From positions 1 to 43,155 of the forward strand of contig CANIHL010000006.1 in the NCBI GenBank assembly GCA_947467375.1: a stretch of DNA of 43,155 bases, read 5' to 3'. A program made the position numbers and the translations under genes. Source of the DNA: Acidimicrobiaceae bacterium. Lineage in GTDB: Bacteria; Actinomycetota; Acidimicrobiia; Acidimicrobiales; Ilumatobacteraceae. Positions 1-43,155 of this stretch are shown piece by piece. The first letter of the stretch is position 1. Each line of letters starts with the position of its first letter. Below the pieces are notes generated by a model. The model searched no databases. It had not been told where the DNA came from and worked only from the letters and a program-made list of their open reading frames with translations.

Positions 1-1232
1 TCAATGACGTACCGATCAACGTCGAGGTCTCGAATGGCATAGAACGAAGTTTTTCCTTCGTCCAAAGCAAAACGATCACGCATTTCCAAAGGATCAAGTT
101 GACGAACATCGCGCAATGGAGTTTCATTCGCAGAAACATCAGCAGCGCTTATCGGCCCAAAAGTTATTGACTCCTGCGCTACTGCATTGATATTGAAAGC
201 TGCTTTGGTTGCAACCAAGTTGTGCTCAATGAATGGCAGTTCCTTAGTGCTTACGTTTGGCTGAACGGAGAATCGTTGAATCACTGCTGGATAGATAGTT
301 CCCGCGACAACGGCAACCAACATCCACATCAATGTCGCAAGAACCGGAATTCTCCAACCCTTTTGTCGAACATTCCACAGGAACAGTGCGGCAACAGCAA
401 ATGAAACCAAGATCATCAAGTTGATTGCAGGCAATTGTGCCTTCACGTCGGTGTAGGTCGCTCCCTGCACTACCCCACGAGTTGAATCGGTGAGCGAAAA
501 GCGCGACAGCCAATAGCTGGCGGCTCTAATTACTGCAAGACCCGCAAACAACACTGACAAGTGCGCTTTTGCCTGCGGAGTTACTTTGCGGCCCTGCACC
601 TGCATGCGAATTCCACCATTCAGGTAGTGAATTGCGGCAGTTACCACGGTGATAAGGACAAGCGCACCAAAGAACCAATTGACCACAAACTCTGCAAACG
701 GCAATCGGAAAACGTAAAAACTGATGTCCTGATTGAACAATGGTTCTTTGATTCCAAAAGATTGGTGGTTTCTAAACAACAACCACTCTTGCCATTGTGT
801 CATCGCAGGTAGCCCAACCATGAGGCCCAGCACTACCGAAATCACCGCCCTCACAATCCATTGCCTGCGACCAACTAATTGCCGATAACCAGCGAGTGCA
901 CGCTCTTCCGGCGAGGGTGCGATGGATTCGGGCGCAATTCGATCGGCAAGCCAACCATTGATCAACATCAACACAACAAAGGCGGTTACGAATACAGCTC
1001 CAAGTGATGCTTTTACGCCCAGAGTCCCCCAAAACACATCGCCACGGCCGAGCATGTCATGCCACAGTGCATCAACATAAAAACCCGAAATGCTCTTTGC
1101 TGAAAGAAACAAGACAACGATCAATCCAATTACTGCTGTCGCAATAATGCGACTGCGGCCTGGACGCTTTAAGCGAAAACCGCCTTGAGGATTACGGGGA
1201 CGACGAGGAGGTAAGTCTGAAGGGTTGCGCAC
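1..1232 (-). CDS. UPF0182 family membrane protein (3' end outside window)
   Basis: A reading frame open on the minus strand from a GTG at 1232 to the left edge gives about 410 residues without a stop. It begins with a basic, proline-rich stretch (RNPSDLPPRRPRNPQGG), followed by several hydrophobic segments. The blocks GFYVDALWH, QDISFYVFRLPFAEF and VVNWFFGALVLITVV are typical of the UPF0182 (COG1615) N-terminal membrane half. Known family members are roughly 900-1000 residues, so the extracytoplasmic C-terminal half lies outside the window. The molecular function of the family is not established. The GTG lies 10 bases after the stop of the DivIVA-domain gene, so the two are probably co-transcribed. 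No clear Shine-Dalgarno is seen, which fits translational coupling. The family call is firm; the exact start is less so. Confidence 0.85.
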   Translation of the reverse strand, partial: MRNPSDLPPRRPRNPQGGFRLKRPGRSRIIATAVIGLIVVLFLSAKSISGFYVDALWHDMLGRGDVFWGTLGVKASLGAVFVTAFVVLMLINGWLADRIAPESIAPSPEERALAGYRQLVGRRQWIVRAVISVVLGLMVGLPAMTQWQEWLLFRNHQSFGIKEPLFNQDISFYVFRLPFAEFVVNWFFGALVLITVVTAAIHYLNGGIRMQVQGRKVTPQAKAHLSVLFAGLAVIRAASYWLSRFSLTDSTRGVVQGATYTDVKAQLPAINLMILVSFAVAALFLWNVRQKGWRIPVLATLMWMLVAVVAGTIYPAVIQRFSVQPNVSTKELPFIEHNLVATKAAFNINAVAQESITFGPISAADVSANETPLRDVRQLDPLEMRDRFALDEGKTSFYAIRDLDVDRYVI

Positions 1233-1242
1233 GCAGTGGAGA

Positions 1243-3138
1243 TTAGTCGCCTATTGGCGCAATAAGGCATCGGCATCCAGCATGCGCTGTTGGATGAATA
1301 TGCCCCGTTGGGAATTCACTGCCGAGGTCTGTTGACCCTGCAAGCGAATTGTCTTCAGCATCAGCACAACTTGGGCCGTTTGGATCGACCATCCAACATA
1401 CTTTTGTTCCTTGGTCCAACACCAAATATGCACCGCGGCTATATGCCATTCGAGCGATGTCTGAAACTTGCTGCTCTACTCGCTGCATTTTCATTTCGCG
1501 ATACACGCTGCGAATGAGATTCGACATTTCGTCTTTATCTCCATTGCTTTGCTCTACTGCACGCTGAATTTTTTCACGCAATGGACGAATGGTTGATTCA
1601 TCCATTGTTCGTGAAACAACTTGCATCACTGCGCTACGAGTAACACGCTTTCGTAAATCTGCTTTCAAACTCTTGGACAAACTTTGTGCTCCAGCCATCG
1701 CCGCCGAGATCACGTCTTCTGCGAGTGCTTCCACATACATCTGCAAATGTTCATCAGCTGCTGGCAAAACTTTCTCTAAGGCAACAATTGATTTCTTGCC
1801 TTGCAGATAAGTGAGCATCGAGTTCTCTTCGTCTGCCAAAACGCGCTTCATTTTTCGAGTGATGAGCACAAGAATTGGCTCCAGCGCCGTATCTCGATGG
1901 TCGAAAACCCCTTGATCTACCTTCGGAACGACAACTTTTGGCTTAGCCGTTCGCGCAACTTCAGCCGTATTCGTTTGCTTGAGTCGAGCGAATAAATCAT
2001 CTACTGATTTCTTTTGAGGAGTTGTTGTTGCCGGCTGCTTCTTCACCTCTACAACTTCAATAACCTTGGCCGCTTCAACTGGTGGCTCAACAACTTCAGT
2101 AACTACTTGTTGAACCTCGGCGTCTTTGCGTTTTTTACCAAACAACTGCACGACTTCGGCAATGTGCTCCTGAGCTGGGGGCTCAGATGAAGGGTGTTCC
2201 GACATTCCTGCGGGCGCTTCATGCATTGCGATCACAGTGGTGTCTGGTGTTTCTTCAACAAGTTCTTCAACTTCAATTTCATCGGCAGCTTCAACAACTT
2301 CAGTTGTTTCAGTGATTTCAACGATCTCAACTGTGGTTGAATCAATCGACTCTGCGATTACACCAACTACTTTTTCAACTTCAATTGATTCCGATGACTG
2401 CGGGATCGCATCTGGGTCTTTGGTGTGATCAAAAAAGATAGGAGCTGTTGCATCGACTGGCGTGTTCAGCCCACTGATTCGCGCAACTTCTTCCGACAAT
2501 TCATCAAATTCGGTTAAATCACCTACAACGTCATTGGCTGCAAGTCGTGCTCGATCAAATGCAGCAACTAAACGATCTCGATCGTGAATGAGATGTTCAA
2601 TTTGTTCGCGTGCTAATTCACGACGTCGCGCCAATTCGCTCAAAACTTTTTCGCGATACTCACGTGCTTCAATAACCATTTCGCGACCTTGCTGTTTCGC
2701 AAGTTCAATTTCTGCCTCAACATCTGCAACCGCGTCATTTCGCTGGCGCGAGGATTCAATTTCAGCTTCTTGACGAATGCGTGCGGCATCGGAACTAGCT
2801 TCGCGCACTAAGCGCTCTGCGGTTTCTGCTGCACGCGCAATTTGCTGTTTCGCAGCTTCACGTGCAGTTGTGAGCACCCGCGCAGTTTCTTCTCCGAGAA
2901 GCGCCGTGACCATTTCTTCATCGATTGCACCAGGAGCCGACAGGCCACGGGTTTGCATCGAGCGAAGTTCACTTTCTAAAAAGCGTTCGCGCTCCTGAAG
3001 CCGTGCAAGTTCTGCAGAAACGCCACGCAACAAGTCCCGAACTTCTTCTTGTTCAAACCCACGCCTAACTACGCTGAATTGCGCAGAACCAACGGCCGCC
3101 GGTGAAGACGGGTCGGGGCGTGAAAACGAAATTGCCAT
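1243..3138 (-). CDS. DivIVA-domain coiled-coil protein with Mu F-like C-terminal motif
   Basis: The product is 631 aa. Residues about 20-60 (FSVVRRGFEQEEVRDLLRGV and following) match the DivIVA N-terminal domain, which senses curved membrane in polar-growth proteins. A long charged coiled coil follows (about 60-215, rich in A/E/R). A low-complexity acidic Val/Glu/Thr linker comes next (about 235-380). The C-terminal 180 residues are largely helical and alanine-rich. The last 60 residues contain CWMVDPNGPSCADAEDN, then GSEFPTGHIHPTAHAGCRC, a Cys/His pattern like the end of phage Mu F/SPP1 gp7-type minor head proteins. No membrane segment is seen. The ATG at 3138 sits 7 bases behind a TACTGT box. 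A role in cell-envelope organisation is inferred from the N-terminus only; the function of the C-terminal domain is unknown. Confidence 0.8.
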   Translation of the reverse strand: MAISFSRPDPSSPAAVGSAQFSVVRRGFEQEEVRDLLRGVSAELARLQERERFLESELRSMQTRGLSAPGAIDEEMVTALLGEETARVLTTAREAAKQQIARAAETAERLVREASSDAARIRQEAEIESSRQRNDAVADVEAEIELAKQQGREMVIEAREYREKVLSELARRRELAREQIEHLIHDRDRLVAAFDRARLAANDVVGDLTEFDELSEEVARISGLNTPVDATAPIFFDHTKDPDAIPQSSESIEVEKVVGVIAESIDSTTVEIVEITETTEVVEAADEIEVEELVEETPDTTVIAMHEAPAGMSEHPSSEPPAQEHIAEVVQLFGKKRKDAEVQQVVTEVVEPPVEAAKVIEVVEVKKQPATTTPQKKSVDDLFARLKQTNTAEVARTAKPKVVVPKVDQGVFDHRDTALEPILVLITRKMKRVLADEENSMLTYLQGKKSIVALEKVLPAADEHLQMYVEALAEDVISAAMAGAQSLSKSLKADLRKRVTRSAVMQVVSRTMDESTIRPLREKIQRAVEQSNGDKDEMSNLIRSVYREMKMQRVEQQVSDIARMAYSRGAYLVLDQGTKVCWMVDPNGPSCADAEDNSLAGSTDLGSEFPTGHIHPTAHAGCRCLIAPIGD

Positions 3139-3145
3139 GCAAACA

Positions 3146-3151
3146 ACAGTA
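3146..3151 (-). promoter_or_regulatory. Candidate -10 box, leaderless start of DivIVA-domain gene
   Basis: On the minus strand TACTGT is followed by 7 bases and then the ATG at 3138. This is the TANNNT spacing expected when transcription begins at the start codon. No Shine-Dalgarno lies between. No convincing -35 element was found. Confidence 0.45.
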
Positions 3152-3159
3152 CGCCCCGC

Positions 3160-4329
3160 CTAGAGCGAGATTGTGGCATTCGTGAGTCCACTGCCACCAA
3201 GGGACTCAAGCAGGGCTAATGCTTCGTCAAGATTTTCCACAGTTACGAGTTTCACCGCAGAACCAAGCACTGCTCGTGCAGCTGCTAATTCTTCTGGGGA
3301 CTGTGATTTTGGAACGATGAACAACTTCGCACCTGCTGCTTTCACTGCCACCGCCTTTTGGGGCAATGCGCCAATTGCGCCAACAGTTTCATCCTCATTC
3401 ATCGTCCCCGTTGCAGCTACTTTCACCCCGCCAAACAGATCGCCGGGTGTCAATTCATCAAGCAAAGCAAGGGTAAATGCGAGACCTGCAGATGGTCCAC
3501 CAATGCGATCAGTGTCAATGGAGACTTCAAAAGGGAGGACGACTGTTCGCGTGTCAGCAGGAATGAATCCAATGATGGTTCGACCTGGCTCATCGGGACT
3601 TTCGATCAATTGCACCCGTCGATCCTCTGGCTCAGTAGCCATATGCGGGATAACGCCAATGGTCACAATGTCACCAGGTTCATACCCTTCCATTAACGGA
3701 GCCAATTCCGCCAAGGTTGGAATGGCTTTACCCTCAAAAACCGTCAGCGTGTCACCTGGCAGTAGTTGCTTGCAAGCACTGAGTGTTACTGGAATATCCA
3801 AACACACGACTTCTTCAACAACCACGCTTCCAAGTTCAAATGAGGCATCGAGGCCCAGCTTCGTAAATGCCACATACTCAGCAATCTGCTTTGCAGTAGT
3901 CATGGATTGAAAGCCAAGTTGCTGCTGAGTTCCCGGTGTGCTTTTTCCAAACCTCTCCTCAAAAGACTGCACATCTACATCTGCGTCAATTGAACCAACG
4001 AATGTTTCAAGAGCGGAAAGCTGTCCACCAAAGGCAGTAACAAACAACACTGAATTAGTAGATGGATAACGAGTGACGTGCGCGAGTGCTTCCTTCGTGA
4101 ATTCGAGTCTGTTCGCCACTGGTTCGGCCGAACCGGGCGCCACTTCCCAGAAACGCACTTGAATACTCGCCGCAACGACAATGCCAATAAGGGCCAACCA
4201 GGCGCAGGTCAGCAATGGCAATGCCCACCACAATTTGCGCAGTTCTGCTCTATCCGGTCGCGTTGGAGCAAGGGTCGGCGGTGGCAGCGGTACGCTATTT
4301 GGCATCGTGACGTCGTTGTTTTCGCTCAT
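3160..4329 (-). CDS. PDZ domain-containing S16 (Lon-like) membrane protease
   Basis: The product is 389 aa from the ATG at 4329. That start is preferred over an upstream ATG at 4449 because TAGGTAG lies just upstream and the extra 40 residues have no family character. A proline-rich cytoplasmic tail precedes one transmembrane helix (about residues 32-56, WWALPLLTCAWLALIGIVVA). A PDZ-like segment follows at about 185-245 (LLPGDTLTVFEGKAIPTLAE, then YEPGDIVTIGVI). The C-terminal Lon protease domain shows the catalytic serine in DRIGGPSAGLAF (about S280) and the lysine in GALPQKAVAVK (about K325). This is the domain order of the YlbL/Rv3194c-type proteins common in Gram-positives and actinobacteria. 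It is a predicted membrane-anchored extracytoplasmic serine-lysine protease; the substrate is unknown. It is transcribed divergently from the next gene. Confidence 0.9.
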   Translation of the reverse strand: MSENNDVTMPNSVPLPPPTLAPTRPDRAELRKLWWALPLLTCAWLALIGIVVAASIQVRFWEVAPGSAEPVANRLEFTKEALAHVTRYPSTNSVLFVTAFGGQLSALETFVGSIDADVDVQSFEERFGKSTPGTQQQLGFQSMTTAKQIAEYVAFTKLGLDASFELGSVVVEEVVCLDIPVTLSACKQLLPGDTLTVFEGKAIPTLAELAPLMEGYEPGDIVTIGVIPHMATEPEDRRVQLIESPDEPGRTIIGFIPADTRTVVLPFEVSIDTDRIGGPSAGLAFTLALLDELTPGDLFGGVKVAATGTMNEDETVGAIGALPQKAVAVKAAGAKLFIVPKSQSPEELAAARAVLGSAVKLVTVENLDEALALLESLGGSGLTNATISL

Positions 4330-4360
4330 CGATCTACCTATTTTCGCTTCCACATTCGGT

Positions 4361-4630
4361 GTGACAGTAAGGGCTTTGCTTGCTTGTGTTTTGGCAATTG
4401 GCGCCCTCGTCGTTCTTGGTGGCACTAAGCCTGCCAGACAAGATCGCACAAATGTCGTTCAGGTGCGAACAAAGACAACTCCTCTATATACAGAGCCGTC
4501 AGAGAAGCAACGAAAGACCAGTGCCATTGGGCTTCTTGGTGGAAGCGTTCTTGCTGGAGCTTTGAGCGCAATTGTTATATCCGTCGTACTCGCCTACCTC
4601 GTCACCACACTGACGAGCTTGCTGAAATAA
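4361..4630 (+). CDS. Small two-helix membrane protein, unrecognised
   Basis: The frame ends at the TAA at 4628-4630, 16 bases before neuB. Upstream of 4361 it would overlap the divergent protease gene head-on, so I place the start at the GTG at 4361; a TTG at 4376 is an alternative. The predicted product is 89 aa. One hydrophobic helix lies near the N-terminus (LLACVLAIGALVVLGG) and a second at the C-terminus (LLGGSVLAGALSAIVIS and onward to LVTTLTSLLK). They are joined by a basic, Thr/Gln-rich loop of about 30 residues. No family is recognised. Being co-oriented with the glycan locus, it may be its first gene, but nothing in the sequence shows a function. Confidence 0.5.
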   Translation: MTVRALLACVLAIGALVVLGGTKPARQDRTNVVQVRTKTTPLYTEPSEKQRKTSAIGLLGGSVLAGALSAIVISVVLAYLVTTLTSLLK

Positions 4631-4646
4631 ATTCAAAGGGGTCCAC

Positions 4647-5681
4647 ATGAGTCGCAATCTTGTAATTAACGGTCGAAACATTGGTGACGAGTATGCGCCA
4701 CTCGTGATTCCAGAAATCGGAATCAACCATGGCGGAGATATCAAACGTGCAATTCAAATGATTGATGATGTTGCAGACGCTGGTGGTGAGTGTGTGAAAT
4801 TTCAAGCACACTCTGTTGACGATGAGATGATTCCAAATGATGTTGTTCCAGCAAACTCCACTCGTTCAATTTGGGACATCATTGCTCAGTGCACGTTGAC
4901 AAACGACGAAGAGCTTGCCTGCAAAAAACATGCTGAAGATCGTGGACTGTTTTTTCTCTCTACTCCATTTTCACGCGAAGCAGCCACAAGGCTCGACAAA
5001 TTAGATGTACCTGCTTTCAAAATCGGTTCTGGTGAGTGCAATAACACTCCATTGATTCGTCACATTGCCCGTTTTGGCAGACCAATCATTGTGAGTACAG
5101 GAATGAACGACATCGAATCCGTTAAGCGAACAGTTGAAGTTCTCGAATCGGAAAATGCTTCCTACGCACTTCTTCACTGCACCAGCATGTACCCAACGCC
5201 GTACAACAAGATTCGTCTTGGTGCAATTACTCAGTTGCGGGAGCTTTTCCCAAACACGGTCATTGGAATTTCTGATCATTCATTGTCAAACTTGCCTTCA
5301 ATTTCTGCAGTTGCATTAGGTGCATCAATCATTGAACGCCACTTCACAAGCGACATGAGTTGGATCGGTGAAGATATTGAAATTTCCGTTGACCCAGCGG
5401 GTCTACAAGAACTCATCGAGGGATCAAGAATTGTTCATCAAGCAAATGGTGGTTCGAAAACTGTGCTTTCTGAGGAGCAGCCCACGATTGACTTTGCATA
5501 CGCGTCAGTTGTAGCAATTCGCGATATCTCTAGCGGCGAAACACTCACCGAAGATAACATTTGGGTGAAACGACCAGGAACTGGTGAAATTCTTGCGTAC
5601 GACTTAGAAAAAGTTATAGGCAAGACCTCCACTCGTGAAATGACGAGAGGACACCAACTGGGTTGGTCAGATGTCAGCTAG
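4647..5681 (+). CDS. neuB: Nonulosonic acid synthase (NeuB/LegI/PseI family)
   Basis: The 344-aa enzyme is predicted to condense phosphoenolpyruvate with an N-acetyl-mannosamine-type sugar to give a nine-carbon 2-keto acid (sialic, legionaminic or related). Family motifs run in order: PEIGINHGGD near the start, VKFQ, FLSTPFSREA, FKIGSGECNN, STGM, LHCTSMYPTP, GISDHS and ERHFTSD. A C-terminal SAF/antifreeze-like domain covers about residues 285-344 (ISSGETLTEDNIWVKRPGTG). The length is normal for the family. A strong Shine-Dalgarno (AAAGGGG, 4635-4641) precedes the ATG by 5 bases. The gene heads neuB-neuC-neuA with an 11-base overlap into the next gene. The GSGECNN and STPFSREA wording looks more like legionaminate synthases than E. 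coli NeuB, but sugar specificity cannot be settled by eye. Confidence 0.92.
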   Translation: MSRNLVINGRNIGDEYAPLVIPEIGINHGGDIKRAIQMIDDVADAGGECVKFQAHSVDDEMIPNDVVPANSTRSIWDIIAQCTLTNDEELACKKHAEDRGLFFLSTPFSREAATRLDKLDVPAFKIGSGECNNTPLIRHIARFGRPIIVSTGMNDIESVKRTVEVLESENASYALLHCTSMYPTPYNKIRLGAITQLRELFPNTVIGISDHSLSNLPSISAVALGASIIERHFTSDMSWIGEDIEISVDPAGLQELIEGSRIVHQANGGSKTVLSEEQPTIDFAYASVVAIRDISSGETLTEDNIWVKRPGTGEILAYDLEKVIGKTSTREMTRGHQLGWSDVS

Positions 5682-6819
5682 TAGGCACGTTGCTTTTCTT
5701 ACTGGGACTCGCGCGGACTACGGCAAGATAAAGCCGCTCATACTCGCGGCTCATGCTGAGGGGTTCAAGGTTTCAGTTTTCGCAACCGGAATGCACATGC
5801 TTGAACGATTCGGTTCGACAATTCTTGAAGTTCGCCGAACACTTCCAGATGAAGTTTTCATCATTCCATTCGAGAATCAATCAGTTGGCGATCCGATGGA
5901 TGTCGTTGTTGCAAACACCATCACAGGTCTGTCGCGTTTCATTCAAGAGAACCAACCAGATCTACTCATTGTCCATGGAGATCGACCAGAGGCCTTAGCT
6001 GGTGCGATTTCTGGCGCGCTCAGCAATACACGAGTGGTGCATATTGAAGGTGGTGAACTTTCGGGAACCATCGATGGTGTGATTCGACACGCTGTGAGCA
6101 AGCTCTCACATATTCACTTAGTGGCCAACGAAGAAGCTAAAAAACGACTGATTCAACTGGGTGAAGACAGCAGCACAATTCACATCATTGGCTCACCAGA
6201 CCTCGACATTATGCTCTCGCCCTCGCTTCCAACACTTGCCGAAGCAAAATCACGCTATGGAATTGAATTTGATACTTACTTCATCGCAATTTTCCATCCA
6301 GTAACCACCGACCTTGAAGCAAGCGCAATTGCGGCGACGGAATTTGTCAATGGACTGATTGAGTCGGGTGAGAATTTTGTTGTTATTCACCCAAACAACG
6401 ACACTGGCTTTGAACGAATTATTAATGAGTACAAACGGCTGGCTGACCACAGCAAGCGATTTAGACAATTTGAATCCTTGCGGTTCGAACATTTCCTTGT
6501 TCTTCTCAAAAATGCACGCGGAATGGTCGGAAACTCGAGCGCCGGTATTCGCGAAGCGCCGCTGTATGGCATCCCAAGTATCGATGTTGGCGATCGCCAA
6601 CGAGGCCGTCATGACAGTGCGTCAATTTCGCAAGTTCCAGCGCGTGCGGAAGAGATCGTCGCGGCTATTCACGGCGCTAAGCAGCAAGGGCCAACGAATT
6701 CAGAACAGGAATTCGGAGATGGTAAATCAACCGAACGTTTCACCGAGTTGCTCCACTCAGGAGTTTTGTTTGAAGCGCGAGTAGACAAAGTATTCGTCGA
6801 TCTAAAGGATGTGATGTAA
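5671..6819 (+). CDS. neuC: Hydrolysing UDP-GlcNAc 2-epimerase (NeuC/LegG type)
   Basis: The 382-aa enzyme should convert a UDP-N-acetylglucosamine-type sugar to the free manno epimer plus UDP, providing the acceptor for NeuB. It opens with the family block TGTRADYGKIKPLI. It also has IVHGDRPEALAGAISGAL, HIEGGELSGTIDGVIRHAVS and, near the C-terminus, GNSSAGIREAPLYGIPSIDV followed by GDRQRGR. These are the nucleotide- and phosphate-binding segments of the GT-B-like 2-epimerase fold. The length is normal. The gene starts inside the 3' end of neuB, and its TAA shares a base with the ATG of neuA, so all three are translationally coupled. It may act on UDP-GlcNAc (sialic route) or on the diacetamido-trideoxy sugar (legionaminic route). 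Confidence 0.9.
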   Translation: MSASRHVAFLTGTRADYGKIKPLILAAHAEGFKVSVFATGMHMLERFGSTILEVRRTLPDEVFIIPFENQSVGDPMDVVVANTITGLSRFIQENQPDLLIVHGDRPEALAGAISGALSNTRVVHIEGGELSGTIDGVIRHAVSKLSHIHLVANEEAKKRLIQLGEDSSTIHIIGSPDLDIMLSPSLPTLAEAKSRYGIEFDTYFIAIFHPVTTDLEASAIAATEFVNGLIESGENFVVIHPNNDTGFERIINEYKRLADHSKRFRQFESLRFEHFLVLLKNARGMVGNSSAGIREAPLYGIPSIDVGDRQRGRHDSASISQVPARAEEIVAAIHGAKQQGPTNSEQEFGDGKSTERFTELLHSGVLFEARVDKVFVDLKDVM

Positions 6820-7508
6820 TGACCTGCATCGCAATAATCCCCGCACGAGGTGGATCAAAAGGCATTCCAAACAAGAACCTTGCTGAGGTAAACGGACAAT
6901 CGCTTGTCACCCGGGCCATTAATTCTGCTGTTCAATCAGGAGTAGTCGATTTTGCTGTCGTTTCAAGCGATGATCCAACCATTCTTGAAGCTGCTGTAAA
7001 AGCTGGCGCAATTGCAATACAGCGTCCTGCAGATCTCGCAACTGACACAGCCGCAATAGAAGATGCGATCGCACATGCTCTACAAAAATTTTCGGAGAGT
7101 CACCCAACTCCCGCGACCTTGGTATTGCTGCAACCCACTTCACCACTCCGACAAGCTTCATCAATTAGCGATGCTGTTCGCCTTTTCGCAGAAAACGGCA
7201 GTGTGGGCAGCGTCTACGGAGTAACAGAAGCCGAGCATCACCCATATAAAACATTTATTGCTACTGATTCCACCTTGCTTCCTGTGGGGAGCATTGAAGA
7301 CCTCTCACGCTCGCGACAAGAATTACCAAAGGCATACCGACAAAGCGGGAGTATCTACGTAGTTGGTGTTCAAGATTTTCTTGAATCGAATTCGTTATAC
7401 GTAAGTCCCGTGCGCTGGATAGAAGTGGGTCGCGAAGAAGCCATTGATGTCGACACCCCTGCTGACTTGGAAGCTGTTCGCCAAGCAGCACGCAATGCCA
7501 ATGGCTAA
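6819..7508 (+). CDS. neuA: CMP-nonulosonate cytidylyltransferase (NeuA/LegF type)
   Basis: The 229-aa enzyme is predicted to activate the nonulosonic acid with CTP to the CMP-sugar. The N-terminus IIPARGGSKGIPNKNLAEVN is the CTP-binding signature of the acylneuraminate cytidylyltransferase family. Further motifs are VSSDD, IQRPADLATD, LLQPTSPLR and the C-terminal DVDTPADLEAV metal/sugar-binding segment. The length matches single-domain bacterial enzymes, with no C-terminal esterase domain. The start codon overlaps the neuC stop as TAATG. This is one of three sugar cytidylyltransferase modules of the NeuA/SpsF class in the locus; the others are at 11720 and 16250. Confidence 0.92.
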   Translation: MTCIAIIPARGGSKGIPNKNLAEVNGQSLVTRAINSAVQSGVVDFAVVSSDDPTILEAAVKAGAIAIQRPADLATDTAAIEDAIAHALQKFSESHPTPATLVLLQPTSPLRQASSISDAVRLFAENGSVGSVYGVTEAEHHPYKTFIATDSTLLPVGSIEDLSRSRQELPKAYRQSGSIYVVGVQDFLESNSLYVSPVRWIEVGREEAIDVDTPADLEAVRQAARNANG

Positions 7509-8685
7509 TTTCAGACTTTCATTCGCTCTACCCAAGAGGCAACAAGTTGCCCTAGTCGATGCGTCTGGGATCAGCATTCTCAACGAGTACATTCCGCAAA
7601 AAGACATTTCCATCATTGATATTCAACACATGAATGTGTTTGCTCTTTTGCGAATGATTGTTGCAGGAAAGAAATCGCTTTTCGATTACACCATTGCCTA
7701 TATCAAGGTATTCAAGCCACGATTTGTGTTTACATTCCTTGACAACAACGTTGATTTCTACAAACTTGCTGCAATTTTCCCGAAGGTTAAATTCATTGCA
7801 ATTCAAAATGGCCACAGAGCGAACTACGCAAATCAATCAGGATTCGGATTTTTTGATCTTTTGAAAAGCGAATCAGCCAAGAACAAACTCTCTGCTCACG
7901 CGATTTGTGTTTTAGGAACTACTGCAGCAGATCAGTACACGCAGTACATCCAAGCCAAGCCAGTGGTTACAGGATCTTTGAAAAACAATTTGATCGGCAA
8001 CAAAATCAAGCCAACAGAACGTTTTGACATCGTTTACGTTTCGCAACACGCACCATTCAAAATTCCAAATTCAGAAGTGAATTTCTTCTTCGGAAACAAA
8101 TCGATCACTGCCGAAGAGTTCTACGCCATTGAACAAAAAATCGTTCGCTTTCTAGCCGAACATTCAAAACGTACGAACCAGTCCTTCGCTGTGCTTGGTA
8201 AGCGAACTGATTCGAGCCCATATGAGCGCGAATTTTTTAGTTCCGCTGCCAGTCCCAACACAGTGCGGTTCATCCCACGCACTTCAGAAACGTCAACTTA
8301 CGAATTTTGTAATTCTGCATCGCTCATTGTCACTGCAGACAGCACAATCGGTTATGAATTTCTTGCTCGAGGCAACAAGGTCGTGTTTTTATCCGGACGG
8401 ACTAATGCCATTAGCGATGAACTTTCACGCGAGATACATGACACCAATTTTGGCTTCCCACTTGAACTTGGTTCATCAGGTCCGTTTTGGACAAATACTG
8501 CGAGTGAGTCTGACTTTGAGCAACTAATTCGGTCGGTTCAATCCATGTCCGATGCGCAATGGGCTACTGCCATTAGCCCGTACAATGATCTACTGATGGC
8601 GTACCAGCCAGGGAATACTGGATTTATCAGATTGCTCCAAAATGAGGGCATCCCAATAACCAACGAGGGGTCACAACGTGCTTAG
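7501..8685 (+). CDS. LA_1612-like surface polysaccharide biosynthesis protein
   Basis: The product is 394 aa from the ATG at 7501, overlapping the neuA stop by 8 bases; an ATG at 7495 is possible. I recognise the pattern of the LA_1612-type putative O-antigen biosynthesis family: FKPRFVFTFLDNNVDFYKLA, then VKFIAIQNGHRANY, and a C-terminal part with RFIPRTSETSTYEFCNSASL and TADSTIGYEFLARGNKVVF. The last segment resembles the donor-binding half of GT-B glycosyltransferases or CDP-glycerol-type transferases. No membrane segment or signal peptide is seen, so it is probably cytoplasmic. Its position right behind neuBCA makes it a candidate transferase for a CMP-nonulosonate, which is inference. 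It looks visibly more A/T-rich than its neighbours. No enzymatic activity of the family is known to me. Confidence 0.7.
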   Translation: MANFRLSFALPKRQQVALVDASGISILNEYIPQKDISIIDIQHMNVFALLRMIVAGKKSLFDYTIAYIKVFKPRFVFTFLDNNVDFYKLAAIFPKVKFIAIQNGHRANYANQSGFGFFDLLKSESAKNKLSAHAICVLGTTAADQYTQYIQAKPVVTGSLKNNLIGNKIKPTERFDIVYVSQHAPFKIPNSEVNFFFGNKSITAEEFYAIEQKIVRFLAEHSKRTNQSFAVLGKRTDSSPYEREFFSSAASPNTVRFIPRTSETSTYEFCNSASLIVTADSTIGYEFLARGNKVVFLSGRTNAISDELSREIHDTNFGFPLELGSSGPFWTNTASESDFEQLIRSVQSMSDAQWATAISPYNDLLMAYQPGNTGFIRLLQNEGIPITNEGSQRA

Positions 8686-9676
8686 CGGTTCTTCTATTCT
8701 CATCACCGGCGGCACGGGTTCATTCGGGCACACCTTTGTTCCGATGACGCTCGAAAAGTACAACCCCCGCCGACTGGTCATTTTTTCTCGTGATGAAATG
8801 AAACATTGGGAAATGGCAAAGGATTACGCGAACGATGAACGAGTTCGCTTCTTCGTTGGAGACGTGCGCGACAAGGACAGGTTGTCACGGGCTCTAAAGG
8901 GAATTGATTACGTCGTTCACGCAGCCGCTACCAAGATTGTTCCAACTGCCGAGTACAACCCGTTTGAATGCGTGAAAACCAATGTCATTGGCGCGATGAA
9001 CTTGATTGATGCATGTATCGATCAAGGCGTAAAACGCGTCGTTGCCCTTTCTACCGATAAGGCAAGCAGCCCAATCAACTTGTATGGCGCAACAAAGCTC
9101 ACCTCCGACAAATTGTTTGTTGCAGGAAATTCCTATGCAGGAAAAGACGACACTCGTTTTGCGGTAGTGCGTTATGGCAACGTCATGGGGTCACGTGGGT
9201 CAATCATCCCATTTCTTTTGTCAATTGCCGATAGTCCATCGGTGCCAATTACCGATGAGCGCATGACACGCTTCATGATCACCCTTGAACAAGGTGTTGA
9301 ATTAGTTTGGAAAGCTTTTGATGACATGAGTGGCGGCGAAATTTACGTTAAAAAAATTCCTTCAATGAAAATTACCGATGTTGCTAGTGCGGCTGCACCA
9401 AAAGCAAAACATGAGTTAGTGGGTATTCGTCCAGGAGAGAAACTGCACGAACAGATGATTAGCCCAGACGATGCCCCTCACACATACTCATACGGTGATT
9501 ACTTCAAGATCCTCCCAGCCATCCACAACTGGAGTTCGGATGCAGGACGAATCGGTGATGGAGTGCCGGTAGGCGAAGGATTCGACTATTCATCAGACAA
9601 CAACACCGAATGGATGTCTGTAGAAGAGCTGCAGAAATGGATTGCGGCGAACAAGGCGAAAATCGGTTCGTTTTAG
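8678..9676 (+). CDS. pseB: UDP-GlcNAc 4,6-dehydratase/5-epimerase (PseB-like)
   Basis: The 332-aa extended SDR is predicted to convert UDP-GlcNAc to a UDP-4-keto-6-deoxy-L-arabino-hexulose, the first step to pseudaminic-type sugars. Motifs are ILITGGTGSFG (NAD site), VIFSRDEMKHWEMA, FFVGDVRDKDRLSRAL, AEYNPFECVKTNVIGAMN, ALSTDKASSPINLYGATK (catalytic Thr-Asp-Lys and YxxxK) and VVRYGNVMGSRGS. These match PseB/FlaA1 rather than the membrane-anchored PglF type, because no transmembrane helices are present. The start is a GTG with GAGGGG at 8665-8670, seven bases upstream, overlapping the previous stop. A Thr replaces the usual Met/Leu in AAATKIVPTAEYNP, which may or may not affect specificity. 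Confidence 0.9.
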   Translation: MLSGSSILITGGTGSFGHTFVPMTLEKYNPRRLVIFSRDEMKHWEMAKDYANDERVRFFVGDVRDKDRLSRALKGIDYVVHAAATKIVPTAEYNPFECVKTNVIGAMNLIDACIDQGVKRVVALSTDKASSPINLYGATKLTSDKLFVAGNSYAGKDDTRFAVVRYGNVMGSRGSIIPFLLSIADSPSVPITDERMTRFMITLEQGVELVWKAFDDMSGGEIYVKKIPSMKITDVASAAAPKAKHELVGIRPGEKLHEQMISPDDAPHTYSYGDYFKILPAIHNWSSDAGRIGDGVPVGEGFDYSSDNNTEWMSVEELQKWIAANKAKIGSF

Positions 9677-9680
9677 CAAC

Positions 9681-10847
9681 ATGGTCATCCCCTACGCGCG
9701 TCAGTCAATTAGCGAACAGGACTTAAACGCGGTTGCGGAAGTTCTTCAATCCGACTATTTGACTCAAGGTCCGGTAGTTCCTGCATTTGAAGATGCAGTT
9801 GCACAACTTGTTGGCGCAAAATATGCAGTTGCTGGAAACAGCGCTACATCAATGTTGCATCTTGCCTGTCTTGCATTGGGCGTGACCACAGGAGATCTCG
9901 TGTGGACCTCCCCGAACTCCTTTGTTGCTAGTGCGAACTGCGCTCTCTACTGCGGTGCCGAAATCGACTTTGTCGACATCGACAGTGAAACCTTCAATAT
10001 GAGCGCGACTGCGCTAGCAGCCAAACTCGAACTTGCAAAGAAATCAAACCGATTGCCTAAAGTAATTATCCCCGTTCACATGGGCGGACAATCCTGCGAC
10101 ATGCAATCAATTGGATCGCTTGCACGGCAATACGACATCAAAATCATTGAAGATGCTTCACACGCCATTGGTGGGACGTATAACTCCCAAAGAATTGGAA
10201 ACTGTGCACACAGTGACATCACCATTTTTAGTTTCCACCCCGTAAAAATCATTACGTCTGGAGAAGGCGGAATGGCCACTACCCAGGACGAAGGTTTGGC
10301 GCACGACATGCGCATGTTGCGTAGCCATGGAATTACACGTGATGAATCTGAGTTTGAATTCACTAATGACGGACCTTGGTATTACGAGCAACAAGAACTT
10401 GGGCTTAACTATCGATTGACCGACATTGCTGCTGCATTGGGTTTAAGCCAATTGCAAAGAATTGATTCGTTCATCCAGCAACGTAACTCGATTGCCGCTC
10501 GTTACAACGAAGCATTTGCATCAACGCTTGTAGCAGCTCCACATATCGCTTCGAATTCCGTCTCAGCGTTTCATCTGTACATCGCACGATGCGACTTTGA
10601 AAACCTGAAGGTCACCCGAGTTCAGCTATTCCAAAAGATGAAGGACATGGGCGTGTTGCTCAACCTTCATTACATTCCCATCTATCGCCAGCCATACTTT
10701 GCAAAGATGGGTTTTGATCGAAAAACATTCCCAAATGCAGAGCGCTATTACGCACAGGCTTTCAGCATCCCGATGTATGCAGACCTAACCGAAACCGATC
10801 AAAACACGGTGATATCTAGCCTTTTGAATGCGCTTTCAACCCAATAG
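9681..10847 (+). CDS. pseC: UDP-4-keto-6-deoxy-sugar aminotransferase (PseC-like, DegT fold)
   Basis: The product is 388 aa from the ATG at 9681, four bases after pseB. An upstream ATG at 9642 would overlap pseB and adds residues without family similarity. This PLP-dependent DegT/DnrJ/EryC1 enzyme should transfer an amino group to C4 of the PseB product. It has SDYLTQGPVVPAFEDAVA at the N-terminus, TSPNSFVASANCALYCGAEI, VIIPVHMGGQSCDM, EDASHAIGG and the catalytic lysine in FSFHPVKIITSGEGGMA. LNYRLTDIAAALGLSQL and LLNLHYIPIYRQPYF also fit PseC. The partners PseH (acetyltransferase) and PseG (nucleotidase) are not seen nearby. Confidence 0.9.
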   Translation: MVIPYARQSISEQDLNAVAEVLQSDYLTQGPVVPAFEDAVAQLVGAKYAVAGNSATSMLHLACLALGVTTGDLVWTSPNSFVASANCALYCGAEIDFVDIDSETFNMSATALAAKLELAKKSNRLPKVIIPVHMGGQSCDMQSIGSLARQYDIKIIEDASHAIGGTYNSQRIGNCAHSDITIFSFHPVKIITSGEGGMATTQDEGLAHDMRMLRSHGITRDESEFEFTNDGPWYYEQQELGLNYRLTDIAAALGLSQLQRIDSFIQQRNSIAARYNEAFASTLVAAPHIASNSVSAFHLYIARCDFENLKVTRVQLFQKMKDMGVLLNLHYIPIYRQPYFAKMGFDRKTFPNAERYYAQAFSIPMYADLTETDQNTVISSLLNALSTQ

Positions 10848-10853
10848 GGTTGA
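10836..10853 (+). other. Perfect 7-bp hairpin across the pseC stop
   Basis: TCAACCC, loop AATA, GGGTTGA forms a perfect 7-bp stem that includes the pseC stop codon and ends 6 bases before the ATG of the next gene. No T-run follows, so it is not a standard intrinsic terminator. It could modulate coupling between the two genes, or be chance. Confidence 0.35.
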
Positions 10854-10859
10854 GGGCTA

Positions 10860-11723
10860 ATGAATCGAATTGTGCTCGGTGGAGCCCAACTTGGTCTCCC
10901 GTATGGAATTTTGAACGGTGGAGAGACACTCAGTCGCGAAGAAGTTGCATGCATTCTTGACACTGCAGCCGCTCATGGGATTGATGCAATTGATACAGCA
11001 ATCGCCTATGGCCAGTCGGAATCAGTAATTGGAGAGACTGCACAAAATCGATTCAAAATCATCTCAAAACTGCCTCCGATTCCACTAGATGTGTCCAATG
11101 TTTCTCAATGGGTGCGGACACAAGTAGATGCATCGCTCTCCCGATTGAAATGCACATCGTTGGATGCACTCCTACTCCATCGCTCACAGGATCTGACCGA
11201 TGCCCATGGCGCCGAACTGTATGCCGCAATAAATTCCCTAAAGGTTGAAAAAATCATTCAACGTTTTGGTGTTTCTATTTACACACCGGACGAACTCAAT
11301 GGCATTATCGAAACATTCGATATTGATGTGGTGCAAGCACCTTTGAATGTGTTTGACCGCAGAATTCTTGGAGTCATTGATCAGCTAACAGCGCTAAACA
11401 TTGAGGTGCATGTTCGATCGGTATTCCTACAAGGTGTTCTCATCGCCAAGCCCGAAAATCGACCTCAAAGATTTCAGCCATGGTCTGATCATTTCGCGCG
11501 GTTTGACGAATGGGTGCTTTCCTCAGGGGTATCAGCAATGGCATGTTGTCTGGGATTTGCTCTCCAGCAGTCAGGTGTTGCGAAGTTGGTAATTGGAACT
11601 ACCAGCCCAGAATCGCTCACTGAAATCATGACTTCTATTCCAAACATGAAGTTGGAAGTACCAGCAGACCTACAGTCTTCAAGTGAACAATTGATTGATC
11701 CACGAGTCTGGAGTGTTGCATGA
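10860..11723 (+). CDS. Aldo/keto reductase of the glycan locus
   Basis: The 287-aa product has the aldo/keto reductase opening IVLGGAQLGLPYGI. It has the catalytic Asp and Tyr in AIDTAIAYGQSESVIG, the Lys in FKIISKLPP and the His-containing strand LDALLLHRS. Later come FGVSIYTPDEL and a C-terminal NADPH-binding segment VAKLVIGTTSPESLTEI. It is slightly shorter than typical 310-330 aa members, as is common for the variants found in nonulosonate and flagellin-glycan clusters. It presumably reduces or oxidises an intermediate of the PseB/PseC branch; the exact substrate cannot be read from sequence. GAGGG precedes the ATG, and the stop overlaps the next ATG (ATGA). Confidence 0.85.
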   Translation: MNRIVLGGAQLGLPYGILNGGETLSREEVACILDTAAAHGIDAIDTAIAYGQSESVIGETAQNRFKIISKLPPIPLDVSNVSQWVRTQVDASLSRLKCTSLDALLLHRSQDLTDAHGAELYAAINSLKVEKIIQRFGVSIYTPDELNGIIETFDIDVVQAPLNVFDRRILGVIDQLTALNIEVHVRSVFLQGVLIAKPENRPQRFQPWSDHFARFDEWVLSSGVSAMACCLGFALQQSGVAKLVIGTTSPESLTEIMTSIPNMKLEVPADLQSSSEQLIDPRVWSVA

Positions 11724-13747
11724 AGATCGTTGCAATAGTTCAAGCCCGACTCGGATCAACACGTTTACCCAACAAGGTCCTCGCCCCAATTGGAGATGTT
11801 CCACTCATCGAGTTTTTACTTGGTCGCATATCGAAGTCTGAGCGTATTTCCAAAATCGTTTTGGCTACTTCAACTAACGAAATTAATAATCAACTTGCCG
11901 CGGTGGTTGAAAATTTGGGATATCAAGTCATCCGCGGATCCGAAAACGATGTTCTTCAACGTTACGTCGATGCCGCAAAGGCAACAAACGCAGACGTCGT
12001 CATCCGCATCACGGGTGACTGCCCGTTTGTCGATCCGCAGCTGGTCGACGAAATGCTTGAAGATTTCATTTCTTCAAATATCGACTACCTGTCGAACACT
12101 GATCCACCTACATTTCCAGACGGCTTTGACATTGAGATATTTAAAGCAAGTGCACTATTGCGATCTGCAGAAATTGCAACTTCACTTTTTGAACGCGAAC
12201 ATGTAACCCCATGTCTGCGCACCAATCCCCTATTTACGCACTCGAATAAGACTGCTGGCGTTGATTCGTCCCATCTTCGCCTAACTGTCGACGAGCAACG
12301 AGATCTAGACGTAATTCGCGGCATTGCAAGCCACTTTGCACCTCGAACCGATTTTTCATTATCCGAAATTCTTGGTGTGATAACCACCAATCCACACCTT
12401 ATTACTGGCAATCTTGGTATTGAGCGAAACGAAGGCGCAACTATGAACTCAGGTCAAAAACTTTGGAAACGTGCACAACACGTAATCCCCGGCGGAAATA
12501 TGTTGCTCTCAAAACGCCCCGATCAATTTTTGCCAGAACATTGGCCAGCATATTTTTCAAAAGCACACGGCTGCATGGTTTGGGATCTTGACGACAATGC
12601 ACTCACCGATATGTCGATCATGGGCATTGGCACCAATTCTCTTGGTTACGGTCACCCAGAAGTTGATGCTGCGGTTGCACAGACTGTTCGCGATGGCAAT
12701 ATGAGCACGCTCAACTGCCCTGAAGAGGTGTACCTGGCCGAACGGCTAGTAGCGATGCATCCATGGGCCGAAATGGCAAGATTTGCTCGTACTGGCGGAG
12801 AGGCCAACGCTATTGCAATTCGTATCGCTCGCGCTGCAACTGGAAAATCGAAAGTTGCAATCTGTGGATACCACGGATGGCATGACTGGTACTTGGCTGC
12901 AAACCTTGGTACTGAAAACACCCTGGCTGGGCATTTGCTCCCAGGCCTTGAGCCAAATGGCGTACCCGAAAATCTTCGTGGTTCAGTCCTCACATTTAAC
13001 TACAACCGAATTGACGAACTTGAAGCGCTTATCTCAACGAATGAGTTAGGCGCAATCATGATGGAAGTTTCACGAAACTTTGGCCCGGAAGATGACTTCT
13101 TGCAGAAGGTTCGTGGCCTTGCTACCAAACACGGAATTGTGTTGATGTTCGATGAATGCACTTCTGGTTTCAGACAAACTTTCGGTGGACTCCACAAGAT
13201 GTACGGCGTAGAGCCAGACATGGCAATGTTTGGCAAAGCATTAGGCAATGGATACGCAATCACCGCAGTTCTCGGTAAGCGCTCCGTCATGGAGGCTGCA
13301 CAAAACACGTTCATCAGCAGCACATTCTGGACTGAGCGGATTGGGCCGACTGCTGCTCTTGCGACACTTGATGTAATGGAACAAACAAAATCTTGGGAAA
13401 TCATTACCAAGATGGGCGTTTACATCACCGAACAATGGCAATCGATTGCTAAATCAACCGGAATTGCTATTAAAACCAGTGGGCTACCTGCACTGACTTC
13501 CTTTTCAGTTGACTCAAAGTTCGCACTTGAATACAAAACGCTTATTACGCAAGAGATGCTGAAAAAGTCATACCTCGCTAGCACGAGTGTTTACGTCGCA
13601 ACAGTTCACACAAAAGAAATTGTTGACCGTTTTTTTACCGAACTAGAGCCAGTATTTGCATTAATCAAAGAATGCGAAGACGGCCGTGACGTAAGTGCTC
13701 TTCTTGACGGTCCGACCTGTAGCTCGGGCTTCAAGCGATTGAATTAA
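11720..13747 (+). CDS. Fusion: SpsF-type cytidylyltransferase + class-III aminotransferase
   Basis: The product is 675 aa. Residues 1 to about 240 are a SpsF/PseF-type cytidylyltransferase: VAIVQARLGSTRLPNKVLAP, RGSENDVLQRYVDAA, RITGDCPFVDPQL and the conserved HLRLTVDEQRDLDVI near its end. Residues about 242-675 are a PLP class-III aminotransferase of the glutamate-1-semialdehyde aminomutase type. That half shows SLGYGHPEVDAAV, RTGGEANAIAIRIARAATGK, GYHGWHDWY, DECTSGFR and the Schiff-base lysine in FGKALGNGYA (about K506). Each half has full domain length. An ATG at 12443 (residue 242) has GAAGG seven bases upstream, so a separate aminotransferase could also be made. The protein probably performs transamination and CMP activation of a nonulosonate or its precursor, which is inferred from domains and neighbours. 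Confidence 0.88.
   Translation: MKIVAIVQARLGSTRLPNKVLAPIGDVPLIEFLLGRISKSERISKIVLATSTNEINNQLAAVVENLGYQVIRGSENDVLQRYVDAAKATNADVVIRITGDCPFVDPQLVDEMLEDFISSNIDYLSNTDPPTFPDGFDIEIFKASALLRSAEIATSLFEREHVTPCLRTNPLFTHSNKTAGVDSSHLRLTVDEQRDLDVIRGIASHFAPRTDFSLSEILGVITTNPHLITGNLGIERNEGATMNSGQKLWKRAQHVIPGGNMLLSKRPDQFLPEHWPAYFSKAHGCMVWDLDDNALTDMSIMGIGTNSLGYGHPEVDAAVAQTVRDGNMSTLNCPEEVYLAERLVAMHPWAEMARFARTGGEANAIAIRIARAATGKSKVAICGYHGWHDWYLAANLGTENTLAGHLLPGLEPNGVPENLRGSVLTFNYNRIDELEALISTNELGAIMMEVSRNFGPEDDFLQKVRGLATKHGIVLMFDECTSGFRQTFGGLHKMYGVEPDMAMFGKALGNGYAITAVLGKRSVMEAAQNTFISSTFWTERIGPTAALATLDVMEQTKSWEIITKMGVYITEQWQSIAKSTGIAIKTSGLPALTSFSVDSKFALEYKTLITQEMLKKSYLASTSVYVATVHTKEIVDRFFTELEPVFALIKECEDGRDVSALLDGPTCSSGFKRLN
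12431..12445 (+). promoter_or_regulatory. Possible internal ribosome binding site and start for the aminotransferase half
   Basis: GAAGG at 12431-12435 is followed by 7 bases and an in-frame ATG at 12443, exactly where the aminotransferase domain begins. The spacing is optimal for initiation. It may be functional internal initiation or a relic of the fusion of two genes. Confidence 0.35.
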
Positions 13748-13759
13748 GGATCACTGTCG

Positions 13760-15277
13760 TTGATTGATTCCAAGTCTGAATGGTTCGATGAAACCAACGT
13801 TGTGTTTCAACAGGTTTTAGACCAGGTTGCATTGAATCTCAATGAGATTCATTCTGTTGATTACAGCACTAGGTACTGGAACATTTTTGTCGGTCCATGG
13901 CTTCAGCAGTTTGTTGACATGGTCATGTTTCGCATATTCGACATTGAGAGAAATACCAATATCCCGATTACAGATTTAGAATATTCTCCGGCAAATTCGC
14001 TGAAGCAATTTCATCAGTACTCAAAATTGCCAAGCTTTATTGAACGGTTGCATTGCGAAACCTTGTTTCATCTCCAAAGCAACAAAAATTCAAGCGCTAT
14101 TCAGAAAACTGCCCCTGATAAATCACCAATAACTTTGCCTCACCGCAGACTCGGTCGGAGCTTCGTATCAGCTACCTACTTACCGCGTAAATCAGAGGCG
14201 ATCCTCCAGTTGCGGTTGGGTCGTCTACCTCGTCGTATCAAGGTTCAAAATGTCCCTGTGTCTATGGGTGTTTCCGACCTTCGACATCTACTCAGCAATA
14301 TAAATGGTGAAAAATCAGTTCGAGCTCAAACAATTATTGCTCTTCTTCCGAAATACATGCCTTGCATCTATGTTGAGCATTACATCGATCTCATGCGGAC
14401 CCAAAAACCTTGGAATTCCAAGCGATACCCAAAAGTTATTTTTACGGCGAATCGACACTTATATGACGATGTCTTCAACTATTGGGCAGCACAGGCAGCA
14501 GAAGTGGGTTGCCAAATAGTTCTGGCGCAACACGGCGGACAATTTGGAATCTCTGAATTTCCTTCATTTTCCGAGAGACATGAACTTGAGATTTCTAATC
14601 GATATCTAACGTGGGGATGGGAGTCATCGGATAATTGCTACCCAGGGTTTGCACTCACCGTTAACAGCGCCCAAAAAATCAAGTCTCAAAAATCGGGCAA
14701 TTTGCTTGTAGTAACTGATGAACTCTGGAAATACCCAAGATCTGTTTTTACTGACCTAAGTGATAACTCTGGATACCTTGAACATCTCGGCAATACCATT
14801 TCATTCCTTCACCCAGATATCAAGGCAGAAGTCTTATTGCGGATACATCATGCAGAAGATCAGTCTGGTGCACCGCAACGAGATTGGTGGATTAAAAACT
14901 TTCCAGGGATTACTCATGACAATGCGAATCTGCCGTTTATGGAAATGCTTTCCAAAAGTCGCTTGGTGCTTATCGCACATAACGGAACATCAATTCCTGA
15001 ATCACTTGCGTTAAACGCGCCGACAATTATCACGTGGAGTGACTCATACATGAAGGTCAGGGAGAGCGCAGAGGCGATTTTTGAAGCCTTGGAAAAAGTT
15101 GGAATATTCCATCGCACACCGGAATCAGCGGCTTCGTTTATTAACTCCATTTGGGGCGATGTCGATGGATGGTGGAATTCACCCACAACAATTGATGCCC
15201 GTAAACAATTCACTGCTCAATACGCACGAACTGTTTCAAGCCCCGTTCGGTTCTTGGCGAAAACATTGCAATTCTGA
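13760..15277 (+). CDS. LIC12162-like putative transferase
   Basis: The product is 505 aa from a TTG at 13760, supported by AAGGA about ten bases upstream. The N-terminal region has the pattern of the LIC12162 family of surface-polysaccharide proteins: LNEIHSVDYSTRYWNIFVGP followed by WLQQFVDM. Further on are KVIFTANRHLYDDVFNYWAA, CQIVLAQHGGQFG and a C-terminal nucleotide-sugar-like segment with LPFMEMLSKSRLVLIAHNGT and SIPESLALNAPTIITW. The late part resembles the C-terminal Rossmann half of GT-B transferases. No membrane helices are seen. The family is known from Leptospira-type O-antigen loci and is annotated only as a putative transferase. Base composition looks more A/T-rich than the flanking metabolic genes. 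I infer a role in attaching an unusual sugar. Confidence 0.72.
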   Translation: MIDSKSEWFDETNVVFQQVLDQVALNLNEIHSVDYSTRYWNIFVGPWLQQFVDMVMFRIFDIERNTNIPITDLEYSPANSLKQFHQYSKLPSFIERLHCETLFHLQSNKNSSAIQKTAPDKSPITLPHRRLGRSFVSATYLPRKSEAILQLRLGRLPRRIKVQNVPVSMGVSDLRHLLSNINGEKSVRAQTIIALLPKYMPCIYVEHYIDLMRTQKPWNSKRYPKVIFTANRHLYDDVFNYWAAQAAEVGCQIVLAQHGGQFGISEFPSFSERHELEISNRYLTWGWESSDNCYPGFALTVNSAQKIKSQKSGNLLVVTDELWKYPRSVFTDLSDNSGYLEHLGNTISFLHPDIKAEVLLRIHHAEDQSGAPQRDWWIKNFPGITHDNANLPFMEMLSKSRLVLIAHNGTSIPESLALNAPTIITWSDSYMKVRESAEAIFEALEKVGIFHRTPESAASFINSIWGDVDGWWNSPTTIDARKQFTAQYARTVSSPVRFLAKTLQF

Positions 15278-15293
15278 ACTACTAAATATCAGA

Positions 15294-15299
15294 TAGGTT
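15294..15299 (+). promoter_or_regulatory. Candidate -10 box inside the glycan locus (2-hydroxyacid dehydrogenase)
   Basis: TAGGTT is followed by 7 bases and a GTG at 15307, the leaderless spacing seen repeatedly in this window. It would give the third sugar block its own promoter. No good -35 is visible. Confidence 0.4.
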
Positions 15300-15306
15300 G
15301 ACCATC

Positions 15307-16233
15307 GTGTCAAAGGTATTGATCACTACTTCTTCGTTCAGTTTGGGCAACTTTGCACAGGCAAAGGCGCTTCACGATGCAGGCATATCTATTGAAATGA
15401 ACCCTCACGGACGACGACTTAGTGAAGACGAAGTTGCCGAACTTGTTGCCAATGACGTGATTGCAATTTTGGCAGGGCTAGAACCACTCACCGATCGCGT
15501 GTTATCGAATGCAAAATCGCTCCGAGTAATCGCTCGATGTGGCACCGGGTTAGACAGCGTTGATTTGGATGCTGCAAGTCGACTCGGTATTGATGTTTTC
15601 AATACTCCAGATGCACCTACCCAGGCGGTAGCCGAACTTACGATTGCGCACATGTTGAATTCATTGCGACATATTTCTGCAACAGATGCAAACATGCGAT
15701 CCGGAAGTTGGACTCCAACAATGGGTTCGCTACTTGCAACGAAAACAATTGGGCTAATCGGCCTTGGACGAATTGGAAATGCGGTTGCCAAACTGGCACA
15801 AGCATTTGGATCGCGTGTCATCGCTTTTGATCCAGTAGTCAGTTCACATAGTTCCGTTGAATTGTTCTCACTTGACGAAGTGCTGCGCCAAGCCGACATT
15901 GTTTCCTTACACGTTCCAATCAATGATCAAACTCATCACATTCTGAATGCACACAACATTTCGCAGATGAAACCTGGATCGATTGTTGTGAATGTTTCGC
16001 GCGGTGGTCTTATTGATGAGTCTGCACTTGAATCGGCATTGAAGTCTCAGCATTTATCTGGTGCGGCACTCGACTGTTTCGAAGACGAGCCTTACACGGG
16101 CCCATTGCTTCAACTTCCCAATGTCCAGGTCACCGCGCATATGGGTTCATACGCACGTGAAACCCGCGACCTTATGGAAGTTGAAGCAAGCACCAACCTG
16201 GTCAATGGACTTCGAAAGCGCGGATTGATCTAA
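15307..16233 (+). CDS. D-isomer-specific 2-hydroxyacid dehydrogenase
   Basis: The product is 308 aa from the GTG at 15307; a TTG nine bases earlier lacks a spaced ribosome site. The NAD-binding motif is TIGLIGLGRIGNAVAKLAQA. The substrate-binding and catalytic region shows IARCGTGLDSVDLDAA, VVNVSRGGLIDESALESAL (catalytic Arg), ALDCFEDEP (Glu) and VTAHMGSYARETRDLM (His). This is the SerA/phosphoglycerate-dehydrogenase-like group without the C-terminal ACT domain. In a locus with two keto-acid cytidylyltransferases it may oxidise or reduce a 2-hydroxy/2-keto acid precursor of a CMP-activated sugar. That role is inferred from context only. Confidence 0.85.
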   Translation: MSKVLITTSSFSLGNFAQAKALHDAGISIEMNPHGRRLSEDEVAELVANDVIAILAGLEPLTDRVLSNAKSLRVIARCGTGLDSVDLDAASRLGIDVFNTPDAPTQAVAELTIAHMLNSLRHISATDANMRSGSWTPTMGSLLATKTIGLIGLGRIGNAVAKLAQAFGSRVIAFDPVVSSHSSVELFSLDEVLRQADIVSLHVPINDQTHHILNAHNISQMKPGSIVVNVSRGGLIDESALESALKSQHLSGAALDCFEDEPYTGPLLQLPNVQVTAHMGSYARETRDLMEVEASTNLVNGLRKRGLI

Positions 16234-16237
16234 CCAA

Positions 16238-16243
16238 TAGACT
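16238..16243 (+). promoter_or_regulatory. Candidate -10 box before second cytidylyltransferase
   Basis: TAGACT is followed by GAGGGC and the ATG at 16250. The 6-base spacing fits a leaderless start, but GAGGG could equally act as a close Shine-Dalgarno on a longer message. Confidence 0.3.
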
Positions 16244-16249
16244 GAGGGC

Positions 16250-16996
16250 ATGATCGCCGCTCTCATGATCGGCCGTGCGGGCAGCACTGGTTTCCCTGGA
16301 AAGAATGTCTCGCTTGTCCTTGGGCGACCGCTTTGCGAGTACCCGCTCATGGCTGCATCGGGTTCCACAAACGTTGACCGAATTTTCATCTCAACTGACT
16401 CGGATCAAATTCGCAAAATCGGCGAAAAGTACAACGCCACACATATTGAACGACCTGCCCATTTAGCCACAAGCACCGCGCTGTCTGATGACGTGTTTGT
16501 GCATGCATTTGGTGTCATTAAAGAGACTTTGGCCGCAGAGGGACACCAGCTCGACTTCCTGGTCTTGTTGTTCGCTAACGCAGCAACGATTAAAACCGAG
16601 TTCATTGATCAGGGCATCGAAATGTTGCGTAACGATCCGAAAATGGATGGTGCAGCAACGACTTCTATCTACAACATGTACAGCCCTTTGCGCGCAAGAA
16701 AAATGGGAGCAGATGGTTACCTCAAGCCTTTCGTTCCATTCGAGGCCATCGGTGATCCTTCAACATTTAATACCAGTCGTGATTCTCAAGGCGATGTGTA
16801 TTACACGGATGGTTCAACCATCGTGATTCGTCCCCGCTCGCTTGAAAACATTTCTGATGGGCTACTTCCTCACAAATGGATGGGACAACACATCGGATCT
16901 ATTCCAAACTGGGGCGGATGCGACGTTGACTATGAGTGGCAAGTACCGATTGTCGAGTTTTGGCTCAAGGCTCACGGTTTTTCGGAAGGTTCGTAA
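16250..16996 (+). CDS. Second NeuA/KdsB-like CMP-sugar cytidylyltransferase
   Basis: The 248-aa product has the cytidylyltransferase opening LMIGRAGSTGFPGKNVSLVL, which fits the GR-GS-GxPGKN consensus. It also has PLCEYPLMAA, IFISTDSD, IERPAHLATSTALSDDVF, FLVLLFANAATI and a C-terminal GGCDVDYEWQVPIVEFWL in the position of the metal-binding Asp segment. It differs clearly from NeuA at 6819 and from the SpsF half at 11720, so it probably activates another acid sugar. LLQPTSP, usual for sialate enzymes, is replaced by LLFANAAT, hinting at a different acceptor. It lies between a 2-hydroxyacid dehydrogenase and a Gfo/Idh/MocA oxidoreductase. Confidence 0.85.
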   Translation: MIAALMIGRAGSTGFPGKNVSLVLGRPLCEYPLMAASGSTNVDRIFISTDSDQIRKIGEKYNATHIERPAHLATSTALSDDVFVHAFGVIKETLAAEGHQLDFLVLLFANAATIKTEFIDQGIEMLRNDPKMDGAATTSIYNMYSPLRARKMGADGYLKPFVPFEAIGDPSTFNTSRDSQGDVYYTDGSTIVIRPRSLENISDGLLPHKWMGQHIGSIPNWGGCDVDYEWQVPIVEFWLKAHGFSEGS

Positions 16997-17011
16997 TAGC
17001 GCATTGCGCTA
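16997..17011 (+). other. Short perfect inverted repeat between cytidylyltransferase and oxidoreductase genes
   Basis: TAGCGC-ATT-GCGCTA lies immediately after the stop of the preceding gene and 10 bases before the next ATG. A 6-bp stem with a 3-base loop and no T-run is weak as a terminator. It may be chance or a small message-processing hairpin. Confidence 0.25.
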
Positions 17012-17021
17012 AAGGCTGCAC

Positions 17022-18068
17022 ATGAGCGAACTTCGAATTGGTATTGCGGGATATGGAGTCATCGGAAAGCGTCGCCGCGGATGTGTTGATGCAAACCCAT
17101 TCATGACCACCGTTGCAGTGTGCGATAAAAAGTTTGCGGACGACGGAACACTTGACGATGGCATTGCGTATTCGCGCGAATACCAACAACTGTTTGACCA
17201 TGATTTAGATGCAGTACTTGTGTGTATGAGTAATGACATGGCAGCCGAGATCACTATTGCTGCCCTAGAACGCGGGCTACATGTGTTTTGTGAAAAACCA
17301 CCAGCTCGAAATATGGCGGAGCTTCTTGCAGTTGTATCTGCCGAAAAATTGCACCCTGGCCTAAAGCTGATGTACGGGTTCAATCATCGGTATCACGATT
17401 CTGTACAAGACGCTCTCAAACTCATTCGGTCTGGCTCACTCGGCAAAATCATCAACATGCGCGGCGTGTATGGCAAGTCGAAACTCATCACGTTTGATCA
17501 AGCTGACTGGCGGGCAAAACGTGAAATGGCCGGCGGCGGCGTGTTGCTTGACCAAGGCATCCACATGGTGGACCTCATGCGCTTATTTGCCGGTGAATTC
17601 ACCGACGTGCATAGTTTTGTTTCAAATAACCATTGGAACTATGACGTAGAAGACAACGCTTACGCGATCATGCGAACTTCAGACGGAGTTGTGGCGATGC
17701 TTAATTCATCAGCAACACAATGGCGCCACCAGTTTTCACTCGACATCAACCTGCAGCGAGGAAGCATCATTCTCCGTGGGATTTTGAGTGGGTCGAAGAG
17801 TTATGGATCTGAGACCATGACCACAGTGTTTGCCAACCCAGACAGGGACAATGGAGATCCAAAAGAGTCAACGCAGGAGTACAGCTTTGACCCATCGTGG
17901 ACAGCAGAGATTGACGCATTCGCTGATGTTGTGCGTAATAACCTGCCAATTGAGAGCGGAACATCGCATGATGCCCTCATGACGATGCAATTGGTGCACA
18001 AGATTTACTACGCCGATCCAAAGTGGCGTGATACCTACTCAATTCCTAATCCCGACTTCACCATTTAG
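17022..18068 (+). CDS. Gfo/Idh/MocA-family sugar oxidoreductase
   Basis: The product is 348 aa. The N-terminal Rossmann motif is IGIAGYGVIGKRRRGCVDAN. Next come VLVCMSNDMAAEITIAAL and the family signature HVFCEKPPARNMAELLAVV (the EKP motif, whose Lys is usually catalytic), then LMYGFNHRYHDSV. The C-terminal half contains GGVLLDQGIHMVDLMRLFAG, with the His/Asp pair typical of the active site. AAAGG seven bases before the ATG is a good ribosome site. Such enzymes oxidise or reduce sugar or cyclitol hydroxyls with NAD(P). In this block, with an AroB-like cyclase and an SDR downstream, a cyclitol or keto-acid substrate is plausible but not shown. Confidence 0.88.
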   Translation: MSELRIGIAGYGVIGKRRRGCVDANPFMTTVAVCDKKFADDGTLDDGIAYSREYQQLFDHDLDAVLVCMSNDMAAEITIAALERGLHVFCEKPPARNMAELLAVVSAEKLHPGLKLMYGFNHRYHDSVQDALKLIRSGSLGKIINMRGVYGKSKLITFDQADWRAKREMAGGGVLLDQGIHMVDLMRLFAGEFTDVHSFVSNNHWNYDVEDNAYAIMRTSDGVVAMLNSSATQWRHQFSLDINLQRGSIILRGILSGSKSYGSETMTTVFANPDRDNGDPKESTQEYSFDPSWTAEIDAFADVVRNNLPIESGTSHDALMTMQLVHKIYYADPKWRDTYSIPNPDFTI

Positions 18069-18081
18069 CACTGGAGCAAAT

Positions 18082-18795
18082 ATGAGCGGTGTGCAAAATA
18101 AAAAAGTTCTCATCACCGGAACATCAAGAGGAATTGGCCTTGCTATAGCCAAGGAATTCCTATCCCAAGGTGCACAGGTATTTGGAACTGCAACAACGAG
18201 CTCTGCACCAAAGGAATTTTCGGGTTTTTGCGCAGCAGACTTCTCGAAGCGAGAAGGCATTCAGAAATGCGTAGATTTCGTTAATGAAGTTCAACCAGAC
18301 ATCGTTATCAACAACGCGGGCATCAACTCCCCTTCTTCGTTTGAAAGTATTGATTCCGAAAGGTTCCTAGAAATACAGCAGGTGAATGTTCTCGCACCGA
18401 TGGAAATTTGTCGTGCAGCGATCCCACACATGGTCAAGCAAAACTGGGGTCGTATCGTCAATATTTCATCGGTATGGAGCAAGATCTCCAAAGAGCAACG
18501 GGCTCCTTACTCTGCGAGCAAGTTTGCGCTCGATGGAATGACTTTGGCGCTTGCTATTGAGTACGCAAAGAGCAATGTATTGGCGAACTGTGTTGCACCA
18601 GGCTTTGTCGATACCGACATGACGCGCGGAATTCTGGGTGACGAGGGAATCAACAAGTTGATGCAAATTGTGCCTATCGGCCGACTTGCTCAGCCTGCAG
18701 AAATAGCAACTTTTGTTGTGTGGCTTGCAGGCGAATCAAACACGTACATCACTGGGCAGAACATTGCAGTTGATGGTGGTTTTACGCGTGCCTGA
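18082..18795 (+). CDS. Short-chain dehydrogenase/reductase (FabG-like)
   Basis: The product is 237 aa from the ATG at 18082, which has GGAG upstream. An earlier ATG at 18028 lies inside the preceding gene and adds unrelated residues. It is a classical SDR: VLITGTSRGIGLAIAKEF (cofactor site), IVINNAGINSP, NISSVWSKI (catalytic Ser) and YSASKFALDGMTLALAIEY (YxxxK). The end GESNTYITGQNIAVDGGF is standard. The stop overlaps the start of the AroB-like gene. It is probably a sugar or cyclitol ketoreductase of the third block rather than a fatty-acid enzyme, judging by location. Confidence 0.88.
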   Translation: MSGVQNKKVLITGTSRGIGLAIAKEFLSQGAQVFGTATTSSAPKEFSGFCAADFSKREGIQKCVDFVNEVQPDIVINNAGINSPSSFESIDSERFLEIQQVNVLAPMEICRAAIPHMVKQNWGRIVNISSVWSKISKEQRAPYSASKFALDGMTLALAIEYAKSNVLANCVAPGFVDTDMTRGILGDEGINKLMQIVPIGRLAQPAEIATFVVWLAGESNTYITGQNIAVDGGFTRA

Positions 18796-19858
18796 TTCAA
18801 TCTCCATTCAGTCGCATCGGGGCACATACGAGGCTCGCTTTACCCCAGAATTGCTGAAGGACCCGTCGGCGCTGCTTGAAGGAGAACCTCACTTCATCAT
18901 TGACAGCAATATTGTTCGCCTCTATTCAACACAGCTTCACAGTGTTCTTAGTCATCCGAATGTCATTCTCGTAGACGCCACCGAGCAAAACAAAAGTCTT
19001 GAATCAGCATCTCAAATCATCACTACTTTGGTCGCGCAAAAGACACGTCGCAACCATCACTTAGTCGCCATCGGCGGCGGAATCATTCAAGATTTAGTGT
19101 GCTTCATTGCAAGCACGCTTCTCCGAGGGGTTTCCTGGCAACTTGTTCCTACAACGCTTCTCGCACAAGCAGATTCATGTATCGGGTCAAAGAGTTCTAT
19201 CAACGTTGGTGACGCGAAAAATATTGTCGGCACCTTTTATCCTCCAACAAAGATTTATATTGACCAGAACTTCCTCCGTACATTGCACCAAAATGAAATC
19301 CACTCGGGAATCGGTGAAATACTGAAAGTCCACGCAATCGACTCTGCAGAATCGTTCAATCGAGTCGCCTCCTCGCTGGAAGCAATAACACACGATCTGG
19401 ATGCAATTCAGCCGTTCATTTACTCCGCACTCACTATCAAAAAGCGATACATCGAAGTTGATGAGTTTGATGAAGGAATACGCAACATTTTCAACTTCGG
19501 GCATAGTTTCGGTCATGCAATTGAAAGTGCAACAAATTTTGGAATTCCACACGGAGTTGCAGTAACCATGGGCATGGATGTTGCCTGCCAGATTGCTGCT
19601 TCACGCAACCTTCTGCCAAACAGTGAGTCAGCCCGAATGCGAACTGCATTGAGGTTGAATTATCAGCCATTCGCCCATATACCGATCCCACTAGATGCTT
19701 CTATGAATGCGCTGTTGAAAGACAAAAAGAACAGCTCTACAGAGCTTGGTCTGATTCTCCCTGTTGGTCAACAGGCGAACATTGAAAAAGTAATGGTTCC
19801 ACCAAATGAAGAGTTTGTAGATCAATTTCGCCATGCTTTGGGTGCAATTGCTCAATGA
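18788..19858 (+). CDS. AroB-like sugar-phosphate cyclase (3-dehydroquinate synthase paralogue)
   Basis: The product is 356 aa from a GTG at 18788, inside the end of the SDR gene; an in-frame ATG at 18773 is an alternative. It shows the 3-dehydroquinate synthase fold signatures: LVAIGGGIIQDLVCFIAS, LLRGVSWQLVPTTLLAQADS, then the variant CIGSKSSIN where AroB has VGGKTAIN, and KNIVGTFYPP. The metal ligands are retained: Glu in SGIGEILKVHAI, His in NIFNFGHSFGHAIE and His in HGVAVTMGM. The substrate-binding K and R around IKKRYIEVDEFDEGIRN and the late KDKKNSS are also present. It is therefore probably an active cyclase. The altered GSK loop and the HGVAV wording separate it from housekeeping AroB; a sugar-derived cyclitol for the glycan is inferred. 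Confidence 0.82.
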   Translation: MPDSISIQSHRGTYEARFTPELLKDPSALLEGEPHFIIDSNIVRLYSTQLHSVLSHPNVILVDATEQNKSLESASQIITTLVAQKTRRNHHLVAIGGGIIQDLVCFIASTLLRGVSWQLVPTTLLAQADSCIGSKSSINVGDAKNIVGTFYPPTKIYIDQNFLRTLHQNEIHSGIGEILKVHAIDSAESFNRVASSLEAITHDLDAIQPFIYSALTIKKRYIEVDEFDEGIRNIFNFGHSFGHAIESATNFGIPHGVAVTMGMDVACQIAASRNLLPNSESARMRTALRLNYQPFAHIPIPLDASMNALLKDKKNSSTELGLILPVGQQANIEKVMVPPNEEFVDQFRHALGAIAQ

Positions 19859-21654
19859 CGAATTCTGTGCGTGTTGACATAGTTGTTAACCAGTCGCAAG
19901 TACGAGATGACGCAGATATCACCATTCTTTGGGATGATTACTCCTCTCAAAGAAATGTTTTTTCTCTTCCTGAATATGTAGAACTTCACGCAGATCGCCT
20001 GCGCCTTCATTTTGCTGAATTTGTAGACCAAGTCGCTCAAACTCCCCTTAGTGGTGGGGCCGTTTCTGATCTTCTTCTTATTCGTGAAGACTTCAGTTAT
20101 TGGTGGATGACTCTTTTTGCATCCACTAGGTGGGACCCAACAAGCAACATCACACATGCTGTGAAATTGTTGGCCTTCGCTGAAATCTGCGGAAAAGTTT
20201 CCCCATCCGAAGTTTTCGTCCATCTACCCAATAAACAGATCTCTGCCGTAATCCAGGCATATTGCACATCCAAGAATCTCGGTATAGCAGAAGTACCTAC
20301 TTTGCATAATCAACCAGCTCTTCGCCTTCCCCGGTTTCGTGCAATTGCTTCCATTGGAAGGTTTGCTCTCACACATCGGCGAGTCAAAACTCTTAGCAGT
20401 GCAGATCAAGCAAGCACGTTGATAGTTGATCACTTTGTGCGGTTTAACGAATCAGCTATCGACGATGGCCGATATGAGTCGCAATACTGGAAATCGCTAG
20501 ACAATGTCTTGTCGTCTATTGACCACGGAACTAGCTGGATCCATCACTATGTTCCAGGGTTTCGCTCAATTCGAGCAACCGAGCAATTGCTCGTAAAGCT
20601 CAATGCAAAGTCTGTAAACAAGCACGCACAATTTGAGACTCGACTAGCTGCCTCTTGTGTGCTCCCAATATTGCGTGAACTGAAGCGTCTGAGGCAGGTG
20701 GCTCGTGCTTCGAATAACCACCCTTCATTCTTTGTCGACACGCGTTCTGGGCTTAATTTCACTGCTCTATTTGCCGAACAATGGATTGAGTCGCTCTGCG
20801 GCAGCACTGCTGCTCGACACCTGATCATCCTTCGCCAACAGGAGGCAGCACTCAAATTGCTTTCTCCGCAAAAGAACGGCCTGTTCTTATGCGAGAACCA
20901 GCCGTGGGAATCTGCGTTTACTTATGCGTGGCACAAGTACGGGCACGGCAAACTTGTGGCCGTTGTTCATGCACCAATTCGGTTTTGGGATTTCCGATAC
21001 TTCACACTCGCTCGTTCGCTACGCAGTAATCAACAAACTGCGACTAGCAAACCGACCCCAACTATCGTCGCAGTGAATAGTGAAATTTCACGAACATTCA
21101 TGGAAATCGCTCAAGCATCCGCAAATCAAATTTGTGAAGTTGAGTCGTTGATGTTCAACCACTTATTCGCCGCGACCTCTGCTGAAAGTTCGCAGAAGAA
21201 TGTCTTGCTTATCGTTGGAGATTTTTTCCCACATCTCAACGAACGACTCATTACTTTGGTCGAGAATGCTGAACACATTCGCAGCACCAATTTAGAGATT
21301 GTCTTCAAGCCCCATCCAATGAACACAAACCTGCCAGATTTTTCGGGTCTTCCAAATGTCCATATATCGACAACCGATTTAGGCGATCTGCTTCCACGCA
21401 CTCACACCGCTATTTCCAGCAACTCAAGCACGGCAGCGCTTGAGTGCTTCCTGTACGGAGTGAAAACGATTTCGTATGTTGACCCCGAAGCGTTGAATTC
21501 CAGCCCCCTGCGCGGAGTCTCGGGGGCAGTATTTGTTACGTCGAGCGAACAACTCGATGTCGCACTCACCGACACTCGCACAGACACCCGAGAGAGCCGA
21601 TCACTTTTGATTCTCGACCGTGCAACACCTCGTTGGAAAGAGCTTCTTAGTTAA
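19855..21654 (+). CDS. TIGR04326-like surface carbohydrate biosynthesis protein
   Basis: The product is 599 aa, starting with ATG in an ATGA overlap with the cyclase gene. The N-terminal third contains LLIREDFSYWWMTLFASTRW, the WW-containing block I associate with the TIGR04326 family of Leptospira-type surface carbohydrate proteins. The C-terminal third has LLIVGDFFPHLNERLITLVE, LEIVFKPHPMNTNLPDF, ISTTDLGDLLPRTHTAISSN and SSTAALECFLYGVKTISYV. These read like the donor-binding domain of a GT-B or polysialyl/CDP-type transferase, where KPHP and SSTAALE are familiar elements. No membrane helices are seen. It may be the transferase for the product of the third block. Family assignment is moderate; biochemical function is unknown. 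Confidence 0.68.
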   Translation: MTNSVRVDIVVNQSQVRDDADITILWDDYSSQRNVFSLPEYVELHADRLRLHFAEFVDQVAQTPLSGGAVSDLLLIREDFSYWWMTLFASTRWDPTSNITHAVKLLAFAEICGKVSPSEVFVHLPNKQISAVIQAYCTSKNLGIAEVPTLHNQPALRLPRFRAIASIGRFALTHRRVKTLSSADQASTLIVDHFVRFNESAIDDGRYESQYWKSLDNVLSSIDHGTSWIHHYVPGFRSIRATEQLLVKLNAKSVNKHAQFETRLAASCVLPILRELKRLRQVARASNNHPSFFVDTRSGLNFTALFAEQWIESLCGSTAARHLIILRQQEAALKLLSPQKNGLFLCENQPWESAFTYAWHKYGHGKLVAVVHAPIRFWDFRYFTLARSLRSNQQTATSKPTPTIVAVNSEISRTFMEIAQASANQICEVESLMFNHLFAATSAESSQKNVLLIVGDFFPHLNERLITLVENAEHIRSTNLEIVFKPHPMNTNLPDFSGLPNVHISTTDLGDLLPRTHTAISSNSSTAALECFLYGVKTISYVDPEALNSSPLRGVSGAVFVTSSEQLDVALTDTRTDTRESRSLLILDRATPRWKELLS

Positions 21655-21665
21655 TCTGCGCTGAG

Positions 21666-21671
21666 TAGTCT
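21666..21671 (+). promoter_or_regulatory. Candidate -10 box before the phosphogluconolactonase-like gene
   Basis: TAGTCT, then 7 bases, then the GTG at 21679, with no Shine-Dalgarno. The pattern fits a leaderless start inside the locus. No -35 was recognised. Confidence 0.42.
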
Positions 21672-21678
21672 TTTACAC

Positions 21679-22368
21679 GTGAGTGGAAATTCTGAACGTT
21701 CGCTCATTCAACCAGAGATTTTTGAATCAGAAACTGAAGCGTTCAGGGCTGCAAGCGTCATGCTGGTCAATGCAATTTCTTCGAGCATCGCAGCAAAGAG
21801 CTCCTGCGTTCTTGTTCTTGCAGGAGGCAACTCCGCAAATTCAGTAATGCGCTTTGCCTTCCAATCTGACATCAATTGGTCACAGGTGCATCTTGTGCTT
21901 GCCGATGAGCGTTGTGTGCCAATTAGCCACGTTGATCGCAATGATGTTGCGCTGACAGCGCTCGTTGAATCTACTTCACTTGTCCATCGTCCCGTCATTC
22001 ACGGCATACCCGCAGAACTTGGTCCACATCTTGGTGCGGAGAAATTTGCTGAACAGTTAGCTGTAATTGGACAACCGGACATCGCGCTACTCGGTGTTGC
22101 TGACGACGGCCACATAGCAAGTTTGTTTCCAAATTCAACTGCCTTATCAGCATCTGGAGATGCTGCATCTGTTACCGACAGCCCAAAAGAGCCTCGGGAG
22201 CGCGTTTCCTGTTCTTTGGCTTATCTCACACGAGCCACATACAGAATTGCCCTGCAAACGGGGCATAATAAGAGGGATATTTTCGTGCGACTCCAGCAGG
22301 GAGAGCGACTTCCGCTTGCATTATTTTCACCAACTCACTGGTTCATGGATTACAACGCGACTCGTTGA
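21679..22368 (+). CDS. 6-phosphogluconolactonase-like protein
   Basis: The 229-aa product belongs to the glucosamine-6-phosphate isomerase/6-phosphogluconolactonase superfamily. It has CVLVLAGGNSANSVMRF (GGNS phosphate loop), VHLVLADERCVPISHVDRND and IALLGVADDGHIASLFPNS, the last being the DGHxASLFP signature of Pgl. ATYRIALQTGHNKRDIF fits the C-terminal part. The length is normal (about 230-250). Housekeeping Pgl normally sits with zwf/opcA/tal; here it lies within a polysaccharide locus behind its own candidate leaderless promoter. It may supply or process a sugar phosphate for the AroB-like or rfbF pathway, or be a displaced housekeeping copy. Confidence 0.8.
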   Translation: MSGNSERSLIQPEIFESETEAFRAASVMLVNAISSSIAAKSSCVLVLAGGNSANSVMRFAFQSDINWSQVHLVLADERCVPISHVDRNDVALTALVESTSLVHRPVIHGIPAELGPHLGAEKFAEQLAVIGQPDIALLGVADDGHIASLFPNSTALSASGDAASVTDSPKEPRERVSCSLAYLTRATYRIALQTGHNKRDIFVRLQQGERLPLALFSPTHWFMDYNATR

Positions 22369-22392
22369 TCAGCGTTGCGAACTGAGGACTCC

Positions 22393-23172
22393 ATGAAAAC
22401 GGTCATTTTGTGTGGGGGCCTTGGCACACGAATTCGAGATGTCGCTGATGACATTCCAAAACCAATGATTCGCGTTGGTGGCATGCCCATTATTTGGCAC
22501 CTTATGAAATACTACGCATCTTTCGGACACACAGAATTTGTTTTGTGCATGGGTTACAAGGGCGATGTCATCCGCGATTTCTTTATTTCGGCTATGTCGG
22601 CGAAAAGTGTTTTGACCACTGTTGACACCAATACTGAACACGTGCAATTTGCTGCATCTGACGAATTCGCAAACTGGTCAGTGACACTTGCAAACACCGG
22701 TCAAGACGCAATGACGGGTGCGCGTATTTTTAAAGTTCGCGAGTACCTAAACAATGAACCGTTTATGCTCACTTACGGTGACGGATTGAGCGACATCAAC
22801 CTCGATTTGCTCCTTGCATATCACCGCTCAAAAAAACTGACTATCACCGTTACTGGGGTGCGGCCTCCAGCCAGGTTCGGTGAACTGCAAATTGGGTCTG
22901 ATGGAATTGCAACTGGCTTTAACGAAAAACCCCAAGCCAGCGCAGGAATGATCTCTGGTGGCTTCTTTGTATGTGAGCCCGCAGTGTTTGATCACATAAA
23001 TAATCATGAAGATCTTGTTTTTGAACAGGGCCCCATGCAGTCAGTCGTTCGCGAGAAGCATCTTGCTGTTTACCAGCACGATGGTTTCTGGCAATGCATG
23101 GACACATTCCGTGATTGGCAGCTACTTAATTCAATGATTGATCAGGAAAAGGCGCCATGGAAAGTTTGGTAA
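22393..23172 (+). CDS. rfbF: Glucose-1-phosphate cytidylyltransferase
   Basis: The product is 259 aa from the ATG at 22393, which has GAGGA at 22384-22388; an upstream TTG at 22375 is not needed. It should make CDP-glucose from CTP and glucose-1-phosphate. The nucleotide-binding motif VILCGGLGTRIRDVADDIPK, then PMIRVGGMPIIWHLMKYY, is typical of RfbF. LTYGDGLSDINLDLLLAYH (metal Asp), RFGELQIGSDGIATGFNEKP and ISGGFFVCEPAVFDHI also fit, as does FWQCMDTFRDWQLLN at the end. The length is normal. Its 3' end overlaps rfbG by 16 bases. Confidence 0.94.
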   Translation: MKTVILCGGLGTRIRDVADDIPKPMIRVGGMPIIWHLMKYYASFGHTEFVLCMGYKGDVIRDFFISAMSAKSVLTTVDTNTEHVQFAASDEFANWSVTLANTGQDAMTGARIFKVREYLNNEPFMLTYGDGLSDINLDLLLAYHRSKKLTITVTGVRPPARFGELQIGSDGIATGFNEKPQASAGMISGGFFVCEPAVFDHINNHEDLVFEQGPMQSVVREKHLAVYQHDGFWQCMDTFRDWQLLNSMIDQEKAPWKVW

Positions 23173-24233
23173 GCGCACTCGAATCGTTCCGCGGAAAACG
23201 AGTACTCATCACGGGCAACACCGGATTCAAGGGTTCTTGGCTGAGTTTGTGGTTACACAACCATGGTGCAGAGGTATTTGGCTATGCGCTTCCCGCGCTT
23301 CCCCATTCACATTTCAACGATTTATCATTAGGTTCGCTCATTCATCACCGCGATGGCGACGTACGTGATCTTGCCAGTCTGAAAAAGCGATTTGAAGAAG
23401 TTCAGCCACATGCTGTTTTCCATCTGGCAGCACAGCCACTTGTCCGCCTTTCGTATCGCGACCCAGTACAAACGTTCGATACCAATATCGGTGGATCGAC
23501 AAATGTTTTGGAATGTGTTCGACTTACCGATTCAGTCCAAGCACTCATTTTCATCACCTCAGATAAGTGCTACCGAAATATCGAACAAGTAGCCGGATAC
23601 ACCGAAGACGATGTTCTTGGTGGCAACGATCCATACAGTGCTTCGAAAGGCGCGGCGGAGCTGGTGTTTGCTGCATATAACGCTTCATTTTTCAACCAAC
23701 GAGACGGCCTCATCGCTGCTTCAGCCCGTGCTGGGAACGTCATTGGTGGAGGTGACTGGGCCGAAGATCGAATCATCCCGGACTGCATCCGCTCACTCCA
23801 GCAAAACACAGCAATAGTTATTCGTAATCCACACGCAACTCGCCCGTGGCAACACGTGCTCGAGCCACTATCTGGCTACATCATGCTTGGCAGCGCAATG
23901 CTGAGGAGCGATCACAGTGTTTCGGGTTCATGGAACTTTGGCCCTCGCGAAGACGAAGTTCGATCTGTTGACGACGTGACGAGAGAGGTCATCAAAGTGT
24001 GGGGCGAAGGTTCGGTAAAACTTGATGGCAACCAAAATCATCCGCATGAAGCGACGTTGTTGCAACTCGATTGTTCGAAGGCTCGCACAGAGCTTGGATG
24101 GTCGCCGCGATGGGATTTCCTCACAACTATGGATAAAACGGTTTCTTGGTATCAGTCAGTTCATCAAGGATCCAATGCCCTGTCAGTAACTCAGAAACAG
24201 TTGGCCGAATACGAAAAGAGCAACCGTGATTGA
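23157..24233 (+). CDS. rfbG: CDP-glucose 4,6-dehydratase
   Basis: The 358-aa extended SDR should convert CDP-glucose to CDP-4-keto-6-deoxyglucose. Motifs are VLITGNTGFKGSWLSLWL (NAD site and the RfbG-specific GFKGSWL), VFHLAAQPLVRLSYRDPVQT, FDTNIGGSTNVLE, ITSDKCYRN, YSASKGAAELVFAAY (YxxxK) and ARAGNVIGGGDWAEDRIIPD. THATRPWQHVLEPL-type wording appears as HATRPWQHVLEPLSGY. The length is normal. It starts at an ATG inside rfbF and its end overlaps the GTG start of the epimerase gene. No RfbH (CDP-4-keto-6-deoxyglucose 3-dehydratase) follows. Confidence 0.94.
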   Translation: MESLVSALESFRGKRVLITGNTGFKGSWLSLWLHNHGAEVFGYALPALPHSHFNDLSLGSLIHHRDGDVRDLASLKKRFEEVQPHAVFHLAAQPLVRLSYRDPVQTFDTNIGGSTNVLECVRLTDSVQALIFITSDKCYRNIEQVAGYTEDDVLGGNDPYSASKGAAELVFAAYNASFFNQRDGLIAASARAGNVIGGGDWAEDRIIPDCIRSLQQNTAIVIRNPHATRPWQHVLEPLSGYIMLGSAMLRSDHSVSGSWNFGPREDEVRSVDDVTREVIKVWGEGSVKLDGNQNHPHEATLLQLDCSKARTELGWSPRWDFLTTMDKTVSWYQSVHQGSNALSVTQKQLAEYEKSNRD

Positions 24234-24675
24234 TGGAGTAATTATCACACCATTACGTCAGATATTGGATGAGCGCGGCAAAGTCATGCACATGCTCAGG
24301 TCAACTGACGGACATTTCACACAGTTTGGAGAAATCTATTTCTCCACAGTTTTCCCAGATGCGGTTAAGGCCTGGCACATTCATAAAAAAATGACGTTGA
24401 ACTACGCCGTGCCAGTAGGTCGCATCAAATTTGTATTGTTTGACGACCGCGAAGGAAGTTCAACTCGCGGTGAAATTCAAGAAATCTTTATGGGTCCAGA
24501 TAATTACGTACTCGTCACTGTTCCCCCATTGGTGTGGAACGGATTCAAGGGAGTTGGACCAGAGGCTTCGCTTGTTGCGAACTGTGCGTCAATCCCCCAC
24601 GATCCAGACGAAATTGACCGATGCGACCCAGCAGATACTCGCATTCCTTATGACTGGGCACTGAAGCACAAATGA
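24226..24675 (+). CDS. RmlC-like sugar 3,5-epimerase (cupin)
   Basis: The 149-aa cupin is of the dTDP-4-dehydrorhamnose 3,5-epimerase family, starting at a GTG that overlaps the rfbG stop. Family residues include IYFSTVFPDAVKAWHIHKKM (the catalytic His lies in the WHxH region), TLNYAVPVGRIKFVLFDDRE and VPPLVWNGFKGVGPEASLVA. It is shorter than classical RmlC (about 180 aa), as is common for variants acting on other NDP-4-keto-6-deoxysugars. With RfbF and RfbG immediately upstream it is likely to epimerise CDP-4-keto-6-deoxyglucose; no dTDP-glucose genes are in the window. Substrate assignment is contextual. Confidence 0.85.
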   Translation: MIDGVIITPLRQILDERGKVMHMLRSTDGHFTQFGEIYFSTVFPDAVKAWHIHKKMTLNYAVPVGRIKFVLFDDREGSSTRGEIQEIFMGPDNYVLVTVPPLVWNGFKGVGPEASLVANCASIPHDPDEIDRCDPADTRIPYDWALKHK

Positions 24676-25622
24676 GCATCACTGTCCTCCTGGTTGGAGG
24701 ATTCGGAAATTTAGGTGGCCGAATTGCTGCGCATCTTGCAACCTTCGATGAATACGACATCGTTCTTGCGTCACGCAAGTACCAAACGGCGCCGGATTGG
24801 GCAAAGAATGCTCAGACGATTGAACTTGATCTCACTGATCCATCATCGTTTTCAAACATTCCAAAATCCGTCAATTGCATCATCCAGCTTGCAGGTTCAA
24901 ACGATGTTGATTCAGCACAGAATCCAGATCTCGCTCACAGTGTCACCACCGAAGGCACTACCGCGATCTTGAATCATGCGGTTCGTAATGGCATTGAACG
25001 ATTTGTCTATTTTTCGACAGCACATGTTTATGGAGCTCCGCTGGTCGGAAATTTCACTGAAACCTCGCCTACGAATCCAGTCCACCCCTACGCCACAACG
25101 CATTTGGAAGCCGAGCTGGCAGTCGGTGCTGCTCACGAGCGTGGTGAGATTCTGGGTATCCGGATTCGTTTGTCCAATGGATTTGGACGTCCCATGACTT
25201 ACGAAGCTGCCGATTGGCGAACTTTAACGAGTGATCTCTGCAGACAAGCGGTGTTGGAAAAACGGATGGAGATGCGCACCGATGGGCTTCAGGAACGCAA
25301 TTTCATCACTAAGACCGATATTGCGCGAGCCGTTCGTCATCTGATTGAGCTTCCACAAACTCAAGTAGGTAACGGTCTGTTCAATTTGGGTGGATCACAA
25401 TCGCAAACCTTGCTTGCAATGGCAAAGATGATTCAACAACAAGCACAGAAAAAGTTCGGTATCGAAATTCCGTTGCACCGGCCAGAACCGACAGCTGCAG
25501 AAACTCAACACTTAAATTTCGACACAACAAAGCTAACGAACACTGGATTTTTGCTAACCGAGGATGCACTTGGTGAAGTAAACGAGTTTCTCGACATGAT
25601 TGAATTGCATCAACAATCATGA
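24672..25622 (+). CDS. NAD-dependent epimerase/dehydratase-family reductase, YxxxH variant
   Basis: The 316-aa extended SDR has an ATGA overlap with the epimerase gene. The cofactor motif is VLLVGGFGNLGGRIAAHLAT. Next come CIIQLAGSNDVDSAQNPDL, FVYFSTAHVYGAPL and PVHPYATTHLEAELAVG. The last is the active-site helix, but the usual YxxxK lysine is His (YATTH). IRIRLSNGFGRPM and GNGLFNLGGSQSQTLLAMA are standard for the fold. It may reduce C4 of the epimerised CDP-4-keto sugar, finishing a CDP-6-deoxyhexose. The lysine-to-histidine change occurs, in my recollection, in a subgroup from polysaccharide loci, so it need not mean inactivity. Confidence 0.8.
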   Translation: MSITVLLVGGFGNLGGRIAAHLATFDEYDIVLASRKYQTAPDWAKNAQTIELDLTDPSSFSNIPKSVNCIIQLAGSNDVDSAQNPDLAHSVTTEGTTAILNHAVRNGIERFVYFSTAHVYGAPLVGNFTETSPTNPVHPYATTHLEAELAVGAAHERGEILGIRIRLSNGFGRPMTYEAADWRTLTSDLCRQAVLEKRMEMRTDGLQERNFITKTDIARAVRHLIELPQTQVGNGLFNLGGSQSQTLLAMAKMIQQQAQKKFGIEIPLHRPEPTAAETQHLNFDTTKLTNTGFLLTEDALGEVNEFLDMIELHQQS

Positions 25623-26521
25623 ATAATTCTCCGCTCGTTTCTATTGTCATACCGACGTACAACCATGCACCAATGTTGCAGCGCGCATTAGCGACTGTGA
25701 TCGAGCAGACGTATCAAAACTGGAATGCGATAGTGGTGAATAACCATTCAACCGATAACACACTCGAAGTGGTGGCTTCATTTAATGATCCACGAATTCA
25801 ATGCATCAACTTCCACAACAATGGAGTTATTGGTGCGTCGCGAAACGAAGGTATCGCACGTGCCACCGGTGAATACATAGCCTTTCTCGATTCAGACGAC
25901 ACCTGGTTTCCAACAAAGATCGAAAAATGTGTAGCTGTTCTTGATCACGGATCTGACCTTGTTTGCCATGCCGAATATTGGATTGATGAAAAAGGGAAAT
26001 CACGGTTAGTTGTTTATGGTCCGCGTGAAGCTGCTACTCATCACAATTTGATTTACAAAGGAAATCGAATCAGTACTTCCGCAACGATGGTTCGCACAAC
26101 ATTGCTAAAAGAAGTAAAGGGTTTTGATGTATCACCTGAATTGATTTCGACTGAGGATTACGACCTCTGGATCCGTTTAGCTGCAAAGTCCAATAAGTTT
26201 GCATTCATTGACGAACCACTAGGTGAATACCACCGCCACGACAACAATGTCAGCGCAAACATTGAGAAACACTTAGCGGCTGAGTTAGCACTGCTTGCCA
26301 AACACTTTTCTGTAAATGCACAGTTGGAAAATTCCCTTGCGCGGCGTCGTCGAAAAGCATTGGCTTACTATGGTGCAGGACGATCACTACATAGAACGAA
26401 CAAGCATTTTCTTGCGTTAAAGAAATACGCCCGGGCGATGATCATTTGGCCTATTTCGCTACGGTTATACGCAGCAGTCTTGCTTTCGCTGGTGGGAATT
26501 TTTACGCCAAAAAGCAAGTAG
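25619..26521 (+). CDS. Family 2 glycosyltransferase
   Basis: The product is 300 aa, coupled to the previous gene by ATGA. The GT-A/GT2 motifs are VSIVIPTYNHAPMLQRALAT, VNNHSTDNTLEVVASF, NEGIARATGEYIAFLDSDDT (DxD-type metal site) and later STEDYDLWIRLAAKS. The final 40 residues are basic and hydrophobic (ALKKYARAMIIWPISLRLYA, then AVLLSLVGIF), suggesting peripheral membrane attachment, as in many polysaccharide transferases. It should add one sugar of the repeat unit on the cytoplasmic face; donor and acceptor cannot be inferred. The stop at 26519-26521 is followed at once by the next gene. Confidence 0.92.
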   Translation: MNNSPLVSIVIPTYNHAPMLQRALATVIEQTYQNWNAIVVNNHSTDNTLEVVASFNDPRIQCINFHNNGVIGASRNEGIARATGEYIAFLDSDDTWFPTKIEKCVAVLDHGSDLVCHAEYWIDEKGKSRLVVYGPREAATHHNLIYKGNRISTSATMVRTTLLKEVKGFDVSPELISTEDYDLWIRLAAKSNKFAFIDEPLGEYHRHDNNVSANIEKHLAAELALLAKHFSVNAQLENSLARRRRKALAYYGAGRSLHRTNKHFLALKKYARAMIIWPISLRLYAAVLLSLVGIFTPKSK

Positions 26522-26525
26522 CGTT

Positions 26526-27509
26526 ATAGGTATCGAAACCGAACGCGATATTCGATATTTTGCCTATGCGCGACATGCTCTTGCCGAGGCATTACGGATC
26601 TGCAAATGCGGACCAGGCGACTTCGTTCTCGTTCCTGAATTCATTTGTCGAGACGTCCTCAGTTCGATTCACGCTGTTGGCTCCACCCCAGTCTTCTACC
26701 CAGTAGACCGCACGCTTTCTCCAACGAATTTGCTTAATGCCCAACGGTGCAAAGCCGTTCTTGCCGTTAACTACTTTGGCTTTGCTCAAGATTTAACACC
26801 CTTTCGTGAGTATTGCTTGCAATCGGGGGCCACCCTCATCGAAGACAACGCGCATGGCTTTCTCAGCAAAGACTCCGATGGAAACCTGCTTGGTACGCGA
26901 ACTGGCCTTGGGATAACCAGCATTCGCAAAACCGTTCGTTTGATCAATGGTGCTGCACTTCATGTTTCTGGTAACGAGAATTTGAGCCTTGTAGGGAACC
27001 AACTCAATTTTCAGCAAAGTCGGTTGCCAAAGGGATTTGTGCTCCGCAAGCTTTCGGCGCAAATTCAGCGTTCGACAAGAGTTCCTGCGCTTTCATTTTT
27101 TCAACTTGCAATTCGTATAGCGCGACTCGTTACTACGGGATCACGTCTACCTCGATCCACTCAGGAAAGTGAGACCGAACTTCCGTCGCCAGTAGCTCCC
27201 CATAGCTCGGTTCTTAAACTCATCCAATCACTAGAGCCAAGTGCTGAAATTTTGCGACGTCAACAGCTCTTTAACAAAGTTCTCGGTCGAGTAAAAGATC
27301 TAGATATTGAACCGATTTTTCATCAGTTAGAAGCCGGTACGTCTCCATATGGTTTTGCTTTCATCAGTGGCCGTTCCTCTGTGCAACGAGTACAGAAAAA
27401 ATTACGCGGACTTTCAGTTGAAGTTATCCATTGGCCAGACCTCCCTGACGCAGTAAGCGTTGCCGATGATCACTTTTACCGCAACGTTTGGGTGGTGAAT
27501 TTTCTATGA
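26526..27509 (+). CDS. DegT-type PLP aminotransferase, no canonical start codon
   Basis: The frame is open from 26442, but it has no ATG, GTG or TTG until a TTG at 26730. The protein similarity clearly begins earlier: ARHALAEALRICKCGPGDFV, VPEFICRDVLSSIHAVGS, then TPVFYPVD are the N-terminal DegT/DnrJ/EryC1 blocks. I place the start provisionally at the ATA at 26526 (327 aa); ATT at 26550 is another option. Later motifs are AVLAVNYFGFAQDL, LIEDNAHGFLS and a lysine in TSIRKTVRLINGAAL at the Schiff-base position. The end overlaps the FemAB-like gene (ATGA). Possible explanations are a rare start codon, a sequencing or assembly indel, or a decaying gene. The coding part otherwise looks intact. 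Confidence 0.7.
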   Translation: MGIETERDIRYFAYARHALAEALRICKCGPGDFVLVPEFICRDVLSSIHAVGSTPVFYPVDRTLSPTNLLNAQRCKAVLAVNYFGFAQDLTPFREYCLQSGATLIEDNAHGFLSKDSDGNLLGTRTGLGITSIRKTVRLINGAALHVSGNENLSLVGNQLNFQQSRLPKGFVLRKLSAQIQRSTRVPALSFFQLAIRIARLVTTGSRLPRSTQESETELPSPVAPHSSVLKLIQSLEPSAEILRRQQLFNKVLGRVKDLDIEPIFHQLEAGTSPYGFAFISGRSSVQRVQKKLRGLSVEVIHWPDLPDAVSVADDHFYRNVWVVNFL

Positions 27510-28501
27510 GTGCGAACTGGAATATTTTCGAAGGAGATGATCGCGCCTGGGATGAATTGCTCAATGATCTTGGACAGATCTGCGTTTATCAGTCGTCAAA
27601 CTGGGCGCGCCACAAATCTTCTGCGGGTTGGACTCATGTTCGAGTGATCAAGACCATCAATAATTCGCAGCTTGCAATTCAGTTTCTGGTGCGTAGGGCA
27701 CCTTTCGGAATAGCAATGGCATGGGCTCCTGGCGGTTTTAGCGGAGACCTTGGGATTCTTGATAAGGAACTTTCGTCGTCACTCAAGAAGCTTCTTTCAG
27801 CTCGATTCCTCTACGTCCGCTTCGGAATGATGATTGATTTCACACAAGACAAGGCAGCGCTTCTCTCAGAATCTGGTTTTACGAAGAGCATGAATCCAAT
27901 AGGTGCGAAGCAAAGCATGGTGCTCAGAGTTCAAACAGATGAAGAAAAGATGCTGTCATCTGCCTCAAGTAATTGGAAGCGTAACTACAAACGATCGCTG
28001 CGCTCGTCAACTGTGCCGTATGTCTGGAATGACGCAAGCCCAAACCAACTTGAGTCGGCCTACCGACTGATGGATGAATTCAAAAAAGTTGATGGCGTAA
28101 AACTGCAGATGACGGCTGCAGATATTGAAAGCATTCAGAAAAACTTTGGCGGCGACTTAATACTCATCCGCATGGACGATGCTTCGGGAAATTTGCTTTC
28201 TGTTCGCGGTGCTCTGATCCAGGCATCCACTGCATGGGACTTTATTGCTGTAACCACTCCAGAGGGTCGGAAAACCTACTCTTCGCATCGCACACTCGTT
28301 TCGCTGGCCCAGGAATGCGCAAAACGAGGATGCACGACACTTGAACTTGGCGGAATCGACCCTGAAAAAAACAAGGGTGTATTTGATTTCAAAAACGGCA
28401 CTGGTGCTCAAATAACCACCTATTTGGGCGAATGGGAAGCTGCGCATCCATCTTGGATTCGCCCAGTCATTAGTAGAATTATCTCAACAAAGGCCCAATA
28501 A
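27506..28501 (+). CDS. FemAB/GNAT-like acyltransferase
   Basis: The product is 331 aa from the ATG at 27506, which overlaps the aminotransferase stop. It resembles the FemA/FemB-like and BioF2 GNAT-fold proteins: VYQSSNWARHKSSAGWTHVR near the start, AWAPGGFSGDLGIL, SNWKRNYKRSLRSS, then LLSVRGALIQASTAWDFIAV, YSSHRTLVSLAQECAKRGCT and TLELGGIDPEKNKGVFDFK. The last stretch is the typical C-terminal GNAT block of this family. These enzymes transfer aminoacyl or acyl groups to amino groups. Next to a DegT aminotransferase, a plausible role is acylation of a newly made amino sugar. No signal peptide or membrane helix is seen. Confidence 0.8.
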   Translation: MSANWNIFEGDDRAWDELLNDLGQICVYQSSNWARHKSSAGWTHVRVIKTINNSQLAIQFLVRRAPFGIAMAWAPGGFSGDLGILDKELSSSLKKLLSARFLYVRFGMMIDFTQDKAALLSESGFTKSMNPIGAKQSMVLRVQTDEEKMLSSASSNWKRNYKRSLRSSTVPYVWNDASPNQLESAYRLMDEFKKVDGVKLQMTAADIESIQKNFGGDLILIRMDDASGNLLSVRGALIQASTAWDFIAVTTPEGRKTYSSHRTLVSLAQECAKRGCTTLELGGIDPEKNKGVFDFKNGTGAQITTYLGEWEAAHPSWIRPVISRIISTKAQ

Positions 28502-28556
28502 CCAGCACTTCTCGTGAATGTGCTCGTTACTACACCGTGAGAGTGAACTGCAATCC

Positions 28557-29687
28557 ATGAGCGAACTCGCGACTTATTCCACCCAGGCAATTTTCTTTGC
28601 ACTGGTTGCCGTAGTCGTCGTGTCCCGTTCGAAAAAGACAGACCTCTACCAATTTGCCCTTATTTCAATTTGGCTAATTGGGGTAATCGCAATTTATGCG
28701 CGTTATCGAGAAGGCCAGGTGCTCTTCTACTCCAACGATCAAGACTTTCATAAACTGATTATCGACTACTACATCCCTGTAGAAGGAATTCACCTCAACG
28801 CATTCTTCGGCCTTCGATACATACTGACAATTCCTGTCTATCTCGTGGCAAAACTTGGCTTTGATGCCATGTTGTTACTGAAGTTCATCCAACTTGTATT
28901 TTTACTCTTGTTGTATCGACAAGCAAAAATTTATTTAGCCCGCGGAGCGGTAGTTCTCCGCTTTTGGCACATCACATGTATCGCCGGCCCAATTACCGTA
29001 TTCATGTCTTTGCTTTCTCTTCGAGACCTCATACTTGCCTATTTGGCAGTTGCATTTGTATTCAATGAATCAATACGTCTCAGAATCGCGGTACTTGCCT
29101 TAACACTTTGCCTTCGGCCGCACTTAGCTGTCGCACTTGCTTTCGGACTACTCGCTGCAGAAATATTCATAAGAGCAAAAAATACGAAACCGCTGTTCTA
29201 TCTTTTAGCTTTTTCAATGATTTCATATGTTTTTGGGTGCTTGGTTTTCCCAATTGGGGCCTTTATTCAACATCATTCCGCTTTTGAAGGACCGTCTTCT
29301 GTTTTTTCGCAGCTGAAATTCTCGCGACTGGTCATTAACTTCGTTGGATTGCAGTTCTTGGCCTTGAATGATGAAAACGGATTGATTGTCGCACGATCAA
29401 CGTTTTCGCTGCTTCTTTCCAGAATTGTGTTTTTTGACACTATTCTCATCCCGATTCTCTTTTTGAAATCAGCTGTATCAAGAATTTCATTTCAAACTAA
29501 AGAAAAAGTTTTGGTCTTAATGTCGTTCCTGTTCTTTTATGGTGTTGTCTCTCAGACAACTTGGAACTCAACTCGTCAGAACATTCCATTTCTTGCGTGC
29601 ATGGGAGTTCTTTCTGTTGCGGACATTGAGCATTTTCGCCAAATCAAAGCCAAAGTTGCACCAAAACTGTTGATGGCGACTCGTTAA
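28557..29687 (+). CDS. Polytopic membrane protein, Wzy/EpsG-like candidate polymerase
   Basis: The product is 376 aa from the ATG at 28557; an upstream candidate at 28518 is less likely because the extra residues are polar. Roughly ten hydrophobic segments are visible, for example AIFFALVAVVVV, FALISIWLIGVIAIYA, LIPILFLKS and VLVLMSFLFFYGVV. Between them is an extended polar loop (YSNDQDFHKLIIDYYIPVEG). The pair SLLSLRDLILAYLAVAFVF resembles the arginine-aspartate element of EpsG/Wzy-like proteins. Sequence conservation in Wzy proteins is low, so the call rests on topology and on position between the transferases and WecA. A flippase is less likely given length and topology, but not excluded. 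Confidence 0.6.
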   Translation: MSELATYSTQAIFFALVAVVVVSRSKKTDLYQFALISIWLIGVIAIYARYREGQVLFYSNDQDFHKLIIDYYIPVEGIHLNAFFGLRYILTIPVYLVAKLGFDAMLLLKFIQLVFLLLLYRQAKIYLARGAVVLRFWHITCIAGPITVFMSLLSLRDLILAYLAVAFVFNESIRLRIAVLALTLCLRPHLAVALAFGLLAAEIFIRAKNTKPLFYLLAFSMISYVFGCLVFPIGAFIQHHSAFEGPSSVFSQLKFSRLVINFVGLQFLALNDENGLIVARSTFSLLLSRIVFFDTILIPILFLKSAVSRISFQTKEKVLVLMSFLFFYGVVSQTTWNSTRQNIPFLACMGVLSVADIEHFRQIKAKVAPKLLMATR

Positions 29688-29691
29688 CTCC

Positions 29692-30816
29692 ATGACCAAG
29701 TTGCATTTTGTTGTAAATGAAGACTGGGCGTTTATCTCCCACTTTTTTGAGCGGGCAGTTGCGGCCCAATCTGCTGGGTACAACGTGGGAATCAGTGCAC
29801 ACTGTGGTGAAAAGCGAGTTGTGCTTGAAAGTTCAGGTTTTGTGATTTATCCACACAATATTTCACGAAGCGGAACCAACCCGCTCGTTGAAATTCGAAA
29901 TCTTCTTGCAATGGTCAAGGTATTTCGAGCATCCAAACCCGACATCATCCACCTCATTGCGCTTAAGCCAATAGTCATCGGGGCAATCGCTGCTCGAATC
30001 TATGGAAAAGCTCAAGTTGTCTGTGCGCCAATTGGAATGGGTTACCTTTTTTCATCAAATGATCGAAAGGCGCGCTTGCTTCAGCCAATCGTCCGATTCG
30101 TTCTGCGTCGTCTGTTGAATTTCAAAAATACTCAAGTGATTATTGAGAATGAAGAAGACTGTGAGTCATTGGTCTCCGGCAATTTTGTAAAGACGTCAAA
30201 CATCCAAGTAATCAAGGGGGCCGGCGTCGATCTCTCCTTGTATAAAGCGATCCCAGAAAACCTTGACGCCCAAGTAGTCACGATGTTTTCTCGGGTTCTT
30301 CGTGATAAAGGCGTTCTTGATTACGTCGAGGCCGCCAAGATAGTGCATCGTGAATTTCCGAACGCAGAATTTCAACTAGTTGGTGACTGTGACCTAGGTA
30401 ATCCGACTTCATTTAGCGAAAGTGAAGTTCGTTCCTGGGAGTCTGCTGGCCCCATCAAGTGGCTTGGCTATCGAACTGATGTGCCTGAGTTGCTCGCGGC
30501 TTCAAACATTGTCTGTCTGCCCTCATACCGAGAAGGTTTGCCAAAGACCTTGATTGAGGCTTGTGCAGCACAGAGGGCAATCGTTGCCACAGATGTGACC
30601 GGGTGCCGTGAAGTAGTCACACACGGTTTGAACGGCTTTCTTGTCCCAGTGCGCAACCCCGAGAAATTGGCCGATGCTATTTCACAATTACTTGGCGACC
30701 AGGTACAGCGCACGGAATTTGCGAAAAATGGTCGAGCTCGGGCTGAAAACGAATTTGCGTCGCCTATTGTCATCGAACGAACCCTTGCCGTCTATAAGAA
30801 AGTGCTCAGCGTTTGA
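29692..30816 (+). CDS. Family 4 glycosyltransferase
   Basis: The 374-aa GT-B enzyme begins four bases after the polymerase-like gene. The N-terminal acceptor half has HFVVNEDWAFISHFFERAVA and PDIIHLIALKPIVIGAIAAR. The C-terminal donor half has VVTMFSRVLRDKGVLDYVEA (GT4 wording), IKWLGYRTDVPELLAASNIV, CLPSYREGLPKTLIEACAAQ (EGLPKxxxEA with the GT4 glutamates) and TDVTGCREVVTHGLNGFLVP. The length is normal. Pairing with the next, WecA-like gene suggests it adds an early sugar of the lipid-linked unit. Its stop overlaps the TTG start of that gene. Confidence 0.92.
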   Translation: MTKLHFVVNEDWAFISHFFERAVAAQSAGYNVGISAHCGEKRVVLESSGFVIYPHNISRSGTNPLVEIRNLLAMVKVFRASKPDIIHLIALKPIVIGAIAARIYGKAQVVCAPIGMGYLFSSNDRKARLLQPIVRFVLRRLLNFKNTQVIIENEEDCESLVSGNFVKTSNIQVIKGAGVDLSLYKAIPENLDAQVVTMFSRVLRDKGVLDYVEAAKIVHREFPNAEFQLVGDCDLGNPTSFSESEVRSWESAGPIKWLGYRTDVPELLAASNIVCLPSYREGLPKTLIEACAAQRAIVATDVTGCREVVTHGLNGFLVPVRNPEKLADAISQLLGDQVQRTEFAKNGRARAENEFASPIVIERTLAVYKKVLSV

Positions 30817-31838
30817 CTACTCCAATTATCGCTGTCGCCCTCTTCCTAGCTTCAGCATTCACAACTAGGCATCTTGTTGCAAATTCGCTCCGTCTTTCAA
30901 CACTGGACATACCGAATGAGCGAAGCTCCCACCGCTCCCCCACCCCCCGCGGTGGAGGAATTGCGTTTGTTGCGGCATCACTAATTGGTTTCCTTCTTTT
31001 ATTACTCAATGACACTCTTGATCATGCTGATCTTTTTGCAATCTGTTGTGCGGGAGTAATCGTTGCAATTGCTGGTCATCTCGACGATCGACAGAAAATC
31101 TCAGGGGCCACAATCCGGCTCGTATTTCATGCAATCGGGGCAATCGTCCTCGTTGTCGCAATTGGGTTTCCTTCGCAGATTTCCGTTTTTGATCGAACTA
31201 TCAACACAGGCATAATCGGCTCATTACTCGGCGTTGTTTATCTTGTGTGGCTACTTAATTTGTTCAACTTCATGGACGGAACAGACGGAATCGCAGCCAG
31301 CGAAGCAATTTTTGTATGTGTAGCAGGGGCAGCACTTAACTTCCAAGTTCTTTCGAACATCAATTTAAGTGCAGCAGCAATTATTCTCGCTGCCAGCACG
31401 TTCGGATTTCTTCTCTACAACTGGTCGCCAGCAAAAATATTCATGGGCGATGTTGGTAGTGGATTTTTGGGGATTGTTATTGGTGGGCTTTCACTCATGG
31501 CGGCCAAACAACAGCATGAGCTTTTATGGGTGTGGAGCATTTTGCTCGCAGTATTTGTAAGCGATGCAACGATTACGTTGATTCGTCGTTTAGCTCGGAA
31601 ACAAAAGCCACATGTCGCTCACCGCAGTCACGCATATCAACACCTTGCAATTCGATTTAATTCACATGCGAAAGTCTCGCTAATCGTTCTTGCAATCAAC
31701 GTTGTGTGGCTTCTGCCAATTGCATTCCTTGTTGCCGACAACCAATTACCAGGAACCACTGGTGTAGTAATTGCTTACGTTCCGCTTCTTGTTGCGGCGC
31801 TAATTCTTGGCGCTGGAAAAGATTCAGCGACTAACTAA
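30813..31838 (+). CDS. WecA/MraY-family undecaprenyl-phosphate phosphoglycosyltransferase
   Basis: The 341-aa polytopic enzyme begins at a TTG overlapping the GT4 stop (TTGA). It should transfer a UDP-HexNAc phosphate moiety to undecaprenyl phosphate, starting the repeat unit. Diagnostic motifs are RSSHRSPTPRGGGIAFV, GHLDDRQKISGATIRL (the DD pair), LNLFNFMDGTDGIAASEA (NxxNxxDGxDG), YNWSPAKIFMGDVGSGFLG (catalytic Asp) and VAHRSHAYQHLA (HRxHxYQ, the nucleotide-sugar loop of WecA/WbpL). About ten membrane helices lie between. The gene closes the glycan locus and overlaps the convergent oxidoreductase gene by 8 bases. Confidence 0.93.
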   Translation: MTTPIIAVALFLASAFTTRHLVANSLRLSTLDIPNERSSHRSPTPRGGGIAFVAASLIGFLLLLLNDTLDHADLFAICCAGVIVAIAGHLDDRQKISGATIRLVFHAIGAIVLVVAIGFPSQISVFDRTINTGIIGSLLGVVYLVWLLNLFNFMDGTDGIAASEAIFVCVAGAALNFQVLSNINLSAAAIILAASTFGFLLYNWSPAKIFMGDVGSGFLGIVIGGLSLMAAKQQHELLWVWSILLAVFVSDATITLIRRLARKQKPHVAHRSHAYQHLAIRFNSHAKVSLIVLAINVVWLLPIAFLVADNQLPGTTGVVIAYVPLLVAALILGAGKDSATN

Positions 31839-32271
31839 TTCGCGTTAAGCGAACGAGTGGAATTCGACGCTCGGTCTTCAGCTGATAGTTCGCAAAATCT
31901 GGCCAAATTCCCACCATCGTGTTCCATGCGGTCTCACGATCGGCATCTTCAGCCATGGTCTGTGCGTTTGCTTGAAATACTTCAGGTCCAACTTGCAGAG
32001 TCACTTCTTTGTTCGCAACAAGATTTTCGTACCACAGTGGATTTACTGGGTGCCCGCCCTTGGAGGCAACAATCACGTAGTCATCACCAATGCGTCCATA
32101 GATCAATGCCGTTCGGCGCAATGCTCCCGACTTACGTCCAGTCACGGTGAGCAACAGAGTCGGAACGCCCCTCCAGATATGGCCCTCTGCACCGTTCGTC
32201 TCTACGTATTGGCGAATGTGGTCAGCGACCCAGTCGCTAGGGCTATCAATGATTGTTGGCTCTGAGGTCAT
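31831..32271 (-). CDS. F420-type nitroreductase-family oxidoreductase (Ddn-like)
   Basis: The 146-aa product resembles the deazaflavin-dependent nitroreductase (DUF385) family. Motifs are PTLLLTVTGRKSGALRRTAL, YVIVASKGGHPVNPLWYENL and VTLQVGPEVFQANAQTM. These correspond to the split beta-barrel that binds cofactor F420. ASKGG and NPxWYxNL are characteristic. The length is normal (about 140-150). The family is largely actinobacterial, which supports the taxonomic guess. The substrate is unknown. The ATG follows a TAGCCT box by 6 bases and has no ribosome site. The 3' end overlaps the WecA-like gene tail to tail. Confidence 0.88.
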   Translation of the reverse strand: MTSEPTIIDSPSDWVADHIRQYVETNGAEGHIWRGVPTLLLTVTGRKSGALRRTALIYGRIGDDYVIVASKGGHPVNPLWYENLVANKEVTLQVGPEVFQANAQTMAEDADRETAWNTMVGIWPDFANYQLKTERRIPLVRLTRIS

Positions 32272-32277
32272 GGCCGC

Positions 32278-32283
32278 AGGCTA
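32278..32283 (-). promoter_or_regulatory. Candidate -10 box, leaderless F420-type oxidoreductase
   Basis: Reading on the minus strand, TAGCCT is followed by 6 bases and the ATG at 32271. The 89-base gap to the next gene holds no other recognisable element. Confidence 0.4.
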
Positions 32284-32360
32284 ACGCCTAAATATGGCGT
32301 CTTCGAACACGAAATTTTCAAGATTACATACCGCGATCTTGTCTTTATCTACTCAAAGAC

Positions 32361-33290
32361 TCATTCAAGCAAGGGCAAGAAATCCATGCCCGACATGACT
32401 TCAATCTTTTGGCCATCCAGTTGCAACTTAAAGGCCTTCTTCATTTTTGATGACATTGAAGCTCCCGGTGCCAGTCTGTGGGGATCTAAATCACCTACAA
32501 CTAACAGCGATGTTTCTTTCGTGACATTTTCTTGTGGGATCCCACCGAAGTAGGCAACCCGATCCTGGGCTTTTGATCGAACTACGCCACTCGGTAAAGC
32601 ACCTGTTAAAACAACGTGTTTGCCATACAAAAAATGATCGCTGCTTGCATCTGTCCGTGGTTCAGGTAACTCTCGTCGCGAGGATGACGGTCTTACTGTG
32701 GATCCATGCCAGTTTCCCTCACTAATCCTCCCCCAGCGCACATTGATAGATGTCAGCAATTCGTCTATTGAATTCTTGGAAGATCTACTGCAGAGCTGAA
32801 GCATTATCTCTGCTGCCGCCAGAGCATCTGATTTTGCATCGTGATGTTGTCCCATATCAACATTCAGCTCAGCAGCAACAAATGGCAAGGAATACGACGG
32901 AAGATTTAAGATTCGGCGAGAAGCAACAAGCGTGCATGAATAATCGAGAGTTGGCCAATCAGCAGCTGAAAGATCAAGTGCATCTCTAAGAACACCGATA
33001 TCAAATGCTGCATTATGTGCAATCAATGGCAAGCCAGCAATATCACTTTCTAATGTTCGCCAAACTTCCAGAAACTCTGGCTCATCTTTAACGAGTTCCC
33101 AGTCAATTCCGTGAAGCCCAATATTGAATGCATCAAAGTCTTCAGGGCCATCGGCCCCAGGCGGTCGCATCAATCGAGAGTAAGCGTTGACAACCTTGCC
33201 ATCATTTACGATCACCAGTCCAATAGCACAGGGAGAGCCGCGCAGAACATTTGCTGTTTCAAAGTCAACTGCAGCAAAATCTATCGACAT
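32361..33290 (-). CDS. DnaQ-like 3'-5' exonuclease with C-terminal BRCT domain
   Basis: The product is 309 aa. Residues 1 to about 170 form a DEDDh exonuclease: FAAVDFETANVLRGSPCAIG (ExoI, Asp-Glu), LIAHNAAFDIGVLRDALDL (ExoII) and GQHHDAKSDALAAAEIML (ExoIII, His and Asp). After a serine-rich linker, residues about 220-309 look like a BRCT domain: YGKHVVLTGALPSGVVRSKA, FGGIPQENVTKETSLLVVGD, then the end GMDFLPLLE. This arrangement is common in actinobacterial epsilon-like exonucleases, presumably acting in repair or proofreading. The ATG lies 3 bases after the stop of the upstream 273-aa gene, so the two are likely one transcript. No separate promoter is seen. Confidence 0.9.
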   Translation of the reverse strand: MSIDFAAVDFETANVLRGSPCAIGLVIVNDGKVVNAYSRLMRPPGADGPEDFDAFNIGLHGIDWELVKDEPEFLEVWRTLESDIAGLPLIAHNAAFDIGVLRDALDLSAADWPTLDYSCTLVASRRILNLPSYSLPFVAAELNVDMGQHHDAKSDALAAAEIMLQLCSRSSKNSIDELLTSINVRWGRISEGNWHGSTVRPSSSRRELPEPRTDASSDHFLYGKHVVLTGALPSGVVRSKAQDRVAYFGGIPQENVTKETSLLVVGDLDPHRLAPGASMSSKMKKAFKLQLDGQKIEVMSGMDFLPLLE

Positions 33291-33293
33291 ATA

Positions 33294-34115
33294 TTATTTT
33301 GCTTTCGCACTGCTCAAAACAAGTCGATCCACCAAAGTAGTTTCCGAGTTTCCCGCAAGATTATTTGTCGTGTTTATTGCACTAATAAATGAACAAATCG
33401 TTGGAAACTTAGAATCAATTTTGAAAATTGAGTCGCGATACTTCACATAACTAACAACAAGTTGTCTCGGAATCACTGACTTGTTGTCGACTAGCTCTCT
33501 ATTTGCTTTCCCACTGTCAATGAGGGAATCAAGATAATCAAGCAATTCTTCGTTTCCGTATTCCAATTCTGCAATTTGATCAAACAAGTCCCCGTAGTCT
33601 GAGCCATTCGCAACCAGAACAGCCATCGTGTTAGCAACTGCGGCTTCTACACGCTTATTTTGAACCATTCCTTTTGCCGAAGGTCGCTTAATTGCCTGGC
33701 TTGGTACTTCCAAATTCGGAAACTGCTTTTGCAACTTCATGAACAGTTCAATTACTTCGTTTTGAGTTCGAGTTGGTTCATGAGACCAAGCAATTGCATT
33801 GCCTTGTCGGTTGGTCTGCTTGGAAACCTCATTGTTCAACAATTCATGAACATATACAAGAAACTTTCGTAAAACTTTGTAATCCCAATACGCGACATCC
33901 GCATTGTCGGCCGTGATGTGCGTTTCGGTTATTCGGTCCTCATCTAACGACTCAGCATCGTCGTTAGAAATACCAATTTCTTGACGATCCGCCATCCCAA
34001 TTGCATCACGAACAACGTTGTGGAGCGTATACGTTGCTTTGCTTTTCTCCAGCGGAGCAAGTGGGGCAAACCCGGTTTCTTGTATTTTGGTAATTAGAAG
34101 TCCAAAAAAGTCCAT
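33294..34115 (-). CDS. Unrecognised 273-aa protein
   Basis: I do not recognise this protein. It is hydrophilic, acidic to neutral and probably mostly helical, without membrane segments or signal peptide. It opens with MDFFGLLITKIQETGFAPLA, continues with a charged segment ESLDEDRITETHITADNADV and an aromatic patch VAYWDYKVLRKFLVYVHELL, and later has YGDLFDQIAELEYGNEELLD. The C-terminal 60 residues are rich in Ser, Thr and Asn. No catalytic signature is apparent. The ATG at 34115 follows a TACAGT box by 7 bases, so the start seems sound. It lies 3 bases ahead of the exonuclease-BRCT gene, suggesting a shared role, possibly in repair or defence, but that is only context. Confidence 0.65.
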   Translation of the reverse strand: MDFFGLLITKIQETGFAPLAPLEKSKATYTLHNVVRDAIGMADRQEIGISNDDAESLDEDRITETHITADNADVAYWDYKVLRKFLVYVHELLNNEVSKQTNRQGNAIAWSHEPTRTQNEVIELFMKLQKQFPNLEVPSQAIKRPSAKGMVQNKRVEAAVANTMAVLVANGSDYGDLFDQIAELEYGNEELLDYLDSLIDSGKANRELVDNKSVIPRQLVVSYVKYRDSIFKIDSKFPTICSFISAINTTNNLAGNSETTLVDRLVLSSAKAK

Positions 34116-34346
34116 TGATCTAACTGTACTTAGTCTGTCTCATAAGGTTTACGGTGATTTGAGCCACGAAAACCGACCATCTGCTCACATTGTTATTCCT
34201 TTCAATCTGACTTTTGATTGATTTAGATTTTCGTCCTTCTGAAGATTTGCCCGACACCGCCTGAGGGTTGCGCCTTAGTCAAAATTCATCCTTTGATTTG
34301 CCATTGAATTGGCTTTCTTTATCCCTCCATATAGCGGTCACTTTGC
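34116..34346. other. Intergenic region, longest in the window
   Basis: About 230 bases lie between the divergent 273-aa gene and the methionine aminopeptidase gene. Besides the minus-strand TACAGT box there is a plus-strand TTGAAT (34304-34309) and TATAGC (34330-34335), spaced 20 bases, which is too far for a standard promoter. No RNA gene, repeat or open frame with protein character is seen. Confidence 0.5.
34123..34128 (-). promoter_or_regulatory. Candidate -10 box, leaderless start of the 273-aa gene
   Basis: On the minus strand TACAGT is followed by 7 bases and the ATG at 34115. It probably drives both this gene and the exonuclease gene. No -35 match is convincing. Confidence 0.45.
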
Positions 34347-34376
34347 TTGCCAGATATAGCCCGTAGCCTTGGGAGA

Positions 34377-35366
34377 GTGAATAACCCAGCCACCGCTCAG
34401 CCGCCCGCAGTCCTGCCCGCAGCTAATGACGCATGCTGGTGTGGCAGTGGCCGCAAGTACAAGCGGTGCCACAAAACAACAGAAGGTCGCATAGAACCAG
34501 GCACGATCAGCCCGATGCTTACCGTTCCTGCACACATTGTGAAGCCGCCGTACGCAGAGACGGGCAAGGTCACGCGTTGGCAAGAGTCTGCAGTGAAGTC
34601 ACCTGAAATTATCGAGCGCATGCGCATTGCCTGTTCTGCTGCTGCAGAAGTTTTGCGCCTTGCTGGAGAATTTGTTCGACCAGGAATTACCACCGATGAA
34701 ATTGATGTATACGTGCACAACTTGTGTATTGAGCGCGGCGCATACCCGAGCCCATTGAATTATTCGGGTTACCCAAAGAGTGTGTGCACCTCAGTGAACG
34801 AAGTGATCTGTCATGGAATTCCCGACTCTCGAGTGCTACAAGAAGGCGACATCATTAATCTTGATGTCACTACATATATGAATGGCGTGCATGGCGACAC
34901 CAATGCAACGTTTGCAGTTGGCGAAATTGATAAAGAGAATCGCGACCTCATTGCCATTACTGAAGAATGCACTTGGCGAGGAATTGAAGCCGTTGTTCCC
35001 GGTCGCCCATTGAGCGATATTGGCAAAGCCATTGAAACCCGTGCAAAACAAGACCAAATGGGCGTCATTCGGGCCTTTATTGGCCACGGAATTGGTGAGC
35101 AGTTCCACACCGATATTCAGGTGTTGCACTATTACGACAAGAGCAACAACACCATCATGCGTCCTGGAATGACCTTCACGATTGAGCCGATGATTTCACT
35201 TGGTACTTATCAGCACCGCATGTGGAAAGACGACTGGACTGCAGTGACTGCAGACGGCAAGCGGACTGCACAGTTTGAACACACTGTGTTGGTCACCGAT
35301 ACTGGTGTTGATGTTTTGACTGGTGGCAATGGCGCCGCCTCCCCGTTTGCCCCTTGGAACCGTTAA
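34377..35366 (+). CDS. map: Methionine aminopeptidase type I with N-terminal SEC-C zinc motif
   Basis: The product is 329 aa from a GTG at 34377; a TTG at 34347 would add ten residues, and neither start has a well-spaced ribosome site. The N-terminal motif DACWCGSGRKYKRCH is a SEC-C zinc finger, as in longer (type Ic) actinobacterial enzymes, where it may contact the ribosome. The catalytic domain starts near residue 75. All metal ligands are seen: Asp and Asp in IINLDVTTYMNGVHGDTNAT, His in IGHGIGEQFH, Glu in FTIEPM and Glu in AQFEHTVLV; the substrate His lies in VICHGIPDS. It removes the initiator methionine from nascent proteins. It is followed 21 bases later by coaA. Confidence 0.92.
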   Translation: MNNPATAQPPAVLPAANDACWCGSGRKYKRCHKTTEGRIEPGTISPMLTVPAHIVKPPYAETGKVTRWQESAVKSPEIIERMRIACSAAAEVLRLAGEFVRPGITTDEIDVYVHNLCIERGAYPSPLNYSGYPKSVCTSVNEVICHGIPDSRVLQEGDIINLDVTTYMNGVHGDTNATFAVGEIDKENRDLIAITEECTWRGIEAVVPGRPLSDIGKAIETRAKQDQMGVIRAFIGHGIGEQFHTDIQVLHYYDKSNNTIMRPGMTFTIEPMISLGTYQHRMWKDDWTAVTADGKRTAQFEHTVLVTDTGVDVLTGGNGAASPFAPWNR

Positions 35367-35387
35367 CACTTTCTAGGAAACACTTTC

Positions 35388-36320
35388 ATGATTGACGCCA
35401 TTGACGTAGACCGATACCTGCGATTTGATCGCCACGATTGGGCCGAGCTTCGTGCGCAAACACCACTCACGCTGCATGAACGAGACCTTGAAGCACTTCG
35501 CGGAATTAACGACCGCATTGACCTCGAAGAAGTAGTTGCCGTCTATTTGCCTCTCACTCGCCTCTTGAACTTGTATGTGAGTGCAACCCAAAACTTGCAT
35601 CGCGTGTCGGCAACCTTCTTGGGCGCCATTGCGCCAAAGATGCCATACGTCATTGGCATTGCGGGCAGTGTTGCGGTTGGAAAAAGCACTTCTGCCCGTA
35701 TTTTGCAGGCATTGCTTACTCGCTGGCCAGAGCACCCACGCGTTGAGCTGATTACTACCGATGGATTCCTTCACCCCAATGCCGTATTGAACGAGCGCGG
35801 GATTATGAACCGAAAGGGTTTCCCAGAAAGCTACGACACCAAGCGCCTCGTACAGTTTTTGCGTGAAGTGAAGGCCGGCTCAAGCGAAGTTGCTGCGCCT
35901 GTGTATAGCCACGTGGTGTACGACATTGTTCAAGGCGACAGCGTGGTCATTCATCGACCGGACATTTTGATCGTTGAAGGACTGAACGTGTTGCAAGTCG
36001 GTTCCGAGTCAGCCGAATTCGTAAGTGACTACTTTGACTTCTCCATTTACATTGATGCCAACGAACAAGATGTTGAGAATTGGTACGTAGAGCGCTTCTT
36101 CGCACTACGTCAAACCGTGTTTCAAAACCCAGAGAGTTTCTTCAACAACTTCGCTGCACTGAGCGACGATGAAGCCGAAGCAATGGCTCGTGGAATTTGG
36201 AAAGAAATTAACGGCAAGAACTTGCGCGAAAACATTGCGCCAACTCGTTCGCGTGCATCGCTCGTCATGCAAAAAGGCGCTGATCACCGAGTGACTGAAG
36301 TACACCTCAGAAAGCTGTAG
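35388..36320 (+). CDS. coaA: Pantothenate kinase, type I (CoaA)
   Basis: The 310-aa enzyme catalyses the first step of coenzyme A synthesis, ATP-dependent phosphorylation of pantothenate. The P-loop is [20 protein letters not shown]. Family motifs are [51 protein letters not shown] and [13 protein letters not shown]. The end shows [20 protein letters not shown], typical of CoaA. The length is normal. TAGGAA lies ahead of the ATG with suitable spacing. The gene converges on the HAD phosphatase gene with a 7-base gap. Confidence 0.95.
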
Positions 36321-36327
36321 ATACTGG

Positions 36328-37029
36328 CTATTTGCGCAGTTGCGCCAACCACTCAGGCACCAAGCTGAGCGTTTCCAGTTCCACATAACGATCGGTGTTT
36401 GCCGTTGGGTGTTCGGCATGATCGAGTTCCCACAAAATCTCGTATGGCACGTAAACACCAAACCCACCAATGGCAAGCACGGGAAGAATGTCGCTCTTCA
36501 TGGAGTTTCCCACCATGCAAAAACTCTGCGGGTTGATGTCGAGGCTCTTCAACACATGGGCATAGGTGGCTGGGTCTTTTTCCAACACGATTTCAACGTG
36601 TTCGAAATGATGGCTTAAGCCACTGGTTTCAACTTTTCGTGTTTGGTGAGCAAGATCACCTTTAGTAATCAAAATCGTGCGAAATTGAGCACTCACTTGA
36701 GCGAGTACCTCTGCGACTCCCTCAAACACGCGAACGGGTTCGGTGAGGTGCTCGCGAACTCCGTGCAAAATCTTTTGTAATTCAAACGCAGGTATTTCCC
36801 CATTTGACAGTGTGATTGCTGCTTCCATTGCAGACAAACCAAACGACTTCACCCCGTAGCCGAACGCATCAATGTTTTTGCGTTCGGTGGCAACCAGTGC
36901 TGCTTTTATGTCGACACCTACTGGAACATATGGAGTGAGCGTTTCGACAAACTGTGTTTCGTATTTGCGGAATGAATCTTCGCTAAACCACAGCGTGTCG
37001 TCGGCATCAAATGCAACAACGTCAAACAT
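36328..37029 (-). CDS. HAD-superfamily hydrolase
   Basis: The product is 233 aa. HAD motif I is VVAFDADDTLWFSEDSFRKY (nucleophile Asp and acid/base Asp), motif II is ILITKGDLAHQ, the motif III lysine is near VLEKDPATY, and motif IV lies in FCMVGNSMKSDILPVLAIGG. A helical cap of about 80 residues follows motif I. The end reads as a normal full-length phosphatase of the GS1/phosphoglycolate-phosphatase-like group. The substrate is unknown. It lies 2 bases downstream of the HTH regulator and presumably shares its transcript. Confidence 0.9.
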   Translation of the reverse strand: MFDVVAFDADDTLWFSEDSFRKYETQFVETLTPYVPVGVDIKAALVATERKNIDAFGYGVKSFGLSAMEAAITLSNGEIPAFELQKILHGVREHLTEPVRVFEGVAEVLAQVSAQFRTILITKGDLAHQTRKVETSGLSHHFEHVEIVLEKDPATYAHVLKSLDINPQSFCMVGNSMKSDILPVLAIGGFGVYVPYEILWELDHAEHPTANTDRYVELETLSLVPEWLAQLRK

Positions 37030-37031
37030 GG

Positions 37032-37397
37032 TCAGCGATGCAATGCATTCAAATAGTTGTACACCGTGATTCGCGAAACCTTCATTGCATCGGCAACATC
37101 TTCAACCGCACGACGCAGAATGAACGCACCTTGTTCGTCAAGCAGACGGATGGCCTTTTGTTTGTCATTGCGCGAAAGTTCTGACAATTTGCTTCCCAGT
37201 TCGCGCTCAACGATTTCAATGATTCGATCAAGTGCTCCATGTAGAGGCGGCAACCTGATTCCAGCAATGACCGCACCCTCCCACTTCAGTTCAATGTCTC
37301 CTGCGGCCAGGTTTTCATTAGCAACCAACGATGCACCAACTGCATCAATGAGCGGCCCTGCTGCAATAACCACTGGGTGATCGTGGGGAACGGTCAT
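37032..37397 (-). CDS. YheO/DauR-type HTH protein, short form
   Basis: The product is 121 aa. The C-terminal 55 residues match the helix-turn-helix of YheO/DauR-type regulators: LSRNDKQKAIRLLDEQGAFI, LRRAVEDVADAMKVSRITVY, then NYLNALHR. Full-length members are about 220 aa with an N-terminal PAS-like domain. Here only about 65 residues precede the HTH (HPVVIAAGPLIDAVGASLVA and onward to AGIRLP), so the sensor part is short or different. It starts in an ATGA overlap with the upstream thiamine-binding-like gene. It may regulate this small operon; no operator was identified. Confidence 0.82.
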   Translation of the reverse strand: MTVPHDHPVVIAAGPLIDAVGASLVANENLAAGDIELKWEGAVIAGIRLPPLHGALDRIIEIVERELGSKLSELSRNDKQKAIRLLDEQGAFILRRAVEDVADAMKVSRITVYNYLNALHR

Positions 37398-37639
37398 GCC
37401 TGTGAGTCCTCGATGGACCCAACGTCAACACTGACAAAGGTTGCGCCGTTTGCATATGCAGCGCGCATGAGGTCGGCTACAGCTTCAGGTAATTCCGATT
37501 TAGGGACGGAAAACGATGAACCAAACGGTCCGAATTCAACAATCAGCCCGCGCTTTTCGACCGCGGCAACTGCTGCTGTCACATGCGCCCCGGGAGCGCC
37601 TTCGATGAATGGTTCAATGGTGAATTCCACGGTCAGCAT
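37394..37639 (-). CDS. Thiamine-binding-like small protein (MTH1187/YkoF type)
   Basis: The 81-aa product has the wording of the MTH1187/YqgV thiamine-binding-like family: VEFTIEPFIEGAPGAHVTAA, VEKRGLIVEFGPFGSSFSVP, then AVADLMRAAYANGATFVSVD. Single-domain members are 80-100 aa and form a ferredoxin-like fold. The binding role is known only for some members, so ligand identity is uncertain. It is the first gene of a three-gene minus-strand group (this protein, the HTH regulator, the HAD phosphatase), with a leaderless-type TACGAT box. Confidence 0.75.
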   Translation of the reverse strand: MLTVEFTIEPFIEGAPGAHVTAAVAAVEKRGLIVEFGPFGSSFSVPKSELPEAVADLMRAAYANGATFVSVDVGSIEDSQA

Positions 37640-37645
37640 GCACCC

Positions 37646-37651
37646 ATCGTA
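37646..37651 (-). promoter_or_regulatory. Candidate -10 box, thiamine-binding-like/HTH/HAD group
   Basis: On the minus strand TACGAT is followed by 6 bases and the ATG at 37639. It lies 20 bases from the oppositely oriented TACCAT box of the M20 gene, all within a 44-base divergent region. Confidence 0.42.
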
Positions 37652-37671
37652 AACAATTCGGCTTCGTTGCG

Positions 37672-37677
37672 TACCAT
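37672..37677 (+). promoter_or_regulatory. Candidate -10 box, leaderless M20 amidohydrolase
   Basis: TACCAT is followed by 6 bases and the ATG at 37684. No Shine-Dalgarno is present. Confidence 0.42.
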
Positions 37678-37683
37678 TGCCCT

Positions 37684-38949
37684 ATGGCCACAACACCACT
37701 TTCACAGCCCGCAATTGAGCGCCACGGCAACGCAACTGGCGTTCAACAACAAGCCGCAGGAATGCTCGAGTACGCGCGTTCCATTCGTCGCGACCTCCAC
37801 GTGTGGCCAGAAATTGGTCTTGATCTTCCGAAAACTCGTGAACGCGTTTTGGAAGCACTCGATGGACTTCCACTCGACATCACTCTGCACAAAACAACAA
37901 GCGGCATCGCCGCAATGTTGACCGGCGACAAGCCGGGCCCAACAGTGATGTTGCGCGGTGACATGGATGCATTGCCAATGCCGGAAGACACTGGTCTTGA
38001 TTTTGCATCAAAGGTTGACAATGTGATGCACGCATGTGGCCACGACACGCACGTTGCCATGCTCGCTGGTGCAGCAAAAATGCTCAGCGAACGCAAAGCA
38101 ACACTTCCTGGTCGAGTGTTGTTTATGTTTCAACCGGGCGAAGAAGGTTACGGCGGTGCCGAGTACATGCTTGACGAAGGCATTCTTGATGTTGGACCGA
38201 ATCGAGATGGAAGCGAATCACCGCTTACAGCCGCATATGCATTACACATCACGTCTTCGTTGCCTGCCGGATTCATTGGCACCAAGGGCGGCCCCATCAT
38301 GGCATCAAGTGATGTATTGCGCATTGAAGTGAAAGGCAAAGGTGGTCACGCATCGGAACCATTCCGCACACTTGACCCCGTTCCAGTTGCCTGCGAAATC
38401 GTGACCGCACTGCAAGCATTTGTTACTCGTCGAATTGAAATTTGGGACCCAGCAGTAATCACGGTCACCAAACTGATTGCAGGAACTGCAACAAACGTAA
38501 TTCCTGAAGTTGCTCGAGTTGAAGGAACGATTCGCGCGATGAGTGCAGCAACCCGAAAGAAAGTGCACGATGGCATTAAGCGCGTTGCAGAAGGCATTGC
38601 CGCTGCACACGATATGGAAGCAACCGTTGAAGTTGAACTTGGTTATCCAGTAACGGTGAACGACGGACCATCTGCAGATTTCGCACTCGACGTTGCTGAA
38701 GCAATCGTGGGTAGCAATGCGGCACTGCGAATGCCACACGCAGTGATGGGTGCTGAAGATTTCAGTTACGTGTTGGAAAAGAAGCCTGGTGCAATGGTGT
38801 TCCTCGGTGGCACGCCACACGACAAAGACTTCCGCACTGCAGCACCAAACCACTCCAACCGCGTGATGTTTGAAGAAGACGCAATGATCACCGGCATGTC
38901 GGTGTACTCATCACTTGCTCTTCGCACTCTTGGCGTCACCCTTGACTAG
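37684..38949 (+). CDS. M20-family amidohydrolase (hippurate hydrolase-like)
   Basis: The 421-aa zinc-dependent enzyme is of the M20D group, which hydrolyses N-acyl or amide bonds of amino acid derivatives. Motifs are YARSIRRDLHVWPEIGLDLP, VMLRGDMDALPMPEDTGLDF, VDNVMHACGHDTHVAMLAGA (metal His and Asp), LFMFQPGEEGYGGAEYML (catalytic Glu) and the dimerisation insert VKGKGGHASEPFRTLDPV. The late metal His is in TAAPNHSNRVMF. The length is typical. The substrate cannot be named. The stop overlaps the TTG of the CoA-transferase gene. Confidence 0.93.
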   Translation: MATTPLSQPAIERHGNATGVQQQAAGMLEYARSIRRDLHVWPEIGLDLPKTRERVLEALDGLPLDITLHKTTSGIAAMLTGDKPGPTVMLRGDMDALPMPEDTGLDFASKVDNVMHACGHDTHVAMLAGAAKMLSERKATLPGRVLFMFQPGEEGYGGAEYMLDEGILDVGPNRDGSESPLTAAYALHITSSLPAGFIGTKGGPIMASSDVLRIEVKGKGGHASEPFRTLDPVPVACEIVTALQAFVTRRIEIWDPAVITVTKLIAGTATNVIPEVARVEGTIRAMSAATRKKVHDGIKRVAEGIAAAHDMEATVEVELGYPVTVNDGPSADFALDVAEAIVGSNAALRMPHAVMGAEDFSYVLEKKPGAMVFLGGTPHDKDFRTAAPNHSNRVMFEEDAMITGMSVYSSLALRTLGVTLD

Positions 38950-40192
38950 AGGCACAAACACCCAACCAACAGGGGGCAAACGGCCCCTTGACGGCATTCG
39001 AGTACTCGATTTCACCCGTGTGCTTTCTGGGCCTCATGCCACGCGCATGCTGTCTGATTTAGGCGCAGAAGTCATCAAAGTGGAGCCGCCTGAAGGCGAC
39101 CTCACACGATTTGCCCAGCCTCGCGTGAATTCACTGTCGAGTTATTTCATTCAGCAAAACATCGGCAAACAAAACATTTCGCTCGACTTGTCGAAGCCCG
39201 AAGCTTCAGCACTCATCATGCGTCTCATTCCATTTTGCGATGTTGTGGTGGAAAACTTTCGTCCAGGCGTCATGAGCCGACTCGGTCTCAGTACTGAACG
39301 CATGATGGAAGCGAACAGTCGGCTTATCGTCGCCTCAATTAGTGGTTACGGAGCAACTGGTCCGTGGCAAAGTCGTCGCGCATATGCACCGGTAGTAAAT
39401 GCAGAAACTGGAATTACGAAACACCAAGGTGATGCGCAACGACGTGCACATGCAAACGACCCGCATAGTCATGGCGATGTGTACACCGCACTTGAAGCAT
39501 CTGCTGCAATTCTTGCTGCGCTGTATCAACGCGAACACACAGGTGTTGGTCAATACATCGATATCTCCATGGCGGAAACCATGTTGTATGTAAACGAACA
39601 CGCGCACAATCAACTGTGGGACAAACCAGTTCCACCTGGATCCATTCGTTCGTTTCAACCGGCCGACTACCCCGTGCTCACCGTTGCCGATGGTTCACAA
39701 GTTGTTGTTAGCGGTCATCCCGCCGAACGTGGAACGTTTGACTATTTCGTTGCAGCAATGGAACAACCTCACCTATTGAACGATCCTCGCTTCACTGACA
39801 TTCCTGAACGACTCGAAAACTTTGCAGCCCTCATGGATTTGTTACGTGCATGGGCGCTTACTGTTCCCGACACCGACGAAATTGAACGGCGCTTGGCAAA
39901 GAATCAATTGGCTGTTGGTCGACTGCGCAGTGTTGCGGAAGTTGCCGCTACCGATTGGGCTGCCGAACGTAATGCGATTATTGATGTGAGCGACAGAGGC
40001 AACTCAACGGTGCGCATCCCAAACAGTCCATGGCATTTTTCGGGATCGGATACCACCACACAAGGCATCGTGAAATACCGCGGCGAAGACAACCACCATG
40101 TGTTTCACGACATTGCCGGCATCGACATGGCAGAAATTACTCGGTGTGAATTGACTGGGGTATTGCTTAGTCGCGGGCCATCTGCTCGCTAA
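38942..40192 (+). CDS. CaiB/BaiF-type family III CoA-transferase
   Basis: The product is 416 aa from the TTG at 38942. It should move CoA between carboxylic acids through an aspartyl intermediate. Motifs are PLDGIRVLDFTRVLSGPHAT, MLSDLGAEVIKVEPPEGDLT, KQNISLDLSKPEASALIMRL, VENFRPGVMSRLGL and YGATGPWQSRRAYAPVV. The catalytic Asp is in HSHGDVYTALEASAAILAAL, and TGVGQYIDISMAETML follows. The length is normal. The substrate is unknown. The stop TAA abuts the dUTPase stop on the other strand with no spacer (shared TAATTA). Confidence 0.93.
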   Translation: MTRGTNTQPTGGKRPLDGIRVLDFTRVLSGPHATRMLSDLGAEVIKVEPPEGDLTRFAQPRVNSLSSYFIQQNIGKQNISLDLSKPEASALIMRLIPFCDVVVENFRPGVMSRLGLSTERMMEANSRLIVASISGYGATGPWQSRRAYAPVVNAETGITKHQGDAQRRAHANDPHSHGDVYTALEASAAILAALYQREHTGVGQYIDISMAETMLYVNEHAHNQLWDKPVPPGSIRSFQPADYPVLTVADGSQVVVSGHPAERGTFDYFVAAMEQPHLLNDPRFTDIPERLENFAALMDLLRAWALTVPDTDEIERRLAKNQLAVGRLRSVAEVAATDWAAERNAIIDVSDRGNSTVRIPNSPWHFSGSDTTTQGIVKYRGEDNHHVFHDIAGIDMAEITRCELTGVLLSRGPSAR

Positions 40193-40639
40193 TTAGCGAC
40201 CTGAGTGGCCAAAGCCGCCGCCACGATCGAACCCGCTTAGTTCAGTAACTTCGGTCCACGTCACATTGTCGTAACGAGAAATAATTAACTGCGCCACGCG
40301 ATCTCCGCGTTTCACTTCGTAATCATGTTCGGGGTCGGTGTTGATCATGACCACTTTCAATTCACCTCGATAACCACTATCAATAATTCCTGGTGTGTTC
40401 ACCAAGGTGATGCCGTGTTTCAATGCAAGACCACTGCGCGGAACTGCAAGACCCATGTATCCGTGTGGAATTGCAACTGCCACACCAGTTGGCATCAGCA
40501 ACCTGCCACCACGTGCAGGAATAACTGCGTCTTCGCGCGCATACAAATCGAGCCCAGCATCACCAAGATGTGCTGGCACAGGCAACGGCAGATCAGGATC
40601 TAACCGTTGGATCTGGACACCAATCTCGCTTTTAGACAT
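40193..40639 (-). CDS. dut: Deoxyuridine triphosphatase (dUTPase)
   Basis: The 148-aa trimeric-type enzyme hydrolyses dUTP to dUMP, limiting uracil in DNA and supplying the dTMP precursor. All five motifs are present in order: [11 protein letters not shown] (I), [13 protein letters not shown] (II), [17 protein letters not shown] (III), [10 protein letters not shown] (IV) and the glycine-rich tail [10 protein letters not shown] (V), in which His-Ser replaces the usual Ser-Thr. The length is normal. The ATG at 40639 is followed upstream by a TAATCT box at leaderless spacing, facing the oligoribonuclease promoter. Confidence 0.95.
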
Positions 40640-40661
40640 TGCACGAGATTACGCCTAGATT
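40633..40661 (+). promoter_or_regulatory. Promoter of orn with -35 and -10, leaderless
   Basis: TAGACA (40633-40638, five of six matches to TTGACA), a 17-base spacer, then TAGATT (40656-40661), then 7 bases to the GTG at 40669. This is the best promoter in the window. It implies that the message starts at or next to the GTG. The -35 overlaps the dut start codon. Confidence 0.6.
40646..40651 (-). promoter_or_regulatory. Candidate -10 box, leaderless dut
   Basis: On the minus strand TAATCT is followed by 6 bases and the dut ATG. It lies 4 bases from the plus-strand -10 of orn. No -35 match was found on this strand. Confidence 0.45.
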
Positions 40662-40668
40662 GCATGGC

Positions 40669-41214
40669 GTGCTGGTGTGGATGGACCTCGAAATGACAGG
40701 CTTAGAGCCTGAAACCGACGTCATCGTGGAAATTGCCACCCTCATTACCGACGACGACCTGAACATCATTGCCGAAGGCCCTGATCTGGTCATTCACCAA
40801 TCCGACGAAGTGCTTGCCCGGATGAACCAAGTTGTGGTTGACATGCACACAAAATCGGGTTTGCTTGAAGCCATCAAATCCAGCACGGTCACGCTGGAAG
40901 AAGCTGGCGCGGCAACGCTTGAATTCATTCGTCAACACATTCCAGAGGCGCGCACTATTCCGTTGTGCGGAAACTCCATCGGAACCGATCGTCGCTTCCT
41001 CGCAAAGTACCTTCCCGAGATCGAAAACTATTTGCACTACCGATCAGTTGACGTTTCAACAATTAAGGAACTCGCTCGTCGCTGGTATCCAAAACTTGGT
41101 TCTGATCGTCCGAATAAGGGTGGAACACATCGAGCATTAGACGACATTCGCGCGAGCGTGAATGAGTTGGCGTTTTACCGTGAACGTGTGTTCACTCCGC
41201 TAAAACCTGAGTAG
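40669..41214 (+). CDS. orn: Oligoribonuclease
   Basis: The product is 181 aa from the GTG at 40669, chosen because the protein then begins [17 protein letters not shown], as in the family, and because a promoter with leaderless spacing ends 7 bases upstream; a TTG at 40639 would overlap dut. The DEDDh 3'-5' exoribonuclease degrades 2-5 nt RNAs and pGpG. Motifs are [10 protein letters not shown] (Asp, Glu), [20 protein letters not shown] and [17 protein letters not shown] (His, Asp). [10 protein letters not shown] is also typical. The length is normal (180-200). Confidence 0.95.
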
Positions 41215-41220
41215 CCCCAC

Positions 41221-41226
41221 TACTGT
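41221..41226 (+). promoter_or_regulatory. Candidate -10 box, MBL-fold hydrolase
   Basis: TACTGT is followed by 8 bases and the ATG at 41235, in the 20-base gap after orn. No Shine-Dalgarno is present. Confidence 0.4.
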
Positions 41227-41234
41227 GGACTGCG

Positions 41235-42281
41235 ATGTCCAAGCCAGCGTTCACCAAGCAGGAACAAGTTCCAGCAACGGATGAAATCACCGAAGTCGCG
41301 GCCGGCATTTACCGAACCCAGTTACCCATCGATATGCCCGGCCTTGGCCACGTGAATATGTACGTACTGGAAGACGAACGGGGCGTTGCCGTAGTCGACC
41401 CCGGATTGCCTGGAAAGGCCAACTGGAAGGCTATAAACGCCCGTTTACAGGCCTTAGGAGTGCCTCTGAAGCGCGTCCACTCCATTGTGGTCACCCACAG
41501 CCATCCCGACCATTTCGGGGGTGCCGCCCGCCTTCGCGCAGCCACGGGAGCCGACATTATTACTCACCAAAGCTTCCGCCTGTGGTTCGACCCAAACGAA
41601 CCCGACGATGTGGACGTGGAAATTGCGGCACGGCACAAACGAGGAACAGGTGAAACACCATGGGGCGGACCTGGGTACCAACTGCCATTGCGTCGCAAAA
41701 TGTATTACAACGCATTTCGCGTATTGCCACAACTGTTTAAAGTTCCACAACCCACTGTGCGACTTGCTGAAGGCGAATACATTTCGCTTGCACGACGTAA
41801 GTGGATGGCCATTCACACTCCTGGCCATACCGAAGATCACTTGTGTTTATTCGATGCAGACACTGGCGTCATGTTGTGTGGCGATCATGTGTTGCCAACC
41901 ATTACTCCACACATTTCTGGCATGAGCAAATACCCCGATCCGCTTGAGGGTTTCTTCAACTCACTCGACAAAGTTGGTGCGTTTGGATCACAGGTTGGCA
42001 TTTGTTTGCCTGCGCATGGAAAACCTTTCGCCGACATTGCAACTCGATGCGAGCAAATCAAAGAACACCATCAAGGTCGACTCGAAAAGTTGCGCACATC
42101 CGCAGCGGAACTGGACCGGCCAGCAACGGTGACTGAATTTTCTGGTCACTTGTTTTCGCCGCGAGCACAAGGCACCATGGCAGACAGCGAAACATTTGCG
42201 CACCTCGAGCACTTGCGTATTGCTGGTGAGTTTTCGTATACGGTTCGCGATGGTGTTCGCGAATACGTTCGCGTCTCGTAG
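41235..42281 (+). CDS. Metallo-beta-lactamase-fold hydrolase
   Basis: The product is 348 aa. Metal-binding motifs are VVTHSHPDHFGGAARL (HxHxDH), IHTPGHTEDHLCLFDADTG (third His) and VMLCGDHVLPTITPHI (bridging Asp). A final His lies in ICLPAHGKPFADI. The N-terminus GIYRTQLPIDMPGLGHVNMY is that of the glyoxalase II-like/RNase Z-like hydrolase group. About 70 C-terminal residues form an extra helical region (DRPATVTEFSGHLFS), as in the MBL plus winged-helix LACTB2-like proteins. The substrate is unknown. Its stop abuts the convergent thioesterase stop without a spacer. Confidence 0.92.
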   Translation: MSKPAFTKQEQVPATDEITEVAAGIYRTQLPIDMPGLGHVNMYVLEDERGVAVVDPGLPGKANWKAINARLQALGVPLKRVHSIVVTHSHPDHFGGAARLRAATGADIITHQSFRLWFDPNEPDDVDVEIAARHKRGTGETPWGGPGYQLPLRRKMYYNAFRVLPQLFKVPQPTVRLAEGEYISLARRKWMAIHTPGHTEDHLCLFDADTGVMLCGDHVLPTITPHISGMSKYPDPLEGFFNSLDKVGAFGSQVGICLPAHGKPFADIATRCEQIKEHHQGRLEKLRTSAAELDRPATVTEFSGHLFSPRAQGTMADSETFAHLEHLRIAGEFSYTVRDGVREYVRVS

Positions 42282-43043
42282 TTACTGAGGCAACTTCACC
42301 AGTTGCGTCACTGCAGCAACCTCATCGCCACCGAGAACATGGCGAATGATCACACGCTCATCAATGTGCTGCGTCACCAATCGAATGTCATTGCCTGGGT
42401 CCACTGACAGATGATGTTCAACTACCGCATGCATTGGCGCGCGTAGCTCGCCATGCTTTGACAAATATTCCTCAGCGGCAATCCAGTATGAAGCGTTATT
42501 CATGTGCCCAACTGCATCCATGTCTGCAAATCGAACAGGCCATGACTCACTCGTTGCATCAAGTGCAGTTAACTCGGGGAGCGATTTTCCGACAACAAAA
42601 TTAGAGCGCACTTTTCTTCCGCCACTCGATTCTGCAATTAATGGAATAAAGCCTTCGGGAAGTGGCTCTGGTTTCAGTGTTTCCATGTTCACGTGCACCC
42701 ACAGCGCAGCAGTTTCAATGCGCGCACCATCTGATCCAACAATGTGCGTGCGGCGTTCCGCCCAGTGCGACCCATACCCACCGCACCAGGTGGTGAGCGA
42801 AATATCGGTCATGTACGTAGGAAATTGATACACCCACATCTCGGTGCGACGCACTACCCAACCATGAATGTCTGGGTAATTGCCGTCCACGGCATCGTCG
42901 TTGGCGATGTCTTGTAAATACCGAGCAGTGGCATCCAGGCGGAGTCGACCCTTCGGGGTGACATCACCCAATCGCACACGACGACTGGTGGAAAACGTCC
43001 TGCCCACCTGCGGCAAAGGTACGGGTTCTTGAGGCCTCCACAT
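42282..43043 (-). CDS. Acyl-ACP thioesterase-like protein
   Basis: The 253-aa product has two hot-dog halves. The first has VRLGDVTPKGRLRLDATARY, LQDIANDDAVDG, then WVVRRTEMWVYQFPTYMTDI and GSHWAERRTHIVGSDGARIE. The second has SWPVRFADMDAVGHMNNASY followed by WIAAEEYL, which carries the DxNxH-like active-site wording of FatA/FatB-type thioesterases. The length is normal for bacterial members. It probably releases fatty acids from acyl-ACP or acyl-CoA. The ATG at 43043 follows a TAGGGT box by 8 bases. Confidence 0.88.
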   Translation of the reverse strand: MWRPQEPVPLPQVGRTFSTSRRVRLGDVTPKGRLRLDATARYLQDIANDDAVDGNYPDIHGWVVRRTEMWVYQFPTYMTDISLTTWCGGYGSHWAERRTHIVGSDGARIETAALWVHVNMETLKPEPLPEGFIPLIAESSGGRKVRSNFVVGKSLPELTALDATSESWPVRFADMDAVGHMNNASYWIAAEEYLSKHGELRAPMHAVVEHHLSVDPGNDIRLVTQHIDERVIIRHVLGGDEVAAVTQLVKLPQ

Positions 43044-43051
43044 GCTCTCTG

Positions 43052-43057
43052 ACCCTA
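43052..43057 (-). promoter_or_regulatory. Candidate -10 box, thioesterase gene
   Basis: On the minus strand TAGGGT is followed by 8 bases and the ATG at 43043. No -35 was identified. Confidence 0.35.
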
Positions 43058-43113
43058 TCCAGCATTGGACTTGGTGGCACTTGCGTTAAATCGCTTGCTA
43101 TTTGCAATTTGGC

Positions 43114-43155
43114 ATGATTGGCTACAAGTCCATGTTGTTACGCAATCTCGCTTCA
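43114..43155 (+). CDS. Possible start of a gene running off the right edge
   Basis: An ATG at 43114 opens 14 codons to the window end (MIGYKSMLLRNLAS) without a stop; a second in-frame ATG is at 43132. It would be divergent from the thioesterase gene. No clear promoter or ribosome site is present, and the stretch is too short to identify a family. Confidence 0.25.
   Translation, partial: MIGYKSMLLRNLAS

Follow-up and report, generated by a model that had tools for sequence, protein, structure and literature searches.

A predicted, conserved pathway around the named but uncharacterised AroB-like cyclase family TIGR04425

A five-gene block with an AroB-like cyclase

The window (the whole stretch of DNA analysed, 43,155 nucleotides of contig CANIHL010000006.1 from an Acidimicrobiaceae bacterium, assembly GCA_947467375.1) carries five intact open reading frames in tandem on the + strand, in the order hydroxyacid dehydrogenase (DHDH), cytidylyltransferase (CT), Gfo/Idh/MocA oxidoreductase (GFO), SDR and cyclase. 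The host genome is small, at 1.68 Mb in 101 contigs, and is 92% complete. The block and the two genes that follow it are:

15298 (TTG)-16233, + strand: D-2-hydroxyacid dehydrogenase (DHDH, SerA-like); PF02826/PF00389 (2-Hacid_dh_C), catalytic motifs intact
16250-16996, + strand: atypical cytidylyltransferase (CT) of the NeuA/PseF/KdsB superfamily, with LLFANAAT; PF02348 (CTP_transf_3), 48 bits
17022-18068, + strand: Gfo/Idh/MocA oxidoreductase; GFO_IDH_MocA, CEKPP motif intact
18082-18795, + strand: SDR (FabG-like); adh_short, YSASK intact
18788 (GTG)-19858, + strand: AroB-like sugar phosphate cyclase, TIGR04425; DHQ_synthase/DHQS_C, 448 bits
19855-21654, + strand: TIGR04326 surface carbohydrate protein, possible GT-B glycosyltransferase; 325 bits, cut-off 250
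21679-22368, + strand: 6-phosphogluconolactonase/glucosamine-6-P isomerase family protein (PF01182); role in the block uncertain

The five consecutive genes named in the initial annotation are all present and intact, each family was confirmed by Pfam, and the start of the dehydrogenase is placed at 15298 here and was placed at 15307 before. Catalytic motifs are intact in all three oxidoreductases. Because the SDR and cyclase genes overlap by 8 bases and the cyclase and TIGR04326 genes by 4 bases, these three genes look translationally coupled. The PF01182 gene may be an ordinary 6-phosphogluconolactonase, since it is the only PF01182 gene found in the host genome. Elsewhere in the window lie NeuB, NeuC and NeuA-like genes (4647-7508), together with an SpsF-like domain at 11720-12300.

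The atypical motif that had been noticed in the cytidylyltransferase was confirmed: residue 106 begins LLFANAAT where NeuA-type enzymes carry QPTSP, and the window's own NeuA has QPTSPLR. The nucleotide loop RAGSTGFPGKN (at 9) and a DVD site (at 225) are kept and fit RxGSxxxxxKN and DxD. The protein is not PseF, since it scored 66.5 bits against a PseF model with a cut-off of 205.7; the KdsB models gave 24-38 bits (cut-offs 193-255), and the nearest solved structures are CMP-NeuAc synthetases. Look-alikes were found in only two other cyclase loci, L049 (LLLCNSPT) and L065, and the cytidylyltransferase of other loci is usually KdsB-like or NeuA/PseF-like, unlike the window subtype.

The TIGR04326 protein scored 325.4 bits against a cut-off of 250 and has the motifs KPHP and SNSSTAALE. 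Its structure model has a low-to-moderate pLDDT of 65, and it is mainly the C-terminal half that looks like a GT-B donor domain, with matches to heptosyltransferases and KpsC (Z 10-11) and no sialyltransferase among the best rows of the fold comparison. Bacterial sialyltransferases use an HP motif in binding CMP-Neu5Ac (PMC2169525). The protein is a candidate transferase for the block product.

A cyclase family apart from housekeeping AroB

The window cyclase is a member of NCBIfam TIGR04425, with 448.1 bits against a cut-off of 400, and it falls below the cut-off of the AroB equivalog TIGR01357 (265.3 bits, cut-off 305). TIGR04425 is a hypothetical equivalog named "AroB-related putative sugar phosphate phospholyase (cyclizing)" and has no assigned function. 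A search of the literature on TIGR04425 and on cyclitols in O-antigens returned nothing that describes such a block, and TIGR04425 was unmentioned in it.

To compare residues, 53 family members were aligned with 27 AroB, 3 EEVS, 2 DOIS and 2 other rows, with the numbering of the cyclase starting at the P encoded at 18791 and with a residue correspondence to Aspergillus DHQS numbering that we assume. As had been claimed, the cyclase keeps the three metal ligands (E176, H238, H254) and the key Lys/Arg/His residues; D128, K134, K143, N144, R112, R231, N235, H242 and K312/K313 are also present. Thirteen positions are invariant in 53/53 members (D128, K134, K143, N144, E176, K217, R231, N235, H238, H242, H254, K312, K313), and K217, R231, N235, H242 and K313 are the same in AroB. 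At the K217, N235 and H242 positions the EEVS rows have M, D and P, which occur in none of the 53 members, and the DOIS rows have A/G at the R231 position and E at the N235 position; sequences of solved EEVS, DDGS and DOIS structures served as references. K250 and R264 in Aspergillus DHQS numbering presumably hold the DAHP carboxylate. The substrate loop does read GSK in place of GGK (132-134), as first noted; it is not an oddity, since position 133 is S in 34/53 members of its own family and G in 19/53. More distinctive marks of the family are Q100 in GGGxxQD (52/53) and C130 (53/53). The window cyclase shares the fold and all catalytic and substrate residues compared with 3-dehydroquinate synthase, and belongs to a family with Q100, C130 and often S133 where AroB has G, S and G. 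At position K179, which is K197 in AroB, most family members have K or H, and the type-D members (defined below) divide evenly, 8/16 with K and 8/16 with H.

An AlphaFold2 model of the cyclase (pLDDT 93.5) has the DHQS fold, with DHQS matches at Z 33-39. Among AroB structures, which are the closest, VIA reached a Z of up to 39.5 and an rmsd of 2.5 over 337 residues, and by sequence the best matches among solved structures are also AroB enzymes. The fold alone does not choose among AroB, DOIS and EEVS, since DOIS and EEVS score only slightly lower in Z. The DHQS fold, NAD loop, three metal ligands and catalytic Lys/Arg/His that define the sugar phosphate cyclase superfamily are all found in the window cyclase.

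On an 87-row tree, all TIGR04425 family rows form one starred clade with a support of 100/99, apart from the AroB, DOIS and EEVS rows; the placement among DHQS, EEVS and DOIS clades suggested in the initial annotation thus puts the cyclase outside the housekeeping AroB group. One row labelled AroB by script, L171, falls inside the family clade beside L089 and L090. The genome was also searched for a housekeeping aroB, and one is present, so the cyclase is not the sole copy: a second DHQ_synthase match lies on another contig, is 29.5% identical to the window cyclase, and adjoins what looks like a shikimate kinase ORF and an ORF resembling chorismate synthase. Forcing the host's own AroB into the cyclase family was rejected on a smaller tree (AU p 1.15e-6), and 7/7 other carrier genomes tested have one or more DHQ_synthase genes in addition to the cyclase. 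Housekeeping AroB is ruled out as the identity of the cyclase by the equivalog score, the tree, the AU test and the extra AroB in the host. EEVS is ruled out by residues (N235 and H242 in 53/53 members) together with the tree, and DOIS likewise by N235 and R231 (53/53) and the tree. Taken together, these results show that of the host's two enzymes of this kind, one is a normal AroB and the other an AroB-like protein that belongs to a widespread family of its own.

Gene contexts and distribution of the family

Above the TIGR04425 cut-off, members were found in 1/296 genomes of a sample of the window's phylum and in 1/395 of its class, which was the window's own genome both times, in 5/398 genomes in the phylum of an Undibacterium carrier, in 8/296 in that of a Cytophagaceae carrier and in 2/198 in that of a Syntrophaceae carrier. 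The family is well separated, since the remaining matches reach about 296 bits at most, with one exception at 398.7. A profile search of G145, a genome of the same genus as the host, returned no TIGR04425 cyclase. On viral contigs, 59 loci have cyclase relatives with 34-48% identity; a scan of these contigs with the bare window protein gave no matches. An alignment that included three hand-written motif variants steered the choice of pattern only, and the conclusions rest on real sequences. A DnaB-like phage helicase (L072) and a phage portal-like protein (L049) suggest that genuine phage genomes make up at least part of these viral loci. For one gene cluster on the viral contigs, a T4 gp55-like identity was considered and dropped, as PHROGs gave no match.

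The gene contexts of TIGR04425 are worked out in the present analysis. After removal of near-duplicate contigs, 73 loci were kept and sorted by their neighbours within 8 kb, which were named from NCBIfam and Pfam searches. Type D (14 loci, the window included) has GFO in 14, DHDH in 13, SDR in 13, a cytidylyltransferase in 12 and a SIS gene in 11. Type A (14 loci, all from the viral collection) has SDR, SIS, a class III aminotransferase and a cytidylyltransferase in 14/14, the type being partly defined by the aminotransferase and the cytidylyltransferase, and a GT29-sialyltransferase-like gene in 13/14. In type B (13 loci), NeuB-like, acetolactate-synthase-like and SDR genes are present in 13/13, RfbH in 9 and a ROK-like gene in 7, where it adjoins the cyclase; "ROK-like" is our reading of the sequence, and NCBIfam and Pfam gave that cluster no name. 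In type C (23 loci), HpcH/HpaI-like, acetolactate-synthase-like and SDR genes are present in 23/23 and RfbH in 16. Of the other loci, three carry the thiamine enzyme with neither a NeuB-like nor an HpcH-like partner, and six belong to none of these types. Across the 39 loci with the thiamine (YerE-like) enzyme, neither a cytidylyltransferase nor a SIS gene was found (0/39 each). On the tree the type-D members do not form a single clade, so contexts have been swapped.

The SDR gene is the direct neighbour of the cyclase in almost all loci, and the most strongly conserved partner is GFO, with 386-541 bits in the four nearest named genomes. A GmhA-like SIS isomerase lies near the cyclase in 25/28 loci of the two CMP-type contexts (A and D); it had no match in the window or in its genome (92% complete). 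An HpaI-like aldolase is present in three type-D loci (L085, L204 and L207), and type-D blocks are mostly without a dedicated aldol enzyme. At the threshold used, TIGR04326 recurs in 4/14 type-D loci, with homologues in L082, L084, L085 and, weakly, L199. The locus of a close relative, L198 (genome G688), has SDR and cyclase and no GFO, DHDH or SIS within the stretch read.

The conservation of the gene set elsewhere was then compared with a control set of ordinary AroB loci, which is most of the 80 loci from a contig scan with a pattern common to all AroB. In the 11 bacterial type-D genomes, from several phyla, the cyclase is accompanied by SDR, GFO and SIS and usually by DHDH, and most have a cytidylyltransferase too. 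The set of DHDH, GFO, SIS and SDR occurs in 10/11 of these loci and in 0/71 control loci, so co-conservation holds; Fisher values for the co-occurrence are descriptive only, since loci and thresholds were chosen after the neighbourhoods had been seen and the sequences are related. The five-gene make-up proposed at first stands for the window itself, while elsewhere the core is DHDH-GFO-SIS-SDR-cyclase, of which SIS is absent from the window, and the cytidylyltransferase is of another subtype. The proposed CMP activation is likewise borne out in part: a cytidylyltransferase lies near the cyclase in 12/14 type-D loci, and the window subtype is rarely the one. The recurrence of the gene set, the family assignment, the intact AroB-type active site and the separateness from AroB were all computed directly.

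A proposed route to a surface glycan building block

With the substrate of the cyclase, the order of steps and the product all inferred from sequence, we tentatively propose, with a confidence somewhat short of even, that the block is a dedicated sugar-phosphate-cyclase pathway for a surface glycan, in which a DAHP-like heptulosonate 7-phosphate would become a carbocyclic ketone that is reduced by the SDR, tailored and CMP-activated. The cyclase would act on a C7 2-keto sugar phosphate, and a DAHP-like heptulosonate 7-phosphate is the best guess because every AroB-type residue compared is kept, including those that differ in other cyclases; the retention of R231 and N235 speaks for a DAHP-like acid rather than sedoheptulose 7-phosphate or glucose 6-phosphate. 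The mechanism would be that of dehydroquinate synthase, with transient oxidation by NAD, loss of phosphate, re-reduction, ring opening and aldol closure to the carbocyclic ketone. The SDR, as the one partner found almost everywhere, would most simply reduce the ring ketone. The Gfo/Idh/MocA protein and the hydroxyacid dehydrogenase may then adjust the oxidation state or stereochemistry, the cytidylyltransferase would activate the finished unit as a CMP derivative, and the GT-B-like TIGR04326 protein may hand it to the glycan. We count against this pathway that SIS is missing from the window, that the cytidylyltransferase has lost its usual motif, that L198 lacks GFO, DHDH and SIS in the stretch read, and that position K179 is split between K and H in type D.

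A 3-deoxy-2-keto acid could come from the NeuB-like enzyme of type B (13 loci) or the HpcH/HpaI-like enzyme of type C (23 loci); both are of the aldol type and could build the heptulosonate from PEP or pyruvate plus a tetrose phosphate. The routes would part after the SDR, with CMP activation in types A and D; in types B and C a YerE-like enzyme would probably join the product to a CDP-4-keto-3,6-dideoxy sugar. This coupling is suggested by RfbH and by the available part of a review of YerE-type branched-sugar pathways (PMC12247030), with which these sister contexts share an acetolactate-synthase-like enzyme and often RfbH. That part of the review mentions no cyclase, and it describes ErwE as preferring hydroxylated 2-keto acid donors. 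Aldol enzymes can make such donors. A YerE-type thiamine enzyme was not found among the window's listed genes. A link to bradyrhizose was also considered; its gene cluster is reported in PMC4743980, the available part of which names no AroB-like gene.

The intact AroB-type active site and the AroB enzymes that match best by sequence among solved structures would also suit a second dehydroquinate synthase, which turns ordinary DAHP into ordinary dehydroquinate and feeds quinate- or shikimate-type acids into the glycan, and the general lack of a dedicated aldol enzyme in type-D blocks fits this as well. We consider it distinctly unlikely, since the family branches deeply on its own and is marked by Q100 and C130, scores under the AroB equivalog cut-off and is carried beside another AroB, and since the dedicated NeuB-like and HpcH-like enzymes of two contexts suggest a different heptulosonate there. 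It is also unlikely, if less so, that the substrate is sedoheptulose 7-phosphate or one of its stereoisomers, as for valiolone synthases, and that the resulting C7 cyclitol is activated by phosphorylation or in some other way: the EEVS residues at the N235, H242 and K217 positions (D, P and M) occur in 0/53 members, all of which have those of AroB. The neighbours point the other way. EEVS and valiolone synthases are of the same superfamily and mechanism class, and some clusters of both have ROK-like neighbours: a ROK-like gene adjoins the cyclase in 7/13 NeuB-type loci, and a ROK gene likewise lies beside plasmid-borne genes annotated as sedoheptulose 7-phosphate cyclases in S. clavuligerus and R. 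rhizogenes. The S. clavuligerus plasmid cluster has a pgl gene, like the window, and the SIS gene near the cyclase in 25/28 CMP-type loci is GmhA-like, from the sedoheptulose 7-phosphate isomerase family. 2-Deoxy-scyllo-inosose synthase is of the same superfamily too, in a separate clade and with R231 and N235 replaced; it works with aminotransferases in aminocyclitol pathways.

The usual acceptor for CMP enzymes of the NeuA/PseF/KdsB superfamily is the anomeric hydroxyl of a 2-keto acid. Since the cyclase mechanism consumes the 2-keto group, a CMP-activated carbocycle would need chemistry for which we found no precedent; either another position is activated, or the CMP enzyme works on a different sugar, or the cyclase takes a substrate other than the one proposed. 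That the cytidylyltransferase belongs to the synthesis of a different sugar in this cluster, with the cyclase product used otherwise, is somewhat unlikely in our view. CMP chemistry is present anyway in the window, with its NeuB, NeuC and NeuA-like genes and SpsF-like domain, and the KdsB gene of L082, L084 and L199 lies in or near a HisC-GFO2-KdsB-methyltransferase group that is possibly a pathway of its own. Against this, the window enzyme sits inside the block, between DHDH and GFO, and a cytidylyltransferase is found in 12/14 type-D loci, in 14/14 type-A loci, a type whose definition rests in part on this gene, and in none of the 39 loci with the thiamine enzyme. The heptulosonate pathway with CMP activation remains our preferred reading. 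Its boldest form, in which bacteria and some viruses build a CMP-activated carbocyclic analogue of a sialic- or Kdo-like acid with the TIGR04425 cyclase and transfer it to surface glycans, is quite unlikely on present evidence.

Taken together, these results tie a family that was named by NCBI and unexplained to a small number of recurring gene contexts, found both in cellular genomes and among the contigs of a virus collection; some include CMP activation and others carry branched-sugar genes of the YerE/RfbH kind. This narrows the possible chemistry. The genes around TIGR04425 recur across several phyla and viral contigs as if they made a carbocyclic cell-surface building block, and we regard them as a predicted conserved pathway around this uncharacterised cyclase family. 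Should the product prove to be a carbocyclic sugar acid, it would be a new building block of surface glycans made by a new reaction for the sugar phosphate cyclase superfamily. In the boldest form of our reading, it would to our knowledge also be the first CMP-activated carbocyclic sugar, with a new substrate class for the AroB superfamily.

Other sugar genes in the glycan cluster of the window

Upstream of the five-gene block that ends in the AroB-like cyclase, and further along the cluster, the window holds these genes:

4647-7508: by our own reading, NeuB and NeuC plus a NeuA of the ordinary type (QPTSPLR)
11720-13747: single ORF in which an SpsF-like cytidylyltransferase domain is fused to one resembling glutamate-1-semialdehyde aminomutase
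13760-15277: TIGR04331 (LIC12162 family transferase), 303 bits against a cut-off of 225
21679-22368: 6-phosphogluconolactonase-family gene

We read the NeuB, NeuC and NeuA genes as serving a nonulosonic acid within the block's own cluster. The TIGR04331 gene is the immediate upstream neighbour of the block. The 6-phosphogluconolactonase-family gene is the only one found in this genome; on an S. clavuligerus plasmid, pgl and ROK genes adjoin a sedoheptulose 7-phosphate cyclase, and the window cluster also carries a pgl-type gene.

Neighbours of the block in other loci

A group consisting of a HisC-like aminotransferase, a second Gfo/Idh/MocA oxidoreductase, KdsB and a methyltransferase recurs in three loci with cyclase relatives, where it flanks the block, and perhaps represents a separate amino-ulosonic acid pathway:

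L082, 11976-15755
L084, 1592-6516
L199, 869-7519

In addition, a PF04199 (kynurenine-formamidase-like) hydrolase lies close to the cyclase in four type-D loci (the Gfo/Idh/MocA-DHDH contexts, which include the window):

L083, 10236-10895
L085, 11020-11694
L203, 7388-8056
L207, 7590-8279

Other contexts of the cyclase family

A shuffled set comprising SDR, cyclase, GmhA-like SIS, class III aminotransferase and NeuA-like cytidylyltransferase genes was found on 14 viral-collection contigs (L030, L031, L034, L035, L037, L039, L040, L041, L043, L044, L046, L050, L054 and L078). A GT29-sialyltransferase-like gene is present in 13 of them, and their cytidylyltransferase often bears a cupin domain.

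In L202, L205, L206, L208, L209 and the viral type B and C contexts, a cyclase of the TIGR04425 family adjoins acetolactate-synthase-like genes together with NeuB- or HpcH-like genes, and RfbH is often present (722 bits in L202). These loci possibly direct the synthesis of a YerE-type branched sugar, part of which would be carbocyclic.
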